Virus record (IMG/VR): IMGVR_UViG_3300024518_002533
Span: 1-53,352 of that record
Direction: 5' to 3' (one strand)
DNA from: a virus
DNA length: 53,352 bases
In this document: one piece after another, positions 1-53,352 of the stretch
Layout of the letters: each line of letters starts with the position of its first letter
Numbering within the stretch: position 1 is the first letter of the stretch
Notes under the pieces: model-generated
What the model was told of the DNA's origin: nothing
The model's input: only the letters and a program-made list of their open reading frames with translations
Databases searched by the model: none
Program-made: the position numbers and the translations under genes

Positions 1-166
1 CCAGAGCCATAGCCATAGCCAGAGCCAGAGCCAGAGCCATCGCCAGAGCCATCGCCATAGCCATAGCCATAGCCAGAGCCAGAGCCAGAGCCAGAGCCAT
101 CGCCATCGCCAGAGCCAGAGCCAGAGCCATCGCCATAGCCAGAGCCATCGCCATCGCCATAGCCAT
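1..166 (-). repeat. Hexanucleotide tandem repeat, left end of window
   Basis: Uninterrupted tandem repeat of 6-bp units, on the plus strand CCAGAG, CCATAG and CCATCG in irregular order. Only two central bases vary (GA, TA or TC). The same repeat, in the same orientation, fills the right end of the window from 53165. On the minus strand the units read GGCTAT, GGCTCT and GGCGAT, which encode Gly-Tyr, Gly-Ser and Gly-Asp in the frame of the start codon at 179. The array runs off the window, so its true length is unknown. Confidence 0.97.
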
Positions 167-179
167 CAATTAGTTCCAT
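1..179 (-). CDS. Gly-Tyr/Ser/Asp dipeptide-repeat protein, N-terminal part
   Basis: The ATG at 179-177 is preceded by GAGGGG about ten bases upstream, a good ribosome binding site. It opens a frame starting MELID, followed by an unbroken run of Gly-X dipeptides with X = Tyr, Ser or Asp to the window edge (about 59 codons visible). The frame overlaps the last 14 bases of the preceding gene. The remaining C-terminal half is at 53162-53352. A third-base change at the far end (GGC to GGA) is silent only in this Gly-X frame, which supports it over the Ala-Met/Leu frame that starts at 166. Nothing is recognised beyond low-complexity glycine-rich sequence. It could be a virion adhesin, a matrix-like or a disordered protein. 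Function unknown. Confidence 0.6.
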   Translation of the reverse strand, partial: MELIDGYGDGDGSGYGDGSGSGSGDGDGSGSGSGSGYGYGYGDGSGDGSGSGSGYGYGS

Positions 180-492
180 GTGATTGTTTCCCCTCGATCG
201 ATTCTCGTGCAGCATCACTACAGCACGTAGTTGAGTACGCCTCTATGATCGTTTTTGTAGACACAGCTGGCGACAACTTCGAATCTTCGGATACTCCAGA
301 ATTCGCAACGCCTTCGTACCAGGCTTGTGTTTCGTCAAGCGGCTTGTGGTGCCAGATACGGCGCACACTTCGCAACTTAATACCGTCCTTTGTTGCCGCT
401 ACCACATACCCAGCGTTGATGCCTTCGTTTCTAGATCGCACTATCACGTATTCGTTTTTATTGGCGAATACGTTTTGTAGTTCTGTGTTCAT
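166..492 (-). CDS. DUF6948-type small phage protein
   Basis: 108 aa starting MNTELQNVF. The ATG at 492-490 is chosen over an upstream start because it follows AACAAGGAAACCAAA, a leader shared with many genes here. The core (VIVRSRNEGINAGYVV, then VRRIWHH, and a C-terminal IIEAYSTT segment) resembles DUF6948 phage proteins, which carry an R-x-x-x-AGV...G start and an aromatic RRIW motif; this is recalled, not searched. It is preceded by a tRNA-like element and overlaps the Gly-X repeat gene downstream. Function unknown in the family. Confidence 0.75.
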   Translation of the reverse strand: MNTELQNVFANKNEYVIVRSRNEGINAGYVVAATKDGIKLRSVRRIWHHKPLDETQAWYEGVANSGVSEDSKLSPAVSTKTIIEAYSTTCCSDAARESIEGKQSHGTN

Positions 493-530
493 TTTGGTTT
501 CCTTGTTCGTTTGAAAGTGAAAAGTTAAAA

Positions 531-776
531 GCACCCGGCTGGAGTCGAACCAGCAACTTCGTTACCACAGCAAGGATTCTCCCGATTTACCGGGCTGGAA
601 TGCAGAGTAGTGGGGTCTCCAGGACTCATTCGGAGTTTAATTGTCGGCGAGTAACCAAGCCACACGATCGTCCAGGTGTTGAGAACCCGCTGGTAATACA
701 GGGGACGGCAAAACATTTTTCCCAAACGAAACGCTGCTGGGCTACCGCAAGCGTTTACCAATTTCGCCACGGATGC
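531..776 (-). tRNA. Split or degenerate tRNA-like element
   Basis: The 5' end on the minus strand (776 downward) begins GCATCCG, then TG and a class II type D-arm, GCG...CGC with TTGGTAAA in the loop. At 560-531 there is a canonical T-arm (GCTGG, TTCGACT, CCAGC) followed by CGGGTGC. The two 7-base ends pair completely with one wobble, so they look like acceptor halves of one tRNA, but they are 246 nt apart instead of about 85. The roughly 160 nt between could be an intron or an insertion. No clear anticodon arm or group I core was found by eye, and CCA is not encoded. A shorter 73-nt fold from 603 pairs poorly. Confidence 0.45.
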
Positions 777-778
777 AA

Positions 779-1882
779 CTACTGTCCTACGTCGTCTTTT
801 GTTTCGAACAGATTACCTCCTTCGGCTGACTGTTTCGTTTCGAGCGCGTCGCGGAGCGGCACGGCTATTTCGCACAACTCTTTCTCTAGGTCTGGTTCCT
901 TGGCGATCGCCGCATTCAGGATTGAGTCGACTTCAGCTGGGTCGGTTGCATCGCTGACGAATTCCCGGAACTCTTGCAGGTGCGATACGACCGCTGGCGT
1001 CTGGTGGCTGACCGCGTCAACCTCCTCCGCTGCCTCGGTCGCGGCTGCCGCTGGTTCCGCTGGTTCCGCTGGTTCCGCTTCCTGCCTCTTGCGTTCCTTG
1101 CGGCTGCCGCTGGTGGTGGCGATTAACTTCTTGACGTCTCCAAACTGTACGCGGTTCGGGTCGTTTCCTAGTGCCTTATCTTCCGCTTCGATAAGCGTTT
1201 GAAGGTCGCGGTTAACTCCCGCGTCGATGGTCACCACTCGCCTAGCGTATCCGTTACGCCATAGCGTTTTGATTGCTTGCTCTTTGGGCCATTTGTTCCA
1301 GACCTTAGCGGTTTGCGCACAAGCCTTCGCTTTCTTGATGGTCTCGAGCGTCACGAAATGGAACTTCTGCGGCCGGCCGTCGCGGTAGGTGATGCGCAGA
1401 TATCCGCCCTTTAGGTTGCTTAGGTCTTGCTCTACTTCACGATCTACGAACGGGTCGAAGTCGTGCCCGAATGAACCGTCGCTGTGCCGCTTGTAGTTCT
1501 CACCAACGAACACCAACTCATGCTCGATATAGAACACGTTCGGGTGACGTTCCATCACGGCTTTTAGCCCTTGCCATTGCGGCATGACGTCCATTTCAAA
1601 GACGCCTGTTGGCTTGCCGTTGTCGCGAATCTCGCGAGGTATCAACGCGACGTGTCCGAGCGTCGGCAACAGGTTCAACGCCGCGCAAACGTGCGCCGCT
1701 TTGAACTTACTGATGTCCGTGCATCCCTCTAGCTCTGGTTTCATGCAAGCGATTGCAAACTGAGACACAAATTCTTCTTCGTCAATCCATCCGCTGAGCG
1801 CTTTCGATACTCGGTTTTGAATCGTCGGATTATCCAACCAACCTGAAAACTTATTCTGCTTTGCTACTACTGCCGTACTCAT
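779..1882 (-). CDS. recT: RecT-family single-strand annealing protein
   Basis: 367 aa starting MSTAVVAKQNKF, with GAAAGG upstream of the ATG at 1882. Residues about 10-260 show the RecT pattern: an N-terminal helical segment, AALNLLPTLGHVALIPR, EMDVMPQWQGLKAVM, then YRDGRPQKFHFV and WPKEQAIKTLWRNGYARRVV. RecT proteins anneal complementary single strands during phage recombination and replication. The C-terminal tail (about 280-367) is acidic and contains an AEPAEPAEP repeat encoded by three copies of the 9-mer GGTTCCGCT (plus strand); it is probably a flexible linker. It sits downstream of a RecE-like nuclease gene, the usual pairing. Confidence 0.9.
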   Translation of the reverse strand: MSTAVVAKQNKFSGWLDNPTIQNRVSKALSGWIDEEEFVSQFAIACMKPELEGCTDISKFKAAHVCAALNLLPTLGHVALIPREIRDNGKPTGVFEMDVMPQWQGLKAVMERHPNVFYIEHELVFVGENYKRHSDGSFGHDFDPFVDREVEQDLSNLKGGYLRITYRDGRPQKFHFVTLETIKKAKACAQTAKVWNKWPKEQAIKTLWRNGYARRVVTIDAGVNRDLQTLIEAEDKALGNDPNRVQFGDVKKLIATTSGSRKERKRQEAEPAEPAEPAAAATEAAEEVDAVSHQTPAVVSHLQEFREFVSDATDPAEVDSILNAAIAKEPDLEKELCEIAVPLRDALETKQSAEGGNLFETKDDVGQ

Positions 1883-1973
1883 CTTTTTACCTTTCTGTTG
1901 TTCCAAAAACACTGGCTGCGGTTGCCTCCGCAACCAGCGCGTAGCCCGTCAACAAGACGAGCCGACCTAACGT

Positions 1974-2213
1974 TCACGTTCCATCGCCGATTCGAATGGA
2001 CTCGCCTATCCCAAGACGTTCTGCTAATTCCATCTGCTCAGGCGTGATACTTCCACTTCCGAGAAGCTCAACGACACGATTAACTAATGCTGGCGGGTCG
2101 TGATTATGCTCAATTGGTGCCTGCGATACAGTTCCGCATCGTGGACACCAGAACCACGGTTCGATTCCGCCGTTTAAGTTTTGCATTGTGTGGTCGCATG
2201 TTGGACAAGCCAT
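1974..2213 (-). CDS. Small zinc-ribbon protein
   Basis: 79 aa starting MACPTCDHTM. The ATG at 2213-2211 lies 7 bases after GAGG and 2 bases after the stop of the RecE-like gene, so the two are coupled. Residues 3-6 (CPTC) and about 23-26 (CPRC) form a zinc ribbon. The rest is a short helical tail (MELAERLGIGESI). It lies between the recE-like and recT genes, suggesting an accessory role in recombination or replication; this is inference from position only. Confidence 0.75.
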   Translation of the reverse strand: MACPTCDHTMQNLNGGIEPWFWCPRCGTVSQAPIEHNHDPPALVNRVVELLGSGSITPEQMELAERLGIGESIRIGDGT

Positions 2214-2215
2214 TT

Positions 2216-3256
2216 TCAAACCTCGTACTGACGGTCACGGTTGATGTATGCCGGCATGGATAGTGTAACCATTTCGGCGTCCTCTTCGTCACCCCACTCG
2301 AAGTTTTTTATCTGCTGCAACACCTCGTCGAGCCGATCGTCGCCCCACTGCATCCAAGTTTCTGGAACGTCATAGGGTCGAATGCGATACGAGCCAGTGT
2401 TTTCGATGGCACAAACCGCCGTTGTGTAGTGTCCGCTTCCCTCGCGATTCGCTCGAAATCCTCGACGATAAACCGCTAACTGTAGGGCGTAGTCTCCGTT
2501 GTGCATCTCGTCGCTAAACCGCTTCGGTTTTACATACCGCGTCGTTTTCCAGTCGACGATTCGGTGGTCTTCGTTGTCGATACAATCCAGCTTGCAACGC
2601 ATCGGCAAGCTTGTTTTTTCGTCCACCCAATCGAAGTAAACCTCTTTCTCCTCCGACTTCAGCCACGCGTTAGCCTCGCTGTTTTTTAGTAGCTGGTTGT
2701 AGACGTGCGCGTACGTGTTGAATTCTTCACTGGTGAACGCAATTTTGTCGCCATGTTGCGACTTCCAATCGACGTAATTTGAGATTTTGTCGCGCGTTCC
2801 AGCTGGAACTATTTTTCCTACCTGCTGTTTCTTCCACACTTGGTACGCCTTGCGACCTCGGCGCCCTTCGAACGTGCCGTCATCGTTGTAGGCCGACAGC
2901 AATTCGGGCGGTGCGTTTTTCGGCGTAGGTTCCTCCACCCAGCTTGCGGACTCGGCTATTTTGTCGTCGCTGAATGTTTCGAAGTCTTCGCCTACCTCAA
3001 CGGTGATATGCTGAGGACCGCCAAGCTCGAGCATGAAATGTACGTAGCTTCCGAATATTATTGCTGGCGTAGGTTTTTCCGCTTCCCAGTCTTTTGCCAC
3101 GAACCGGTGATACCACTTAGTTCTATCGTCAATGAAAACCTTAATTTGCGATGCAGAAAAAGACTCGAGCGCGTGATAGCGTTTGTTGTCTTCGATTGCG
3201 TCCATTAGTCGAGTCTGTCTGATAGTGCCAGTAAAATTTATATCGGTATTCAGCAT
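2216..3256 (-). CDS. RecE-like PD-(D/E)XK exonuclease
   Basis: 346 aa. Residues about 217-240 carry the nuclease core MRCKLDCIDN...RIVDWKTT, matching the D...D-x-K pattern of the PD-(D/E)XK fold in exodeoxyribonuclease VIII-like phage proteins. An upstream segment, FGSYVHFMLELGG, matches the conserved G-x-x-x-H helix of that group. Known role: 5'-3' resection of double-stranded ends to give single strands for RecT. It is followed by the zinc-ribbon gene and recT. The upstream space (3257-3362) holds a terminator-like hairpin, suggesting this gene has its own promoter, which was not identified. Confidence 0.85.
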   Translation of the reverse strand: MLNTDINFTGTIRQTRLMDAIEDNKRYHALESFSASQIKVFIDDRTKWYHRFVAKDWEAEKPTPAIIFGSYVHFMLELGGPQHITVEVGEDFETFSDDKIAESASWVEEPTPKNAPPELLSAYNDDGTFEGRRGRKAYQVWKKQQVGKIVPAGTRDKISNYVDWKSQHGDKIAFTSEEFNTYAHVYNQLLKNSEANAWLKSEEKEVYFDWVDEKTSLPMRCKLDCIDNEDHRIVDWKTTRYVKPKRFSDEMHNGDYALQLAVYRRGFRANREGSGHYTTAVCAIENTGSYRIRPYDVPETWMQWGDDRLDEVLQQIKNFEWGDEEDAEMVTLSMPAYINRDRQYEV

Positions 3257-3289
3257 TTTTTTATCCTCGGATTGAATTAAATCGTTTTT

Positions 3290-3330
3290 GAAAAACTGCC
3301 TTGCCCCGGTCGTCCATCTCCGGGGCTCCT
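3290..3330 (-). terminator. Hairpin terminator-like structure upstream of recE-like gene
   Basis: A perfect 7-bp stem GCCCCGG/CCGGGGC (3303-3309 with 3320-3326, 10-nt loop) may be extended by TGCC/GGCA across an internal loop. On the minus strand it is followed after a few bases by GTTTTT. It would end transcripts from the small gene at 3363-3503. The spacing to the T run is longer than in a classic terminator, so this is tentative. Confidence 0.4.
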
Positions 3331-3362
3331 TGGCAACACAACCGTACGGGTGTCCGTCCCGC

Positions 3363-3503
3363 CTAGTCGTACCAAATATCGGCGTATTCCTCAGATAGAC
3401 GGTCTTCGCGGTCTTCGTCCGTCTCGTGCTCGAAGTCGCCGTCGATCAGCTCGTCTAGTTCGTCGTCGGTTTGTTGTGGCAGAACGCCAAGAATGCTTTC
3501 CAT
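3363..3503 (-). CDS. Small acidic protein, 46 aa
   Basis: Starts MESILGVLPQQ at 3503 with ACGAGG seven bases upstream. The body is strongly acidic (DDELDELIDGDFE, then ETDEDREDRLSEEY). Not recognised. Small acidic phage proteins of this kind sometimes act as DNA mimics or inhibitors, but nothing here shows that. It stands alone between two intergenic gaps. Confidence 0.6.
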   Translation of the reverse strand: MESILGVLPQQTDDELDELIDGDFEHETDEDREDRLSEEYADIWYD

Positions 3504-3606
3504 GTTTTTGCCTCGTTGCAAAGAGTGTGAGAATTGTTCAGCTACGAGTATCCTAGTCACCGTATCGGTTCCCGTCAACAGGTATCGTGAAAATAAACTC
3601 CCGCTT

Positions 3607-3641
3607 GTCTCGGCAGGGAAAGGTAATCCACCTGCCGAGAC
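3607..3641. repeat. 11-bp perfect inverted repeat in 3504-3711 intergenic space
   Basis: GTCTCGGCAGG at 3607-3617 is repeated inverted as CCTGCCGAGAC at 3631-3641 with a 13-nt loop. No T run follows closely on either strand, so it fits an operator or RNA structure better than a terminator. The 208-bp gap holds no convincing gene. Confidence 0.55.
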
Positions 3642-3711
3642 TCAAACGGCGATTCTCACGGCACCGTGCGGGGTTAACCTGTTGAGGTGTTTCTTCGATC
3701 TGCGCCGCACT

Positions 3712-3996
3712 CTAACCCACCGATTTGGTTACCGCAAGCCAGACGACGGCGCTTCGTCCGCTGCGAGTCTTCCGCCGTAATCCTGAATCGAGAATCAACC
3801 CGGACTGTCGCAGCTCGCGAATGAACGCCAGCACCCGCGCTCGCAGCGAGCCGGCGACCGGCTCGATTGATTCCGCCGCTGATTCGCTGGTATCGCTACC
3901 GGCGACGTACGGAGCTGTCCGGCTGGCTGCCGCCTGCTTGTCCGCTAGGTCTCGAGCGTGCTCCGCTGTGTCGAATTTGTCGAAGAGGTCGCTCAT
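3712..3996 (-). CDS. Winged-helix-like protein with shortened HTH
   Basis: 94 aa starting MSDLFDKFDTAEHARD at 3996, overlapping the stop of the previous gene by ATGA. The C-terminal half (VAGSLRARVLAFIREL, then RQSGLILDSGLRRKTRSGRSAVVWL) matches the first helix and the wing of a small winged-helix family found in phages and planctomycetes. The usual 20-25 residues between them, which hold the recognition helix, appear to be missing. It may be a degenerate or repurposed DNA-binding protein; confidence in function is low. Confidence 0.65.
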   Translation of the reverse strand: MSDLFDKFDTAEHARDLADKQAAASRTAPYVAGSDTSESAAESIEPVAGSLRARVLAFIRELRQSGLILDSGLRRKTRSGRSAVVWLAVTKSVG

Positions 3997-4406
3997 GGCT
4001 TCACCTTCGGCGCAACCATCGAACCGGGTGGCAGCGGTATTTCTGCGCCGGGCAGGTCGCCGTACGGCCAATCATCGCCGTCGCGTTCCCACTGCTGGCG
4101 GATAGCCTCAATTTCCGATCTGGTCTGCGGACGCCAAAGGTGAAGGGAGAATTCATGGAAGTTTCGATAGTCCGACTCGGGCGGGTGCAATTGCATCACC
4201 GCTTCATGTGGTTCGAAGCACCAATTCTTGACCTGGCACATCTCACCCCACGTCGGGCATCGCGTTTTGAATGAAACCGAAACGTGGTCCCAACCGCCCC
4301 CGTCTGAGGTTCGAACGGTCATCCCCTTTCGGATAAAATGGCGGTTGTGTTCGTCAATCGCCTCGGTGCAGTAGCTGTTCAGCGCTTCGTCAAATTTTGC
4401 TCTCAT
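3993..4406 (-). CDS. DUF7694-type phage protein
   Basis: 137 aa starting MRAKFDEALNSYC at 4406, with AGAAAG upstream. The motif RCPTWGEMCQVKNWCF, then HPPESDYRNFHEFSLHLWRP, matches a conserved phage family (recalled as DUF7694) of unknown function. Its stop overlaps the start of the winged-helix-like gene. The intergenic space upstream (4407-4524) contains a direct repeat and a palindrome, so this gene may begin a regulated unit. Confidence 0.75.
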   Translation of the reverse strand: MRAKFDEALNSYCTEAIDEHNRHFIRKGMTVRTSDGGGWDHVSVSFKTRCPTWGEMCQVKNWCFEPHEAVMQLHPPESDYRNFHEFSLHLWRPQTRSEIEAIRQQWERDGDDWPYGDLPGAEIPLPPGSMVAPKVKP

Positions 4407-4437
4407 GTTCGGCTTTCTGTTGGAATTGATACAAATG

Positions 4438-4477
4438 GTCCGACATTGGTCCGACATTGGTGGAAACGGTTTCCACC
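4438..4477. promoter_or_regulatory. Candidate operator: direct repeat plus palindrome
   Basis: Two tandem copies of TCCGACATTGG run directly into a hyphenated palindrome, GGTGGAAAC-G-GTTTCCACC (4459-4477). It lies in the 118-bp gap upstream of the minus-strand gene starting at 4406. The layout suggests a protein-binding site. No clear -35/-10 pair was identified. Confidence 0.45.
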
Positions 4478-4524
4478 ACCTCACGCAATCGCCTTGCCGA
4501 CCAGCTCGTCGCCTGGCTTGCGTT

Positions 4525-5124
4525 CTAATCCTCTGGCGACTCGGAAGTCGGGTTGGGCGGTGCGCTCGCTAGAACGCCTCTGGGGGCTCGAAACCCTAAT
4601 CTTCGGGTCTTGCCGCGAAAGTCGCCAGCAATCCAGACTTCGGCCGGAAGGCGTGTTGAAAGCCCGCACAAAGGCCCGCAGTCGGTACTGAGCACGCCCC
4701 GCCGCACAAATCCGGTGTAGATGCGGTCAAACTCCTTTCTTATCCACTTTTCCTGCGATTCCCCCTCCGCGAACCTGTCGCACATAGCCACCCAGCCGCC
4801 CATCGCTCGAATCGTTGCGGTTAGTGCTTTGTCGACGAATTGAACATGGACGTATGGGCCAGTTCTGATGCACTGGCATAGCTCCATCCAGGCCTGGTCA
4901 CATCGCGCCGAACCCTCGATTCTTCCCGCAAATTCGCGTATTTCTACGATAGTTGGCATGAATTTGAGCGATTTCATAGCCTCAGTGACGCCCCTTTCTA
5001 GTTCCCGCAGCTCTAAGTCTCGTAAACCCATCCAGAACCCGCCGAAATTGCTGATTTTCCGCCCGAAACAGTCAGCCAGCCCGCTAATGATCGTGACGAA
5101 TTGCTCTTTGTCGGTGTCTTTCAT
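4525..5124 (-). CDS. DUF6475-like replication-region protein
   Basis: 199 aa starting MKDTDKEQFVTIISGLADCFG at 5124, coupled to the previous gene by an ATGA overlap. The N-terminal pattern (helical start, FWMGLRDLELRELERGV, then F-M-P-T-I-VEIREFAG) resembles DUF6475-type proteins that accompany phage replication genes; some proteins of this layout act as helicase loaders. The C-terminal tail is basic and low complexity. Family match recalled, not searched. Confidence 0.6.
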   Translation of the reverse strand: MKDTDKEQFVTIISGLADCFGRKISNFGGFWMGLRDLELRELERGVTEAMKSLKFMPTIVEIREFAGRIEGSARCDQAWMELCQCIRTGPYVHVQFVDKALTATIRAMGGWVAMCDRFAEGESQEKWIRKEFDRIYTGFVRRGVLSTDCGPLCGLSTRLPAEVWIAGDFRGKTRRLGFRAPRGVLASAPPNPTSESPED

Positions 5125-6062
5125 CGTCCATCTCCGTCTAGGAATCGCTGGGCGGCTTCGAAGTTGCGCGCGGTCGTGTCGTGTACAACCACCCGCTGCC
5201 ATGAATCGGGGTTGTCGTCATACCGGCCGTTATCGAGCCAGCGGTAGACTTTCATCGGCGACCGGTCGAGGGGGTTTGCGTCCGTCGAAATGCACCAAAG
5301 ACGAAGTTTTTCGGTGATAAACCCCTCAGCCTGACCAGTTTTCGAAAATTTTTCTGTTAGCGCTGGATCTCCTAGCGCCTGACTCCACGCCTTGAACGTG
5401 CGCGCCTTGTCTGTGGCATGGACCCCTATGATGTTCCACATGCGCAGGAACTCGGGCGTATATGCCGCTCGCTTGCGCTTCGGCTTGGGCGCTGCGCTGG
5501 CTGTCGCCTCGCTGGCTGGTGGTGGTGGTGGTTTAGCGGAGTGCTCGGACGGAGCATCGCTGGCTAGCGCCTCGCTCGCTCCACTTACTTCGTAAGTTGT
5601 TCCTGTCTCTGTTCCTGTGGGCGCAAAGTGTCCCGCACTTGTCCCGGAATTGTCCGGGACATTGTCCGGGACATCCTGTTTTTCCGCTGTTTTTGATACC
5701 CTTTGGCTCTTTTTGCGCTCACGTTCGTACTGCTTGCGCTGTTCTGCGCCTCCGAACCATCGCTCCCAGTTCGGTATTTCGAGGCTAGGTCTGCCGTGGT
5801 CGTCCTTCCATTCTTTTAGCCAGCCGTGCTTTTCCATTAGCTGCGGGAAGTCGTGTAGATGGGTCGAGCCCTCCAGCGCTTCTATCGAAACTCCGTGCGC
5901 TATCCCAGATTCGGTATGTGAAGCAAACCACCCCCAAACTGAATGTAGGTATCCGACGATCACCTCGGGACGCTGTTTGATTTCTGCCGCCATCATGGCG
6001 ACTGTGGGGTCTGTTGCGAGGTCAATTCGCATCACGATAAAGAACTTGCCGGTCCTGCTCAT
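5121..6062 (-). CDS. Phage replisome organiser-like protein
   Basis: 313 aa starting MSRTGKFFIVMRIDL at 6062. Residues 1-110 have the look of the N-terminal winged-helix domain of phage replication initiators (DPTVAMMAAEIKQRPEVIVGYLHSVW, LHDFPQLMEKHGWL, then W at the end of the wing). Residues 125-215 are charged and low complexity, including VPDNVPDN encoded by repeats of TCCGGGACA. The C-terminal 100 residues are helical. It is followed by the DUF6475-like gene. Likely binds the origin and recruits host helicase; the origin was not located. Confidence 0.6.
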   Translation of the reverse strand: MSRTGKFFIVMRIDLATDPTVAMMAAEIKQRPEVIVGYLHSVWGWFASHTESGIAHGVSIEALEGSTHLHDFPQLMEKHGWLKEWKDDHGRPSLEIPNWERWFGGAEQRKQYERERKKSQRVSKTAEKQDVPDNVPDNSGTSAGHFAPTGTETGTTYEVSGASEALASDAPSEHSAKPPPPPASEATASAAPKPKRKRAAYTPEFLRMWNIIGVHATDKARTFKAWSQALGDPALTEKFSKTGQAEGFITEKLRLWCISTDANPLDRSPMKVYRWLDNGRYDDNPDSWQRVVVHDTTARNFEAAQRFLDGDGR

Positions 6063-6077
6063 TTCCAGATAACTCCA

Positions 6078-6136
6078 CGAAAAACGCCCGCAATCTCTAG
6101 CAGGCATCACTATGCTCGAGACGGGGCGTTTTTTCG
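6078..6136 (-). terminator. Terminator after the glycan operon
   Basis: CGAAAAACGCCC at 6078-6089 pairs with GGGCGTTTTTTCG at 6124-6136 around a 34-nt loop. The stem is flanked by A and T runs, so it can terminate in either direction. It lies between the stop of the glycosyltransferase gene (6214) and the start of the replication gene (6062) and likely separates the late and replication units. Confidence 0.6.
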
Positions 6137-6213
6137 TATTTGGATTGTGGCGAGCTAGGGTGACGCCGACTCGCGAATGGTCATTGTGGTCGGCGTTCCT
6201 GTCACCGTCAAGG

Positions 6214-6960
6214 TTATTCCAGCAGCTTCCAATACCGATCGCCTACCAAAATCCCCTCAGCGCCTTGCATGCTCAGCCAGTCGATCCGCTTGCCCTGGCG
6301 GTAGAGGTCGATGCAATGCTCCGCCGTCAGATTTGACGTAATCCCGTTGCCGTCCGGGTTGTGCTTATGCTGCACCTTATTGACGTCTTGGGTGATAAGA
6401 CACCCGATGCCCGTTGATGCGATTGTGCGGGTCCTGCGGTCCTTGTGGATCTGCCCAACGATTTGCGCCTCGATGTCATTGGGAACCTCGAACAGATGGG
6501 AAAGACTGAACGCACGGCGGATGTCATCGACACGATGAATGCTAGATGAAATGTCAAACGGGTAGTCTCTGTGGATCTCACCCGCCGAGCCGGCTTTCCA
6601 GCACGCCCGACCGTCCGCTGTTCGTCCACTTCGAAGCGTGACCATGTCAACGGCTGGGTTATCAAGAGCCGCTTCACATTTTTGTGGAATCCATGGATTC
6701 GTCCACACGGAATCGTCAACGCTAAATTGCACGGTCTTATGAGTTGTTGACGTAAGCCTAGTGCGGATCGTATTGTCGAATCCTGTTGGCCGCTGTTCCC
6801 ACTTGACCCATTGAAACAAGTTTCTGAGGTCATAGTATTCTGGCGTCATAGTATGCACCGAAACGACTACCTCAGATAGCCCGCGCTGGTTGTGCATCAG
6901 GCTTTCAAGATGTGCCGTTAGCTGTAGCGGTCGGTCTTTCGTGAATATGATATTTAGCAT
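6214..6960 (-). CDS. Glycosyltransferase, GT-A/family 2-like
   Basis: 248 aa starting MLNIIFTKDRPLQLTAHLESL, a typical nucleotide-sugar binding start of GT-A enzymes. VQFSVDDSVWTN at about 80-90 supplies the D-D metal site. The start overlaps the stop of the upstream gene (TAATG), so it is translationally coupled as the last gene of a four-gene glycan operon. It probably transfers a sugar in the cytoplasm; donor and acceptor are unknown. Its terminator is at 6078-6136. Confidence 0.7.
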   Translation of the reverse strand: MLNIIFTKDRPLQLTAHLESLMHNQRGLSEVVVSVHTMTPEYYDLRNLFQWVKWEQRPTGFDNTIRTRLTSTTHKTVQFSVDDSVWTNPWIPQKCEAALDNPAVDMVTLRSGRTADGRACWKAGSAGEIHRDYPFDISSSIHRVDDIRRAFSLSHLFEVPNDIEAQIVGQIHKDRRTRTIASTGIGCLITQDVNKVQHKHNPDGNGITSNLTAEHCIDLYRQGKRIDWLSMQGAEGILVGDRYWKLLE

Positions 6961-8363
6961 TAAAGTTTTCTCCAGCATCCCCAAGCCGCGTTACGCATGA
7001 CGCCTCGATGGATGCGTTGAAGTCCAGTTGTTGTGATTCTGTTTTGGCAGCATTCCCACCAATCCCAGATACGCGCCGCCCTCGCTCGCTCAAAGTCTGC
7101 TGCGGTGTCAAAGTAATCGTGAACCATGACGACGTCGCCCGACTTTAGATACTTGGAGTATCTGCAAAACTCTTCTGGCTTATTTCCACCGTCGCAAATC
7201 AAAAGCGTCTTTCCTTTAGACATAAGTGAAGCGTTGTTCGCCTCGACGGCATCCTCAAACACGTTCGCTTCGATGTAGGTAACTCGGTCGTCGGTGACCT
7301 CTCGCAACTCTTCTTTCTTGTCGATGGACAACACGGCGCCGTAGTCCACTAGATGCTTTGCTAATCCTCCCTTTCCAGTTCCTAGCTCGATGATGTAATC
7401 CGGCTTCCAATCCGAAAACAAAGCTTCGAACGCTGGGACCATCGCGGGACTCTGTTGCGAGTGCGGGTAGAATTCAATCTCCTTTTTAGACAGCATCCAA
7501 AGCAGCATATCCCTAATTCCGTTGGCTAGATAATCCATGTGCGAATACTCGATTAGCTCGCGCCGCATGCCTTCTAGATACTCTCTCTTGGCGTCGTATT
7601 GCTCTAGCGCGACTCGCGCCGCATCGCCGATATCCGAGAAGTCTGGTTCGCAGTAGACGACATTGTCCTGCCATGGGTTACACGATACGTCCATCGAAGG
7701 TTGTCGCGGTTTAACAATCATCGCGCAGCCCAACACGGCTTCGTAGTCTCGCCAGCTGATTTCGCATACTCCCCACGGACTCACTACGACCTTGGAACGT
7801 GCTGCGAGATTATAGGAATCCTGCCACGACAAAAGCCTAGGTCTGCCACCAAATACGCTAACAGTCTTATTGCGTGCGACTTGATGCCAATTCGCCATCA
7901 ATCGGCTTCGGTGTGCTGTCGCGAACGGAATCGAAGGGTAGTAAACCGTGCCAGCGAAAGTAACGTCAAACCTCTTTGGTAGGACGTGTAGCGTTAAGCC
8001 CGGAACCTGGTCCCAAGGCAGCGTAGTAATGGATCGAGTCGGCTTATTCGATGGTGGCGGCTCATTCCAGACTCCATGACTGATGCTAGTTCCGCGTGAC
8101 CTGATCGGTAAAACATATCCTAAAACATCGGGGTTTGATTCGTGTTTTTCTACCGAGTAGGACGTCGCCGCCGACGTGTCGAACCGATCGAGAATAACCG
8201 TGTTCGGTTCAACGTCGTCCACGCAGGTATCTTGGAACGTGACGTCCTGCCCTTCGTCGACCACTTCAACACCCAACTTCTTCAGTTCCACGATGCACTT
8301 CGCGGAATTCATGGGGCGTACCCACTGACCGTCATCAGCGGGGAAGTTGAATTTGACTCTCAT
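6960..8363 (-). CDS. Exostosin-like glycosyltransferase fused to a SAM methyltransferase
   Basis: 467 aa. The N-terminal 290 residues resemble exostosin/GT47-type enzymes: VTFAGTVYYPSIPF, VFGG, then SKVVVSPWGVCEISWRDYEA and a MIVKPR strand. The C-terminal 170 residues are a class I methyltransferase: YIIELGTGKGGLAKHL (SAM loop), SIDKKEE (acidic end of strand 2), YIEANVFED, LLICDGGNK and DVVMVHDYFD, like the cephalosporin hydroxylase/rhamnosyl O-methyltransferase group. It is coupled on both sides by 4-bp overlaps. Probable role: add and O-methylate a sugar. Confidence 0.7.
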   Translation of the reverse strand: MRVKFNFPADDGQWVRPMNSAKCIVELKKLGVEVVDEGQDVTFQDTCVDDVEPNTVILDRFDTSAATSYSVEKHESNPDVLGYVLPIRSRGTSISHGVWNEPPPSNKPTRSITTLPWDQVPGLTLHVLPKRFDVTFAGTVYYPSIPFATAHRSRLMANWHQVARNKTVSVFGGRPRLLSWQDSYNLAARSKVVVSPWGVCEISWRDYEAVLGCAMIVKPRQPSMDVSCNPWQDNVVYCEPDFSDIGDAARVALEQYDAKREYLEGMRRELIEYSHMDYLANGIRDMLLWMLSKKEIEFYPHSQQSPAMVPAFEALFSDWKPDYIIELGTGKGGLAKHLVDYGAVLSIDKKEELREVTDDRVTYIEANVFEDAVEANNASLMSKGKTLLICDGGNKPEEFCRYSKYLKSGDVVMVHDYFDTAADFERARAARIWDWWECCQNRITTTGLQRIHRGVMRNAAWGCWRKL

Positions 8364-8746
8364 GATTTACCTACGTGCGGGAGATCCTTTGGTGCGCCCT
8401 TGCCGATACGCTCTGCAAACTTCGCCCACTCGTTAGTTAGGTTTGAATAGGACAAATAAACATCAAGCGGAGCATTCAGGAATGATCCGGAACTACGAAC
8501 CGATTCCTTTGGAACTTCGAACTTTTCACAGAAACTATCGATGCGTGCTTCTTCGTCTCGAATCACGGTGAATGTCGTGTAAGCTTCCCAAAACTGTTCG
8601 TATTCCAGACGAGCCTTGGATGCCGAAATGTGCTTGGTGTCTTGGTCGATGGACCACCAATCCTTACCTACAAGTGCAACCTCAATAGACGTTCCGGCGG
8701 TCCTCGGGATGTGTACGAAAATAACCTTATGCACGTGTGAAATCAT
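8360..8746 (-). CDS. Sulfotransferase-like protein
   Basis: 128 aa starting MISHVHKVIFVHIPRTAGTSIE at 8746. The segment IFVHIPRTAGTSIE is the PAPS 5'-phosphosulfate loop of carbohydrate sulfotransferases (Sulfotransfer_2 type). YTTFTVIRDEEARIDSF supplies the arginine-containing strand and helix that bind the 3'-phosphate. It is shorter than most family members (200-300 aa), so it may be a minimal domain. Its start and stop each overlap neighbouring genes by ATGA. It is expected to sulfate the glycan made by its neighbours. Confidence 0.7.
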   Translation of the reverse strand: MISHVHKVIFVHIPRTAGTSIEVALVGKDWWSIDQDTKHISASKARLEYEQFWEAYTTFTVIRDEEARIDSFCEKFEVPKESVRSSGSFLNAPLDVYLSYSNLTNEWAKFAERIGKGAPKDLPHVGKS

Positions 8747-9900
8747 ATCGTTTCGATCGCTCCATTGCGGGATATATCCAGCCATTCTTGGCAGCACTGG
8801 TAATAGAATGACTCCCATCTCCCGACCATTGCGGACGCGGAGAAATGTCGTCGCGAGATTACCGCCGCGCGCCGTACAATCTCAACCGATGCATCGCTTG
8901 TAGTGGCAAGTTGAATCGACTTTGCTAGATGCTCTGGCTTTGGCGGGCAATCTGTGTGCCACGCCGCCGGTTCGCCCCCAAAGTAAACCGTCTCGACTTC
9001 TTTCAGCGTATTGAACTCGGAACAAACCAGCGGAACGCCAGCGTGAAACGCCTCAATCATTACCAGCGGAAACGCCTCGCTACTGCTTGGGATTGCGACG
9101 ACGTCCGAAGCGGCGTAGACGTCGCCCAGCGCCTGCAATTGCGGAAGTGGAAAGAACACCCGCCCCGGCGTCTCCTCTGCCATAACTCGCAGGTCCCTGG
9201 CTTGGTCGCCCCAACCGTAGATGACCGCAACGTAATCCTGCGGCAAGTATCGCATTGCCTTTACCAGCAGATCGGCGCCCTTGCCTTCGAAGAGTCGCCC
9301 GACGTAAAGAACCACCTTCTTATCGTTCGGGATTCCCCATAGATTTCGTTGGTGGTCACGACCGAAGCAAACACACGTTCGCTCGGTGTCCGCACCGTTG
9401 TGAATGACGTGAATTTTGCTCGACTTGCGCACGCGTTCAGAGAATGAAAGAACTGCCGATTCACTAACCGCAACGTGGTAATGGGCTAGGCTTTCGCCGC
9501 GGTCTTGCGTCCATTTCCAAGTCCATTCGTTCGCCTTTTCCATTCCGCTAGCATGCGTCACGTGGACTACGGGAACTTTCAACGCGTCGAAGTTCATTGG
9601 ACCGAAACCCCAGTACATAATCAGATCGAACCGTAGCCCTCTAGCCACTTGCTCGTGAACAGCCCGAACTATCGCATTATCGTGGCTTTCATCTTCTTCT
9701 CGCTTTGCCTGGCAGACTGGAACGCCGCCCAATTGCGAAGACAGACGAGGGGCGCCGTCCAGCGTGATAATGCCGGCATACTTCACGCGCGAGGCATGTC
9801 GCACGAGTGTAGTCAGATGTTGCTCGGCTCCGCCTGGAGCTAGACCTGGAGTCAGCGCGAGAACTCGTAGCGTAGGCTCGTAGAATTGAACGCTCTGCAT
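8743..9900 (-). CDS. Glycosyltransferase family 4
   Basis: 385 aa starting MQSVQFYEPTLRVLALTPGL at 9900, after the shared leader CGAACAAGGAAAACAAC. The N-terminal Rossmann fold has GLAPGGAEQHLTTLV. The C-terminal fold has VVLYVGRLFEGKGADLLVKAM, IYGWG, and DVVAIPSSSEAFPLVMIEAFHAGVPLVCSE, the E-x7-E donor-sugar motif of GT4 enzymes. It is the first gene of the glycan operon and starts only 52 bp after the stop of the tail hub gene, so it is probably late-expressed with virion genes. Confidence 0.85.
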   Translation of the reverse strand: MQSVQFYEPTLRVLALTPGLAPGGAEQHLTTLVRHASRVKYAGIITLDGAPRLSSQLGGVPVCQAKREEDESHDNAIVRAVHEQVARGLRFDLIMYWGFGPMNFDALKVPVVHVTHASGMEKANEWTWKWTQDRGESLAHYHVAVSESAVLSFSERVRKSSKIHVIHNGADTERTCVCFGRDHQRNLWGIPNDKKVVLYVGRLFEGKGADLLVKAMRYLPQDYVAVIYGWGDQARDLRVMAEETPGRVFFPLPQLQALGDVYAASDVVAIPSSSEAFPLVMIEAFHAGVPLVCSEFNTLKEVETVYFGGEPAAWHTDCPPKPEHLAKSIQLATTSDASVEIVRRAAVISRRHFSASAMVGRWESFYYQCCQEWLDISRNGAIETI

Positions 9901-9951
9901 GTTGTTTTCCTTGTTCGAAAACAACATTATAGACACCACCGCTGCGGTTAC

Positions 9952-12603
9952 CTATGGACCATAACCGGAATCTACCTCTGGTTCATCCCATGGGTCGTTA
10001 AGATGAATCGGTATGTCTGGCTTGGGCGGTTCCGGTTTCACCACGTTTGGATCGGTTATCGGCGTGGTGTTCGGTGGTTGCGATTTTATAAAGCAGGGAT
10101 CGCTCCATGGGTCGTCCAGTGGATGGACTCTGCAATGGTCGACCGGGTCGAAGTCTGGCGGTACTCCAATGTCTGGCGGGTCGTCTGGTTCAGGATCCGG
10201 TAACCCTGGGTCACCATCTGGATCTGGACCGCCTGGACCGTCTGGACCGTCTGGACCGTCTGGACCTCCGGGTCCACCGGGACTCGGGATACCGCCGCCG
10301 CCCTCGCTGTCAGTGGAGCCACATGGATTCCAATGAAAACCCGGAACGATAGCGGGACCGGGGAACGTTCTATTTGTGGGCAGCCGCCCGTCTGGGTGCT
10401 CAATCAACAGCCCGTTTCTGAAGACCCACTGAACGCAATCGCTCGGCGCCCCTGGCTCCGTCTCTGGATATTCGCCTTCCGTCGGCGCGCAAGGATCCTC
10501 GCCTGGACCGTGTGGTGTTCCGTAGTCCTCGCAGTTTTCCATCCATTCACAGAAGTATGGAAACAGATTGCGGCATAGTAAACGCTGGAATTCTTCGTCA
10601 CGCTCTTCATTTGTAAGGCATCGCTGGACCTTCGGCGATACGTCCACGCCTGGACCGAACCATCCTAGCTTTGCTGCGTTTGGTCCCCGTCGCTCCGCAA
10701 TCACGTATTTGTGTGACCGTCCTGGATCGGGGGGAAGCACGATATGGGCGCCACCGTCCGTGAGACTCGATTGCGGGAATGAGCTAGCGCCAAACTGGAT
10801 TTGTCCATGCAGTAGGTGAACGGCTGATGTACGCGGGATCGTCGACCATTTTAGCTGCCGGCCGCTCTGCGTATTCAAGACTGTGTTTACTGGTCCTGGC
10901 GTAAAGTCAATACCAATCGAGGTTCCAGCGAGACGCAATAGCCGAAGCATGCCGCCCTTGTTGACTACGATCAGCGATGGGTCTTTTGCTTCGTTGATTG
11001 TGCGTCCGCTGACACATCGCGCCGCCCAGTCAGCGAAGTCGGCCACGCCTGGTACTCCGCCGCCGCCTGACGTCCCACCGATCGCGACGATGACCCACAT
11101 ACCGCCTTTGCCCAGTTGGTAATTCCACTGGCAGTAGCAAACCTTTCCAGGTTTGATGGGTCCACCCGTGCCGTTCATGGCTAGCTGCTGGCGCTCCGGA
11201 AGCCAGTTAACCTGCGTACCGATGACAGCACCCGAGCGCGGATTGATATACACCATCGAATCGGCGTTGATTTCTCCCGTGTCTTCGTTTTGGTCGGCCT
11301 TGTTGACCGGTCTGTTTATCGTCGCGTGGACGAATCGCGAGTAGGGCGCCCAGTCCAGCGTATTCGGCGGTCCTGGTTTGAACACGGTTCCAGGTTGATA
11401 ATCGGCGTCGACTTCGACACTAGAAATCGTGGTAGTCATTCCGTCAGCAGTTCCCCGGTTGCGGTAGGTGACGGATCCCCATCGCGCCGACACCTGCACA
11501 CCAACCAGCCCCGCCAGCGTGTACCCCTGCGCTCTCGCCCGCATCAACTCCATGTCGAAGTATCTTCGCGCGTATCGCTTCATCATGGCGTGCAGCTGAG
11601 ATTGATTGACGATTGCGCCTTTGTCGTCACGTATCGCAAACGTCGGGCACCAGACCACTGAACGCCCCTCAAGATGCGCCGCTATCTGCACGCTCGGAAC
11701 CTCTTCGTGCGTGGTCGTACGCTTCGGTTGCCATTCGGTGGTCGAATAGTCCTGCTTATAGACCGGCTTCATACGGTGGACGTCGCCCGGCGTAACGGAT
11801 CGCGTGTCTGGGTGTCGATGCCATTGGTAGTCTCGGTTTTGGCATGCAACAACCACCGTGCGAGGTACAACCGGACGCTGTAGTAAAAACTTACCATCGA
11901 CGTTTAGCGGTGAGGGTAGAGGCGTCGTAATGTTTTCCCATTGGAACACCTCAGCGCGACCGGTGGTATCCAAACGCAAGGACCATCCAACCGTATTCAG
12001 CACGTGCCAGAGTGCATCCCACGCATTGACGCCATGAAACGCGACGTCCAAAAAATCCTCATCTACCACATTCGCGTGGAATCGCAGAGGTCCGCCGAAC
12101 AGACCTTCCAGCGGATCGAACAACGCGCTACAGATTGCCTTGGCTCGCATCGTCGTATCGTTAGCTGGTTCACTTCCGCCTACGCTCGCCTCCGTGAACG
12201 CTCGGCGGTTGAACGTCTCGTCCACGTACGCTAAATGAGCTTTGCTCCGTGCGTCTGCGATCGTGACTAAATATGGGGTCTGTGCGTCGGTAATGAAATC
12301 GACCGCGAACGGAAAGACGGCTTGCGTGTCGATTACCGATAGATTGACAACCTTAAACGTACGGTTAGGGAGATCGCTAATTTCTAGAACATGCTGGTTC
12401 AGCTGCGGATTCGGTAGCGTCCCTATGTGCTGCTTGGTCATTAGAATATGACCAATTGACGGTTCGCGCCCGCGGTTGTTCGTCCATCGGTTCGCCCGCT
12501 TCAGAAGCGGCGTAACCTCGATGTCGTATTCGTCGAGCTGGCGCAATAAGTCGTCCGGCTCTAAAACCGGTCTATTTGCAAATTGCCATTTCAGAACCGA
12601 CAT
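9952..12603 (-). CDS. Tail hub/baseplate-like protein with collagen-like C-terminus
   Basis: 883 aa. Residues 1-460 look like a tail hub: a beta-rich N-terminus and YLVTIADARSKAHLAYVDETFNRRAF, a pattern of distal tail/hub proteins. Residues about 470-640 are beta-rich with repeated Gly. The C-terminal 200 residues are Pro/Gly/Asp-rich, with a collagen-like GPDGPDGPDGP stretch and TTPITDPN. It overlaps the portal-like gene by 32 bp and directly precedes the glycan operon. Assignment to the tail tip is by position and weak motif similarity. Confidence 0.55.
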   Translation of the reverse strand: MSVLKWQFANRPVLEPDDLLRQLDEYDIEVTPLLKRANRWTNNRGREPSIGHILMTKQHIGTLPNPQLNQHVLEISDLPNRTFKVVNLSVIDTQAVFPFAVDFITDAQTPYLVTIADARSKAHLAYVDETFNRRAFTEASVGGSEPANDTTMRAKAICSALFDPLEGLFGGPLRFHANVVDEDFLDVAFHGVNAWDALWHVLNTVGWSLRLDTTGRAEVFQWENITTPLPSPLNVDGKFLLQRPVVPRTVVVACQNRDYQWHRHPDTRSVTPGDVHRMKPVYKQDYSTTEWQPKRTTTHEEVPSVQIAAHLEGRSVVWCPTFAIRDDKGAIVNQSQLHAMMKRYARRYFDMELMRARAQGYTLAGLVGVQVSARWGSVTYRNRGTADGMTTTISSVEVDADYQPGTVFKPGPPNTLDWAPYSRFVHATINRPVNKADQNEDTGEINADSMVYINPRSGAVIGTQVNWLPERQQLAMNGTGGPIKPGKVCYCQWNYQLGKGGMWVIVAIGGTSGGGGVPGVADFADWAARCVSGRTINEAKDPSLIVVNKGGMLRLLRLAGTSIGIDFTPGPVNTVLNTQSGRQLKWSTIPRTSAVHLLHGQIQFGASSFPQSSLTDGGAHIVLPPDPGRSHKYVIAERRGPNAAKLGWFGPGVDVSPKVQRCLTNEERDEEFQRLLCRNLFPYFCEWMENCEDYGTPHGPGEDPCAPTEGEYPETEPGAPSDCVQWVFRNGLLIEHPDGRLPTNRTFPGPAIVPGFHWNPCGSTDSEGGGGIPSPGGPGGPDGPDGPDGPGGPDPDGDPGLPDPEPDDPPDIGVPPDFDPVDHCRVHPLDDPWSDPCFIKSQPPNTTPITDPNVVKPEPPKPDIPIHLNDPWDEPEVDSGYGP

Positions 12604-13870
12604 GTGGAGAACTCCAGGGGAATTGTTGCGACAATCTTAGCTGATTCCCCTGGTTTGGGTCGCGGTTCTTCTTGACCGCTGCTTTCGCGCCGGCTGCTAC
12701 TTCATCAGGCAATTGCGAGCCATCGGCGGTCATCGGGTCTGGACCGTGGCCGGCGTCATCTTCCTCGATCAACCCGAACGGCACAATCTCGTAGTCGGTG
12801 GATAGCCCTCGCATGCGGCATAGCGGCTGGAATATCTGCCGGTCTGCATCGTGAATCAGCCAATAGACGACTTGCGTCATAATCGCCCGTACGGCGGTCT
12901 CGGGAATCTTCCGACCACTGAATCCTGAACCGGTTTCCGCTGCCTGGAATACTTCTTCAGACAATCCAAGCCCCTCGGTCATCTCGCGCCGAAGATTCTT
13001 GATGTATTCGATGACTTCCGCCGAACCCGTGACGGCTGGGACAGCTTCTACGTCCCATTTGTATTTATTGCTTACTGGATCAACATCACTCGGCAATGTG
13101 AACACGGCTCCGCTTCGGTGGTTTTCAATCGCTTTCTTGGCCACAGTCCTCGCGTTTCTCATCATTCCGGTTTCGGGATCCTTAACCATTTCGTTGGGGT
13201 GTCGGATGATGTGCCCCTGGAATGCGTACTTGTAGAAGAAGACTCGCCGCATGTCCATCGCGCCGAATTCATCGTATAGCTCGTTCCATGGAATGTAGGC
13301 GCTCTCGTACTTGCTGCGCCCCCACCATGGGTGATAGTCGCGACGGTGGACCGTCCAGAAAGCCTGATGACCGCCTAGATATCTCTTCTGCGCGTTGTGC
13401 TGCAGCTCCAGACCAATCAGGCGCCCGGCCATCGTTACCGGGCGCATGTCCTGCGCTCGGAACTTCTGAAAGTGTGAGAATTCCAAGCCGTCGTCGGTGT
13501 GTTCGTAGATCGTCTCTCCGCCTGCCCAGCCCCAATCCATGCAATCCATCATGTGCGGCGCACCGCCAACCCAGAACTTTTCTAGCTGCTTCATCACGAA
13601 TTGTTTTGTTTCGCTCGGACGGTCAATTGGGCAACCGTCGTTGATCCAAAACTTAGGTAGGCTCGTCGCCATGCCTTTTAAGACGTCCATGCCCAGCGAT
13701 AATCTAGGCTCGCGTTGCATTGCTGGTACGTGCGTAAATCGGTGGAACGGAGGGTTGCGCCGCCAGTCATACCACCACTGCGACAAAATGGAAGTTTGGT
13801 AAGGCTCGTAATCGACAATCGACTGCGTGGTTCTATTAACCTGCTGCTGTTTTCGCTTGTTGAGCAACAC
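12572..13870 (-). CDS. Portal protein-like
   Basis: 432 aa with a GTG start at 13870, preceded by TTGGAGGAGTACC, a strong ribosome binding site inside the frameshift extension of the previous gene. Features: an EPRLSLGMDVLKG helix, MDCMDWGWAGGETIYE, QDMRPVT, WGRSKYESAYIPWNELYDE, and GSGFSGRKIPETAVRAIMTQVVY near residue 320, the wing/stem pattern of portal proteins (DUF935-like). No other gene in the window fits a portal better. Its place after the tail genes rather than next to the terminase is unusual. Confidence 0.6.
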   Translation of the reverse strand: MLLNKRKQQQVNRTTQSIVDYEPYQTSILSQWWYDWRRNPPFHRFTHVPAMQREPRLSLGMDVLKGMATSLPKFWINDGCPIDRPSETKQFVMKQLEKFWVGGAPHMMDCMDWGWAGGETIYEHTDDGLEFSHFQKFRAQDMRPVTMAGRLIGLELQHNAQKRYLGGHQAFWTVHRRDYHPWWGRSKYESAYIPWNELYDEFGAMDMRRVFFYKYAFQGHIIRHPNEMVKDPETGMMRNARTVAKKAIENHRSGAVFTLPSDVDPVSNKYKWDVEAVPAVTGSAEVIEYIKNLRREMTEGLGLSEEVFQAAETGSGFSGRKIPETAVRAIMTQVVYWLIHDADRQIFQPLCRMRGLSTDYEIVPFGLIEEDDAGHGPDPMTADGSQLPDEVAAGAKAAVKKNRDPNQGNQLRLSQQFPWSSPHVGSEMAICK

Positions 13871-14108
13871 GGTACTCCTCCAATATGAATTCTGATTCGG
13901 CTATCTCTGCTTCTTCGAGGCTTCCAGTAGTCGCCAGCGTTAGCCGTTTTGCTGTTGCTGCTGTGGGGTCTCTGGTCCACTCTCGGTGGTCGAGTTCTCG
14001 CTCTGCTCGCAGTCGGGCGATGTGCCCTCTGAGTATTTGATAGTCGTCTCTGGTGATTTGGCTTGGGAGTATTCGGAAATGGTCGGCGATGTCGGCGAGC
14101 CATCTAGT
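13836..14108 (-). CDS. -1 frameshift extension of the chaperone-like gene
   Basis: At 14116-14108 the minus strand has nine A residues followed by C (TTC AAA AAA AAA CTA). Slipping back one base enters a frame open for 90 codons, starting TRWLADIADHFRILPSQITRD and ending AQQAKTAAG at 13836. This sequence is charged, helical and protein-like, whereas the zero frame after the slip is Ser/Thr/Pro/Gln low complexity. The combined product would be 216 aa. This is the arrangement of tail assembly chaperone pairs (G and G-T). A homopolymer length error would give the same picture. Confidence 0.65.
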   Translation of the reverse strand, partial: TRWLADIADHFRILPSQITRDDYQILRGHIARLRAERELDHREWTRDPTAATAKRLTLATTGSLEEAEIAESEFILEEYRVAQQAKTAAG

Positions 14109-14485
14109 TTTTTTTTGAATAACGCAAACCCAGCACGTATCGCCCTGTCGATTTGAATCGCTTCGTCCATCGTCACCGCATCAAGTCCGTACGCATCCTG
14201 AAAGTGTAATGCTATCAGCCCGTAGTATTGCTCATCCCTGCGATCACATTCGATGCGATAGTTTTGTAGGACCATCTCTTCACGCGCCTTGTCTGGATCC
14301 TCCGATGATTGCGGGTGTTCCTCGGTTGCTTTCGCAAGGAAGTCCAGAAACAGATAGTAGGTGTGCGAAGCCGCCACCTTCAGAGGTCCGGTAGCGAACT
14401 GCAGTTGAACGTTGACCCTGCTGATTTTCGCAACAATGGTTTCCGATCCGTCGTCTTCGGTAATTGTTTCGTACTGTTGGCTCAT
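13940..14485 (-). CDS. Probable tail assembly chaperone, zero-frame product
   Basis: 181 aa starting MSQQYETITEDDGSETIV at 14485, overlapping the upstream stop by ATGA. Residues 1-125 have a beta-rich start, then helices (AASHTYYLFLDFLAKATEE, DEAIQIDRAIRAGFALFKKK). After the A9 tract at codons 124-126 the sequence becomes Ser/Pro/Gln-rich and ends QQQQQNG. Tail chaperones commonly have a short product and a frameshifted longer product; that is the best reading here. It usually precedes the tape measure gene, so its position after the presumed tape measure is unusual. Confidence 0.6.
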   Translation of the reverse strand: MSQQYETITEDDGSETIVAKISRVNVQLQFATGPLKVAASHTYYLFLDFLAKATEEHPQSSEDPDKAREEMVLQNYRIECDRRDEQYYGLIALHFQDAYGLDAVTMDEAIQIDRAIRAGFALFKKKLDGSPTSPTISEYSQAKSPETTIKYSEGTSPDCEQSENSTTESGPETPQQQQQNG

Positions 14486-16203
14486 CTTGGAATCCTAATG
14501 TTCGGAGAAGTGACATAGCCCAGCTGCGGGTCGGGTATGCCGCGGACTTCGTATCTTTGCGCCCACGTCGCGTAATGTACACGGCACTTGCCAACCATGC
14601 GCTCTGTATGGTTGAAAACCATCTCCCCACGAGGCGTAAGATTGGCATTTCCACCGTATGACACTAGCTTCGGTTCTGGAATCTCTTTGTTCATTCTTTC
14701 GGCAATGCCAGTGAACAATATGTACACCCGCGGTTCGCCCTGAGTGTGCATCACTAGGTCTGAGTCAGACGCTACAGGAAACGGCGGTCCAGCCCTACTG
14801 TTGAATGTTTTGAATCCACCAGTTGGATATAGCGGTGCCGTCTTGGTGTCGGTCACCTGTTTGATTGTCGGTTCAAATATTACCCACGCAGTCTTGCATT
14901 CATCTGGACCCACCAAACGCACTAAGGTAGTCGGGCGAAATGGCGAAGCCTGGGTGTCTATCACCTTCATTGCTCCGTCGCTACTTCCGGTATTGCAGAG
15001 TGTAATCAGCTTAGACTTGGTCCGCGTTAACGCTGCCACACCTCGCGGGTTCCAGATGCGCGGTTCCATAATCTGCTGGTACGCTTGCCAGCTGGTCGTC
15101 ATCGGCTGCGTGAATAATCCCGCCGCCTTGAAGGAATCCTGCGGGTTGTCCGTGATTAGCTGATACGTGTAGCTCGCTGAGAAGTCGCGCCCGGTCTCGT
15201 CGTTCGTGATTTGGAAATCCAGAGGTTTTACCGAAACGTCGTCTATTGGATCTCCGTTACCGTCCGTTCCACTGCTCGCGGTAACCGTCGCGTTGGATGC
15301 GTCTAGCTTTGCCTTTAGGTGCAACAGGAACAGCGACAGCGCAACCGACTTGTGAAACCCTGGCGCTACGCTGAAATTTCCTCGTATGGTGTTGTGCCAT
15401 CTGATTCCAGGAAATCCCACCGACTTCATAGTGTGCGTGACGTCTTGTTTTGTTATCCCTGGTAGCGGCGGATAGTCGCTTTCAGATTGCGTGTCGACAA
15501 TATTGAAGCTGAGTATTCTGTCGCCACGTGGAAGCGTCCAAGTCTGCGATTCGCGAATGAAGCCCTCGGGGACTGGTATCTTGACTTTACTTCGGTAGGA
15601 GTCGACTAAGACAGTCACCTGTCCCGACGTTAGCTTATTACTGATTTCGACCGAACCGGTTACCTGACGCGACGTCAAACCGTCTCGAATCGTGTAGGCA
15701 ACATCGAATACGAATTCGGAAACGCTGCCGGCAATCGTAGATTCGCATTCAGACAGAGCTACTTCCACTTCCCAGACTAGCTTCGCTGACTGGTTCGCCG
15801 CGATGGGTTCCCAACTGAGAAGCTTCACCACTGGACCAAATTGGATATCGTCTCGCCCGGATGAAGTGTTGATTTCGAAGTCGTAACCGAAGCCCTTGCC
15901 CCAGAAATGAAACTCTTTCCCTTGCTCGGTGAGAACGCGTCTCAGCCGGTCCATGCCTTCTTTAGCGCCTGGCGGGAGTGTTCCGTCAATGGATTCTAGC
16001 GCGTCAGGAAAATACGACTCATCAAGGTGTTCGTCGATGCCTACGTAGACAATACACTCCACCGTGATCGTGTAGAGCACATACTTCGTGTAGCGTCCGC
16101 TCTGGTCCATCACCGGGCGCGCCGCGACTCTAGCCTGAATCGCTGCGGGGAAGTCAAACCCGTTGTAAAACAATCGACCTTGTACGAACGTCTCGTGTTC
16201 CAT
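14482..16203 (-). CDS. Large virion protein, probable distal tail
   Basis: 573 aa starting MEHETFVQGRLFYNGFDFP at 16203. It is beta-rich throughout with no membrane segment or signal. Not recognised by motif. It follows the presumed tape measure gene directly and precedes the chaperone-like gene with an ATGA overlap, so it is co-translated with tail genes and likely part of the tail tip or baseplate. A stretch of Ser/Thr-rich sequence near residue 320 may be a linker. Confidence 0.5.
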   Translation of the reverse strand: MEHETFVQGRLFYNGFDFPAAIQARVAARPVMDQSGRYTKYVLYTITVECIVYVGIDEHLDESYFPDALESIDGTLPPGAKEGMDRLRRVLTEQGKEFHFWGKGFGYDFEINTSSGRDDIQFGPVVKLLSWEPIAANQSAKLVWEVEVALSECESTIAGSVSEFVFDVAYTIRDGLTSRQVTGSVEISNKLTSGQVTVLVDSYRSKVKIPVPEGFIRESQTWTLPRGDRILSFNIVDTQSESDYPPLPGITKQDVTHTMKSVGFPGIRWHNTIRGNFSVAPGFHKSVALSLFLLHLKAKLDASNATVTASSGTDGNGDPIDDVSVKPLDFQITNDETGRDFSASYTYQLITDNPQDSFKAAGLFTQPMTTSWQAYQQIMEPRIWNPRGVAALTRTKSKLITLCNTGSSDGAMKVIDTQASPFRPTTLVRLVGPDECKTAWVIFEPTIKQVTDTKTAPLYPTGGFKTFNSRAGPPFPVASDSDLVMHTQGEPRVYILFTGIAERMNKEIPEPKLVSYGGNANLTPRGEMVFNHTERMVGKCRVHYATWAQRYEVRGIPDPQLGYVTSPNIRIPR

Positions 16204-17145
16204 TTAGATGTTGCTCAGTAGCTGGAATGGATCGAGTAAGTTATTGAGCTGCTGCATCTGCTGTGCGGTGGCGTTGGGTATGAAAATCCCAAGAACGAAA
16301 TCAATCACTTCTTCAATCTTATTCATCAACGGTTCTGGAAGGATTTCGCGGAGCACCTCAAGGAGAGTAACTTTTCCCTGCTTTGCCCACTGCGTGAAAT
16401 CAACGATTAGGTTTATGGCGTTAAGGATTGCCGTCAATCCTTGCGTGATCCGCGTAAGATCTGGAGCAATTGACCCAACGAAGGCGGCGCGCAGGTCGCG
16501 AACTTCTTCGAGTAGTTGTGACCTCGCCGTGACGAATCCGCCAAGTGCGCCTTGATTCTCCCGCGCCCGGCGTAGGTCTCCCATCAACTCCCGAACTTCA
16601 GATTGTGCTGTTGCTGCCGCGACAGCAGCGTTTATGTCTTTGGCTCGCTTAATTTCCGTGTTCAACTGATTGAGCTGGAACTTCACGGCGACCGCTGCCA
16701 AACCTAAGCCGGCTATCGCTGGCGCTGCCGCTGCGGCAGCCATCCCCAGCGTGACTGCCCCCGCGACTGGCGCTCCGCCTATCACCATACCCGCTAACCC
16801 CGATCCCGCGGCCGCCGATCCCGCGCCAAGACCGAAGGTCGACGCGACTTGCGTTAGCTCGCGACTGCCCTCTGGTCTTGTTGGTGGACGGACACCACCG
16901 CCTCTGCCAGATCCACCTCCTCCGCCGCCAGCTCCACCTCCAACGGATGGCGGTGCGCTTTGACCGATGGGAATGCCAAGACCCGATGCTTGCTTCAGAA
17001 GCGCGTCTTGTTCCGACTTAGGCAAGTCGCCCAACTGCGAGCGTATCTGGTCCGCCGGCGTTGGGCGCTGGGTTTGTGTCGGACTCCCACCGGTTGCGTC
17101 ATCGGTGACGATTTCGACTTTAAGGACAACGTCATCATCAGCCAT
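16204..17145 (-). CDS. Probable short tape measure or tail-associated protein
   Basis: 313 aa. Residues 50-95 are Gly/Pro-rich (GGGAGGGGGGSGRGGG). Residues 100-165 are a hydrophobic Ala/Gly segment (MVIGGAPVAGAVTLGMAAAA) like the membrane-active region of tape measure proteins. Residues 165-290 are helical (QLNQLNTEIKRAKDINAAVA, SQLLEEVRDLRAAF). It follows the tail tube gene. At roughly 0.15 nm per residue a tape of this size would mean a tail of about 45 nm, short for a siphovirus. Confidence 0.5.
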   Translation of the reverse strand: MADDDVVLKVEIVTDDATGGSPTQTQRPTPADQIRSQLGDLPKSEQDALLKQASGLGIPIGQSAPPSVGGGAGGGGGGSGRGGGVRPPTRPEGSRELTQVASTFGLGAGSAAAGSGLAGMVIGGAPVAGAVTLGMAAAAAAPAIAGLGLAAVAVKFQLNQLNTEIKRAKDINAAVAAATAQSEVRELMGDLRRARENQGALGGFVTARSQLLEEVRDLRAAFVGSIAPDLTRITQGLTAILNAINLIVDFTQWAKQGKVTLLEVLREILPEPLMNKIEEVIDFVLGIFIPNATAQQMQQLNNLLDPFQLLSNI

Positions 17146-17154
17146 CGGTGCGCC

Positions 17155-17682
17155 TTATGTGGGTGGGTTGTCGACCTGGTCAAACAGCGCCCAGCGGTCT
17201 GGATTCGGGTCAACTCCTTCAAAGAATGTAGCGTACACCTGAAGCACAAGCGGAACGTTTCTGTTCCTGGACCCCCAACGCTGCGTAATATTGAAGCCCG
17301 GCGCGACTCCAACATTGTGGAAAAGTCTCTGGTAGGGTCTTGCGCAACCGTGCGCCGTGATTCGCAGTTGCCGCCCGACGATAGGGCATCCTACTGTTGA
17401 TAGATCGATTTCACCTAGGGTTGTCGGGCTGAGAGGCCACTGCAATATTTTGGCGGCTTGTAGGTTCGCTTCCAGCAAAGTGAACGATATCGACATGGAT
17501 CCGGCCCGATTGATCACGCCTAGCACCAGGTCGCCCGTTGCGTCTCCCCTAATCTCTTCTCCAGTAAACGCGACGTTGTCCTCGGGAATGTCCATTACGG
17601 TGCCAAGTGGAAGCCAACTCGGCGTGCCGCCGGGGTTCCCGTCCAGTTCCCAGAGATATGAACCGCTTGTGAAACCTGCCAT
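17155..17682 (-). CDS. Tail tube (major tail) protein
   Basis: 175 aa starting MAGFTSGSYLWELDGNPGG. The N-terminal strand, the middle DNVAFTGEEIRGDATGDLVLGVINR loop, MSISFTLLEANLQAAKILQ, and the alternating strands up to the C-terminus fit a beta-sandwich tail tube subunit. The size and the position (after the tail terminator-like gene and before the tape measure) match the usual order. Assignment from order and fold pattern. Confidence 0.65.
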   Translation of the reverse strand: MAGFTSGSYLWELDGNPGGTPSWLPLGTVMDIPEDNVAFTGEEIRGDATGDLVLGVINRAGSMSISFTLLEANLQAAKILQWPLSPTTLGEIDLSTVGCPIVGRQLRITAHGCARPYQRLFHNVGVAPGFNITQRWGSRNRNVPLVLQVYATFFEGVDPNPDRWALFDQVDNPPT

Positions 17683-17686
17683 GTGC

Positions 17687-19363
17687 TTAGCTCCTGAATT
17701 CTTCGGGTATCGTGGAAATTACCACGTTGCGGTCTGTGTGCATGATTGCCCGCGCTCCGTCGATCGATATCCCCGGCGTAACCGAGAATTCGAACGCGTA
17801 CGGTCTCGGCGGGTTTGGTAGCGGTCCTTCGATGGCTTGCGGATCGTTGCCCGGTATCCATTGCACCAAATACCATTCTTCGGTATCAGACCGATACCAC
17901 GCTAAGACCATCGCGTCGCCCGCCCAGTGTGCGTGTTCGAATCCAACGTACACATCCACTCCGAGTGTGGCTCGCATCGTCGCCTGGGTCAGTGTGTGCG
18001 TTTTGATGGGCGTACCGCGATCGGAATAATCCCAGACTTCAAACCCGTCTATGTCCGCGAAGTAGCCAACCATTTTGGAGCCTCGAAATGTCTCGTGAGA
18101 CATCTCCCGTCCAACCTGGATTTCTTGGATATAGCTTCCTGTCCAATCGCTAATAAACGTCTTCGCCTGCAAGTCTGGAATCGCTACGTTAGATAGCGAG
18201 AATCCGATACCTAGCGTGCCTCGGTCAAAGACGTTGTGAAACTTAGTCGCGAGACTAGCGCTCATGTCATTGACCCAGAAGCCCCCACGCAGCGTTCCGT
18301 CATTGTCGAACGGCTGTAGGTAATCTGAGTCGTCGTTGTTGTACCCCAAGACGTAAAGGATGGGACCGCCAGCACTGTTGGCTGACGTCGACCAAGAGAC
18401 GGCCTTGCCGTCACGGTCTCCCCCTAGGTCTGTGGCGCCTCTCAGTTCCAAGACTCCTGCGGTTGACACATGCCACCGCTCCAGGGAATTAGCGTTGAGT
18501 AAGAAAAACTCATCCCCAGAACTTCTCCACATCCAATTTCGCTGCACTGAGGTAGGGACCACCGGCACCGAATCGCCGGCTTGGTTAACCAGTCGCCAAT
18601 TAAACTGGAAGTCGCGAACCGCTACCCACTCACTCGGGATTGAAAACGGAAGAGAACCGCCGCCACTGGTATAAGAGAATCTCGTCTCGAACAGTGTTTC
18701 GCTCCAGTCGACTTCGGGCGGTTCGACAATTGGCGGCTCACCTGCGTTCTCAGAAACAATAAACGTGTTGCCGATGACCATGACACCGATGCCATCGTCT
18801 GCATCTTCTGTCGGGTCGAATCGCTCCAGGTATCGAATTCCGTGCAACGGCAGCAAACCGTAGTAGCCCCAGTCGTCGCAATTCTTCCTGCCTTTCTGGT
18901 CCTCTGGCGAGGCGTGGAAGTGTGTCGGGCCTGCGGCGCGGATGGTGGTCGACTTGGAAAACCGTAGCGGTTCCATGAATCCTTTGCCTGGACAGCCTTC
19001 AAACCCTAGTGCAATATTCGCGTTAACGTTGATCGAGTATCGCAATTGCTTCAAACGGACAATCAACCGCTCCATCCACCAATAACAGCCAACGCCTTGC
19101 TTCTGGATAAGCTGCTGTCGTCTGTCTGGCGGGTGTACGCCTGTTCTCTGCGTAATGCCAATTCCAACCTTAAATTCCAGGTCGGTTGTCCTCGGAGTGT
19201 CGTTGACAACAAAACCATCGGGGTAAACCGATATGTAGAATTGCCCAGCGCGCGGCGGTGGTCGGTGGTCCGCTTGGACTCCGCATTCTTTTTCCGTGAT
19301 ATCGAAGTCCGATCGGATCGTGGCAGCAATCGTATCGAGTATTGCGCTGAGGTTCGTTGTCAT
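17687..19363 (-). CDS. Tail terminator-like domain fused to a propeller-like C-terminal domain
   Basis: 558 aa. Residues 1-190 look like a tail completion/terminator protein: ILDTIAATIRSDF start, QFYISVYPDGFVV, TDLEFKVGIGITQRTG, helix RLIVRLKQLRY, then PLRFSKSTTIRAAGPTHF. Residues 200-558 are beta-rich with repeated W/G/D blades (LEVRGATDLGG-type turns, FADIDGFEVWDYSDRG), as in beta-propellers. Tail terminators are normally about 130-200 aa, so the extra domain is unusual and may decorate the neck. It overlaps the LamG gene by 4 bp. Confidence 0.55.
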   Translation of the reverse strand: MTTNLSAILDTIAATIRSDFDITEKECGVQADHRPPPRAGQFYISVYPDGFVVNDTPRTTDLEFKVGIGITQRTGVHPPDRRQQLIQKQGVGCYWWMERLIVRLKQLRYSINVNANIALGFEGCPGKGFMEPLRFSKSTTIRAAGPTHFHASPEDQKGRKNCDDWGYYGLLPLHGIRYLERFDPTEDADDGIGVMVIGNTFIVSENAGEPPIVEPPEVDWSETLFETRFSYTSGGGSLPFSIPSEWVAVRDFQFNWRLVNQAGDSVPVVPTSVQRNWMWRSSGDEFFLLNANSLERWHVSTAGVLELRGATDLGGDRDGKAVSWSTSANSAGGPILYVLGYNNDDSDYLQPFDNDGTLRGGFWVNDMSASLATKFHNVFDRGTLGIGFSLSNVAIPDLQAKTFISDWTGSYIQEIQVGREMSHETFRGSKMVGYFADIDGFEVWDYSDRGTPIKTHTLTQATMRATLGVDVYVGFEHAHWAGDAMVLAWYRSDTEEWYLVQWIPGNDPQAIEGPLPNPPRPYAFEFSVTPGISIDGARAIMHTDRNVVISTIPEEFRS

Positions 19364-20049
19364 GGTCCATACGTCCCACTGAAGCTAACCGCATGGTTCC
19401 CGCTCCCAGACTGGTCGTTAACCTGTCCGGCGTAGTCGTAGTGCATCACCAACGCATCTGTCGGTGGAAGATAGTTTTTATAGGCTTCGGTCAATTCCTC
19501 CGATGTCCAGGCGCGAGAATAGAACCGCGAGTCGGCCATGTGCATCGGCTGTGCGTCACCGCTCGTAAAGTTCGACTTGCCGATCCAGACTTCCTGATTC
19601 TGGTAAATACCTACAGGCCCGGCAAAGGTATTCGAACCGATCTCAACCCCGTTTAGGTAGAGCTTTTGCTCGCCAGCTTTGTACGTTGTTACGAAATGAT
19701 TCCACTTGTTATAGAGCCCCGTCCCCGTCACGACCTTAATGGAAAACCCGCTACTCTCAAAGTACGCCTGGCATTCCCCGCCGATACGGATCTGTTGCGC
19801 CTGCTTGTAGAACGGCGCTGCATGGGAAGTGTAATCGTATGACCAAAGGATGACGTAGTTAAGATCGACTAGCGGCTTGACCCAGTGCGCTATTGTGTAT
19901 TCCTGCAAGTTGAATGTCCCGAATCCATCTGCCTTCACCAACACGAAGTCGTCAAGCGCGAAGATTCCCCACGCCAACGTAGGATCCGGACCCTTCGCCG
20001 CACCAGACGTGGCAATTGCTCCGCGCTGATTTCTAAGCCATAGGGTCAT
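19360..20049 (-). CDS. LamG/concanavalin-like lectin-fold virion protein
   Basis: 229 aa. Residues 45-205 follow the LamG pattern: YTIAHWVKPL, NKWNHFVTTYKAGEQKLYLNGVEIG, NQEVWIGKSN, then ADSRFYSRAWTSEELTEAYKN. Such domains bind carbohydrate and often mediate attachment. It lies among head-tail connector genes with 1-4 bp overlaps to both neighbours, so it is probably a structural protein on the capsid or neck that binds host surface glycans. Confidence 0.75.
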   Translation of the reverse strand: MTLWLRNQRGAIATSGAAKGPDPTLAWGIFALDDFVLVKADGFGTFNLQEYTIAHWVKPLVDLNYVILWSYDYTSHAAPFYKQAQQIRIGGECQAYFESSGFSIKVVTGTGLYNKWNHFVTTYKAGEQKLYLNGVEIGSNTFAGPVGIYQNQEVWIGKSNFTSGDAQPMHMADSRFYSRAWTSEELTEAYKNYLPPTDALVMHYDYAGQVNDQSGSGNHAVSFSGTYGP

Positions 20050-20345
20050 TATGAGTATCGGTATGCGAGAAATACGGGACGCAGTTGTAGGGTAAGATCG
20101 GCAGCCGTCGCGCCAGTTAGCACCGCGCGTACGTGTCCGGATGGGATTTCAATCGCTGCGTTGATCAAATCTATATCAGCCAGCGTGTCAACCAGAAACC
20201 AGTTTGCTCCTCCGTCCGGACTCCACTCCACCGTTGCGGATCCGCCACCTAATCCGTCCCACCCTACTAGGGCATGGCGTCCCGATCTTGCTTCGAATGC
20301 TGCGCTAGTGCCGTCTGCCGTTTGGTTTGTAAAAAACGTAATCAT
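20049..20345 (-). CDS. Small beta-sandwich virion protein
   Basis: 98 aa, MITFFTNQTADGTSAAF start. The pattern GGGSATVEWSPDGGANWFLVDT, then IEIPSGHVRAVLTG, is typical of small beta-sandwich phage proteins thought to decorate the head or tail. No membrane segment. It overlaps the LamG gene by one base at its stop and the morphogenesis gene by four bases at its start. Confidence 0.65.
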   Translation of the reverse strand: MITFFTNQTADGTSAAFEARSGRHALVGWDGLGGGSATVEWSPDGGANWFLVDTLADIDLINAAIEIPSGHVRAVLTGATAADLTLQLRPVFLAYRYS

Positions 20346-21004
20346 AGCTCACCTTGTAACCGTTCTGCCAAATCATTTCGCGCTACTACTGCCGCGGCTC
20401 TTACCCACTCGGACGCCTCTGTTTTGGTCGGCTTAATCCGTCGCGCTGGTCTGTTTTTCGATGGGTCGCCTCGATCGCAGTCGCCAGCATACGGCACCGA
20501 TGTGCCAAACGTCATTGACGTACCGTCAACCTCTTTCACCTGGTCTGGAGAACCATCAGGATGCAAGGATTCTGCCAGCCGCTCGGTATCCACGTGGATA
20601 GGAACGCCCCCGGCTGTCTCCGTTGCGCCCCAGACCATACTTACCGCCATCGCGTTAGCGTCGACCTTGTCATAGCCCTCTGACTGGAAATGACGCATTA
20701 AGTCTTGAGCACGCCACGACGCACGTTTCTCCTGATACGCTGGTCCAATTTGAGCCCAATTGTTTTGTGTCTGCTGCTTTCGCTTTATCGTCGATGGAGC
20801 CAATGGCGCCCACTCTTGCAAAAACTCGTCATGTCCACCCTGAGACTTTGCCATGAAAGCGGTATGCCAGCGAGTAAAGAACACCTCGGCGACCGTTTCT
20901 CCTAGGTCCGCAATCATCTCTTGAGTTGCGTTCACAACGTGAAAGGTGACGACCTCGCCGGTGGGTGGATTAAAGACCACGGTACTCCAGTCGCCTCCAA
21001 TCAT
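20342..21004 (-). CDS. Virion morphogenesis/tail completion-like protein
   Basis: 220 aa, start taken as MIGGDWSTVVF at 21004 (GAAGAGACGGAAT upstream); a longer start at 21037 would overlap the previous gene by 68 bp. The core FLQEWAPLAPSTIKRKQQT matches the W-x-P-L-x-x-x-T-x-x-x-K motif of Mu gpG-like morphogenesis proteins and the related connector group. Likely acts at the head-tail junction. Basic C-terminal region RRIKPTK follows. Confidence 0.65.
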   Translation of the reverse strand: MIGGDWSTVVFNPPTGEVVTFHVVNATQEMIADLGETVAEVFFTRWHTAFMAKSQGGHDEFLQEWAPLAPSTIKRKQQTQNNWAQIGPAYQEKRASWRAQDLMRHFQSEGYDKVDANAMAVSMVWGATETAGGVPIHVDTERLAESLHPDGSPDQVKEVDGTSMTFGTSVPYAGDCDRGDPSKNRPARRIKPTKTEASEWVRAAAVVARNDLAERLQGEL

Positions 21005-21521
21005 ATTCCGTCTCTTCAGAGGCGGCATCGTCGCCAACGCTGGTATGCGGGTCGACTCGAACCGGATTGAGTCGGTAGTTACGGTCGATAGTCATGTTGC
21101 TCATCGCCATACCGACGTCCGAAATCGTCTGAATGTCGGGAATGTTGAAAGCGCCGCTCTTGAGTAACGCGAGCTGTAATTCTATCCGCGTGATTTTGTT
21201 GCAGAATTGTTCTGGATTGCCTCGGCGTCCTGACAATGCGCTTGCTGCCATGTAGCTTGCCCAGCGGCGAACCGTGCGAGAACCAAGCAGCACGCTTGGA
21301 TCGTATTGGTGGGTCGCGAATCCGTTGATATCGTCGGTGGCTTCGGCGATGCAAAGGATTAGGCGTTCCTCTTCAATGCTCCCAACGGTCCCGTCGTCGT
21401 CATCATCCAGCCGGACGTCGAGCCCTTCGATGCTCCAGATAGCCTCCACCTCCGCTCGAGACGAATACAGGGGTAGCTCGGCGACCACTTCGAGGTAATT
21501 AAAACTAGCGTTGAACGGCAT
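20970..21521 (-). CDS. Head-tail connector, DUF1320/gp36-like
   Basis: 183 aa starting MPFNASFNYLEVVAE at 21521; an upstream start reads through the previous gene in another frame and lacks a ribosome binding site. The segment ILCIAEATDDINGFATHQYDPS, then RRWASYMAASALSGRRGNPEQF, matches the helical DUF1320 connector family. An acidic DDDDDG run sits near residue 38. It lies between the hypothetical virion gene and the morphogenesis gene. Confidence 0.65.
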   Translation of the reverse strand: MPFNASFNYLEVVAELPLYSSRAEVEAIWSIEGLDVRLDDDDDGTVGSIEEERLILCIAEATDDINGFATHQYDPSVLLGSRTVRRWASYMAASALSGRRGNPEQFCNKITRIELQLALLKSGAFNIPDIQTISDVGMAMSNMTIDRNYRLNPVRVDPHTSVGDDAASEETEYDWRRLEYRGL

Positions 21522-21523
21522 TA

Positions 21524-21889
21524 TCAAACCCCAAATGCAACAGACCAACCGTCGCCCAGCAAATCGCCCCGCACCTGCCCTCGATGGTGACAAAACACCT
21601 CTAAGATAGTGCCTGGCAAATCCGAAATGAAATACAGTCTCTCCCACAATCCGAGCAGCTCTCCAGTCTCAAACCCTGGCTTTCCGGCAGGGATTGCCAG
21701 CCCGCCTCCTTCGTCTAAGTCTTCAGCGGCAAACGCTATCCTCGAAAACCCGCTCAGCGTTCTTGAATTTTTTGAAAACGCACTGTTTGCCGTCCTGTCA
21801 ATCACTGTCAGCCGAGTCGTATTCGGCACCAGAGTTAAGACCTGCACATGGGTGTTCGGATAAATTCGTAATAGCGTGCGGTGTGACAT
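21524..21889 (-). CDS. Virion-block hypothetical protein
   Basis: 121 aa, MSHRTLLRIYPNTHVQVLTL start. Beta-rich, no signal or membrane segment. Not recognised. Oddly, its ATG follows directly after the T run of a terminator hairpin, with no visible ribosome binding site, so expression may depend on terminator read-through or the gene may be weakly translated. Position between the major capsid and connector genes suggests a head completion role. Confidence 0.6.
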   Translation of the reverse strand: MSHRTLLRIYPNTHVQVLTLVPNTTRLTVIDRTANSAFSKNSRTLSGFSRIAFAAEDLDEGGGLAIPAGKPGFETGELLGLWERLYFISDLPGTILEVFCHHRGQVRGDLLGDGWSVAFGV

Positions 21890-21920
21890 AAAAAAAGGGG
21901 GAAGGGTTGCCCCCTCCCCC
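21890..21920 (-). terminator. Rho-independent terminator after the major capsid gene
   Basis: On the minus strand GGGGGAGGGG (920-911 side) pairs with CCCTTCCCCC (906-897 side) around a short loop and is followed by seven T residues ending at 21890. It lies between the capsid stop (21956) and the next start (21889). It likely reduces expression of the connector and tail genes relative to the capsid protein. Confidence 0.85.
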
Positions 21921-21955
21921 GTCGCGGCGGCGCTCAGGTTGTGTCCAACTTCTTC

Positions 21956-23098
21956 CTACGCTGGTGTGTAAAGGTCAGCCCAGAACCAAGCTTGGGGAAC
22001 GTAGGGCGTAGGCAATCCGTTATCCAAGGCAACAAGCGACAGACTAACTGGATGCCGGTTCGGCTCCAGCCACATCGTCATACCATACGCCTCCCGGATT
22101 GGTCCCTGCAACCGCTCCTGAACAAGCTCCGAACCGTTACGCCATTCTATCCATTCCGAACTAGGCGCTGGAGTGAACAGCCCCTTTCCAGGAGGGATGA
22201 ACGGAACAGCTGTGCCATCGTCCAGCAATACTTCGTCGTCGTAAACAATGAACTGAATCATTGGGTAACCACGAAGATGGAATGTCAACACGTTCGACAA
22301 TTGCCGCTCGGGGTTGTTCGATTCCCAAGTGATATGCTGCCCTTCGTTCGTGATCACGTTCGCCGTACCGGTATGAGTATTCACCGCTTCGGACTTCAGC
22401 AAGTATTGAGCACCTTCAGCGTCCAGCCAGCAGAGCTGAATCGGGTAGCGGCTGCCTTTGACTGCCACTTTGTTCAGCGTAATAAATTCGCCGATTGGGT
22501 CGCAATTAACCGCGTCCTGCCAGTTGCCCGCGAACGTGTCTTTACCGCCATGAGGTACGGCGCCTTGATTGCTCGCCGGCAATCCAAAATCAACGTTGTA
22601 GTCTCCTGACCCAACCGGCACGGGCATGATGTCGTCCCCGTCCAGCAGCAGATCGAATCCACCTTGGAAGCAGAACGCCGTCAATGCTTCTCGGGTGTTC
22701 ATGAATTTTTCATGCTGATACCCAATCTGCTTGGTGATGTATTCCTGTCCTCGGACGTCCAAGGCACCGATGGGGCCACCTAGCTTACGCTTGCGAAAAA
22801 TGCGATCGCCTTCGATTGGAATCTGCTCGTACTGACGATAGACCGTCGCGGTCTTGGTCCCGACCAGGTTCGGCTTTCGTGTCGCCGGTCCAGAGTTTCG
22901 CAGACGCCCCGAGGACATCTTTCGCGTCCTGTCGAAGATATCCCAGCCGAATACCTCACCGCCGATGTCCGAAACGGCTGAACCGCCTGGCTGGAGCCCG
23001 TATATTTGCGATAGCCGGTGATTTGGTGAGCGCACGGTCGAAATGATTCGATCAATCACGACATGATTGAAGAGTTCCGAATAGGTGGCAGCAGCCAT
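21956..23098 (-). CDS. Major capsid protein, lambda gpE family-like
   Basis: 380 aa starting MAAATYSELFNHVVID, with AAAGGAAATCAACA upstream. The C-terminal pattern YGMTMWLEPNRHPVSLSLVALDNGLPTPY-type ending, the MNTREALTAFCFQGGFDLL helix and the REAYG-W motif match the gpE-type HK97-fold capsid family. Preceded by a decoration-protein gene and protease/scaffold gene, the normal order. A strong terminator follows it. Forms the capsid shell. Confidence 0.85.
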   Translation of the reverse strand: MAAATYSELFNHVVIDRIISTVRSPNHRLSQIYGLQPGGSAVSDIGGEVFGWDIFDRTRKMSSGRLRNSGPATRKPNLVGTKTATVYRQYEQIPIEGDRIFRKRKLGGPIGALDVRGQEYITKQIGYQHEKFMNTREALTAFCFQGGFDLLLDGDDIMPVPVGSGDYNVDFGLPASNQGAVPHGGKDTFAGNWQDAVNCDPIGEFITLNKVAVKGSRYPIQLCWLDAEGAQYLLKSEAVNTHTGTANVITNEGQHITWESNNPERQLSNVLTFHLRGYPMIQFIVYDDEVLLDDGTAVPFIPPGKGLFTPAPSSEWIEWRNGSELVQERLQGPIREAYGMTMWLEPNRHPVSLSLVALDNGLPTPYVPQAWFWADLYTPA

Positions 23099-23172
23099 TG
23101 TTGATTTCCTTTAATGTTGTTTCGTGCGTTCTCCGGGGTTGTGGTTTGCCTGTTGGGCGTCTTGCTCGTTAA

Positions 23173-23676
23173 CTATTCTGGTTCCGCTGGTTCCGCTGGT
23201 TCCGCTGGTGGCGTGCTCGCTCCGATGATTTCCAGTAATTGAGCTGCACACCCCTCGACGTATTCCTTGCCACATTCGTTGACTTGTCCAAGTAGGTGCA
23301 TCTTTACGCCCTGGACTTCGTCGCGCGTCACGCACCGCCTGAACGCGCCGTCTATGTCTTTTTTCTCAAGGGATCCGTAATCGACCACCGTAACTCGCTC
23401 GCATGGTTCGCCCTGCCCGTCAATCTCAAACTGCGTAACTGTTGGGATGACGATTACGCGCCCGGTGACCTTCACCGCGTCAGCTCCGCAAATCTTGTCG
23501 GTTGCCTGCGTCTGGAGCTGTACACAACAGTTCAGACAATACAGGTCAAAACCGATTCCCTGCGACTTCTTGAGTTCAGGTAATTGAACCGTCACGTCCT
23601 CATCCATAAACAAGAACAAGCCAGTGTTCTGCCTTGGGTTGAGACGCTTCAGATTGTTGGTTGCGTTTAATATCAC
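23173..23676 (-). CDS. Virion-block hypothetical protein with PAEP tail
   Basis: 167 aa starting MILNATNNLKRLNPRQNTGL. Beta-rich middle with CLNCC at about 47-51 and four further Cys, possibly metal- or disulfide-bound. The C-terminus is TPPAEPAEPAEPE, encoded by the same 9-mer tandem repeat (GGTTCCGCT, plus strand) as in the recT tail. Lies between the decoration and capsid genes. Not recognised. Confidence 0.65.
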   Translation of the reverse strand: MILNATNNLKRLNPRQNTGLFLFMDEDVTVQLPELKKSQGIGFDLYCLNCCVQLQTQATDKICGADAVKVTGRVIVIPTVTQFEIDGQGEPCERVTVVDYGSLEKKDIDGAFRRCVTRDEVQGVKMHLLGQVNECGKEYVEGCAAQLLEIIGASTPPAEPAEPAEPE

Positions 23677-23711
23677 GTTGCTTTGGGTCCGGTTTACTTA
23701 TTCAAAAACCG

Positions 23712-24191
23712 CTATGCGTTTTCGTACCAATCGTCCAGGAGGTAACCCAGCGCGATCAGTGCCGCAACAATAGTAGCTTCGGCTAAATGGCCAACGACGG
23801 GTCCGGCTGTCCCGTCATTGGTCCATAGTGCGCCTAGCTTGATGCGGGCGTGCGGGGCGTAGGTAACGCCTTGCTTGTTGGTGTCCACTCCGTTTACTTG
23901 AACTACTTCCTCGCCACGGAGAACGCCGTTTAGATTGTCGTTGACACCCGTCGCAGCGCTGTCGTAGGGCAGCCATAGCTTGGTTGCGTCTACAAAGGAC
24001 ATCAGCAAACCCGGGCGCAGATAGGTTGTTCGCCCGGTGTGGCTTTCGTCGCGAGCTGCGCCGCTAATGTTGATCGCTTGCGTCTGCAGATTGGCTAGCG
24101 TTTGGTCGCCCCAAGATACGACACTTTCGAACGTCGTGTGTACGTCGTGAACGCCTGGCGTCTGGTGGGTGACTCCGGGTAGATGTCCCAT
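23712..24191 (-). CDS. Head decoration protein, lambda gpD-like
   Basis: 159 aa. The core TYLRPGLLMSFVDATKLWLPY, then NLNGVLRGEEVVQVNG and ARIKLGALWTNDG, matches the gpD-type capsid decoration family, trimeric knobs that stabilise the expanded shell. The C-terminal segment (IVAALIALGYLLDDWY) is an added helix. It lies between the protease/scaffold and capsid genes as in lambda. Confidence 0.8.
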   Translation of the reverse strand: MGHLPGVTHQTPGVHDVHTTFESVVSWGDQTLANLQTQAINISGAARDESHTGRTTYLRPGLLMSFVDATKLWLPYDSAATGVNDNLNGVLRGEEVVQVNGVDTNKQGVTYAPHARIKLGALWTNDGTAGPVVGHLAEATIVAALIALGYLLDDWYENA

Positions 24192-24270
24192 CGTTATTTA
24201 CTCCAGTGTGTTTCGTGATCCTTTGGTTAATGGGGCTGTGTTGCTGTTGGTCTTGTTCGGATTGGGACGA

Positions 24271-26313
24271 CTAACGTACGAGTGGCTGCTGTGCGTTCGT
24301 GGGTGGAAGCAAGCCAGCGGTTCGCATCATGGCGTCAGCTGCTTGGATCGATTGCTCCTCGGACATATCGCTGTCTCCGGAAAACTGGTCTGGCTGGTCG
24401 TTGACCTGGAACGGCATGCCATTTCCAAATGCACCTGGCTGCTGCTGACCGAAAACGACGGAGTTCAGGTCGTTGCCGATCGTCTGCGACGTTTGCCCAG
24501 TCAATGCCGATCCGTCGTTGCCGGCTTTCAGCATATGGATTCGCTGGAACATGCCAGCGAACGTTGGGTCTTCTTTGTTTAGCTGGCCAGTTTGACTGAA
24601 CGTCAATTCGTTGTGTGTGAGTAGCTGCACGAACGCCTGCGCCTCGTCGGGTCGCATTCGCTGACCTTGAACTAACGAACGTAGTTCGCCGGCAATCAAA
24701 TGCTTCTCGACGTCTTGGCGTGCTTTGGTGGCGTTGCTGAACTGCAGGTCTTTGCCGTTGGCAATCGACGCCGTGTCTCCGGCCTGCATCTTGTGCATCA
24801 GTCGCACCGCATCGGGTGTCCACGCTTTGCCGGTCGCTGGGTTGGTCGGCGATCGCTTCAGGAGATTCATTGCAAAAGTAAGTTCGTCTTGAGACATAGC
24901 AATAGGGGCCGGTTGCTGAACCTTGGAACCTTCCGGTGCCTGAGTTCCGTATCCCTGCCCTTCCTCCATTTCTTGATAGTTGAGAACCGCTTTCGCCGCT
25001 CGGTAGATTGCCTCGATCGCGTTGTCGGCTCCAACATTGGGCCCGGCATCAATCCCTAGTTGTTTTAGCAGCTCTAGGCAGCTGTCAATAGTTATAACCT
25101 CAGAATTGGTACGCGTGCCAGAGTAGCTTGGCTGACCCATGGTCATCGAGCAGGCTAGACCATCGGTCGGGATGAACGGCTTTTGGTCGGTCATTACGGG
25201 ATGGACTACCGCCGCCACGTGGGTGATTACGTCGCGGTAATCGTTGCCTTTTCCGTCTCCCCAGTTCTTAGCTCGGATACTCAAGTCTTTGATTTTCGTG
25301 CCGAAGTTCTCGGCGTCGGCATCCGTGGACGGCTCGATTTCGACCGTCAGCGCTCCAGTTGCTTCGTCGAAGTCGATGTCCGTAAGCCAGCCGGCGTTGT
25401 CCTTCGGGTTCTCGCTCGGGTCGCGGTCTAGGATCGGCTCCGGGTCGCCGTTGTGGGTGTAAGGTACGGGAATGGACGTGCCGTTGTTGAGGAGCGTACG
25501 CGTTGATTTCGCCCAGTCCCGAATTCGATCCTTGGGAATGTCGATACGGTTCCCTTGCGGGTAATACGTTCCCGGTCGCATGACTTCCTTTTTGAATCGC
25601 TTAGGCATATTTGGCTTCCCTTGCGAAAATGGAACGAGTTCCCCTTCGCTCTTTTCTGTCGATTCTAAGGCGTCGAAGCTGTGCAGAATTTCGCCCATGG
25701 CGTCCCACACTTCCTCTGAATTGAGCGACGGGACCTGGCGCTTGCCTTGCTTCAATGCCTCGAATACTAACGCTTCGGTGTCACCTGCGCCAACCGATTC
25801 GGCGTTAATTCCTGATAAAAGAGCCGATTGCAGCTCGGGATGGTCCCGGACATATTGCACGGTTAGGTCGAATCCTTTGACCTGTGCCGGATCTCGGGCA
25901 CGGCTGAGTTTGCTAATAAACGAGCCCCGGTTTTGCCTTCCGCTGGCGTCTGCGCCTAGAAATTGGTCGACAACCTCATCGAATGCGTCGTTGTATTCCC
26001 TCGCCTGCCCCTCGATTAGCTGGTGCTGCTCGCGCATGGCGTCGCGGAAAGCCGTAATCGTTGCCGTATCTGCCGTATCCAGGGTCTCGGCGATATCCTT
26101 GTAGAGTTGTGAACGCCGGAACCGCTTATCGTTTTGGGCCCCTCGCTGCTGCTCTTTCTCGCTGGATGTAACCCGTGCCGCTTCCCGCCGCTGGGTTGCT
26201 TCGCCGAGTTTGGCGCGGTGGACTCCAGTCAGCTTCCAACACCAATTGCGCATCTTGAAGCCGTTTTTTGGTCCGCCCGTAGGTCCGCATGGATGGGTTC
26301 CGGTTTCTGGCAT
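24271..26313 (-). CDS. Prohead protease/scaffold-like protein
   Basis: 680 aa starting MPETGTHPCGPTGG at 26313, with CAGCAGGAATCG upstream. Residues 20-220 are helical and charged. Residues 245-400 resemble a prohead protease of the Mu gpI type: MRPGTYYPQGNRIDIPKD, VPYTHNGDP, AGWLTDIDFDEATGALTVEI, IKDLSIRAKNW, ITHVAAVVHPV. Residues 450-680 are Gln-rich and helical, like a scaffold. Likely cleaves itself and the capsid protein during maturation. Divergent from the plus-strand gene at 26392. Confidence 0.6.
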   Translation of the reverse strand: MPETGTHPCGPTGGPKNGFKMRNWCWKLTGVHRAKLGEATQRREAARVTSSEKEQQRGAQNDKRFRRSQLYKDIAETLDTADTATITAFRDAMREQHQLIEGQAREYNDAFDEVVDQFLGADASGRQNRGSFISKLSRARDPAQVKGFDLTVQYVRDHPELQSALLSGINAESVGAGDTEALVFEALKQGKRQVPSLNSEEVWDAMGEILHSFDALESTEKSEGELVPFSQGKPNMPKRFKKEVMRPGTYYPQGNRIDIPKDRIRDWAKSTRTLLNNGTSIPVPYTHNGDPEPILDRDPSENPKDNAGWLTDIDFDEATGALTVEIEPSTDADAENFGTKIKDLSIRAKNWGDGKGNDYRDVITHVAAVVHPVMTDQKPFIPTDGLACSMTMGQPSYSGTRTNSEVITIDSCLELLKQLGIDAGPNVGADNAIEAIYRAAKAVLNYQEMEEGQGYGTQAPEGSKVQQPAPIAMSQDELTFAMNLLKRSPTNPATGKAWTPDAVRLMHKMQAGDTASIANGKDLQFSNATKARQDVEKHLIAGELRSLVQGQRMRPDEAQAFVQLLTHNELTFSQTGQLNKEDPTFAGMFQRIHMLKAGNDGSALTGQTSQTIGNDLNSVVFGQQQPGAFGNGMPFQVNDQPDQFSGDSDMSEEQSIQAADAMMRTAGLLPPTNAQQPLVR

Positions 26314-26331
26314 GGCGATCGATTCCTGCTG

Positions 26332-26386
26332 TTGACGTTCCCCGGATAGTATATTATCGAGCGTGCAACCTCAAAATAGGAGACAA
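26332..26386. promoter_or_regulatory. Divergent promoter region
   Basis: This 78-bp space separates the minus-strand protease gene and the plus-strand gene at 26392. It contains TTGACG (26332-26337) and the near-palindromic AT-rich core GATAGTATATTATC (26345-26358), which supplies TATTAT on plus and TATACT on minus. On the minus strand TTTTGA lies 17 bp from TATACT; on plus the spacing from TTGACG is 14 bp, shorter than ideal. Confidence 0.4.
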
Positions 26387-26391
26387 GCCCC

Positions 26392-27738
26392 GTGTCACTA
26401 ACGCCAGCCGAATACTTGGATTTATTCGAAGATATCGGGTCAATCATTAAGGCAATCGACATCTTTCACGGAACCGCTGCCGGACCAACCGGGACTCCGG
26501 ACACGGTGGCAAACCTACGGGACCATCTCTATGCGACCTTGAACACCAATACCTCGGAAAACACTATTCGGGGAATCCGTGACGCGTACGAAAACTACGC
26601 GAACGGCATGTCATCCAATATATCGCGGCTGCTGGATCTCGCTCACCAGCGGCTCACCGATCGTGATACTGTCGTCTACAAACTTCTCTCCACGCCGATT
26701 TTCGATATCCAAGAGCTACTAGCGGAAATCATTCGCGACCTGCGAGCCCAGGGCCTCACATTCAATCAATCGGTGTCCACGGTCCCTGCCCAAGGGTCAG
26801 CAATCGCTGCCAACACGGGAGACGGGACGGTTTATCTTACGAACATACTGGACGGCTACACGCCTCCGTCTTTCGACATGGCGCCCCAGTTCGATTATAC
26901 CGGACGTGACTCAGAACTAATCGTTCCAGCCGAAACATTGACGTTCACATGCACACAAGACGCAGACTCGGACGACGTTGCCCGCGGCGAAGAAACTTTT
27001 ATCGTTGAAGGTGAATCGGGATGGCGACGGCAGTATGACTGGTTGCTCGAGGGTTCGGGAATCACCGGCACAATGTCAACAGACAACGCAGCGGGAATTG
27101 TCGCCAACCGAGATTTCGAAAGTTGGAATGATTCGAACATTCCCGAATCTTGGGACGTGATTAGCGGTGCGCCTGGCGTCGACTTCACCCCCGAATACGA
27201 AGTTGCGAACGTGATCGCCGGGCAAGCTTCCCTGCATGCGTTGGGCGACTTCGAGTTGAACCAAATCATTCCGCCCGGAATCGGTATCCGCCCAAATCGG
27301 CTTTATCGTATTTCGCTCTGGACAAGTGCCCCCATCGCAACTACGTCAACGCTCGACTTCGACATCTACAGCGAGGCCGGCATTGTCTCATTCCCGCCTG
27401 GCGTTTCCACTAGCACTATCGGAGATGCCGTCGTACCTCGCACCGCGTTAATGATGATGCCCGCCAGCATTCCCGACGATATGCGTTTTCGTTTGAAGAG
27501 TTCCGCGTTTCAAGAAGAATACTACGTCGACCGCCTGTCCTTCGCCCCGGTTAGATACTTCGGTGGCGTCGGCGTCAACATCCTAGCTGGGTCGGTTGAC
27601 TTCAGACGGCACGATCGCTTCACCGGTGCGGTTAGCAACGTGGAGGGAACGTTCCAGAGATACTGGCGTAGACGGTATGGCGTCCAAATGCCCAGTGCAA
27701 CATCGTTGTTTGATTTCGACGACTCACTTGCTGAGTGA
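26392..27738 (+). CDS. Plus-strand virion-like protein
   Basis: 448 aa with a GTG start at 26392 after ATAGGAGACAAGCCCC. Residues 1-125 are helical (SLTPAEYLDLFEDIGSII, RLLDLAHQRLTDRDTVV). Residues 150-440 are beta-rich and resemble carbohydrate-binding module folds (NRDFESWNDSNIPESWDVIS, IRPNRLYRISLWTSAP), a pattern for binding sugars. It is one of only three plus-strand genes and stands at the head of the minus-strand virion block. Probably a structural or attachment protein; the opposite strand suggests independent control. Confidence 0.65.
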   Translation: MSLTPAEYLDLFEDIGSIIKAIDIFHGTAAGPTGTPDTVANLRDHLYATLNTNTSENTIRGIRDAYENYANGMSSNISRLLDLAHQRLTDRDTVVYKLLSTPIFDIQELLAEIIRDLRAQGLTFNQSVSTVPAQGSAIAANTGDGTVYLTNILDGYTPPSFDMAPQFDYTGRDSELIVPAETLTFTCTQDADSDDVARGEETFIVEGESGWRRQYDWLLEGSGITGTMSTDNAAGIVANRDFESWNDSNIPESWDVISGAPGVDFTPEYEVANVIAGQASLHALGDFELNQIIPPGIGIRPNRLYRISLWTSAPIATTSTLDFDIYSEAGIVSFPPGVSTSTIGDAVVPRTALMMMPASIPDDMRFRLKSSAFQEEYYVDRLSFAPVRYFGGVGVNILAGSVDFRRHDRFTGAVSNVEGTFQRYWRRRYGVQMPSATSLFDFDDSLAE

Positions 27739-27740
27739 AT

Positions 27741-27881
27741 GCTGGAAGCAAAGGACGCAATCGGTCATCACTGGCATGGCGTTACTGACGAGACGCAACC
27801 TAAACGGGTTTGCCACCTTAATGCGTCTGGTCCCTCCGAAAGCCCTGACGGGAACACATCACTTTGCTCTTTGCTTCCAGC
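27741..27881. ncRNA. Long-stem structured element between convergent genes
   Basis: GCTGGAAGCAAAG at 27741-27753 is repeated exactly inverted as CTTTGCTTCCAGC at 27869-27881, a 13-bp stem closing a 115-nt interior. Inside, GACGCA/TGCGTC and TCCC/GGGA can pair, and AACC/GGTT adds a nested hairpin. No convincing gene covers it. It lies between convergent genes (stops at 27738 and 27924). It could be a structured RNA or a bulky two-way terminator; type assigned tentatively. Confidence 0.35.
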
Positions 27882-27923
27882 CGTTGGATTGTACCGACTC
27901 GGTTACTGTCGAATCAATGGTTT

Positions 27924-28166
27924 TTACTGGCGAAGTATCGTCAAGATTTCTTCAAGACCTTCCATTATGTCCGCTATGTCCTGATCTCTTACAGGCTCCA
28001 TTCTGTGCAGGTCTTCAAGCACATCGCTAGGACGCGAGCTGAATAAGTTAACCACGATAATCAGAAGCACTATCGTCCACGGTATCAATCGGTTCCCTAT
28101 GAGGTTCCGGAATGCCTCTGTTCCCAATCCATCGGCGAAACTAATGATTGTCTTTTTTAGTGTCAT
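27924..28166 (-). CDS. Small membrane protein, holin-accessory-like
   Basis: 80 aa. One membrane segment, RLIPWTIVLLIIVVNLFS, at about 26-44, and a charged C-terminal helix (ILRQ end). It overlaps the stop of the holin-like gene by 26 bp, so the two are coupled. Position and size fit a holin partner or antiholin; that role is inferred from context. Confidence 0.6.
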   Translation of the reverse strand: MTLKKTIISFADGLGTEAFRNLIGNRLIPWTIVLLIIVVNLFSSRPSDVLEDLHRMEPVRDQDIADIMEGLEEILTILRQ

Positions 28167-28464
28167 CAGTTACGCCCAATTTCGCTTGGTAAAATTGCCA
28201 TACCCAGTCAAATGCTCGTTCGCCCAAGACACCAGTGCCAGCAGATAACGCGATATAGTAGCCCAGTCGAAAGCCTTCGGTTTTGGGGTCTTCAGAAATA
28301 TAGCCGACAACCGCCACTGAAAAAAATCCGGTCAGCACGCCCCATGCTAGAGTTTTTCCAACGCCCTGAAACTTGCCGTTGACGATGGCACGTGACATTC
28401 CAGCGAAAAAACCGACGATGAAAATTATCGTAAGAAATGATAGCCAACGTGTGTAAATGTCCAT
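28141..28464 (-). CDS. Holin-like membrane protein
   Basis: 107 aa starting MDIYTRWLSFLTIIF at 28464. Three membrane segments are visible: SFLTIIFIVGFFAGMSRA, TLAWGVLTGFFSVAVVGY and YYIALSAGTGVLGERAFDW, with a charged C-terminus (DDTKKDNH). This is the layout of LydA-like phage holins, which open the inner membrane at lysis. The next gene encodes a further small membrane protein. No classical endolysin gene is adjacent. Confidence 0.6.
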   Translation of the reverse strand: MDIYTRWLSFLTIIFIVGFFAGMSRAIVNGKFQGVGKTLAWGVLTGFFSVAVVGYISEDPKTEGFRLGYYIALSAGTGVLGERAFDWVWQFYQAKLGVTDDTKKDNH

Positions 28465-28611
28465 ATCTTCACGTTTCCCAGTGGAATATTCGGTGCCAAA
28501 GATCACTTATCAGGCATGGAAGGAATCCCACTTGGGAATGGACTCTCCACGGCAACCGTCATCAATGGAAGTGGTGGCGGTTGTTTTCATTTTTACAGTG
28601 TATTAGCCCAC

Positions 28612-28644
28612 AAAAAAAGCCAGCGAATAATATCGCTGGCTTTT
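28612..28644 (-). terminator. Rho-independent terminator 2 (bidirectional)
   Basis: GCCAGCGA and TCGCTGGC (28619-28626 and 28633-28640) form an 8-bp stem with a 6-nt loop, flanked by seven A residues on the left and TTTT on the right. On the minus strand it ends in seven T. Second of two tandem terminators after the secreted protein gene at 28785; in the plus direction it could also act. Confidence 0.85.
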
Positions 28645-28681
28645 CGCCAATTCGACCATATTCCAGGTTAATATTTGCCAT

Positions 28682-28713
28682 AAAAAAACAGCCCGCGAAG
28701 AATATCACGGGCT
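28682..28713 (-). terminator. Rho-independent terminator 1
   Basis: On the minus strand CAGCCCG and CGGGCTG pair around a 12-nt loop and are followed by seven T residues (28682-28688). It lies downstream of the secreted gene 28785-29279, in the 278-bp gene-free gap 28507-28784. A further hairpin (CGGGTGC/GCACCCG, about 28724-28749) lies just upstream without a T run. Confidence 0.85.
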
Positions 28714-28784
28714 GCCGGTCTTTCGGGTGCTTCGTCTCAAAGCACCCGATCGAGGATCATGTGGCTCCTGCGCGTGTGTTCATT

Positions 28785-29279
28785 TTACAGCCGCCGCTCG
28801 AGTCGCTCAATTCGACGTTCGCGGCCACGGCGTAACCACCCTAAAGGATCAGCACCGCCGCGACGCAATAGCCCGCCGCGATCGCTACCGTAGCAGTCGC
28901 CGACAACCGGTGCCGCTCGTGGGGCTGGTTCGGTCTGGAATATCGTAGCACTGCCATGACAGCTACCGGGTGCTGCGTACACTTGCGAGCGAGGCACGGG
29001 TGCCGCTTGGATCTCCACTGGTCGAATCGTGGCCTGTCGCTGCACGGTCGTCGCAATGTCCATCGGGATCATCTGAGTCTCGGTGTACGTCTCGGCTTGC
29101 ATCGGAATGGATTGCATGGGGACGGACATGCGCACGCCCGGAACGGCTGCCACGACCGGCGTGCAACCCACACAGGGTACAGCCACCGCTGCCGGTACTG
29201 CGACTACCGATCGTAGTTCCTGGCCGGCTAATGCGACCGTAGCGAACGCTGCGACGATACAAAGTGCTGTGAATTTCAT
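28785..29279 (-). CDS. Secreted hypothetical protein
   Basis: 164 aa with a signal peptide, MKFTALCIVAAFATVALA, cleaved after residue 18. The mature part is Val/Pro/Ala-rich with Cys pairs (VPCVGC, APGSCHG, VGDCYG) and ends in a basic Arg-rich tail (RRGRERRIERLERRL). Not recognised. Tandem terminators follow it. Several neighbours also carry signal peptides, so this block likely acts outside the cytoplasm. Confidence 0.65.
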   Translation of the reverse strand: MKFTALCIVAAFATVALAGQELRSVVAVPAAVAVPCVGCTPVVAAVPGVRMSVPMQSIPMQAETYTETQMIPMDIATTVQRQATIRPVEIQAAPVPRSQVYAAPGSCHGSATIFQTEPAPRAAPVVGDCYGSDRGGLLRRGGADPLGWLRRGRERRIERLERRL

Positions 29280-29330
29280 CTGAGTTACTCGCGAAAAAAG
29301 AAGTGTGTTAACGCTCTTTATCGTACCGAC

Positions 29331-29837
29331 TCACCGCCGCCAGCGGAACAGTCGCCCGCCCCGGTTCTGTGCGTGTCCTGTGGTTCTGCGTTGCATGACT
29401 CGACGCACGGGTTGCCGACCGCCTGTATTGACAATCCGCTGGTCGCTTCCGGAAAGTTGCAGGCAAAAATAGGTGCTGCGACCATTCGATGCACTGGCTG
29501 CCGCGCCTACCGGGTTGCCTGGCGTGTAAAGATAACACGCTCGGAAGTCATGTGCTCCCACCGTGCTCATTCCTACGCCCTCATAGCTTCCGCTGGTCCC
29601 TCCCGCGTGTGACATGCTACGCCGCCTAGCCTGGCTTTGCGCCTTTGCGTTCACGCTCGCCTGTAATCGCGGATCGTGGCGAATCGGATTCAGTCCGCGC
29701 TTGGCTCGCTGAGCGTTCGCCGCTGCAAGAGCGCTGCCGCCACCACCCGTCTGATAGCTGGCTTGCTGCGGCGCGTACGTGACTGGCGTCGAGTAAACAG
29801 GTTGATAGACCGTCGAACTGACGGCACCAGGGCGACG
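29331..29837 (-). CDS. C-terminal part of a gene split by an in-frame UGA
   Basis: From 29837 the frame of the upstream signal-peptide gene continues open for 168 codons after its UGA. It reads RRPGAVSSTVYQPVYSTP (same Gln/Pro/Tyr/Val style as the upstream part), then a Gly-rich stretch, AQRAKRGLNPIRHDPRLQAS, EGVGMSTVGAHDFRACYLY and STYFCLQLSG, a pattern seen in planctomycete-type secreted proteins. No ribosome binding site marks an independent start near 29837. Best read as the distal part of one protein made by UGA read-through, or as a pseudogene half. Confidence 0.6.
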   Translation of the reverse strand, partial: RRPGAVSSTVYQPVYSTPVTYAPQQASYQTGGGGSALAAANAQRAKRGLNPIRHDPRLQASVNAKAQSQARRRSMSHAGGTSGSYEGVGMSTVGAHDFRACYLYTPGNPVGAAASASNGRSTYFCLQLSGSDQRIVNTGGRQPVRRVMQRRTTGHAQNRGGRLFRWRR

Positions 29838-30071
29838 TCACGAGACGCAACCCGCCGGAGTCGATTGCGGCTGGGAGTAGACTACTGGCTGCTGGTACGT
29901 CGTTCGAACGGGTTGCTGATACGGATCAACGTACGTTTCGTCGATCGCAATCCCATACGATTCATCGATCTCCTGTCCGTCCGCCGCCGCGGCACAGATC
30001 ACGAATAGCATCGCACCGATCCACAGATACGCGATGCAAAATAGACACTGCTCGATTCGGTCCCACTTCAC
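29838..30071 (-). CDS. Secreted protein, N-terminal part before an in-frame UGA
   Basis: 77 aa with an N-terminal membrane/signal segment (LFCIAYLWIGAMLFVICAAAADG) and a Tyr/Gln/Pro-rich mature part (DPYQQPVRTTYQQPVVYSQP) ending AGCVS. The stop is TGA followed by CGT at 29840-29835. The reading frame continues beyond it with similar composition (see 29331-29837). UGA followed by C is a known leaky context. The start overlaps the stop of the next upstream gene by 4 bp. Confidence 0.6.
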   Translation of the reverse strand: MKWDRIEQCLFCIAYLWIGAMLFVICAAAADGQEIDESYGIAIDETYVDPYQQPVRTTYQQPVVYSQPQSTPAGCVS

Positions 30072-30268
30072 TTTTCACCCTCTCTCGGGTCAGCTGTAGC
30101 GTTCAACGTTATTTGATATCCTTCGTGTTCACTTTCTAGTTCGGAAATCCGCCGGCAAGCGAAGTGCAAAGCGAGTATCAAACCGCCTTTCAACTTCTTT
30201 GACTTTGCACGAAACTCAGCAGCTAGATTGAGCATCCGCTCATGGATTTCGATATGGTTACTTGGCAT
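30068..30268 (-). CDS. Small helical hypothetical protein
   Basis: 66 aa from MPSNHIEIHERML at 30268; an earlier ATG at 30280 (MEIR) is an alternative and neither has a clear ribosome binding site. Helical and basic (LAAEFRAKSKKLKGGLIL, RRISELESEHEG). It overlaps the stop of the previous gene and the start of the next. Not recognised. Confidence 0.5.
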   Translation of the reverse strand: MPSNHIEIHERMLNLAAEFRAKSKKLKGGLILALHFACRRISELESEHEGYQITLNATADPREGEK

Positions 30269-30476
30269 CCTGATTTCCATTGGTGATGATAGCGAACGCA
30301 ACTTTCTTTAGTTCAGCAGAACCGCCGTTGCCGATTGCGTACTGTATCGCTTCCAGGCGTGCCGCATGCTGGCCTTCGATGAATGTGATCCGATCGACTA
30401 ACGCCGCTATCTGCGCGGTTCCGTTCCCGATGACCGTACCATCCATGGCACGTTTCACTAGCTCGTCTGCGTCCAA
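30258..30476 (-). CDS. Small helical hypothetical protein, TTG start
   Basis: 72 aa. The only in-frame start with a ribosome binding site is a TTG at 30476-30474, preceded by AAGGAAATAACG. Sequence begins MDADELVKRAMDGTVIGN and is helical with IAALVDRITFIEGQHAARLEAI. Not recognised. Part of a tight run of short genes downstream of the DpdA-like gene. Confidence 0.6.
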   Translation of the reverse strand: MDADELVKRAMDGTVIGNGTAQIAALVDRITFIEGQHAARLEAIQYAIGNGGSAELKKVAFAIITNGNQDAK

Positions 30477-30498
30477 CGTTATTTCCTTGGTTGGTCAG

Positions 30499-31161
30499 CT
30501 AAAACCCAAATGTGAGTTGTCGATCGTCACCGCTTGCAACGTCAAGCCAACGCTTAGATCTCGCCCGTTTCTTGTCGCCCATATTCCAATTAATCACCGG
30601 CAATGCTGAGTCAACGGATTCTGCACCAATCGCAATAGCATCGCGTAAACGGTTAACGGTTGAACATCGGCCATAGTGAAATGGCTTTCCGTTCTCGTGG
30701 GCGAACTTACACCACGCGTTCGCGGATTGTTTAAACGCATTAGTTCCGCCCAGGAAAATGCCAGCAAAGTAGTCGATTACCTCCTGCACCATCGCTATCC
30801 CCATCCCGTCTTGCACCGCAAGATACCATGGCAATTCGCTGGGCAATCGATCCAACCAACGCATCGAGAAATCGAGCGACTCCGCACCTTGTGCCGGTAT
30901 GTCCGGAGTCACCGCAACTAAACAACGTTGGACGGCTGTTGGTTGAGCTAAAAACGCATCTAATCGTCTCTGCAAACGATTCGCATGAAATGGTTTTCCA
31001 GCTCGCCAGCTCGAATACGCCCCGTTGTCAAAACCGCAAATCTCTTTAGTCGTCTCGAACTTCGCAGGATCGCGAGCCCACATTCTTCCCCAATGGTGAC
31101 GCCTTAAATATCGGTCCAGACCGTTGGGCTGAACCGTATGCTCACCTAGTAAGATCATCAT
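30499..31161 (-). CDS. dpdA: DpdA-like transglycosylase (7-deazaguanine DNA modification)
   Basis: 220 aa starting MMILLGEHTVQPNG at 31161 with an ATGA overlap. It carries a TGT-barrel pattern: CGFDNGAYSSW (catalytic-type Asp), VAVTPDIPAQGAES, WYLAVQDGMG, FLGGTNAFK, and GRCSTVNRLRDAIAIGAESVDS, as in short phage DpdA homologues. These swap guanine for a 7-deazaguanine in phage DNA and protect it from restriction. No queuosine precursor genes (QueC/D/E, FolE) were seen, so the host would have to supply the base. Confidence 0.7.
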   Translation of the reverse strand: MMILLGEHTVQPNGLDRYLRRHHWGRMWARDPAKFETTKEICGFDNGAYSSWRAGKPFHANRLQRRLDAFLAQPTAVQRCLVAVTPDIPAQGAESLDFSMRWLDRLPSELPWYLAVQDGMGIAMVQEVIDYFAGIFLGGTNAFKQSANAWCKFAHENGKPFHYGRCSTVNRLRDAIAIGAESVDSALPVINWNMGDKKRARSKRWLDVASGDDRQLTFGF

Positions 31162-31814
31162 GGCTTCCCCAGTGCCGCTAGATGACCGTCGAGCCGCTCT
31201 CGGTCCATATACTGATCGTCCCACTTAGTTGCCTTCGTGCTGCCCGTCCATTTCACTCGCCAAAACGGTTGATCGTCCATCTCTTCCACGACGTCTATGA
31301 TGGTCGCACCCTCGGCTGTGAACGCCTTCCGCTCGTTCCCGTTCCACTGGTCGCAGCTCTCGCATGGATACGGTGGTTTGGCGGTCTTCATGTAAATCGT
31401 CACGCCTACTAACGTTTTGGCTGGGCGTTTTGTCGAAACTGGCAGCGGTGGCTGTACTACCGCTGCTGGTGCTGATTCGATGGGAGAAAACGTATCGCTC
31501 CCATCGGGAAGCTCTCGCACGATTAGAATCGTGGACTTCATCAGCGTCGCCTGCACTAACACGCCGTCAACAAAATCGGATCCTACGATCGTTAACAGGT
31601 GGTATCCCGGCTCGGCTTCGAACGTGCAGCTGTTGTTATCCGCAACTTCCGAAGTCGCACCGCTGAAGCAAAATGCATAGTACTTGTGATGCTTGTTCAG
31701 GGTCACGGTGATTGGAGACACCGCTGCCGTTACCTTCACGTAGTCGGTTTCTATATCGACTTCGCCGCCGATGGATGCCGCTGCGAGCCAAAGAAATAGA
31801 ATTATGGTTCGCAT
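31158..31814 (-). CDS. Secreted protein with thioredoxin-like C-terminus
   Basis: 218 aa with a signal peptide (MRTIILFLWLAAASIGG). Residues 20-110 are beta-rich. The C-terminal 80 residues have VGVTIYMKTAKPPYPCESCDQW, a C-x-x-C in a thioredoxin/glutaredoxin-like turn, followed by KAFTAEGATIIDVVEEMDDQPFWRVKW, the usual strand order. Probably a periplasmic or surface redox or scaffold protein. Overlaps the DpdA-like gene start. Confidence 0.65.
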   Translation of the reverse strand: MRTIILFLWLAAASIGGEVDIETDYVKVTAAVSPITVTLNKHHKYYAFCFSGATSEVADNNSCTFEAEPGYHLLTIVGSDFVDGVLVQATLMKSTILIVRELPDGSDTFSPIESAPAAVVQPPLPVSTKRPAKTLVGVTIYMKTAKPPYPCESCDQWNGNERKAFTAEGATIIDVVEEMDDQPFWRVKWTGSTKATKWDDQYMDRERLDGHLAALGKP

Positions 31815-31856
31815 TAGTTAATTCCCCCCCTGTTGTGTCTTGCAATCTGTCATGAT

Positions 31857-32678
31857 TTAATCAAACTCGATCTGCTCGTAATCGTCGAGGGTTAGGTGCC
31901 ACTCGTCATCGTCTGGCAATGGGTCTGGATCAGGTGGGCCCGGTTCTTCCGGGTCAACTTCGAGCGAATATATCTCTTGGGCGAACGCTCGATCCTGGTC
32001 GTTGATTTCTAACCCGCCCGGTATCGGTTCGCGGCTCTTCGTGCAGCTCGCCGGGAAGCTATACGCCATGATGCTAGTCTCGTCCGCATCCGTCGACGTC
32101 AACCCGCTCTCTGGTTGCACCGTGAGTATCTGCTGATCCACCGTGCGACGGCTCCAACCGCTCGTCCGGCGGAAGTGGGCGTAACACCCCTGCGAATCGA
32201 GTCGGTCGATGATCTCTTCCCGTGAGTGCTCGTGCGGAAAACCTAGCGTGTGACCAAACTCATGACAGACCACGAGGTCCCACTGGCTATCGGGTGTCGA
32301 GACCGTGAACCCTTCCAGGTTCATCGTCGGTCGGTTTTTCGGAATGGAAAGAATGTCAGTCCCGAGGTAGGACCAATAGCCACCGGCACCCATCGATATG
32401 CGAACGTTGCCAGTCCCGTTCGTGTAGCGGAAGATAATTCCGCATTGCCATTTGTTTGCGTAGAGCAGGATCTTGTCGCGGAATGCCGGCGTAGTCCCAT
32501 CCGTAAACGAAACGGTCAACTCTGTGCGACTCGGTTTGAACTGCTTCGTGGTGAGCAGCGCTATCCGCTGAGGCTCTACGATTCCCGCCGGGTGATTGTG
32601 CGGGTTCTCCGCCACCGCGCGTCTGAGTAGCTCGTCCTGGTGTTTCTTCGGCGGGTCAATCGGTCGGCAGGCCTGCAT
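31857..32678 (-). CDS. Astacin-like zinc metalloprotease
   Basis: 273 aa. The zinc motif HEFGHTLGFPHEHSRE (about 137-152) is the astacin type H-E-x-x-H-x-x-G-x-x-H-E, and SIMAYSF (about 206) is a plausible Met-turn. The tail after residue 240 is acidic and Pro-rich (DPDPLPDDDEWHL). No clear signal peptide; release could be by lysis. It sits in a block with holin-like and secreted proteins, so a role in breaching the host envelope is reasonable, but unproven. Confidence 0.8.
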   Translation of the reverse strand: MQACRPIDPPKKHQDELLRRAVAENPHNHPAGIVEPQRIALLTTKQFKPSRTELTVSFTDGTTPAFRDKILLYANKWQCGIIFRYTNGTGNVRISMGAGGYWSYLGTDILSIPKNRPTMNLEGFTVSTPDSQWDLVVCHEFGHTLGFPHEHSREEIIDRLDSQGCYAHFRRTSGWSRRTVDQQILTVQPESGLTSTDADETSIMAYSFPASCTKSREPIPGGLEINDQDRAFAQEIYSLEVDPEEPGPPDPDPLPDDDEWHLTLDDYEQIEFD

Positions 32679-32865
32679 TTTCCATCTCCATAGCTTTGTT
32701 AGCGCACTCTAGACACCAATTCGCCCATTCGCCGCATCGCTGTCCGTCGTTGCGGTCGATGGTAGTCAGTAGGTGTTGAGCGTGTAGGTAGCGGACCTCC
32801 ATAGACGGTAGAGGCTCGCCGCACAAAGCCTTCTTGCCGTCGCCGCAATCCGCATGAATGCTCAT
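32656..32865 (-). CDS. Small Cys-rich protein
   Basis: 69 aa, MSIHADCGDGKKALCGE start. Cys at about 7, 15, 44, 51 and 54 suggest metal binding (CGEWANWCLECANK). It overlaps the metalloprotease start by 23 bp and the next gene stop by 4 bp. Not recognised. Confidence 0.6.
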   Translation of the reverse strand: MSIHADCGDGKKALCGEPLPSMEVRYLHAQHLLTTIDRNDGQRCGEWANWCLECANKAMEMENAGLPTD

Positions 32866-33170
32866 GCTTCATCGCGTTCTGTGCGCCACTGTTTGACAAC
32901 GCGCTGGAAATCACCCCTCGACAATGCCGCTAGTTCGTTTGCGACATTCCGCTCGGTGGCTTCCTTCCTCTCTCGTCGTTCACTGCGTGACCAGCCCATT
33001 TCTCTGCCGTGCCTGCGCGCGAGGCGCGTCACATCTCGCGACGAGTAGTTCTGAAGACGCTTCAACCGCCGGGAGTCTCTGCGATGGCGGGTGTCGTAGT
33101 GCGATTCCGACTCCTCGCAACGGTCCATTAGCAAAAAGATAAAATCCATGATTGTGTCAATAATCGACAT
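32862..33170 (-). CDS. Small basic protein with N-terminal hydrophobic helix
   Basis: 102 aa starting MSIIDTIMDFIFLLMDRCEE at 33170 with CGAGG eight bases upstream. A short hydrophobic N-terminal helix is followed by a strongly Arg-rich helical body (RHRRDSRRLKRLQNY, GWSRSERRERKEATERN). The layout recalls inner-membrane spanin-like or membrane-anchored basic proteins, but no family was recognised. Confidence 0.55.
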   Translation of the reverse strand: MSIIDTIMDFIFLLMDRCEESESHYDTRHRRDSRRLKRLQNYSSRDVTRLARRHGREMGWSRSERRERKEATERNVANELAALSRGDFQRVVKQWRTERDEA

Positions 33171-33269
33171 CAAATAACCTCGGTTGCAGAAGCGGACTTC
33201 CCGCAACGAGTATACCACCGAACCGGTGGCGCCTAGTCCCCAATTCGGGTTTTGCGGTGACCCGCAATC

Positions 33270-35678
33270 TTAGACCGGAGAGAAAACCGTTGTTCCGTCT
33301 TGATCCGTCCAGACATCGGAGGCTAGAGCGCCAGACGCGTAGACCATGCGACTGGACGTCGTCGCCCAGACTGGCTTCGGTAGCCGCTTGTCTCCAGTGT
33401 TGATAGGATCACCGACGGCTAGCAGCTGTGCATCTGTCGCCGTGACATGTGCGTAGACAATGTTTGGTACAATATCCGCCTCAAGCGAGATATTCCGACA
33501 ACCGATGATTTCCACCTCTTGCCCATTTTCGCCAAAGACAGCCGCGCCAGTAATTGACGAAAAATCGGTGTCCTTAATCACTGCCCCTGTCACCAGCGCC
33601 GGATACAACATCCGAACATCGAGATTCAGTTTTTCTAGCGTTGTGTTATTTCGTTGGACGTAAAGGGAATAAGAGCCGGTGGTGCCTGTCGTCGTGATAT
33701 TCTTTAGCGACGAAATGCCAGTTCCAGCCACCGCCCAGACTGCTGGCAGCCCTGCGCAATTCACAACCGTGAGCCCATCGACGTTCACCGATGCGCCTAA
33801 AATTGCGCCCTTCTGCGTCGCGACGTTATCACAGTCAATGTAGACATCCTTCAGCGTTGCGCTGCCGCTCACATTCAGCAGGTCGTTGCTGGCTGGAAGT
33901 GCCTTAGCACCTCGAAGAATTTCGCAGTTCGTCATTGAGAAATGAGCATGCGAGGAAGTTGACGGACCAACGCTAACTCGATATCCACCGTCAATAAAGA
34001 AGCAATTGACAATATTTACACGCTGATGGTCGCCACATCCAAACGGGTTTCTGATGGACTCGAAGTCAAACCAGTTCGTTACGTTCAGGTTCCAGCTTCC
34101 GTCGACTTTATTCTGGCCGCAACGCATAGATAGAAGATTTGAGAAATTGCCGTTGGCACCGCCAGAACCGTCGCCAGCGTCACCGCTCCAATTGAACCCA
34201 ACGCCCTCGCAATCATAGCAACGTAAATGTGAGCCTTCGAAATATCTGTCTCCGATATCATTGATAGTGTCTTTCATTCCGAAGCCGGTAGTGCAATCTC
34301 GAGCCTCGCAGTCATGGAAAAAGATATTGCCGCCGATTATGGTGAAGCCGGCGCCGTTTGTTTCCCCAGGACCAGTGTTAAGCGCCGTGCAACCGCTGTA
34401 GCGTATGTGCTCGATGAAATCACCCGGCGCAACCTCAACCGCCTGGAAGCAGGCAATAGTCGAGCCTGTGTTGTTGGGTTGGTTCGCATCGCAAATCAAA
34501 TCGTTGACAGAAATGCGCTGTGTTGTGTTCCCGTCTCGTGCATAGAACTGCAAAACGCCGAAAACGTTCGCAGGCAAGCCAGCCACGTTATTTTGTATTC
34601 GAAGCGTTGAACCGTTGCCGTTCAGCGTGATACCGTTCTGTTCCCAGTCAATCACCAGCATCGCCTCTAACAGACCTTCGGTAGTTACTAGCGTGTAAAT
34701 TGCATCCTTCGCAAACTCCACCACTGGCGCGCCAGCATGGATCGCTGCGCTAATTGCCGGCTGAGAATCAAACGTCGAATCATTCGGCTTTGCTCCAAAA
34801 CGATCAACGTGCGCTATGGTCTTATCTAGTGCCTCCCACCAGTCGTCTACATCCGAGCCATACCAGCCGAATCCACCCTCTGCCACCGGGCGACCAGATG
34901 CCCTGTAACGGAATAGCCAAGGGAGTGTATCGCCAACAACGTAAAAGCCCCGAAGCGTTATTACGGTCCCATCCCCCAGCGCCGGCGATGTTGCGACCAT
35001 CTCCGCTCTCGTGTCGTAGCCAATCGCCGTCGCTCCAATCGCCGCAATGTCTGCGGTGTTGGTTGCTATGTTCCCGGTGTTAGTGGCGATGTTTCCTAGA
35101 TTCGTGGAAATGTCGGCCGCGTTTGTTCCGATGTTGGTGACGTTTGTCGCGATGTTAGTTGCATTCGTTCCGATGTTTGTAACGTTGGTTGCGATGTCAC
35201 CCGCGTTAGTTCCGATATCCGTAACGTTTGTCGAAATCCCAGCCGCATTTGTCGCGATGTCGGTATCGTTAGAAGCGATATTCGCCGCGTTCGCCGCTAT
35301 CGAAATCGTGTTGCCTGCGATGTCCAGAAGCGTGAAGGTTGCGCCGTCCGTAACGTAGATGTCGCCGTTGCTGGCGAAGTGTAGACCGGGTGTGGTCCTG
35401 CTTGCCGGATGACCTGGAGACACATCGCCGACTTGCTCGTAACTGACAGTGTTGACAACCTGATGATCACCGCCCGAAATGATCTCGTAGGTAAGACCGT
35501 CCGGCGTGTACAGATACCGGTCGCCGATGTTGTAATCCGTGTCGTTGGTCAGCGGATGTGTGATCCGATTCGTCTGCAACGTGCCTTTCGCACAGCGGTC
35601 AATCAGGTTGCCAAAATCTAGCTCGCTGGGTCGGTCGGCTGTTTCGAATAACGCTTTGACTTCATCGATTGTTGACAT
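33270..35678 (-). CDS. Tail fibre with heptad repeats and beta-helix
   Basis: 802 aa. Residues 1-120 form an N-terminal virion-attachment-type part. Residues 122-215 are a run of seven-residue repeats of the form N-x-T-N-x-x-x (NIGTNATNIATNVTNIGTNA and similar), a trimeric coiled coil. Residues 300-740 look like a right-handed beta-helix (repeated I/V-x-N/D-C turns, FHDCEARDCTTGFG, NCFFIDGGYRV). Such proteins bind or cleave host surface polysaccharide. It directly follows a large virion-like gene. Confidence 0.8.
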   Translation of the reverse strand: MSTIDEVKALFETADRPSELDFGNLIDRCAKGTLQTNRITHPLTNDTDYNIGDRYLYTPDGLTYEIISGGDHQVVNTVSYEQVGDVSPGHPASRTTPGLHFASNGDIYVTDGATFTLLDIAGNTISIAANAANIASNDTDIATNAAGISTNVTDIGTNAGDIATNVTNIGTNATNIATNVTNIGTNAADISTNLGNIATNTGNIATNTADIAAIGATAIGYDTRAEMVATSPALGDGTVITLRGFYVVGDTLPWLFRYRASGRPVAEGGFGWYGSDVDDWWEALDKTIAHVDRFGAKPNDSTFDSQPAISAAIHAGAPVVEFAKDAIYTLVTTEGLLEAMLVIDWEQNGITLNGNGSTLRIQNNVAGLPANVFGVLQFYARDGNTTQRISVNDLICDANQPNNTGSTIACFQAVEVAPGDFIEHIRYSGCTALNTGPGETNGAGFTIIGGNIFFHDCEARDCTTGFGMKDTINDIGDRYFEGSHLRCYDCEGVGFNWSGDAGDGSGGANGNFSNLLSMRCGQNKVDGSWNLNVTNWFDFESIRNPFGCGDHQRVNIVNCFFIDGGYRVSVGPSTSSHAHFSMTNCEILRGAKALPASNDLLNVSGSATLKDVYIDCDNVATQKGAILGASVNVDGLTVVNCAGLPAVWAVAGTGISSLKNITTTGTTGSYSLYVQRNNTTLEKLNLDVRMLYPALVTGAVIKDTDFSSITGAAVFGENGQEVEIIGCRNISLEADIVPNIVYAHVTATDAQLLAVGDPINTGDKRLPKPVWATTSSRMVYASGALASDVWTDQDGTTVFSPV

Positions 35679-35698
35679 GGTTTATCCTACCAACATAA

Positions 35699-37447
35699 TT
35701 AGTTAGCCCAGTTTGCGAACGCCCAAGTCTTTTCGATCCCGAATTGTGCAGCAGCAACAAAGCAGCCCATATTGGCCTGGTTAATGGCGTCATAGCCAGC
35801 AGGATAGCACGGGTCCGAAACGCCAGCGTCAATCGCGTCGGAGAACTTTTCCCACTCCGCAATCTGTCCGCTGGCATCCTGAAGCAAGAACACTCCCCAG
35901 CCAACGACTGGTTTATCTTCGCCCGGTGGAATTGGATTGTCGACAGTCGTGCCGTCTGCGTACTGGTAAAATACAACGCAACCCGAACCGTCATCATTGA
36001 ACAGCTCGAAGTTTTTTCGGTATCCAGCCGTCAAGGGGTCAACTTCCGCGATTGCCGTAGCGTCAATCAGTACGCCAGTCGACTTCATCGCCAGCGTTAC
36101 TTGTGGGTTGCGCACATAGTGTGCGAGGTCGTAAACCGTTTGGTCTGAAAACAGCGTATGTCCAGATGCGTGGTACGTCGTGCCGCCGGTAATTGTGCGG
36201 CTGTATTGCGTTGAAGTCTGCCCGATGAGAATCCCCGAAACGTACTCGAACCACTTGCGGAAATCTGCTACCGCAACATCGTTCAGCGGTGCTGGAAGAA
36301 CGTCCGTTACAGTGAAGACCAGCGGCAGCGTTAGCGCCCATTGCGTGTACCAATAATGAATATACGCGTCCGACGTAGCCATTAGGAGGATTTTATCTCT
36401 AAACGCATACGGCGCATCACTGTCCGTTGGGTCCAGTTCCAATCCAGCCTTCTCCGCTGCGTAGTTCATGCTACGCCCATCGTCGCCGTCGCTTAGGTGG
36501 TATCTCTCGACCTGCAGCGCCATAAAGTTGATCCACGTGGTCGCCTTCGATTTGTCGCTGGCGCTTGTGTAGACGCTCCGCAAGATGCGATCGGCGATGA
36601 TGCAAACAGATTGAATGTACTGCATCGAGTGAACGTGACCGAGGTTTGCCCATGCTGCGTACTGCGTCACAGTGGCAACTTGCTTGCTGTTCATCTGCGA
36701 CAGCGTGTTCGTGTATCCGTGCAACGCCCAGTTGCTACCAAGCGCCGGGTCGCTGCCGTAGTCAACATCCACATCAACCGTCGCGGCTGCTGCTGCGTTT
36801 AGATGGTCAATCATCTCAATCAACTTGTCCATGTGTCTGCGTGCGCGAACCGGCTCGCCTGCACGCTGGTTGACTTCGAAGGCCAAATGCAGCGGGGATC
36901 CATAGATTTGCAGATTGTAAAACGGGAAGATTCGAGATACGTGGTCGATGTCGTCAGCAATCACCTTGTAGTTGTCTAGCGTGCTCTGGAACGCCGCATC
37001 GTCGACGTAGGCGCTGATTTTCTCCGCGAGCGTAGCCGATGGCGGAATTGTTGCGCCCCAAGCAAAGAAATCGTTGTTCAGCGATAGCAGCAAATCCCTC
37101 AGCACCGAAGGAAGCGCGCCATTTGGGTATGCGGTGATTTTGTCTCGCAGGTCTTGGACGTTGCTGGTGTCGCCCCCGCGGTTGCTCACATCGATAGCGA
37201 TCTGATCGACTAGATACGTGTACGCTTCGCGCTGGTCTGCGATGGAAATGGCCGCCGAGTAGTTCTCTGGAAGCAACGCGCCTATGCGGACTTGAATGTC
37301 CGTTCTGACTGCGGATGTCAGCCGTAAATCGTCGAGATCTGCCAGCGATATAACGCTAACTTGTACGTCTGTCGCGCTCACCTGCCGAGATACGTTGTCG
37401 TAAATCAGCGAAGCAATCAGGGTGTCAGTTTCCGTTTTCGTCGCCAT
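35699..37447 (-). CDS. Large alpha-helical virion-associated protein, possible polysaccharide lyase fold
   Basis: 582 aa starting MATKTETDTLIASL at 37447 with AACGAGGGCGAT upstream. Mostly helical to about residue 370 (FYNLQIYGSPLHLAFEVNQR, RHMDKLIEMIDHLNAAAA), then beta-rich. The mix recalls (alpha/alpha)-toroid polysaccharide lyases, which supports a depolymerase role, but no catalytic signature could be confirmed. It lies between the terminase and the tail fibre genes. Confidence 0.5.
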   Translation of the reverse strand: MATKTETDTLIASLIYDNVSRQVSATDVQVSVISLADLDDLRLTSAVRTDIQVRIGALLPENYSAAISIADQREAYTYLVDQIAIDVSNRGGDTSNVQDLRDKITAYPNGALPSVLRDLLLSLNNDFFAWGATIPPSATLAEKISAYVDDAAFQSTLDNYKVIADDIDHVSRIFPFYNLQIYGSPLHLAFEVNQRAGEPVRARRHMDKLIEMIDHLNAAAAATVDVDVDYGSDPALGSNWALHGYTNTLSQMNSKQVATVTQYAAWANLGHVHSMQYIQSVCIIADRILRSVYTSASDKSKATTWINFMALQVERYHLSDGDDGRSMNYAAEKAGLELDPTDSDAPYAFRDKILLMATSDAYIHYWYTQWALTLPLVFTVTDVLPAPLNDVAVADFRKWFEYVSGILIGQTSTQYSRTITGGTTYHASGHTLFSDQTVYDLAHYVRNPQVTLAMKSTGVLIDATAIAEVDPLTAGYRKNFELFNDDGSGCVVFYQYADGTTVDNPIPPGEDKPVVGWGVFLLQDASGQIAEWEKFSDAIDAGVSDPCYPAGYDAINQANMGCFVAAAQFGIEKTWAFANWAN

Positions 37448-37585
37448 ATCGCCCTCGTTCGAATCGAGTTTAGACCGCCGGGGCGCCCAGACTCTCAACC
37501 AGGCGCCCCTTGGGTCGAACAAGGTATGGTCCCAACAGAAACCACAATCCCATAGCCGACAAACTAGGGATGATTCCGCGAATAG

Positions 37586-37687
37586 TCAACCGATTTTGAC
37601 GGTTTGCGGCTGTTCTGGCTCGCACGCCTCGCAGGATTCTCGGCAATCATGGTATGTAAAGTTGCGTTCTATCTGGTCACTCAACAT
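37586..37687 (-). CDS. Small Cys-containing protein, 33 aa
   Basis: Starts MLSDQIERNFTYHDCRESC at 37687 with GGAGCCTACCG upstream. It has a C-x3-C-x2-C pattern (CRESCEAC) and ends PQTVKIG. Its own ribosome binding site and its place in the 208-bp gap after the terminase gene support it. Not recognised. Confidence 0.5.
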   Translation of the reverse strand: MLSDQIERNFTYHDCRESCEACEPEQPQTVKIG

Positions 37688-37730
37688 CGGTAGGCTCCGG
37701 TTCGAATCACGTCGAGCGCGTGCAGGAGGC

Positions 37731-39269
37731 TCAATGCGCGCTCATTGCCGAGGTACTGCCAAGCACGTTCTGCGTCAGCCAGATACCTAGATACGCCGTG
37801 ACGTCAACCTGGTCGTCGGTCTCATCGTCGGCGCCCGTCCACGTGAAAATCTCGTCTTCGTAATCGTCCAACCACGGTGGTCCAGGGTCCGGGAGAAGAA
37901 TCTTGCCCTCCTTCATACGTGTTGCCGCGTCGAACGAACGGCTCACTTTGTCTTTGCCCTGCGTCTTAAACGCGAACATTGGCAAGCCCTCCCGCTGGCA
38001 TTGCTGGTACAAGTGCGTTGACTGCGCTGTGAATTCCATTCCGACCGTGCGAACGCTGTCGCGGCCCATTAGAATCTGCTGCTTAATATTCGGGATGATG
38101 TCTGGCATTTCCTCCTGCACGCGCTCGACGTGAATCAACAACGCGTCTTTCTGCGGTGTGATTATCCAACGAGAAATAACCGTCCAGCTTGCTTTCTTGC
38201 CGATCAACGTACGCCCTGGCGTGTCCTTCGTGCTGCTCGCAGGGTCGACGATAATAATCTGGTAGCAATCCGCGATGTCGAAGAAAGTACCCGTGTCGAG
38301 CCATACCGTACCTCTTCCGTCCTTGCCGATCCCGTGATACCGCCAACGCTTTAGCCACGCGCGACGGAAACGAGCGTCAGCAACAACCGCCCAGTTTCCC
38401 GCCAGTAATTGTTCCATCGTCACCGGGTCGGACATCTCAGAAAGCTGCTGTGTGTAGTCCTCGACATCTAGAAACGGGTTGTCATGCACGAAAGCCGCGA
38501 TATGTGGCCTCGCCTGAATAATCCGACCCTTCTTTCCTATACGCGGAGACGTGAACCGTCCCGCATACAGTTGCTCTCCGGCTGGACCGCGCATTCCTGG
38601 AATCTTTCCAATGTCGTACCGTCGCTTGACGTAAAGATGCCCCCGATTCCCTGGATTGCTCGCGCACCGCACGCGAAGCGGAAACTTGGCGGTATGCCAG
38701 TAACGCTTACAGTAGTCGCACGATGGATTTCTCTGGTCTTTGTGAATCTGGCAAGTTGGCTTCCGTAATCTAGAGTTAACGACGTATTCAAATTGGTGCG
38801 GCTTGAATTGCGTAAGTTCGTCCCAGCCAAGAAAAGCGAATTCCGCCCCTTGCTGTTTAAGATGGTCGTCTTTCTGGTCCATGCCGCCGAATGCCAGCGT
38901 AGCGCCCGATGGAAACCGCCAACGCTGCCCGCCTTTCTCCTGCTTGGCATCGGTGTCCACCAACCACTCTCGAGCCCGGAACATGATGGACGATTCGTTG
39001 TCAGCATCCGCCAGCGTCAGACGAAATATCTTGGCGTGGTAGTCCTTGCAATCGACGTACTGCAGGGCTTCCATCAACAGCCAGTCGCTTTTGCCACCGC
39101 CGGCAGCTCCCCCGTAGAAGACCTCGCGAACGTGGTTCAAACACATCGCCGCGCGTTGCTTCTTGGTCGGGCGATTCGGAATGTACCGCGTCAGCCTCGG
39201 ACGAGTACGCCGGCGAAATGCTGGCGACTTTAGAACGGCTTCGCGGATCGGCGTTGTGGCGGAGATCAT
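37731..39269 (-). CDS. terL: Terminase large subunit
   Basis: 512 aa. The ATPase has Walker A GGAAGGGKSD (about 53-62) and Walker B-like FAFLGWDELTQF (about 145-156), with SNPG following. The nuclease domain carries IIIVDPASSTKDTPGRT and QVDVTAYLGIWL near the end, with the acidic residues expected of an RNase H-like nuclease. It packages DNA into the prohead. Followed by a virion gene; no clear small terminase was recognised, though the gene at 42967-43608 is a candidate. Confidence 0.9.
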   Translation of the reverse strand: MISATTPIREAVLKSPAFRRRTRPRLTRYIPNRPTKKQRAAMCLNHVREVFYGGAAGGGKSDWLLMEALQYVDCKDYHAKIFRLTLADADNESSIMFRAREWLVDTDAKQEKGGQRWRFPSGATLAFGGMDQKDDHLKQQGAEFAFLGWDELTQFKPHQFEYVVNSRLRKPTCQIHKDQRNPSCDYCKRYWHTAKFPLRVRCASNPGNRGHLYVKRRYDIGKIPGMRGPAGEQLYAGRFTSPRIGKKGRIIQARPHIAAFVHDNPFLDVEDYTQQLSEMSDPVTMEQLLAGNWAVVADARFRRAWLKRWRYHGIGKDGRGTVWLDTGTFFDIADCYQIIIVDPASSTKDTPGRTLIGKKASWTVISRWIITPQKDALLIHVERVQEEMPDIIPNIKQQILMGRDSVRTVGMEFTAQSTHLYQQCQREGLPMFAFKTQGKDKVSRSFDAATRMKEGKILLPDPGPPWLDDYEDEIFTWTGADDETDDQVDVTAYLGIWLTQNVLGSTSAMSAH

Positions 39270-39307
39270 GCCGCCAGTCTATCGAGATTGGGCGGCAGGG
39301 CGAAAGA

Positions 39308-39433
39308 TTACCCGCTGTTAGGCAGCTTGGGAGGTGGTGGATAGCACCACGCTATGACATCCTGCCCATAGTAAGAAAATGGACCGAATTGCCAATTGTA
39401 GCCCCGTTTATTGTTGCCGAGCGTTATTTGAAT
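39308..39433 (-). CDS. Coding-like ORF without a normal start
   Basis: In the 200-bp gap upstream of the terminase gene a frame of about 41 codons reads ITLGNNKRGYNWQFG, then YYGQDVIAWCYPPPPKLPNSG to a TAA at 39308. The composition is protein-like, but there is no ATG, GTG or TTG start after an upstream TGA (an ATT is nearest). It could be a gene remnant, or a gene with a sequencing error in its start. Confidence 0.25.
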   Translation of the reverse strand: MQITLGNNKRGYNWQFGPFSYYGQDVIAWCYPPPPKLPNSG

Positions 39434-39449
39434 CTCGCATCGTTCTCAC

Positions 39450-39469
39450 CTATGGTTCGCGGCTGTCAA
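39450..39469. repeat. 20-bp direct repeat, copy 1
   Basis: CTATGGTTCGCGGCTGTCAA; copy 2 (40334-40353) differs by one base. The two copies flank the PP-loop gene exactly, about 880 bp apart. On the minus strand each begins with TTGACA, so they could also be promoter elements, but no -10 was found at the right spacing. Confidence 0.8.
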
Positions 39470-40321
39470 CTACAAAAAACATCCGTCTTCACATTCGCCA
39501 TCGTCCTCGAATAGCGTGCCCTGCCCTTCGTCTAGATTCGCTTCGCTGAGAGGGACGCAAGAGCGGTGGGCGTACATGTTTTCCTTCATGCCGCGGCTTA
39601 CGACAGCCGTCTCGTCTCTCAACGTCTCGTCTACCTCAACCGCTCGCTTCCAGGCCTCGCGGTCGTGTTGCTTGATTTCCCGCCAATGCCTATTCGCCTG
39701 CAGGGGGCAGAACGAGCACCGCGAAGACCTCCACCCAAAACCCGACCGCTCCGTTATGTACTGCGTTGCGTCGTGGCGAGTCATCAACAGATCTTCATCG
39801 AACAGAGGAAACCCGCAGTTCCACTGGATTCCCCGCTGCTTGTACTGGGCCTGCATCCGCGTAGCCCGGCCCGATTCGTCTGTCGAAAAACCAAATAGAC
39901 TCGTGATCGTTACGTCCTTCGGTATTCGTTGCCGTGGCTTCAGCTTTAGCATTTCGTAGCGTATCCACTTCTCAATGGGGGCAATCTTGTATTCTCGCGT
40001 GCATTGTCGACGCGTGAGCCCGCCCTTCTCGCCTTCGACAAACGTCGTGTGAGCAGGGATAGATGCAAACCGCCGCTGGCCTTTCGCGGTGTAGACACCA
40101 ACTGCCAAGTCTTCACCTATCTTGCCTGCGGTAACCTCGACAATCGGCGGTCCGTCCAATGTCTTCAGCCAGTTGAGTTGCTCATATACCCACTTCGGCT
40201 CCTCCTGCGTATCGGAGAAGACAGCGTAGTCAGCTGGCTCAATCTCTCCATTAACCATCAATGCGTAGATAGCACCCGACTGCACGCCGGCCCCGAGGTT
40301 TAGAATGCGGTAATTCTTCAT
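39470..40321 (-). CDS. PAPS-reductase-like PP-loop ATP pyrophosphatase family protein
   Basis: 283 aa starting MKNYRILNLGAGVQSGAIYA, with TAGGAACGGC upstream. The LNLGAGVQSGAIYALM start is the PP-loop of adenine nucleotide alpha-hydrolases; YAVFSDTQEEPKWVYEQ is the following strand, and RRQCTREYKIAPIEKW the C-x3-Y-K-I-P motif of PAPS-reductase relatives. RCSFCPLQ may bind iron-sulfur or metal. It may take part in thiol or base modification chemistry, possibly with the DpdA-like enzyme; not shown. Flanked by 20-bp direct repeats. Confidence 0.75.
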   Translation of the reverse strand: MKNYRILNLGAGVQSGAIYALMVNGEIEPADYAVFSDTQEEPKWVYEQLNWLKTLDGPPIVEVTAGKIGEDLAVGVYTAKGQRRFASIPAHTTFVEGEKGGLTRRQCTREYKIAPIEKWIRYEMLKLKPRQRIPKDVTITSLFGFSTDESGRATRMQAQYKQRGIQWNCGFPLFDEDLLMTRHDATQYITERSGFGWRSSRCSFCPLQANRHWREIKQHDREAWKRAVEVDETLRDETAVVSRGMKENMYAHRSCVPLSEANLDEGQGTLFEDDGECEDGCFL

Positions 40322-40333
40322 GCCGTTCCTAGT

Positions 40334-40353
40334 CTATGATTCGCGGCTGTCAA
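40334..40353. repeat. 20-bp direct repeat, copy 2
   Basis: CTATGATTCGCGGCTGTCAA, 19 of 20 bases identical to 39450-39469. It lies directly upstream of the PP-loop gene start on the minus strand. Confidence 0.8.
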
Positions 40354-40385
40354 TGTTTGTTTTCATTTCGTGGAACCGTAGCGAT

Positions 40386-40979
40386 TCATCTTGGCAGCCT
40401 CACCATCGCCTTGCGTCCTAATTGGTGATTAAACCCGAAACGTACCCGATACCAGCAACGGAGCGCCTCATTGTCAAGCGGTGGCTGTTCGCCCGAATAA
40501 TCGAACGGTTTGGGGTCAACAAACACTCGTAGTTTAAGATTGTCAGCCGTTTTGCAGATCTTATCGACCAATTGCGACGCAAGTCCATCGCCTCGATGTG
40601 ACGGCAACGTGTAGATCCGATATAGGAACCATCCTTTGTCTATCTCCCGCGTCAATGCCGAGCATGCGGCCATGTCGATCGACGGGTCTACGATGTCCCA
40701 AACTTTACAATCGAGGATTGTCGCCGTTAGTTTTTCTGGCTCTTCTGGCTCTTCTGGCTCTTCTGGCTCTTCTGGCGCTGCCTGTAACGGCTGACGAAAG
40801 AAGTCTGGCAACCTGTCGATTATTTCGTCGGTGAGTTCTTTCACCGCGCAACCGGGGGGGATGGTTGTGCCTCTTATGCTCAGCGTTTCCGCAATCGCCT
40901 TGCGGGGGATGCTTATGCCGTTTAGCGTTTCCGCAATCGCCTTGCGAATGTCAAGAATCGGATCTTCGTTAGTTTCCAT
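40386..40979 (-). CDS. GNAT acetyltransferase with repeat linker
   Basis: 197 aa, CGAACAAGGGCCAACA upstream. N-terminal residues 10-42 hold a duplicated RKAIAETL motif. Residues 68-82 are EEPEEPEEPEEPE from a 9-bp tandem repeat. The C-terminal 115 residues are a GNAT fold: FLYRIYTLPSHRGDGLASQL (acetyl-CoA loop R-x-x-G-x-A/G pattern), LKLRVFVDP, then EALRCWYRVRFGF. Substrate unknown. Confidence 0.75.
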   Translation of the reverse strand: METNEDPILDIRKAIAETLNGISIPRKAIAETLSIRGTTIPPGCAVKELTDEIIDRLPDFFRQPLQAAPEEPEEPEEPEEPEKLTATILDCKVWDIVDPSIDMAACSALTREIDKGWFLYRIYTLPSHRGDGLASQLVDKICKTADNLKLRVFVDPKPFDYSGEQPPLDNEALRCWYRVRFGFNHQLGRKAMVRLPR

Positions 40980-41163
40980 TGTTGGCCCTTGTTCGAAAAA
41001 GGTGTTGTGTTGCGCTTAAGGAAGATAGCAAGACGGAAGAGCGTACCAGCCCCCCCTACCCCCCATCGCTGAGAATGAGTTGTCAGGGCTGGCACTGAAA
41101 GCAATCCGGCTTTCACGCACCAGGGCAGGTGACCCCTATTTCCTACCACTTCCGCAGGCGCAC

Positions 41164-41232
41164 AAAAAAAGCAGAGTCGGATGCCGTTTCGCAAGGGTGC
41201 ATAACAACCCAACGACGCCCGATTCTGCTTTT
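41164..41232 (-). terminator. Long-stem terminator
   Basis: AAAAGCAGAGTCGG (41167-41180) pairs with CCGATTCTGCTTTT (41219-41232) with one G-U pair, a 14-bp stem around a 38-nt loop. On the minus strand the stem ends in seven T residues, right for terminating the small membrane gene at 41289; the plus direction also has TTTT. The gap 40980-41288 otherwise holds no gene that I can support. Confidence 0.75.
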
Positions 41233-41288
41233 CGTTATGCTTTGACCTGCGAAAGCCAGTCGTCACTGTCGTCCAATGCTCACCAATG

Positions 41289-41534
41289 TCAAGGGCGTCC
41301 TCCGTATGTTTCTTGCCACGTGCGGTCTACTAGGCGTTTTCTTGCTTGTTTCGCCTTCAGTTTATTCGCCGCGGTTGGGTTTTCCCTGGCTGCCGTGGCT
41401 GCCCTCACATGCCTAAAGCCGAGTTCATCCGTCGATGGCCGCATAGCGATGGCGACCACAACGAGCACCACGGAAAGAATGCAGGCCCCCATCATTGCCG
41501 CGATGGATCCCATGATGATGCAGAGAAGTTTCAT
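41289..41534 (-). CDS. Small membrane protein
   Basis: 81 aa, MKLLCIIMGSIAAMMGACIL start with one membrane segment to about residue 30 (VVLVVVAIAM), followed by a basic helical tail (RHVRAATAARENPTAANK, KQARKRLVDR). The start overlaps the stop of the PEP-CTERM hydrolase gene by ATGA. Not recognised. A terminator follows. Confidence 0.6.
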   Translation of the reverse strand: MKLLCIIMGSIAAMMGACILSVVLVVVAIAMRPSTDELGFRHVRAATAARENPTAANKLKAKQARKRLVDRTWQETYGGRP

Positions 41535-42253
41535 TGTTTTACCTTTCGGGTGATTGAAAGTGCAGCACCCAGGACAGCCAGCAGCGTAAACGCCGACGGC
41601 TCCGGTATGCTCATCGGTTGCCAGACTGGAAACCAGTTACGACCAGCTGTAATCGCCCCGCGCCCGTTTAGATGCAATCCATCTGCGGCGGTGCTCTCGG
41701 GTCCAATCTCGCTGAAATTGTCGATGTATCCGATCTGCTGCCCTGCGGCTCGCCTGGCGTTGATGTTGCTGAGCAGCGTTGAATTCCACTCGATCACGCG
41801 CGGCTGCTTGTGAGCCCAGCCGTATCGAAATGTCGTAACGTTGGCGACTAGGATGATCGCGCTGCTGTGGGCAAATCCATAATCAACCAGTGCGTCAAGG
41901 TCCGCCTCGATCGATGCCATTGACGCCTCGCCGGCGACGTCGTTGTAGCCGCCTAGGATTGTGATCACTTCGGGCGAGTACCGCGTTAATGCGTCCGTTA
42001 GCCCGTCCTGGTTGCTCGTCCCGGTGAGCATGTGCTCGAAGCGAAAACCACCATATCCCTGGTAGGAGTAATCGTTGCCGAGCCATGTCTGCTCAGTGTC
42101 GCCCACAAAATCCGGCGTGATGCTCGGTAGCAGATCGATCTCGAATCCTAGGCGAGTACCGACAGCGGTTGATACGCTGTCACCCGTCGAGAGGACTATC
42201 AGATCAGCATATGTGATAGATGCGAATAGTGAGAGTAGTATTGAGAGTCTCAT
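41531..42253 (-). CDS. Secreted SGNH/GDSL hydrolase with PEP-CTERM signal
   Basis: 240 aa. Signal peptide MRLSILLSLFASITYA. SGNH blocks: VLSTGDSVSTAVG (GDS serine, about 23), ITILGGYNDVAG (G-x-N-D block III, about 97), and ADGLHLNGRG (D-x-x-H block V, about 192). The C-terminus, SIPEPSAFTLLAVLGAAL then a basic RKVKQ, is a PEP-CTERM sorting signal recognised by exosortase, giving an anchored or processed outer surface product. A phage gene with this signal implies an exosortase host. Likely modifies surface ester or glycan groups. Confidence 0.8.
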   Translation of the reverse strand: MRLSILLSLFASITYADLIVLSTGDSVSTAVGTRLGFEIDLLPSITPDFVGDTEQTWLGNDYSYQGYGGFRFEHMLTGTSNQDGLTDALTRYSPEVITILGGYNDVAGEASMASIEADLDALVDYGFAHSSAIILVANVTTFRYGWAHKQPRVIEWNSTLLSNINARRAAGQQIGYIDNFSEIGPESTAADGLHLNGRGAITAGRNWFPVWQPMSIPEPSAFTLLAVLGAALSITRKVKQ

Positions 42254-42275
42254 TAGTTATCCTTTTTGAATGTCG

Positions 42276-42989
42276 TTATCCGCGCACGAGGTTGGTCTGA
42301 GGATCAGAGTCTTTCGCGTCCTGGCCGCCACAAACCACATGAAAACCGACGCCGATGGTACGGCCGCCGGGCGTGCTGAAGTTCCGGTTGGTAGCGCGGC
42401 AATCGAAGCTGCCACCCGCCCACGACCCGCCACGCAACAAGCGGCGGTTCGTCTGAGGATCAGAGTCTTTCGTCCACTCCCACACATTGCCGTGCATATC
42501 GTACAGCCCGAACTTGTTGGGCCGCTTAGTCGCCACTGCTTGCACCTGACTAACGCCGTAGACGGCATACTCGCTGAGGTCCTTATCAGGGCAACAATAC
42601 CTACCCGCGCTTCCAGCTCGGCAAGCGTACTCCCACTGATCGCAGGTAGGCAGCGAGTACGAATAGAACTCGCAAAACGCAACCGCGTCAAAATACGTCA
42701 CGTTAGTGATCGGCAGATCGTCCGCGAGGTTGTCAAATCTGCGGAGCCGATCCCACTCGTGGCCAGACTCCTCCAAGAAAACGCGCCACTGTCCTACGGT
42801 GATCGCCGTTTCTGATATTCGGTAACCGTCAACGGTGATCTCATCGCCGTCTTCCGTCCCGACCGTACCGGGCTCGATCGCAATAAATGTAGGTGATTGC
42901 CTATCGACCAATTGTTTCTCGAGGCGAGCTTGTTCGGTTCGCAATTCCGCGATCCGTGTTCGAATGTCAGCTTTCATTGATTTTTCCAT
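42276..42989 (-). CDS. FGE/SUMF1-like protein with repeat-bounded variable-like end
   Basis: 237 aa from MEKSMKADIRT at 42989 (CAGGAACCAG upstream); a start at 42977 is also possible. The formylglycine-generating-enzyme/C-type lectin-like fold is clear: FIAIEPGTVGTEDG, ITVDGYRISETAITVGQW, PITNVTYFDAVAFCEFYS, PTCDQWEYACRAGS, NKFGLYDMHGNVWEW. The end reads LLRGGSWAGGSFDCRATNRN, then IGVGFHVVCGG, like DGR variable repeats. A 27-bp direct repeat brackets this end. No reverse transcriptase was seen in the window. Confidence 0.75.
   Translation of the reverse strand: MEKSMKADIRTRIAELRTEQARLEKQLVDRQSPTFIAIEPGTVGTEDGDEITVDGYRISETAITVGQWRVFLEESGHEWDRLRRFDNLADDLPITNVTYFDAVAFCEFYSYSLPTCDQWEYACRAGSAGRYCCPDKDLSEYAVYGVSQVQAVATKRPNKFGLYDMHGNVWEWTKDSDPQTNRRLLRGGSWAGGSFDCRATNRNFSTPGGRTIGVGFHVVCGGQDAKDSDPQTNLVRG
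42290..42316. repeat. 27-bp direct repeat, copy 2 (gene end)
   Basis: Contains GTCTGAGGATCAGAGTCTTT; encodes the final KDSDPQTN residues on the minus strand. Identical to 42446-42472 except for one base. The 156-bp offset between copies equals the length of the variable-like part of the FGE-like gene. Confidence 0.9.
42446..42472. repeat. 27-bp direct repeat, copy 1 (inside FGE-like gene)
   Basis: Same core GTCTGAGGATCAGAGTCTTT, encoding KDSDPQTN just before the RRLLRGGSW motif. One mismatch to copy 2. Confidence 0.9.
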
Positions 42990-43608
42990 CTGGTTCCTGT
43001 TCGACTCCGAGGAATACATGTATCAGCCCCATTGCCTTCAGCTCTTCGACCACTTCGATGCATTCTTCCGACGATGTCTGCTCGCGGAATGCAACGGCGT
43101 CGACGGTGTCCGTCTCTACTGGTGACTCTTCATCGATTTGCGGTGATTCTGCGAGCTGATGGCGTGTTAGAAAGTAGTTTCGCTGCTCTAGCTGCGCGCT
43201 GCTCTTTTCCTTCTGCCAATTGTCCCGCATCAATCGAGCGTAGCTGTTCAAAGCGTTTAGCGTTGTCTCTGGTTTGATGCTCTCATATTTATTTGCGAGT
43301 GCGAGCATATCGAGAGGGACTTGCTTTGCAGCTCCGTCGCTTGGGACCCAGTCGGGGTGCTTTCGGCGTATCTGGTTTAGCATGCCGATATCGTGCGTCG
43401 ACTCAATAATGGGTCGTTCGTCACGTTGAGAAGAATTCGAAGAATTCGGAATCACGGCAGACTCGGCTGCTCTCGCGCGATTTCTCGCACGTCTTCTTCG
43501 GAGCTTCGTCTGCTGTGAAATCGATAACTCAGGTTTGCCGTTCGAACTAGCGTTTCCCGAGCTGGCTATAGCTTTCGGTTTTTTAGCGGGTTTTTCGTTG
43601 CTAGTCAA
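42967..43608 (-). CDS. Basic hypothetical protein, possible small terminase
   Basis: 213 aa. Residues 1-60 are Lys/Arg/Ser-rich (SQQTKLRRRRARNRARAAES). The middle (HDIGMLNQIRRKHPDWVPSD, DMLALANKYESIKPETTLNALN) is helical, and the C-terminal half is acidic. It overlaps both neighbours by a few bases. The basic start and helical middle would suit a DNA-binding packaging subunit, but no motif confirms it. Confidence 0.5.
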   Translation of the reverse strand: MTSNEKPAKKPKAIASSGNASSNGKPELSISQQTKLRRRRARNRARAAESAVIPNSSNSSQRDERPIIESTHDIGMLNQIRRKHPDWVPSDGAAKQVPLDMLALANKYESIKPETTLNALNSYARLMRDNWQKEKSSAQLEQRNYFLTRHQLAESPQIDEESPVETDTVDAVAFREQTSSEECIEVVEELKAMGLIHVFLGVEQEPDGKINES

Positions 43609-43835
43609 GTTTTATCACTCCGGAGAGATTGCATGTAGTAATCTACGGCGAACATTGCTTTCCTAGATCCTCTCATGAGCATGATCTCCTCTCCGTTGAC
43701 GTCGCGGAGGATTGCGTATGTGGATGTTGGCGCTACTGATTCGATGGGGACGTGAATTCGGTCGTAGTCGTTGGGGCGGATAGTTACCCAGCGTCCGATG
43801 TCTCTCGATGTGAATTTGAATGGTTGTATTTTCAC
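43605..43835 (-). CDS. Small hypothetical protein
   Basis: 76 aa, MKIQPFKFTSRDIGRWVTIR start. Beta-rich (TYAILRDVNGEEIMLMRGSR); the RDIGRWVTIRPNDYDRIHV segment suggests a small SH3-like barrel. 4-bp overlaps with both neighbours. Not recognised. Confidence 0.6.
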   Translation of the reverse strand: MKIQPFKFTSRDIGRWVTIRPNDYDRIHVPIESVAPTSTYAILRDVNGEEIMLMRGSRKAMFAVDYYMQSLRSDKT

Positions 43836-44101
43836 CAGTTCCCCTTTTCGACTCCGTTGTATTTTAGCCTTTTCCAGCCGTGTTCTCCGAGTCTGTACCG
43901 GCGAGTGTGTTCTGAGGTTTTGTCTCGGCCCACGCGATAGCGGGTAACGAATGCGGTTTTTCCTGTTTTCAGCTGTGCGAGGTGCGCTTCAATTCGCCTC
44001 CAAGATTCGGTGGCGTCATTGCTCTCGAAGTAGCCGTTTAGCTCGGTATCACCCGATACAATCGTGTAGGTGTATTTCGTTGGGAACCTTGTTCGCGTCA
44101 T
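43832..44101 (-). CDS. Small basic hypothetical protein
   Basis: 89 aa, MTRTRFPTKYTYTIVSGD start. Mixed strands and helix (FESNDATESWRRIEAHLAQL) with a basic C-terminus. Not recognised. Its start follows directly on the stop at 44102. Confidence 0.6.
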   Translation of the reverse strand: MTRTRFPTKYTYTIVSGDTELNGYFESNDATESWRRIEAHLAQLKTGKTAFVTRYRVGRDKTSEHTRRYRLGEHGWKRLKYNGVEKGNW

Positions 44102-44386
44102 CTAATCACCAATAATTTTTGAGAACATGAGCCATAACCCACCTACCGACACAAAGATGCATACGTCGATTGCCGTGGAGAGCAAGCATGTGCACTGCTG
44201 AGATGCAATCGACGAGTTTGGTTCGCACTTGTAGCAGCGTCCGAGTTGTAGGACGGATCCGCATTCTGGACATGCCTTTACCTCGTTTGCTTGGCGTCGC
44301 TCGAGTTCCGATTGGGCGTGGAATGCCTTTTGCCTTTGGTGCCACTCAGTAAGCCCATACACAAAGTTTTGTTTATTGTTGTCCAT
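44102..44386 (-). CDS. Zinc-ribbon membrane-associated small protein
   Basis: 94 aa starting MDNNKQNFVYGL at 44386; a longer frame upstream overlaps the HTH gene. CPECGSVLQLGRCYKC (about 40-55) is a zinc ribbon, and a C-terminal hydrophobic segment (TAIDVCIFVSVGGLWLMF) is a likely membrane anchor. Role unknown. Confidence 0.6.
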   Translation of the reverse strand: MDNNKQNFVYGLTEWHQRQKAFHAQSELERRQANEVKACPECGSVLQLGRCYKCEPNSSIASQQCTCLLSTAIDVCIFVSVGGLWLMFSKIIGD

Positions 44387-44405
44387 CGTTTTTTTCTTTG
44401 GTGAT

Positions 44406-44645
44406 TTAGTTTTTCGGTCGAAGTTCCATCTTAAGCTCTGCGGCAATCGCAGACACATACCTGGAGTTTAGCGCGATATGGACGCGTTTTATATTTCCGT
44501 CTTCGTCGCTGCGGTTCATTCCGTGGAGATACCGATGGATAGTCCCTGGGTCCATTTTGATAGCCTTCCCGATGGAATAGCTGCTCCTGTCGAGCTGCAG
44601 GGCCCTCTTAGTGAGCGCCTTTCGTATTGTGTCGTTGCCTTTCAT
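44406..44645 (-). CDS. Small HTH DNA-binding protein
   Basis: 79 aa. Residues 12-45 show a helix-turn-helix: ALQLDRSSYSIGKAIKMDPG, then TIHRYLHG, in the Cro/XRE style with the recognition helix at MDPGTIHRYL. The C-terminus is helical. It may regulate the early region together with the repressor at 47653. Confidence 0.65.
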   Translation of the reverse strand: MKGNDTIRKALTKRALQLDRSSYSIGKAIKMDPGTIHRYLHGMNRSDEDGNIKRVHIALNSRYVSAIAAELKMELRPKN

Positions 44646-44653
44646 GCTTATCC

Positions 44654-44863
44654 TCAGTATGTGTTGATTAGCTTAGGGTCGTAAATTGCCAGCTGTTCGT
44701 CGATGTGATCGAACGTGTGACCATTGACGAAGTGACCATTGACGAAGAAATATGGTTTTCCCTGTGCGTCTTCGCCAGTTTCCAGCCCTACGAGTTTCTC
44801 GACGTACAGTACACCGTCTACGTCTTTGTATCTGATCCAAAAATCCATTGCGTTATCTTTCAT
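44654..44863 (-). CDS. Small hypothetical protein with FVNGH tandem repeat
   Basis: 69 aa. It contains FVNGHFVNGH, an in-frame tandem duplication of a 15-bp unit (plus-strand GTGACCATTGACGAA). Otherwise beta-rich (WIRYKDVDGVLYVEKLVG). A GC-rich hairpin (GGGGCGCCC/GGGCGCCCC, 44884-44906) lies upstream of the start without a T run. Not recognised. Confidence 0.55.
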   Translation of the reverse strand: MKDNAMDFWIRYKDVDGVLYVEKLVGLETGEDAQGKPYFFVNGHFVNGHTFDHIDEQLAIYDPKLINTY

Positions 44864-44921
44864 ATTCGGGAATCGCCCGAGCGAGGGGCGCCCGACATGG
44901 GCGCCCCGGTTGTTGGTTGGG

Positions 44922-45092
44922 TCAGGAGATTTGTGTAGCGTTGCCGTCGTAGACCGTCTCGCCTCCGTCGACTAGCCTAGCCGTTAGGTTTTCGGGGTCG
45001 TGCCACTCGCTTACTATCCGCTTGGCGTGCTGGGCGTCCTCAACACTGTACATTTCGCTGGCGCCTTGTTTGTTGATTAGGTAGAGTGTCAT
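44922..45092 (-). CDS. Small protein, 56 aa
   Basis: Starts MTLYLINKQGASEMYSVEDA at 45092 with AAAGGACAGAT upstream, ending TQIS at 44922. The balance of strands and one helix (QHAKRIVSEWHD) suggests a small folded protein. Good ribosome binding site and coding-like composition support it. Not recognised. Confidence 0.65.
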   Translation of the reverse strand: MTLYLINKQGASEMYSVEDAQHAKRIVSEWHDPENLTARLVDGGETVYDGNATQIS

Positions 45093-45110
45093 ATCTGTCC
45101 TTTGGTGGTC

Positions 45111-45380
45111 TTAGAGAGTTTCAACGTCGAATAGATCTCTGTGCCTTGGCTTCCAATCGGAGCCCTTGGCAAACATGCTTAGCTGCTCGCCACTGTTGTT
45201 TTCGAACCTTGCCGGCTTCGGCTCCGTTGCTGGTGCTCGGGCGAGTGCGAATTTTGCTCTTGCTACTGCCTCGTCATCAACTGGGTTGACCAGCTCGGGG
45301 TGACCCATGTCGCAAGCTTCCAATGCGTCCGCTGCTGCTGCGTAAGTTTCAAAGCTTCCGAGGGGTGTTTCGTATCGCAT
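45111..45380 (-). CDS. Small early protein
   Basis: 89 aa from MRYETPLGSFETYAAAADAL at 45380 (ACAAGGACAAGGCC upstream). The C-terminal segment EQLSMFAKGSDW resembles the QL-S/D-L-F motif that binds the sliding clamp, so it might bind host DNA polymerase III clamp; this is a guess from a short motif. Driven by the early promoter at 45421-45449. Confidence 0.6.
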   Translation of the reverse strand: MRYETPLGSFETYAAAADALEACDMGHPELVNPVDDEAVARAKFALARAPATEPKPARFENNSGEQLSMFAKGSDWKPRHRDLFDVETL

Positions 45381-45420
45381 GGCCTTGTCCTTGTTTGAGA
45401 GTGTGTCTTGACTACTAGGC

Positions 45421-45480
45421 ATCTTATCGGCATCCGTGCCGATAGTCAATAGTGTATTTCACCAATTTGGAGATTATTTT
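45421..45480 (-). promoter_or_regulatory. Early promoter E4 with embedded operator
   Basis: On the minus strand TTGACT (rc of 45444-45449) and TAAGAT (rc of 45421-45426) are 17 bp apart. The spacer holds CGGCATCCGTGCCG (45428-45441), arms CGGCA/TGCCG. Upstream lies the box AAATAATCTCC then AAATTGG (45461-45480). It drives the gene at 45380. One of four promoters with this layout. Confidence 0.8.
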
Positions 45481-45592
45481 CCGTTCAGTTTTTCGAGTGC
45501 CTCGATAGCCTTATATAGCTTGTCTTCGTCGACGGTTACCTGATCCGGGCGGACGTTGATGCTCCCGCAGTTGTTTCTGCTTGGAGTGACAT
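45474..45592 (-). CDS. Small ORF, apparently frameshifted
   Basis: An ATG at 45592 after CACAAGGACAGAAAC opens a frame MSLQAETTAGASTSARIR that stops after 18 codons. In another frame a coding-like run INVRPDQVTVDEDKLYKAIE, then ALEKLNGK, ends at 45474, without its own start. The two may be halves of one gene broken by a one-base indel, about 39 aa in all. Confidence 0.35.
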
Positions 45593-45626
45593 GTTTCTGT
45601 CCTTGTGCGGGTTCCGCCCGTGCGGG

Positions 45627-45770
45627 TTACTGAGTAACGGAGATAAAAACGGTTAGAAACGGAGTACCTGGCTTGGCGATTAGAACCGCAAGAAGAAGTC
45701 GGAAACCGCCCATTTTTACGATTTGCTTTGCGTTACGAAGCGTGTTCCATTTGTTGATGACTCCTGGCAT
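45627..45770 (-). CDS. Small hydrophobic early protein, 47 aa
   Basis: Starts MPGVINKWNTLRNAKQIVKM at 45770 with AAAAGGACGGAAGC upstream. A basic amphipathic start is followed by a hydrophobic stretch, FRLLLAVLIAKPG then PFLTVFISV, so it is likely a small membrane protein. Driven by the early promoter at 45834-45861. Confidence 0.6.
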   Translation of the reverse strand: MPGVINKWNTLRNAKQIVKMGGFRLLLAVLIAKPGTPFLTVFISVTQ

Positions 45771-45833
45771 GCTTCCGTCCTTTTTTCGAGGTCCGCTCGG
45801 GCGGTCGTTGGCGTTGTGCCTCAGATATAAGTA

Positions 45834-45882
45834 AGTATAAGCAGTGTTGCCGATAATGCAACACCAAAACGGAGATTATTTG
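45834..45882 (-). promoter_or_regulatory. Early promoter E3 with half operator
   Basis: Minus strand TTGCAT (rc of 45856-45861) and TATACT (rc of 45834-45839), 16 bp apart, with GCAGTGTTGCCG in the spacer: right arm TGCCG intact, left arm changed. The box AAATAATCTCCG then TTTTGGTG lies just upstream, and its TAA is the stop codon of the gene at 45876. Confidence 0.75.
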
Positions 45883-46067
45883 GAAATAAGTTTTTCGAGG
45901 CTTTCGCGTGCGCTGGACAACGTTTCCGTGATGCGCTTCGTGCGCTGCTCAATGCGTGCCTGCGTGGCTGCTTCGGCTTCGGCTTCTGCTTGGCAGCGGA
46001 GTAGCTCAATTCGTTCGCCGGTTGCCATGTAATTCGATTCAATTGTTCTGATTTGGTTTCGTGTCAT
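45876..46067 (-). CDS. Small coiled-coil early protein
   Basis: 63 aa starting MTRNQIRTIESNYMATGERI at 46067 with GGAGAAAAACG upstream. Fully helical, Ala/Glu/Arg-rich (CQAEAEAEAATQARIEQRTK, then RESLEKLISK), likely a coiled coil. Its stop codon lies inside the conserved upstream box of the next promoter. Not recognised. Confidence 0.6.
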   Translation of the reverse strand: MTRNQIRTIESNYMATGERIELLRCQAEAEAEAATQARIEQRTKRITETLSSARESLEKLISK

Positions 46068-46124
46068 CGTTTTTCTCCAGGTAAAAAGCACGAAGCGCCC
46101 CGAGGGGCGCGGTGGTGGTTGGTG

Positions 46125-46394
46125 TCAAACGTAGAGAGGCATCAGAGTATCGCGTACAACGCGGTACGCGATGGTGTAGGCCGATAGCAGCGTATAGCCA
46201 TCATCGTCCATCAGGCGGCATGTCTCGCGAGCATGATGCCGTTTGACTTCGTTGGAGTAAGAATTGAGCTGGATGCCCATCGAGCAAACGTGGTTCAGGT
46301 CAAAATGGTCCTGGGGCAGTTCCGAGTCGATCCAACCGTCGACAATGTTTTCGATTCGAAGCTGTTCGCGGGAAAGCTGGTTGAATTTCGACAT
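46125..46394 (-). CDS. Small early protein
   Basis: 89 aa starting MSKFNQLSREQLRIENIVDG at 46394 with AAAGGAAAACGA upstream. Mostly helical (RHHARETCRLMDDDGYTL) with a C-terminal YRVVRDTLMPLYV. Not recognised. Driven by the promoter at 46458-46485. Confidence 0.6.
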   Translation of the reverse strand: MSKFNQLSREQLRIENIVDGWIDSELPQDHFDLNHVCSMGIQLNSYSNEVKRHHARETCRLMDDDGYTLLSAYTIAYRVVRDTLMPLYV

Positions 46395-46457
46395 TTCGTT
46401 TTCCTTTGTCCCGGTCCCGCCGGTGCGGTGTGAGGTTGTTTCCCTCATCTATTTACA

Positions 46458-46515
46458 AGTATAGTCACTGATGCCGACAATGCAAGAGCAGAAGCACCAT
46501 TTCGGAGATTATTTC
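46458..46515 (-). promoter_or_regulatory. Early promoter E2 with diverged operator
   Basis: Minus strand TTGCAT (rc of 46480-46485) and TATACT (rc of 46458-46463), 16 bp apart. The spacer has TGCCG at 46472-46476 on the plus strand, but the partner arm is changed (GTCA). The box GAAATAATCTCCG then AAATGGTG lies upstream; its TAA is the stop of the gene at 46509. Confidence 0.75.
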
Positions 46516-47192
46516 TCAATTACTTTTACGCGGCTTAATTCGGTCTGCTTTTCGCCCTGATAGTCGCTGTGTTTCTTCACGGTTGCGGTTACTTCCATCG
46601 ACTCGCCATTTTCAAAACATCGTTTCGAGTTGCCGATTAGGTCTTTTGTCTTCCAGACGAACACGTTGCCGTCCTGGTCCTCGAATCGGTGTATCCAGGT
46701 CATACCGTAGAAGCCGTCAAAGCTTTTCGCAAACGTTAGCGTCAGCTCAAACGTCTGGCGGCTTTTGACGTCTCCGACATGTTGCGAGATACCTTTTTTG
46801 GCTTCGCGTTCCTCGGCTCGCTTCTGGTCCAGCTCGGCGAACGTCAGCCGACCGTGCCCGTTGCGTTCTGACCAATCTCGTTGACCTTCAAGCTGATTCT
46901 CTTTTTGGGCTAGTCGTTTCTGCCGTGCTTTCTCCTGCGATTTTAGCTGGCGTTGGATTTTTTGGGCGAAAGCTTTAACCGGGATGCGGTTAACGATCCC
47001 TTTGGTATTTTTGCCGAGACACCTGTAGCAGATGCCGCCATCCTGAAACCAAGGACCGCGACCAGAACCGCCGCAACGTTCGCATGCTCCGCTTTGCTCG
47101 ACTTTCCCGTCGGTGACTACTGCCCAGCTTGCATGCTCTGCAAGGTACTCTGTTGCAATCTTGTCGTTTGTGATTCTTACTGCTGTTGTCAT
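46509..47192 (-). CDS. Zinc-finger early protein
   Basis: 227 aa starting MTTAVRITNDKIATEYLAEH at 47192 (CAAAGGAAAACACG upstream). CERCGGSGRG (about 37-46) and CYRCLG form a DnaJ-type C-x-x-C-x-G-x-G zinc finger. Residues 70-135 are a basic helical linker (KSQEKARQKRLAQKENQL). The C-terminal 90 residues are beta-rich (FELTLTFAKSFDGFYG, MEVTATVKKHSDY), OB-fold-like, suggesting nucleic acid binding. Confidence 0.65.
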   Translation of the reverse strand: MTTAVRITNDKIATEYLAEHASWAVVTDGKVEQSGACERCGGSGRGPWFQDGGICYRCLGKNTKGIVNRIPVKAFAQKIQRQLKSQEKARQKRLAQKENQLEGQRDWSERNGHGRLTFAELDQKRAEEREAKKGISQHVGDVKSRQTFELTLTFAKSFDGFYGMTWIHRFEDQDGNVFVWKTKDLIGNSKRCFENGESMEVTATVKKHSDYQGEKQTELSRVKVIEK

Positions 47193-47262
47193 CGTGTTTT
47201 CCTTTGTTCGGGATCCGCCCGAGCGGGACGCCTCGCGGAATGCGAGGCGTCTTGGGTTGTGG

Positions 47263-47484
47263 TTATCGGTTCTCGGTACGCTCGAAATATCGCGTTTCGC
47301 GTGGGTCGGTTCGGCATAGGTCGTAGATTCCCCTCGATGCTTCGACGATGCCAACGCCCTTTGCTCGTACGTTGATTGTTTCGCCGAAGTTAAAATTGTT
47401 GCCGATTCGCATAACGACAATGCCATACATTGTGGTTACGTGTCCTCGATTCAGCTTGGCGAGTTCGATTTTGATTAGGTCCAT
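47263..47484 (-). CDS. Small early protein
   Basis: 73 aa, MDLIKIELAKLNRGHVTTMY start with CCAGGACAAGACA upstream. Beta-rich (IVVMRIGNNFNFGETINVRA). Not recognised. First gene after the early promoter at 47521-47549. A GC-rich hairpin GACGCCTCGC/GCGAGGCGTC lies downstream. Confidence 0.65.
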   Translation of the reverse strand: MDLIKIELAKLNRGHVTTMYGIVVMRIGNNFNFGETINVRAKGVGIVEASRGIYDLCRTDPRETRYFERTENR

Positions 47485-47520
47485 TGTCTTGTCCTGGGTG
47501 AGAGTTGTCGTCTGCTATTA

Positions 47521-47580
47521 ACTATAACGGCAGTGCTGCCGATAGTCAACAACCTTTTTAACCAATTTGGAGATTATTTT
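47521..47580 (-). promoter_or_regulatory. Early promoter E1 with perfect operator
   Basis: Minus strand TTGACT (rc of 47544-47549) and TATAGT (rc of 47521-47526), 17 bp apart. The spacer holds CGGCAGTGCTGCCG (47528-47541), arms CGGCAG/CTGCCG. The box AAATAATCTCC then AAATTGG (47562-47579) lies upstream. It drives the gene at 47484 and lies about 70 bp from the start of the divergent HTH gene. Confidence 0.8.
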
Positions 47581-47652
47581 GGAAGTATCCGAAACGGGGA
47601 CAATAGACTACAATCCCCAGGTGACTCGGACGAAGAACAGATAGGAGCCAGA

Positions 47653-47883
47653 ATGGCTAAGACAGCAACACGGACGCCAGCCAACGAGCTATTCGGCGCA
47701 AACCTCAAATACTACTTAGACGAGAACGGGTTAAGCGCCGCGCAATTCGCCGACCAGCTGGGAGTCGCTAAGCAAACCGTTTTCCGTTGGCTCAACGGCC
47801 GGATCCCAGAGTCACCCCACCTCGACAACTGCGCTGAGGCGTTGGGGCTGGACGTCGCGGATTTATTCGTCACCGACGAATGA
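47653..47883 (+). CDS. XRE-family HTH repressor
   Basis: 76 aa starting MAKTATRTPANELFGANLKY at 47653 with ATAGGAGCCAGA upstream. The HTH runs LSAAQFADQLGVAKQTVFRW then LNGRIPE, with recognition helix KQTVFRWLNG; C-terminal helices (LDNCAEALGLDVADLF). It is divergent from the early promoter and is the best candidate to bind the CGGCA-N4-TGCCG operators. There is no peptidase domain, so it is not a LexA/CI-type cleavable repressor. Confidence 0.75.
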   Translation: MAKTATRTPANELFGANLKYYLDENGLSAAQFADQLGVAKQTVFRWLNGRIPESPHLDNCAEALGLDVADLFVTDE

Positions 47884-47893
47884 TTGACTACTT

Positions 47894-48001
47894 TCAGCCG
47901 CCGCAACCTTTTTTTCGATTAGGCTTTGACGATGATTTGCCGCCATACGATTTCGGCTTCGGCTTAGTTGGTGCTGGTTTGCGCGGTTTGGACTTGCCCA
48001 T
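47894..48001 (-). CDS. Small basic protein, 35 aa
   Basis: Starts MGKSKPRKPAPTKPKPKSYG at 48001, directly after the stop of the preceding gene (TAATAATG). Lys/Pro-rich, ends NRKKGCGG. Coupled to the GGKKGG-type gene. Likely a nucleic-acid-binding or structural small protein; not recognised. Confidence 0.55.
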   Translation of the reverse strand: MGKSKPRKPAPTKPKPKSYGGKSSSKPNRKKGCGG

Positions 48002-48003
48002 TA

Positions 48004-48183
48004 TTACGCCTTTTTTCTGGTCGATTTCTTGCCGCCATGTTTCGCAGCTTTCGCTTTTCCGCCCTGGCTCGCGATTGCCTCGCGGCGCGTACTACTCAGC
48101 GCTTTGGCTCGCGCTGGTCCGCCCTTTTTACCGCCACGCTTGCCCATGGATACCGCGCATTGGTCTTTAGTTTTCTTTGCCAT
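48004..48183 (-). CDS. Small basic GGKKGG-type protein, 59 aa
   Basis: Starts MAKKTKDQCAVSMGKRGGKK at 48183, with ATAGGAGCCACACG upstream. Pattern KRGGKKGGPARAKALSSTRRE then AIASQGGKAKA matches a small family common in planctomycetes and their phages. Basic, probably DNA-binding. Followed by the 35-aa basic gene. Confidence 0.65.
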   Translation of the reverse strand: MAKKTKDQCAVSMGKRGGKKGGPARAKALSSTRREAIASQGGKAKAAKHGGKKSTRKKA

Positions 48184-48199
48184 CGTGTGGCTCCTATTG

Positions 48200-48269
48200 T
48201 GCTTGAGCGGTGAACCAGCCGTATTGGTTACTGATGATGGTGCTTGAGCGGTTAACCACGTCGGTTACT
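48200..48269. repeat. Tandem direct repeat in leader of basic protein genes
   Basis: Two copies of TGCTTGAGCGGTnAACCA (48200-48217 and 48241-48258) each followed by a GGTTACT. Each unit can form an AACC/GGTT hairpin. It lies in the leader region of the genes at 48183-47894 (minus strand), a possible operator or RNA element. The gap 48184-48298 holds nothing else that I can support. Confidence 0.55.
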
Positions 48270-48298
48270 CACATCTTGTGAATAGCCTTCTTAAGCGT

Positions 48299-48802
48299 TC
48301 AGCTAAGGTGTTTCCATCGACTGCGAGTCTTGATTTGTGAGATTGTTTTTGGTGACACGCTGTACAACGTAGCTATCTTTGTAAGCGAGTGCCCTCGTTC
48401 AATCAACGTCCTAATCGTTAAGACGTCCGCTTCCTTCAGTTTTGACCGACCGTGACTCTCGCCCTTCGCTGGATTCAGTAGCCCATCCCGCGAGGCATCC
48501 AACGCGTTGTCTTGGCACGTTCCCAAGTAAAGATGCTCTGGGTTCACGCACGCAGGCGTGTTGCAGCGGTGGCAGATTTTATCGCTGAACGCTAGGTCGT
48601 CGGGGTTCAACCCGTTATGGATGACGTAGGCGAATCGGTGAGCGTTTATCTGCCTCCGCTTGCCTTCACTGCATATAACGAAGTATCCGTACCCTTTCCC
48701 GGTAGTGCTTGCTTTCCATAGCCAGCAACCATCTGTACGCTCATACTTATCGTGGAATCGCCGCAAGTCTGTTTTTTTTATCATCCTCCAATTGTACAGC
48801 AT
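48299..48802 (-). CDS. HNH endonuclease with C-terminal HTH
   Basis: 167 aa if started at 48802; a start at 48784 (MIKKTDLRRF) is also possible but its GGAGG abuts the ATG. HNH core: QINAHRFAYVIHNGL, CHRCNTPACVNPEHLYLGT, NALDASRDG. The C-terminal 50 residues (KLKEADVLTIRTLIERGHSL, then ATLYSVSPKTISQI) form a helix-turn-helix as in homing-type endonucleases. Likely a free-standing mobile nuclease gene. Divergent from the gene at 48824. Confidence 0.75.
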   Translation of the reverse strand: MLYNWRMIKKTDLRRFHDKYERTDGCWLWKASTTGKGYGYFVICSEGKRRQINAHRFAYVIHNGLNPDDLAFSDKICHRCNTPACVNPEHLYLGTCQDNALDASRDGLLNPAKGESHGRSKLKEADVLTIRTLIERGHSLTKIATLYSVSPKTISQIKTRSRWKHLS

Positions 48803-48823
48803 TTAGGTTCTTGGGGTATAGCA

Positions 48824-50335
48824 ATGTCAGTTTACGAGACACTATCCGCCGCCAAAGCCGCTTGGCGGTCGCGAGTCGCCGACGTCGTCAAGATGGGCAT
48901 GCGTACGCTCGCTAACCCTGCCACGGGCAAAGCCTCGCACACGCTGTTCATGGACGATTTGATGGAAACTGTCTTTCCTGACGGAAAGCCGCTGATGAAC
49001 TTTCTGGGTGATTGGTCCTCAGCCAACACACCCTACGCGACTAGCAGCGTCGTTACGGACGATGGCTGGCTGATGATTGCCAACAAAGAAACAAACGACA
49101 AAGCCGCTCCGGAATCTGTCGGCGCCCAATTCAATTATTTCGACGGTACGCTAGTTCCAGACACGCTGCTGGCAAGTCAGATCACGTTTGGCACACGCTA
49201 CAACAATCCAACGGAAGCGCTTTTCTTGAACAGCTGGCGAATCTACGCGGACATCGATATTCACTATCAGGTGTTTATCGTCGTGGATCCGTTGGGTGCA
49301 AATCCCGGCGTCGCCAAGCTGGCTGAGTTTACCGCGTCCACTACTGGTTGGCTAAACTTTCCCATCGGCTCTCGCATTGTCCCGATTGGGACCACCTTCC
49401 AGTTAATCGCGAATGTCAACGAACCGGATCCAACGCCGACTATCTTTAGCGGCAACTGGGACTATCAAAAGCCAAACAACGAAAGTCCTTTGCCGGCCGC
49501 GGGAGTAATCACGCACGCAAACCGGGCGCTTGACACGATCTATATCAATTCGACCGACGATGACGCGGGAGACCGACTGGCCGAACTCGAGGCGCTAACC
49601 GCTGGTGATCTGATCGTCGGCGGCGGTATGGCGTGGACAATCATTAGTCACACAACAACGCTGGGTGTCGTCGCGTTCCTAATCAATCCAGCACAACAAG
49701 CGCCTCTTATTGGCGTCCAGCAGTTTGACTTCCACACCGTCACCGCAACTCCGATTCCGTTCGACGAAGACACGGGATTCTACGCTGCTGATCCGAACGT
49801 TAGCGGTCTACAATCATCGGACGGTGCTCCGCTCGCTGTGTCTGACAACGCGTTCGGAATCGACATGGCCGTGCAACTGGCAAGTGTTAGCGATGACTGG
49901 GATGTGATGGCGGCTAGCGGTGCCTCTGGTGCGGGCAGTGAAGGAAGCGCTACTGGTCGATTTGGTGCGCTCGCCGGCGCGGAACTTATCACCGTTTTTG
50001 CAATCTCTTGGAAAGGTCGAAACACGAACGGACTTTGCGAAGTACTCAACGAGCGTCGCGGCATTGAAGTCGAGCGGACAGCAAAAGGTTTCTACACGTG
50101 CCGATTCGATCCTGGCGTAGTCGATCCCGCTACGCTGATTGTGCCCGTCACGATTGTTACCGGGCTACCTGTTGAGACTTCCGGGGAGATACGCGTTGAA
50201 GACGTCGGTATGGCAAACCCGAACGAGATCCTGGTCAACACTGGGACGCGAAACAAGAACGGGCAGTTCAATGATGACGATCTGATTCAAGAGCCGTCTA
50301 ACTTCGTCGCGATTATTGGCGAGCGATACGGCTAG
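48824..50335 (+). CDS. Plus-strand virion-like protein
   Basis: 503 aa starting MSVYETLSAAKAAWRSRVAD at 48824. An N-terminal helical 40 residues is followed by beta-rich sequence with repeated Gly/Asp turns (FSGNWDYQKPNN, FGIDMAVQLASVSDDWDVMA, EVERTAKGFYTCRFDPGVVD). No catalytic motif. It is one of three plus-strand genes. Likely a structural or surface-binding protein by composition; the family is not known. Its stop overlaps the convergent small gene stop (CTAG). Confidence 0.6.
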   Translation: MSVYETLSAAKAAWRSRVADVVKMGMRTLANPATGKASHTLFMDDLMETVFPDGKPLMNFLGDWSSANTPYATSSVVTDDGWLMIANKETNDKAAPESVGAQFNYFDGTLVPDTLLASQITFGTRYNNPTEALFLNSWRIYADIDIHYQVFIVVDPLGANPGVAKLAEFTASTTGWLNFPIGSRIVPIGTTFQLIANVNEPDPTPTIFSGNWDYQKPNNESPLPAAGVITHANRALDTIYINSTDDDAGDRLAELEALTAGDLIVGGGMAWTIISHTTTLGVVAFLINPAQQAPLIGVQQFDFHTVTATPIPFDEDTGFYAADPNVSGLQSSDGAPLAVSDNAFGIDMAVQLASVSDDWDVMAASGASGAGSEGSATGRFGALAGAELITVFAISWKGRNTNGLCEVLNERRGIEVERTAKGFYTCRFDPGVVDPATLIVPVTIVTGLPVETSGEIRVEDVGMANPNEILVNTGTRNKNGQFNDDDLIQEPSNFVAIIGERYG

Positions 50336-50484
50336 GGCATGCGTGAAATCACGTCGGCTACGCTGTAGACAAACCAGAAGACAGCGCCGACGCATAGAAC
50401 AAACGTACCGAGCACGACGACGCACGCCACGATTTCAGGGAAGGTTATGCTCTTTCGGCGGGTAGCTCGCTTGTGCGCGATCAT
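50332..50484 (-). CDS. Small membrane protein, 50 aa
   Basis: Starts MIAHKRATRRKSITFPEIVA at 50484 (ATGA overlap with the previous gene; GAGAGGATGGTTTC upstream) and has one membrane segment, VACVVVLGTFVLCVGAVFWF. Basic N-terminus suggests it stays inside. Ends VISRMP. Stop overlaps the convergent stop of the plus-strand gene. Confidence 0.65.
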   Translation of the reverse strand: MIAHKRATRRKSITFPEIVACVVVLGTFVLCVGAVFWFVYSVADVISRMP

Positions 50485-50684
50485 GAAACCATCCTCTCGG
50501 TCGTCTTCACTTCCAGAATTCTGTATCGCTCCTCTGGATTCTCGCCGGCAAGCCTACGCCGTACTGCGCGTGCGTGCTCGATTTCTGGGCAGGCTGCAGC
50601 AAGCACAACGGTCGTCCACGTGCTTTCGTCCTGGCGTTCGATTCGATGCCCGGTTGTCCGATTCGGTTGTTTCATTCTAACCAT
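50481..50684 (-). CDS. Small hypothetical protein
   Basis: About 67 aa from an ATG at 50684 (alternatives at 50711 and 50675; none has a strong ribosome binding site). Reads MVRMKQPNRTTGHRIERQDE, then WTTVVLAAACPEIEHARAVR. Not recognised. ATGA overlap with the next gene. Confidence 0.5.
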   Translation of the reverse strand: MVRMKQPNRTTGHRIERQDESTWTTVVLAAACPEIEHARAVRRRLAGENPEERYRILEVKTTERMVS

Positions 50685-50689
50685 TTTAT

Positions 50690-50818
50690 TTACTTTCGCA
50701 TTCGCATGCATGGTGACTGGGTGCTCACGTCACCACCGCAAGAGCAATTGGGATTCTCGCATGGCTTCCACTTCCTATCGATGCCGCATGCGGGACATGG
50801 GTAATGGGGTAGTTTCAT
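50690..50818 (-). CDS. Small Cys-rich zinc-binding protein, 42 aa
   Basis: Starts MKLPHYPCPACGIDRKWKPC at 50818, coupled by ATGA to the previous gene. CPAC...PCENPNCSC has six Cys in a pattern suited to a zinc knuckle. Ends PCMRMRK. Not recognised. Confidence 0.6.
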   Translation of the reverse strand: MKLPHYPCPACGIDRKWKPCENPNCSCGGDVSTQSPCMRMRK

Positions 50819-51147
50819 TCTGCTAATTTTTCACGGACGATACGCTTTAGCGTCCGAAGCTGTACGGTATCAATTGTGGTGTTTTCGTTCCTCTTGGTTC
50901 GCGCGGCTACGTCTGCGGCGGCGGCATCGTGGTCGCCATCGTGTAGGACATGCAACGCGCGGTTGAGGTCAACGCGTTGTGACTCCTCGGTGTTCCTTCG
51001 CTCCCACGCCTCCGATAGCGTCCGTGTGGCGTAGTTTGTCTGGTAGAGGTGCGCGTACTTCACTGTGTTCTGCGGATTTGGAGGAGGAGGCTTAGGTTTC
51101 CTCTTACTCGGGTCCAGTTTCCTCGACTTCGATTGTTTCTTCGCCAT
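50815..51147 (-). CDS. Small hypothetical protein
   Basis: 110 aa, MAKKQSKSRKLDPSKRKPKP start; N-terminus basic and Pro-rich, then helical (SEAWERRNTEESQRVDLNRA). Start overlaps the end of the RusA-like gene. Not recognised; may assist the resolvase by position. Confidence 0.55.
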   Translation of the reverse strand: MAKKQSKSRKLDPSKRKPKPPPPNPQNTVKYAHLYQTNYATRTLSEAWERRNTEESQRVDLNRALHVLHDGDHDAAAADVAARTKRNENTTIDTVQLRTLKRIVREKLAE

Positions 51148-51526
51148 TTTCGGTTATCTCGATCTGCATTGACCACGAACTAGACTGCACTTGTGCGACT
51201 TCCCACGCAATTCGATTATCGGAGTCATCCGCCCACCTGGCAAATTGATTGCCTTGGGTTTTCTCTGGAATCAGGATATTCGCCAGCTCGTCTCTAATGT
51301 GTTTGAACGCAGAGATTAGGTTATCTCCGTCCATCGCTTGCGGTGCAAACCGCGTCATACGGACGGCCACCGGCAAACTGAGCTGCCTTATCTGCCGGCT
51401 ATGGATCCTGACTTCGAACCGCTGCCCGCTTTCTCGTTTACGCCGCTTCGCCCAATGCTCAGTTTTGTTCGCGCGCGAAAGTATTCGAACATCTGGGAAG
51501 ATGAAAATATTATTGGGTCGGTTCAC
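51104..51526 (-). CDS. RusA-like Holliday junction resolvase
   Basis: 140 aa. Core MDGDNLISAFKHIRDELANI, then RWADDSDNRIAWEVAQVQSS and MQIEITENG, fits the RusA fold with D-x-D-N-L and D-D-S-D active-site residues. RusA resolves recombination or replication junctions. It fits with the RecE/RecT-like pair at 2-3 kb. The start at MNRPNNIFIFPDVR is taken from the longest frame; the ribosome binding site is not clear. Confidence 0.7.
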   Translation of the reverse strand: MNRPNNIFIFPDVRILSRANKTEHWAKRRKRESGQRFEVRIHSRQIRQLSLPVAVRMTRFAPQAMDGDNLISAFKHIRDELANILIPEKTQGNQFARWADDSDNRIAWEVAQVQSSSWSMQIEITENGEETIEVEETGPE

Positions 51527-51539
51527 ATCTTTATCCTAG

Positions 51540-51632
51540 TGGACTGTGTGGGAATCGAACCCGCTCTACCTCTTGCGAGGTTCCCCCGGCGCGTCTGATC
51601 CCGACATGTCGCATTCGGTACTCGATCAGTCC
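51540..51632 (-). tRNA. Degenerate class II-like tRNA element
   Basis: About 93 nt. Ends GGACTG and CAGTCC pair as an acceptor stem. The T-arm GCGGG TTCGATT CCCAC is near-perfect. A long variable-type hairpin CCTC-GCAA-GAGG precedes it. The D- and anticodon arms are unclear: the best anticodon-like arm (ATGTC, GGGATCA, GACGC) lacks U33. No CCA. The downstream gap (51633-51878) holds the inverted repeat and no gene that I can support. Confidence 0.45.
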
Positions 51633-51776
51633 CATCCAGGGTTTCACCGTCGCTAAACGGATCAAAATCACCAATGATTTACAGCCCAAAACGTCCCTAG
51701 CATGAGGGCTTGCAGCTGCCCACTAGGGACTACGCACTGCAATCCTTCCGCTTTCTCCTCTTCCGGGTGATCGGCG

Positions 51777-51813
51777 TGGGGCGGGTCCAGTCGCCCCATC
51801 TTTTACGCCAACC
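51777..51813. repeat. 37-bp inverted repeat, left copy
   Basis: Perfect inverted match to 52245-52281, with the gene at 51879 between. Inside each copy, GGGGCG and CGCCCC form a hairpin followed by ATCTTTT, a terminator-like unit. Left copy is oriented on plus, right copy on minus. Confidence 0.95.
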
Positions 51814-51878
51814 TTCGTCATTCATGGGGACTTACTCTCGGCCACGATGGACCGACCGAAACGCCCACTTTCATAGGC

Positions 51879-52157
51879 TCACTTTTTCGCTGGATTGGCT
51901 ATCGCCGTGATAGCCTTTCTCTTGCTGGCATCCGGTTTTGCTGTCTCAGACGCGTCCATTGCCTCCAGCGTCAAACCGTCCACGAGTCTCTGAATAAGTG
52001 ACTCAATAGCATCGTACGCTTCGCTGGCGTCTCTGTCATGCCTTCCTGCGGCAATCAACACGTCGGCAGCCTGCGATAGCTTCCTGGACTCGGTCTGCGT
52101 AAACTGCAACACCTTGCGCAAGGTTCCGTCCTGGCCCTTGACTGTTTTTGTAATCAC
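51879..52157 (-). CDS. Small helical protein, GTG start, inside inverted repeat
   Basis: 92 aa with a GTG start at 52157 after CGAACAAGGAAAAACGAA. Mostly helical (VLQFTQTESRKLSQAADVLI, AYDAIESLIQRLVDGLTLEA) with a basic Ala/Lys tail. Not recognised. It is flanked by the perfect 37-bp inverted repeats, so it may be a mobile or invertible cassette. A tandem TTTTTTGACA sequence lies upstream. Confidence 0.6.
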   Translation of the reverse strand: MITKTVKGQDGTLRKVLQFTQTESRKLSQAADVLIAAGRHDRDASEAYDAIESLIQRLVDGLTLEAMDASETAKPDASKRKAITAIANPAKK

Positions 52158-52244
52158 TTCGTTTTTCCTTGTTCGTTAAATTGTGTCAAAAAACATGTCA
52201 AAAAACATGCCCGTCTCTCCGAGCTGTCACGCACATGATTTTGT

Positions 52245-52281
52245 GGTTGGCGTAAAAGATGGGGCGACTGGACCCGCCCCA
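52245..52281. repeat. 37-bp inverted repeat, right copy; also a terminator for the secreted gene
   Basis: Reverse complement of 51777-51813 over all 37 bases. On the minus strand its GGGGCG/CGCCCC hairpin plus ATCTTTT lies 6 bp after the stop of the gene at 52287, in the right direction and position for a terminator. Confidence 0.95.
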
Positions 52282-52286
52282 AGACG

Positions 52287-53102
52287 TCACTCAAACCCCA
52301 CGTGCATCACCTTCACTTGTCCGCTCGACGACTGAGAGCGTACGGTGCCATCGTGGACCATGATCTGCCCACGCGTCGGTGGGTCGTCGCCGTCGTTGAC
52401 TTTCGTGCTCATTGCCGTTGTGTATTGGTCCCGATTCATGAGCACGGTGCAATTGTAGATTCCGCTGGCTGGTAGTGTGCCGCTAACGGTATTAGCTGGT
52501 CCGACACCGCCGCTCGCAATCGTAGTGCCGCTCATGTCCCACTTATCCGTGCCCTGATTGTACGCCGCCGTTACCGTGTTGTACGGTCCAACGTATCCAG
52601 TCAGCGTGAGGTCGATCTGGTCGCCAGCATGCACGGTTGGCTTCGTCAAATCAAAATAGATCGTAAATTCCCCGACTTCGGTTGCCGCACCACCCGTGTA
52701 ACGGCAAACACTGCTTGCCGAGCTGCTCGTTAGTATTGTGGCCGTAGCTTCCGACGGTGTGCTTTTGGTCGCCGCGATCGCGAATAAATCAAACTTACAG
52801 CGGACGAATTTTAGCGATGTGTCGATTTTGCTGCTCGACTTCGCACGCCCCTTGCACCAATCGTCACCGCCATTGATTGTGGCAGAGATTTCGCGGGTAT
52901 TCGCAAGCAAAAGCCCCGCCGACGTACTCACGCCCGTTGCTGGGTTGTCGCGGCTGTCCTCGTCCTCGTCGTCGTTTCCGTTGCCCTCGACGTCCGCGCC
53001 TGCATGACTGTGGGCGTGCTGATTCAAAAACGCCATCTCGAGCGTCTGTGCGTTCGCGATTGACGCGCTGAGGATTAGCCCAGTGATAGATAATAGTTTC
53101 AT
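52287..53102 (-). CDS. Secreted beta-rich protein
   Basis: 271 aa with signal peptide MKLLSITGLILSASIANA (after the AACAAGGAAACCAAA leader). An acidic linker (GNGNDDEDEDSRDN) follows at about 40-55. Residues 60-271 are beta-rich, Ser/Thr-rich, with three Cys (WCKG, VRCKF, VCRYT) and another in YNCTVL. Not recognised. It precedes the Gly-X repeat gene in the likely circular order reversed (downstream on minus), so both may be surface proteins. Confidence 0.65.
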   Translation of the reverse strand: MKLLSITGLILSASIANAQTLEMAFLNQHAHSHAGADVEGNGNDDEDEDSRDNPATGVSTSAGLLLANTREISATINGGDDWCKGRAKSSSKIDTSLKFVRCKFDLFAIAATKSTPSEATATILTSSSASSVCRYTGGAATEVGEFTIYFDLTKPTVHAGDQIDLTLTGYVGPYNTVTAAYNQGTDKWDMSGTTIASGGVGPANTVSGTLPASGIYNCTVLMNRDQYTTAMSTKVNDGDDPPTRGQIMVHDGTVRSQSSSGQVKVMHVGFE

Positions 53103-53161
53103 TTTGGTTTCCTTGTTCGTTTAAAAAATGATCGTCACGCTGCTAGCCAGTCAGCTAAGGT

Positions 53162-53352
53162 TCATCCATCGCCAGAGCCAGAGCCATAGCCATAGCCATA
53201 GCCAGAGCCAGAGCCATAGCCATAGCCAGAGCCAGAGCCAGAGCCATCGCCAGAGCCATCGCCATAGCCATAGCCATAGCCAGAGCCAGAGCCAGAGCCA
53301 GAGCCATCGCCATCGCCAGAGCCAGAGCCAGATCCATCGCCATCGCCATAGC
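53162..53352 (-). CDS. Gly-Tyr/Ser/Asp dipeptide-repeat protein, C-terminal part
   Basis: Continues the Gly-X frame from the left end of the window. About 62 codons of G-Y, G-S and G-D end GDG at a TGA (53164-53162). One unit reads GGA instead of GGC, a silent change only in this frame. A simple end-to-end join shifts the frame; dropping one base of overlap restores it. Total visible length is about 122 aa, more if repeat units were lost in assembly. Confidence 0.6.
   Translation of the reverse strand, partial: YGDGDGSGSGSGDGDGSGSGSGSGYGYGYGDGSGDGSGSGSGYGYGSGSGYGYGYGSGSGDG
53165..53352 (-). repeat. Hexanucleotide tandem repeat, right end
   Basis: Same CCAGAG/CCATAG/CCATCG units as at 1-166, same orientation. 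One variant unit, CCAGAT. Runs off the window. Confidence 0.97.

Follow-up and report, generated by a model that had tools for sequence, protein, structure and literature searches.

Four promoter-like sites with a common operator dyad and upstream box: a putative distributed-operator early regulon in a viral genome

Introduction

Do four promoter-like sites that carry the same sequence elements upstream of short viral genes constitute a single regulon, and, if so, which protein would control it? The window analyzed here, which comprises an entire virus record, is 53,352 bases long with a G+C content of 54%, and most of its genes run leftward. The four sites, designated E1 (47.55 kb), E3 (46.49 kb), E2 (45.86 kb), and E4 (45.45 kb), lie on the minus strand at the head of a leftward gene series that runs to the terminase. 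We consider it likely that they form a distributed-operator early regulon whose repressor is probably a 76-aa HTH_3 protein; within this model, promoter activity, the identity of the repressor, the role of the upstream box, and early timing are predictions. Such a regulon would be compact and testable in a poorly characterized phage group, with one candidate repressor, one operator, one box, and four promoters.

Setting of the record

The record encodes a large terminase (37731–39269), a PAPS-reductase-like protein (39470–40321), a major head protein (21956–23098), and, near its left end, a replication initiator, exonuclease VIII, and RecT. Neither a tyrosine nor a serine integrase was found in the record, and a lysogenic role for a repressor is therefore not assured. 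Positions 1–80 and 53273–53352, the two ends of the record, both consist of GCCAGAGCCATAGCC repeats of one kind, a pattern suggestive of an assembly that broke within a repetitive gene, the genome being circular or permuted. Judged by eye, the product of 41531–42253 (minus strand) is GDSL-hydrolase-like, carries a signal peptide, and ends in a PEP-CTERM-like tail (IPEPSAFTLLAVLGAALSITRKVKQ); these features point tentatively to a host from a group such as Planctomycetes or Verrucomicrobia.

Promoter-like sites and the operator dyad

Each of the four sites comprises a promoter pattern, TTGNNT-N16/17-TANNNT, whose spacer carries the TCGGCA arm of a CGGCA-N4-TGCCG dyad. At E1, the minus strand reads AAATAATCTCCAAATTGG-TTAAAAAGGTTG-TTGACT-ATCGGCAGCACTGCCGT-TATAGT, and E3, E2, and E4 keep this order of parts. 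The sites fall into two subclasses, all coordinates below being on the minus strand. The first, E1 (TTGACT-17-TATAGT, 47521–47549) and E4 (TTGACT-17-TAAGAT, 45421–45449), combines a TTGACT hexamer and a 17-nt spacer with a perfect dyad: CGGCA-GCAC-TGCCG at E1 (47528–47541) and CGGCA-CGGA-TGCCG at E4 (45428–45441), the latter having 8-bp arms, TATCGGCA/TGCCGATA. The second, E3 (46458–46485) and E2 (45834–45861), shares TTGCAT, a 16-nt spacer, TATACT, and a half-degenerate dyad: CGGCA-TCAG-TGACT at E3 (46463–46476) and CGGCA-ACAC-TGCTT at E2 (45839–45852), each retaining three of the five right-arm bases. The left arm, TCGGCA, is present at all four sites. The claim of two perfect and two diverged operators, made in an earlier sequence-only reading, is thus borne out. 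That reading took the graded operator quality to suggest ordered expression; alternatively, E2 and E3 may represent a second promoter subclass in which the right arm is constrained by the −10 element.

The perfect TCGGCA-N4-TGCCG dyad occurs twice in the record, exclusively at E1 and E4, against approximately 0.05 occurrences expected, and the minus strand of the 53 kb contains just five TTGNNT-N16/17-TANNNT sites, of which E1–E4 are four. A general promoter scan of 40.0–53.4 kb returned seven promoter-like sites against 8.5 expected and hence no excess; by their hexamers alone, E1 and E4 were not above chance, and E2 and E3 fell under the scan threshold. Since the general scan shows no excess, the case for promoter function depends on how the features combine and where they lie: at every site, promoter-like hexamers at the correct spacing flank the putative operator. 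No clear intrinsic terminator was found ahead of E2, E3, or E4.

Upstream box and its spacing to the dyad

Upstream of each of the four minus-strand promoters lies a box with the pattern AAATAATCTCC-R-WWW-TGGTK, and all four boxes are exact AAATAATCTCCRWWWTGG matches on the minus strand. The box reads AAATAATCTCCAAATTGG at E1 (47562–47579) and E4 (45462–45479), AAATAATCTCCGAAATGG at E3 (46497–46514), and AAATAATCTCCGTTTTGG at E2 (45864–45881). As had been claimed from the letters, two of the boxes hold the preceding gene's stop codon, the TAA inside the E3 box terminating the 227-aa gene and that inside the E2 box terminating the gene before it. A separate open frame at 45474–45592 (minus strand; ...LYKAIEALEKLNGK*) is closed by the TAA of the E4 box; this frame lacks a good start codon and is out of frame with the ATG that has a Shine-Dalgarno-like stretch; a frameshift or an error in sequencing may be involved.

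With up to three mismatches allowed, the box was found four times in the record against 0.24 expected, and all four occurrences were free of mismatches. On a scoring matrix, E1–E4 scored 31–34 bits, compared with 13 for the next best site, a separation biased by the construction of the matrix from the same four sites. The AAATAATCTCC core is the only dispersed 11-mer that occurs four times in the record, the remaining repeated 11-mers belonging to two short repetitive families of the GCGGAACCAG and GCCAGAAGAG types. The exact boxes, together with the dyad and promoter-pattern counts, confirm the original description of four near-identical promoters with a shared operator and an upstream box.

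Any two boxes are identical at 16–19 of 20 positions. The linkers between box and −35 agree between sites at just 2–5 of 9–10 positions, and the 60 nt downstream match at 15–19 positions in five of the six site pairs (32 of 60 for E2/E3). Because box and dyad are kept while linkers and leaders have diverged, the sites are under selection and are not remnants of one recent duplication. Between the TGG of the box and the −35 element, the gap is 12 nt at E1, 11 at E3, 2 at E2, and 12 at E4; between box and CGGCA, it is 20, 20, 11, and 20 nt, respectively. At E3, the linker is 1 nt shorter, which is offset by a step from −35 to dyad that is 1 nt longer, and the E2 gap is shorter by 9 nt, near one turn of DNA. 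Across these four sites, two of them alike, the spacing suggests that box and dyad function jointly. Conservation and spacing to the dyad make it possible that the box is an activator binding site. Two other interpretations of the box were ruled out by eye: a plus-strand ribosome site, since no start codon follows downstream, and an UP element, given the CTCC core.

A candidate repressor and a proposed mode of control

A 76-aa Cro/CI-type HTH_3 protein is encoded at 47653–47883 on the plus strand, divergent from E1. It matches Pfam HTH_3 (E = 1e-10) and a PHROG family of transcriptional repressors (E = 7e-13), and its predicted structure has five helices at a mean pLDDT of 76.5; in a Foldseek search, the repressor domains of 434 and P22 were among the weak matches, the best E-value for any chain being 0.0036. 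The protein lacks a C-terminal domain. The annotated repressor of Nitratiruptor phage NrS-2, to which it is 42.6% identical over 59 residues, is longer; NrS-2 was rejected as a same-operator parallel, the divergent region of its repressor being devoid of a CGGCA-type dyad.

The sequence-only reading had named this gene as the likely repressor. Its divergence from E1 and its standing as the only HTH_3 protein in the record hold, and a dyad of two 5-bp arms around a 4-bp center suits a dimer of this fold, as in the 434 and P22 operators; the repressor role itself we infer from these features. It is plausible that the 76-aa protein represses E1–E4. No perfect dyad was found in 47583–47652, just upstream of its own gene.

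Under the favored model, four host-type (sigma-70-like) promoters would each drive a single small operon whose genes are short and unrelated. The CGGCA-N4-TGCCG sequence between −35 and −10 would serve as the operator, at which a bound protein would block RNA polymerase. The 76-aa Cro/CI-type protein, divergent from E1, would be the likeliest repressor and would silence all four promoters together, with repression strongest at E1 and E4, where the dyads are perfect. At a set distance from the dyad, the box would offer a further protein-binding site, which might serve an activator or a co-operating protein. That a regulon of four promoters shares a common operator is well supported by these sequence features and by the independent set of 18 analogous cassettes described below, and genes sharing this operator are probably expressed at the same stage.

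Alternatively, dyad and box may be bound by a host regulator or another phage protein, in which case the HTH gene would not regulate E1–E4. Adjacency is all that ties the HTH gene to the dyad, and a second candidate is available in the 79-aa product of the gene at 44406–44645, which looks HTH-like by eye and matched no family above the cut-off; its structural model (mean pLDDT 46.5) was too poor to serve as evidence. Against this stands the presence of one recognized HTH_3 gene in the record, located at the very start of the array, and we regard control by a different regulator as unlikely.

Genes under the promoters

All genes assigned to the four putative operons lie on the minus strand, and downstream of each promoter is a gene with a purine-rich Shine-Dalgarno-like stretch. 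The E1 operon begins with a 73-aa gene of no family (47263–47484), followed by the gene for a 227-aa CxxCG-type zinc-ribbon-like protein (46509–47192). The first genes of the remaining operons encode proteins of 89 aa (E3; 46125–46394; no family above the cut-off), 47 aa (E2; 45627–45770), and 89 aa (E4; 45111–45380). Searches of the small proteins under E1–E4 against PADLOC, Pfam, and NCBIfam returned no match above cut-off.

Analogous cassettes in distant relatives

Homologues of the 227-aa protein were identified in two short contigs, L011 (51% identity over 124 residues) and L012 (39%). In both, the homologue belongs to a set of small cargo genes between terminase and portal genes (L011, 4280–6700; L012, 1020–3100; portal named by eye), where each gene or gene pair is headed by its own TTGACT-N17-GATNNT promoter, often accompanied by a terminator. 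The −35 element and spacer of these promoters form a different dyad, TTGAC-N6-GTCAA, and the 227-aa homologue lies under one such dyad-bearing cassette. A pattern search added six contigs, bringing the total to 18 cassettes, all differing in sequence, in eight relative contigs; an intrinsic terminator stands in front of many, and every one of them lacks the AAATAATCTCC box. Because the pattern used to collect the 18 sites included the dyad, its conservation among them is partly by construction; with three mismatches allowed, no further same-orientation promoter without the dyad was found in the same contigs. No HTH_3 gene was present in the three relative contigs examined, which are too short to show a regulator.

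The occurrence of 18 analogous cassettes in eight distant relative contigs indicates a recurrent phage design, not a local accident. Taken with E1–E4, these cassettes suggest that phages differing in their operators keep one plan, in which each small cargo operon has its own regulated promoter. The motif search in relatives that the sequence-only reading had proposed had a divided outcome: analogous cassettes with another dyad were recovered, and no relative with the box was found.

Wider searches gave the same picture for the box. No homologue of the 76-aa protein was confirmed in viral contigs. The box combined with GGCA gave nine matches in viral contigs, the loci listed being those with an exact box; none had an array, and they were taken as chance. 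The box combined with any promoter gave three matches in viral contigs, none with a convincing promoter array, and the box with promoter and CGGCA was absent from a collection of genomes covering 85,000 species. For TTGACTATCGGCA-N4-TGCCG, seven matches were obtained in viral contigs, most resembling coding DNA of unrelated phages; one of them, L020, was set aside as a single promoter-like site at a gene end, at about the chance level estimated for such a collection. A terminase-based search recovered a single distant relative, which lacks such repeats. Among the collections searched, the box was found in no relative and is private to this record.

The L011 and L012 cassettes also bear on a second alternative, in which E1–E4 are constitutive, individually promoted cargo cassettes (morons), the repeats serve chiefly as homologous tracts through which phages exchange cassettes, and no phage protein uses the dyad as an operator. 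Lambdoid morons are small cargo genes with their own promoter, inserted singly and with unrelated promoters. The L011 and L012 genes resemble them in having their own promoter and terminators, and promoter-leader segments of 94–122 nt are repeated there between unrelated genes, with terminators ahead of the segments; in the window, moreover, the E2 and E3 boxes lie directly against the stop codons of the preceding genes. However, box and dyad have been kept in the window despite the divergence of linkers and leaders, recombination needs no perfect dyad in a promoter spacer, and E1–E4, unlike lambdoid morons, share operator and box and are not separated by clear intrinsic terminators. We judge this explanation improbable.

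Mycobacteriophage stoperators are asymmetric and are not known to need a promoter, which weighs against assigning E1–E4 to that class. Phage stoperators spread across a genome are known (PMC9283540), and E2–E4 do belong to a single leftward series of genes, no clear terminator standing ahead of them, but at every site a promoter-like pair of −35 and −10 elements encloses the dyad, so it is highly doubtful that the sites are roadblocks or stoperators in a long leftward transcript at which a protein bound to dyad or box halts polymerase arriving from upstream promoters.

Comparison with known systems

One operator at many promoters, like repeated intergenic motifs, is already known in phages; what is additional here is the private box. 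In SPbeta, the master repressor MrpR binds a repeated element, SPBRE, that recurs in several of the phage's own promoter regions (PMC10516654). The present locus is similar in that the same operator sequence recurs at several phage promoters (TCGGCA at four of four, the perfect dyad at two). MrpR, however, has a tyrosine-recombinase fold (PF00589, for which no match was found in the record) and recognizes a 15-bp element, whereas here the candidate is a small HTH_3 protein, the dyad is a 14-bp 5-N4-5 sequence, and the sites lie within 2.1 kb.

Short repeats, asymmetric or dyad, in small intergenic regions before small genes have also been reported in actinobacteriophages, including the 17-bp dyads of Cluster O (PMC4351075), the motifs of Microbacterium clusters EC and EG (PMC7302621), four of which lie between terminase and portal in EC, and the SAS/ESAS of Cluster K (PMC3203893). 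The position of the L011 and L012 cassettes between terminase and portal parallels that of the EC motifs. In the sections of these reports available, the motifs are not described as lying inside a promoter spacer with a second box at a fixed distance, and their functions are given as mostly unknown.

A further parallel is found in SIRV2, in which a consensus regulatory sequence of early genes occurs together with Aca8 (PMC11065993). In both systems, a promoter and regulatory sequence are common to unrelated small genes, among which a small HTH regulator is encoded. SIRV2 differs in its archaeal BRE/TATA promoters, its winged HTH, and its known anti-CRISPRs, whereas no small product of the present locus matches a PADLOC model. 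One feature of aca-type anti-defence operons is nevertheless present here, namely a small HTH protein beside small genes with a promoter dyad. Extending the favored regulon model, the locus might be a host-takeover or anti-defence island in which the short E1–E4 genes serve counter-defence or takeover and are governed by an Aca-like 76-aa repressor and by a phage-specific activator that binds the box, itself in register with the dyad; we regard this extension as speculative and rather unlikely. Were it correct, promoter arrays with exchangeable operators would help to locate anti-defence genes in a phage group that has been little studied.

Additional sequence elements between the genes

Strong G+C-rich hairpins with nine G–C pairs each are located between genes of the series at 44885–44907 and 47224–47254; they precede start codons and have no clear T run after them. 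A second repeat occurs on the minus strand at 47196–47226, 46398–46428, approximately 45780–45805, and 45595–45625, just upstream of start codons, in the leaders of the 227-aa gene and of the genes starting at 46394, 45770, and 45592. It consists of a small CCGC-NCGG-GCGG hairpin with CCCG and AAAGGA after it, and may act on translation, in the manner of start-associated sequences.
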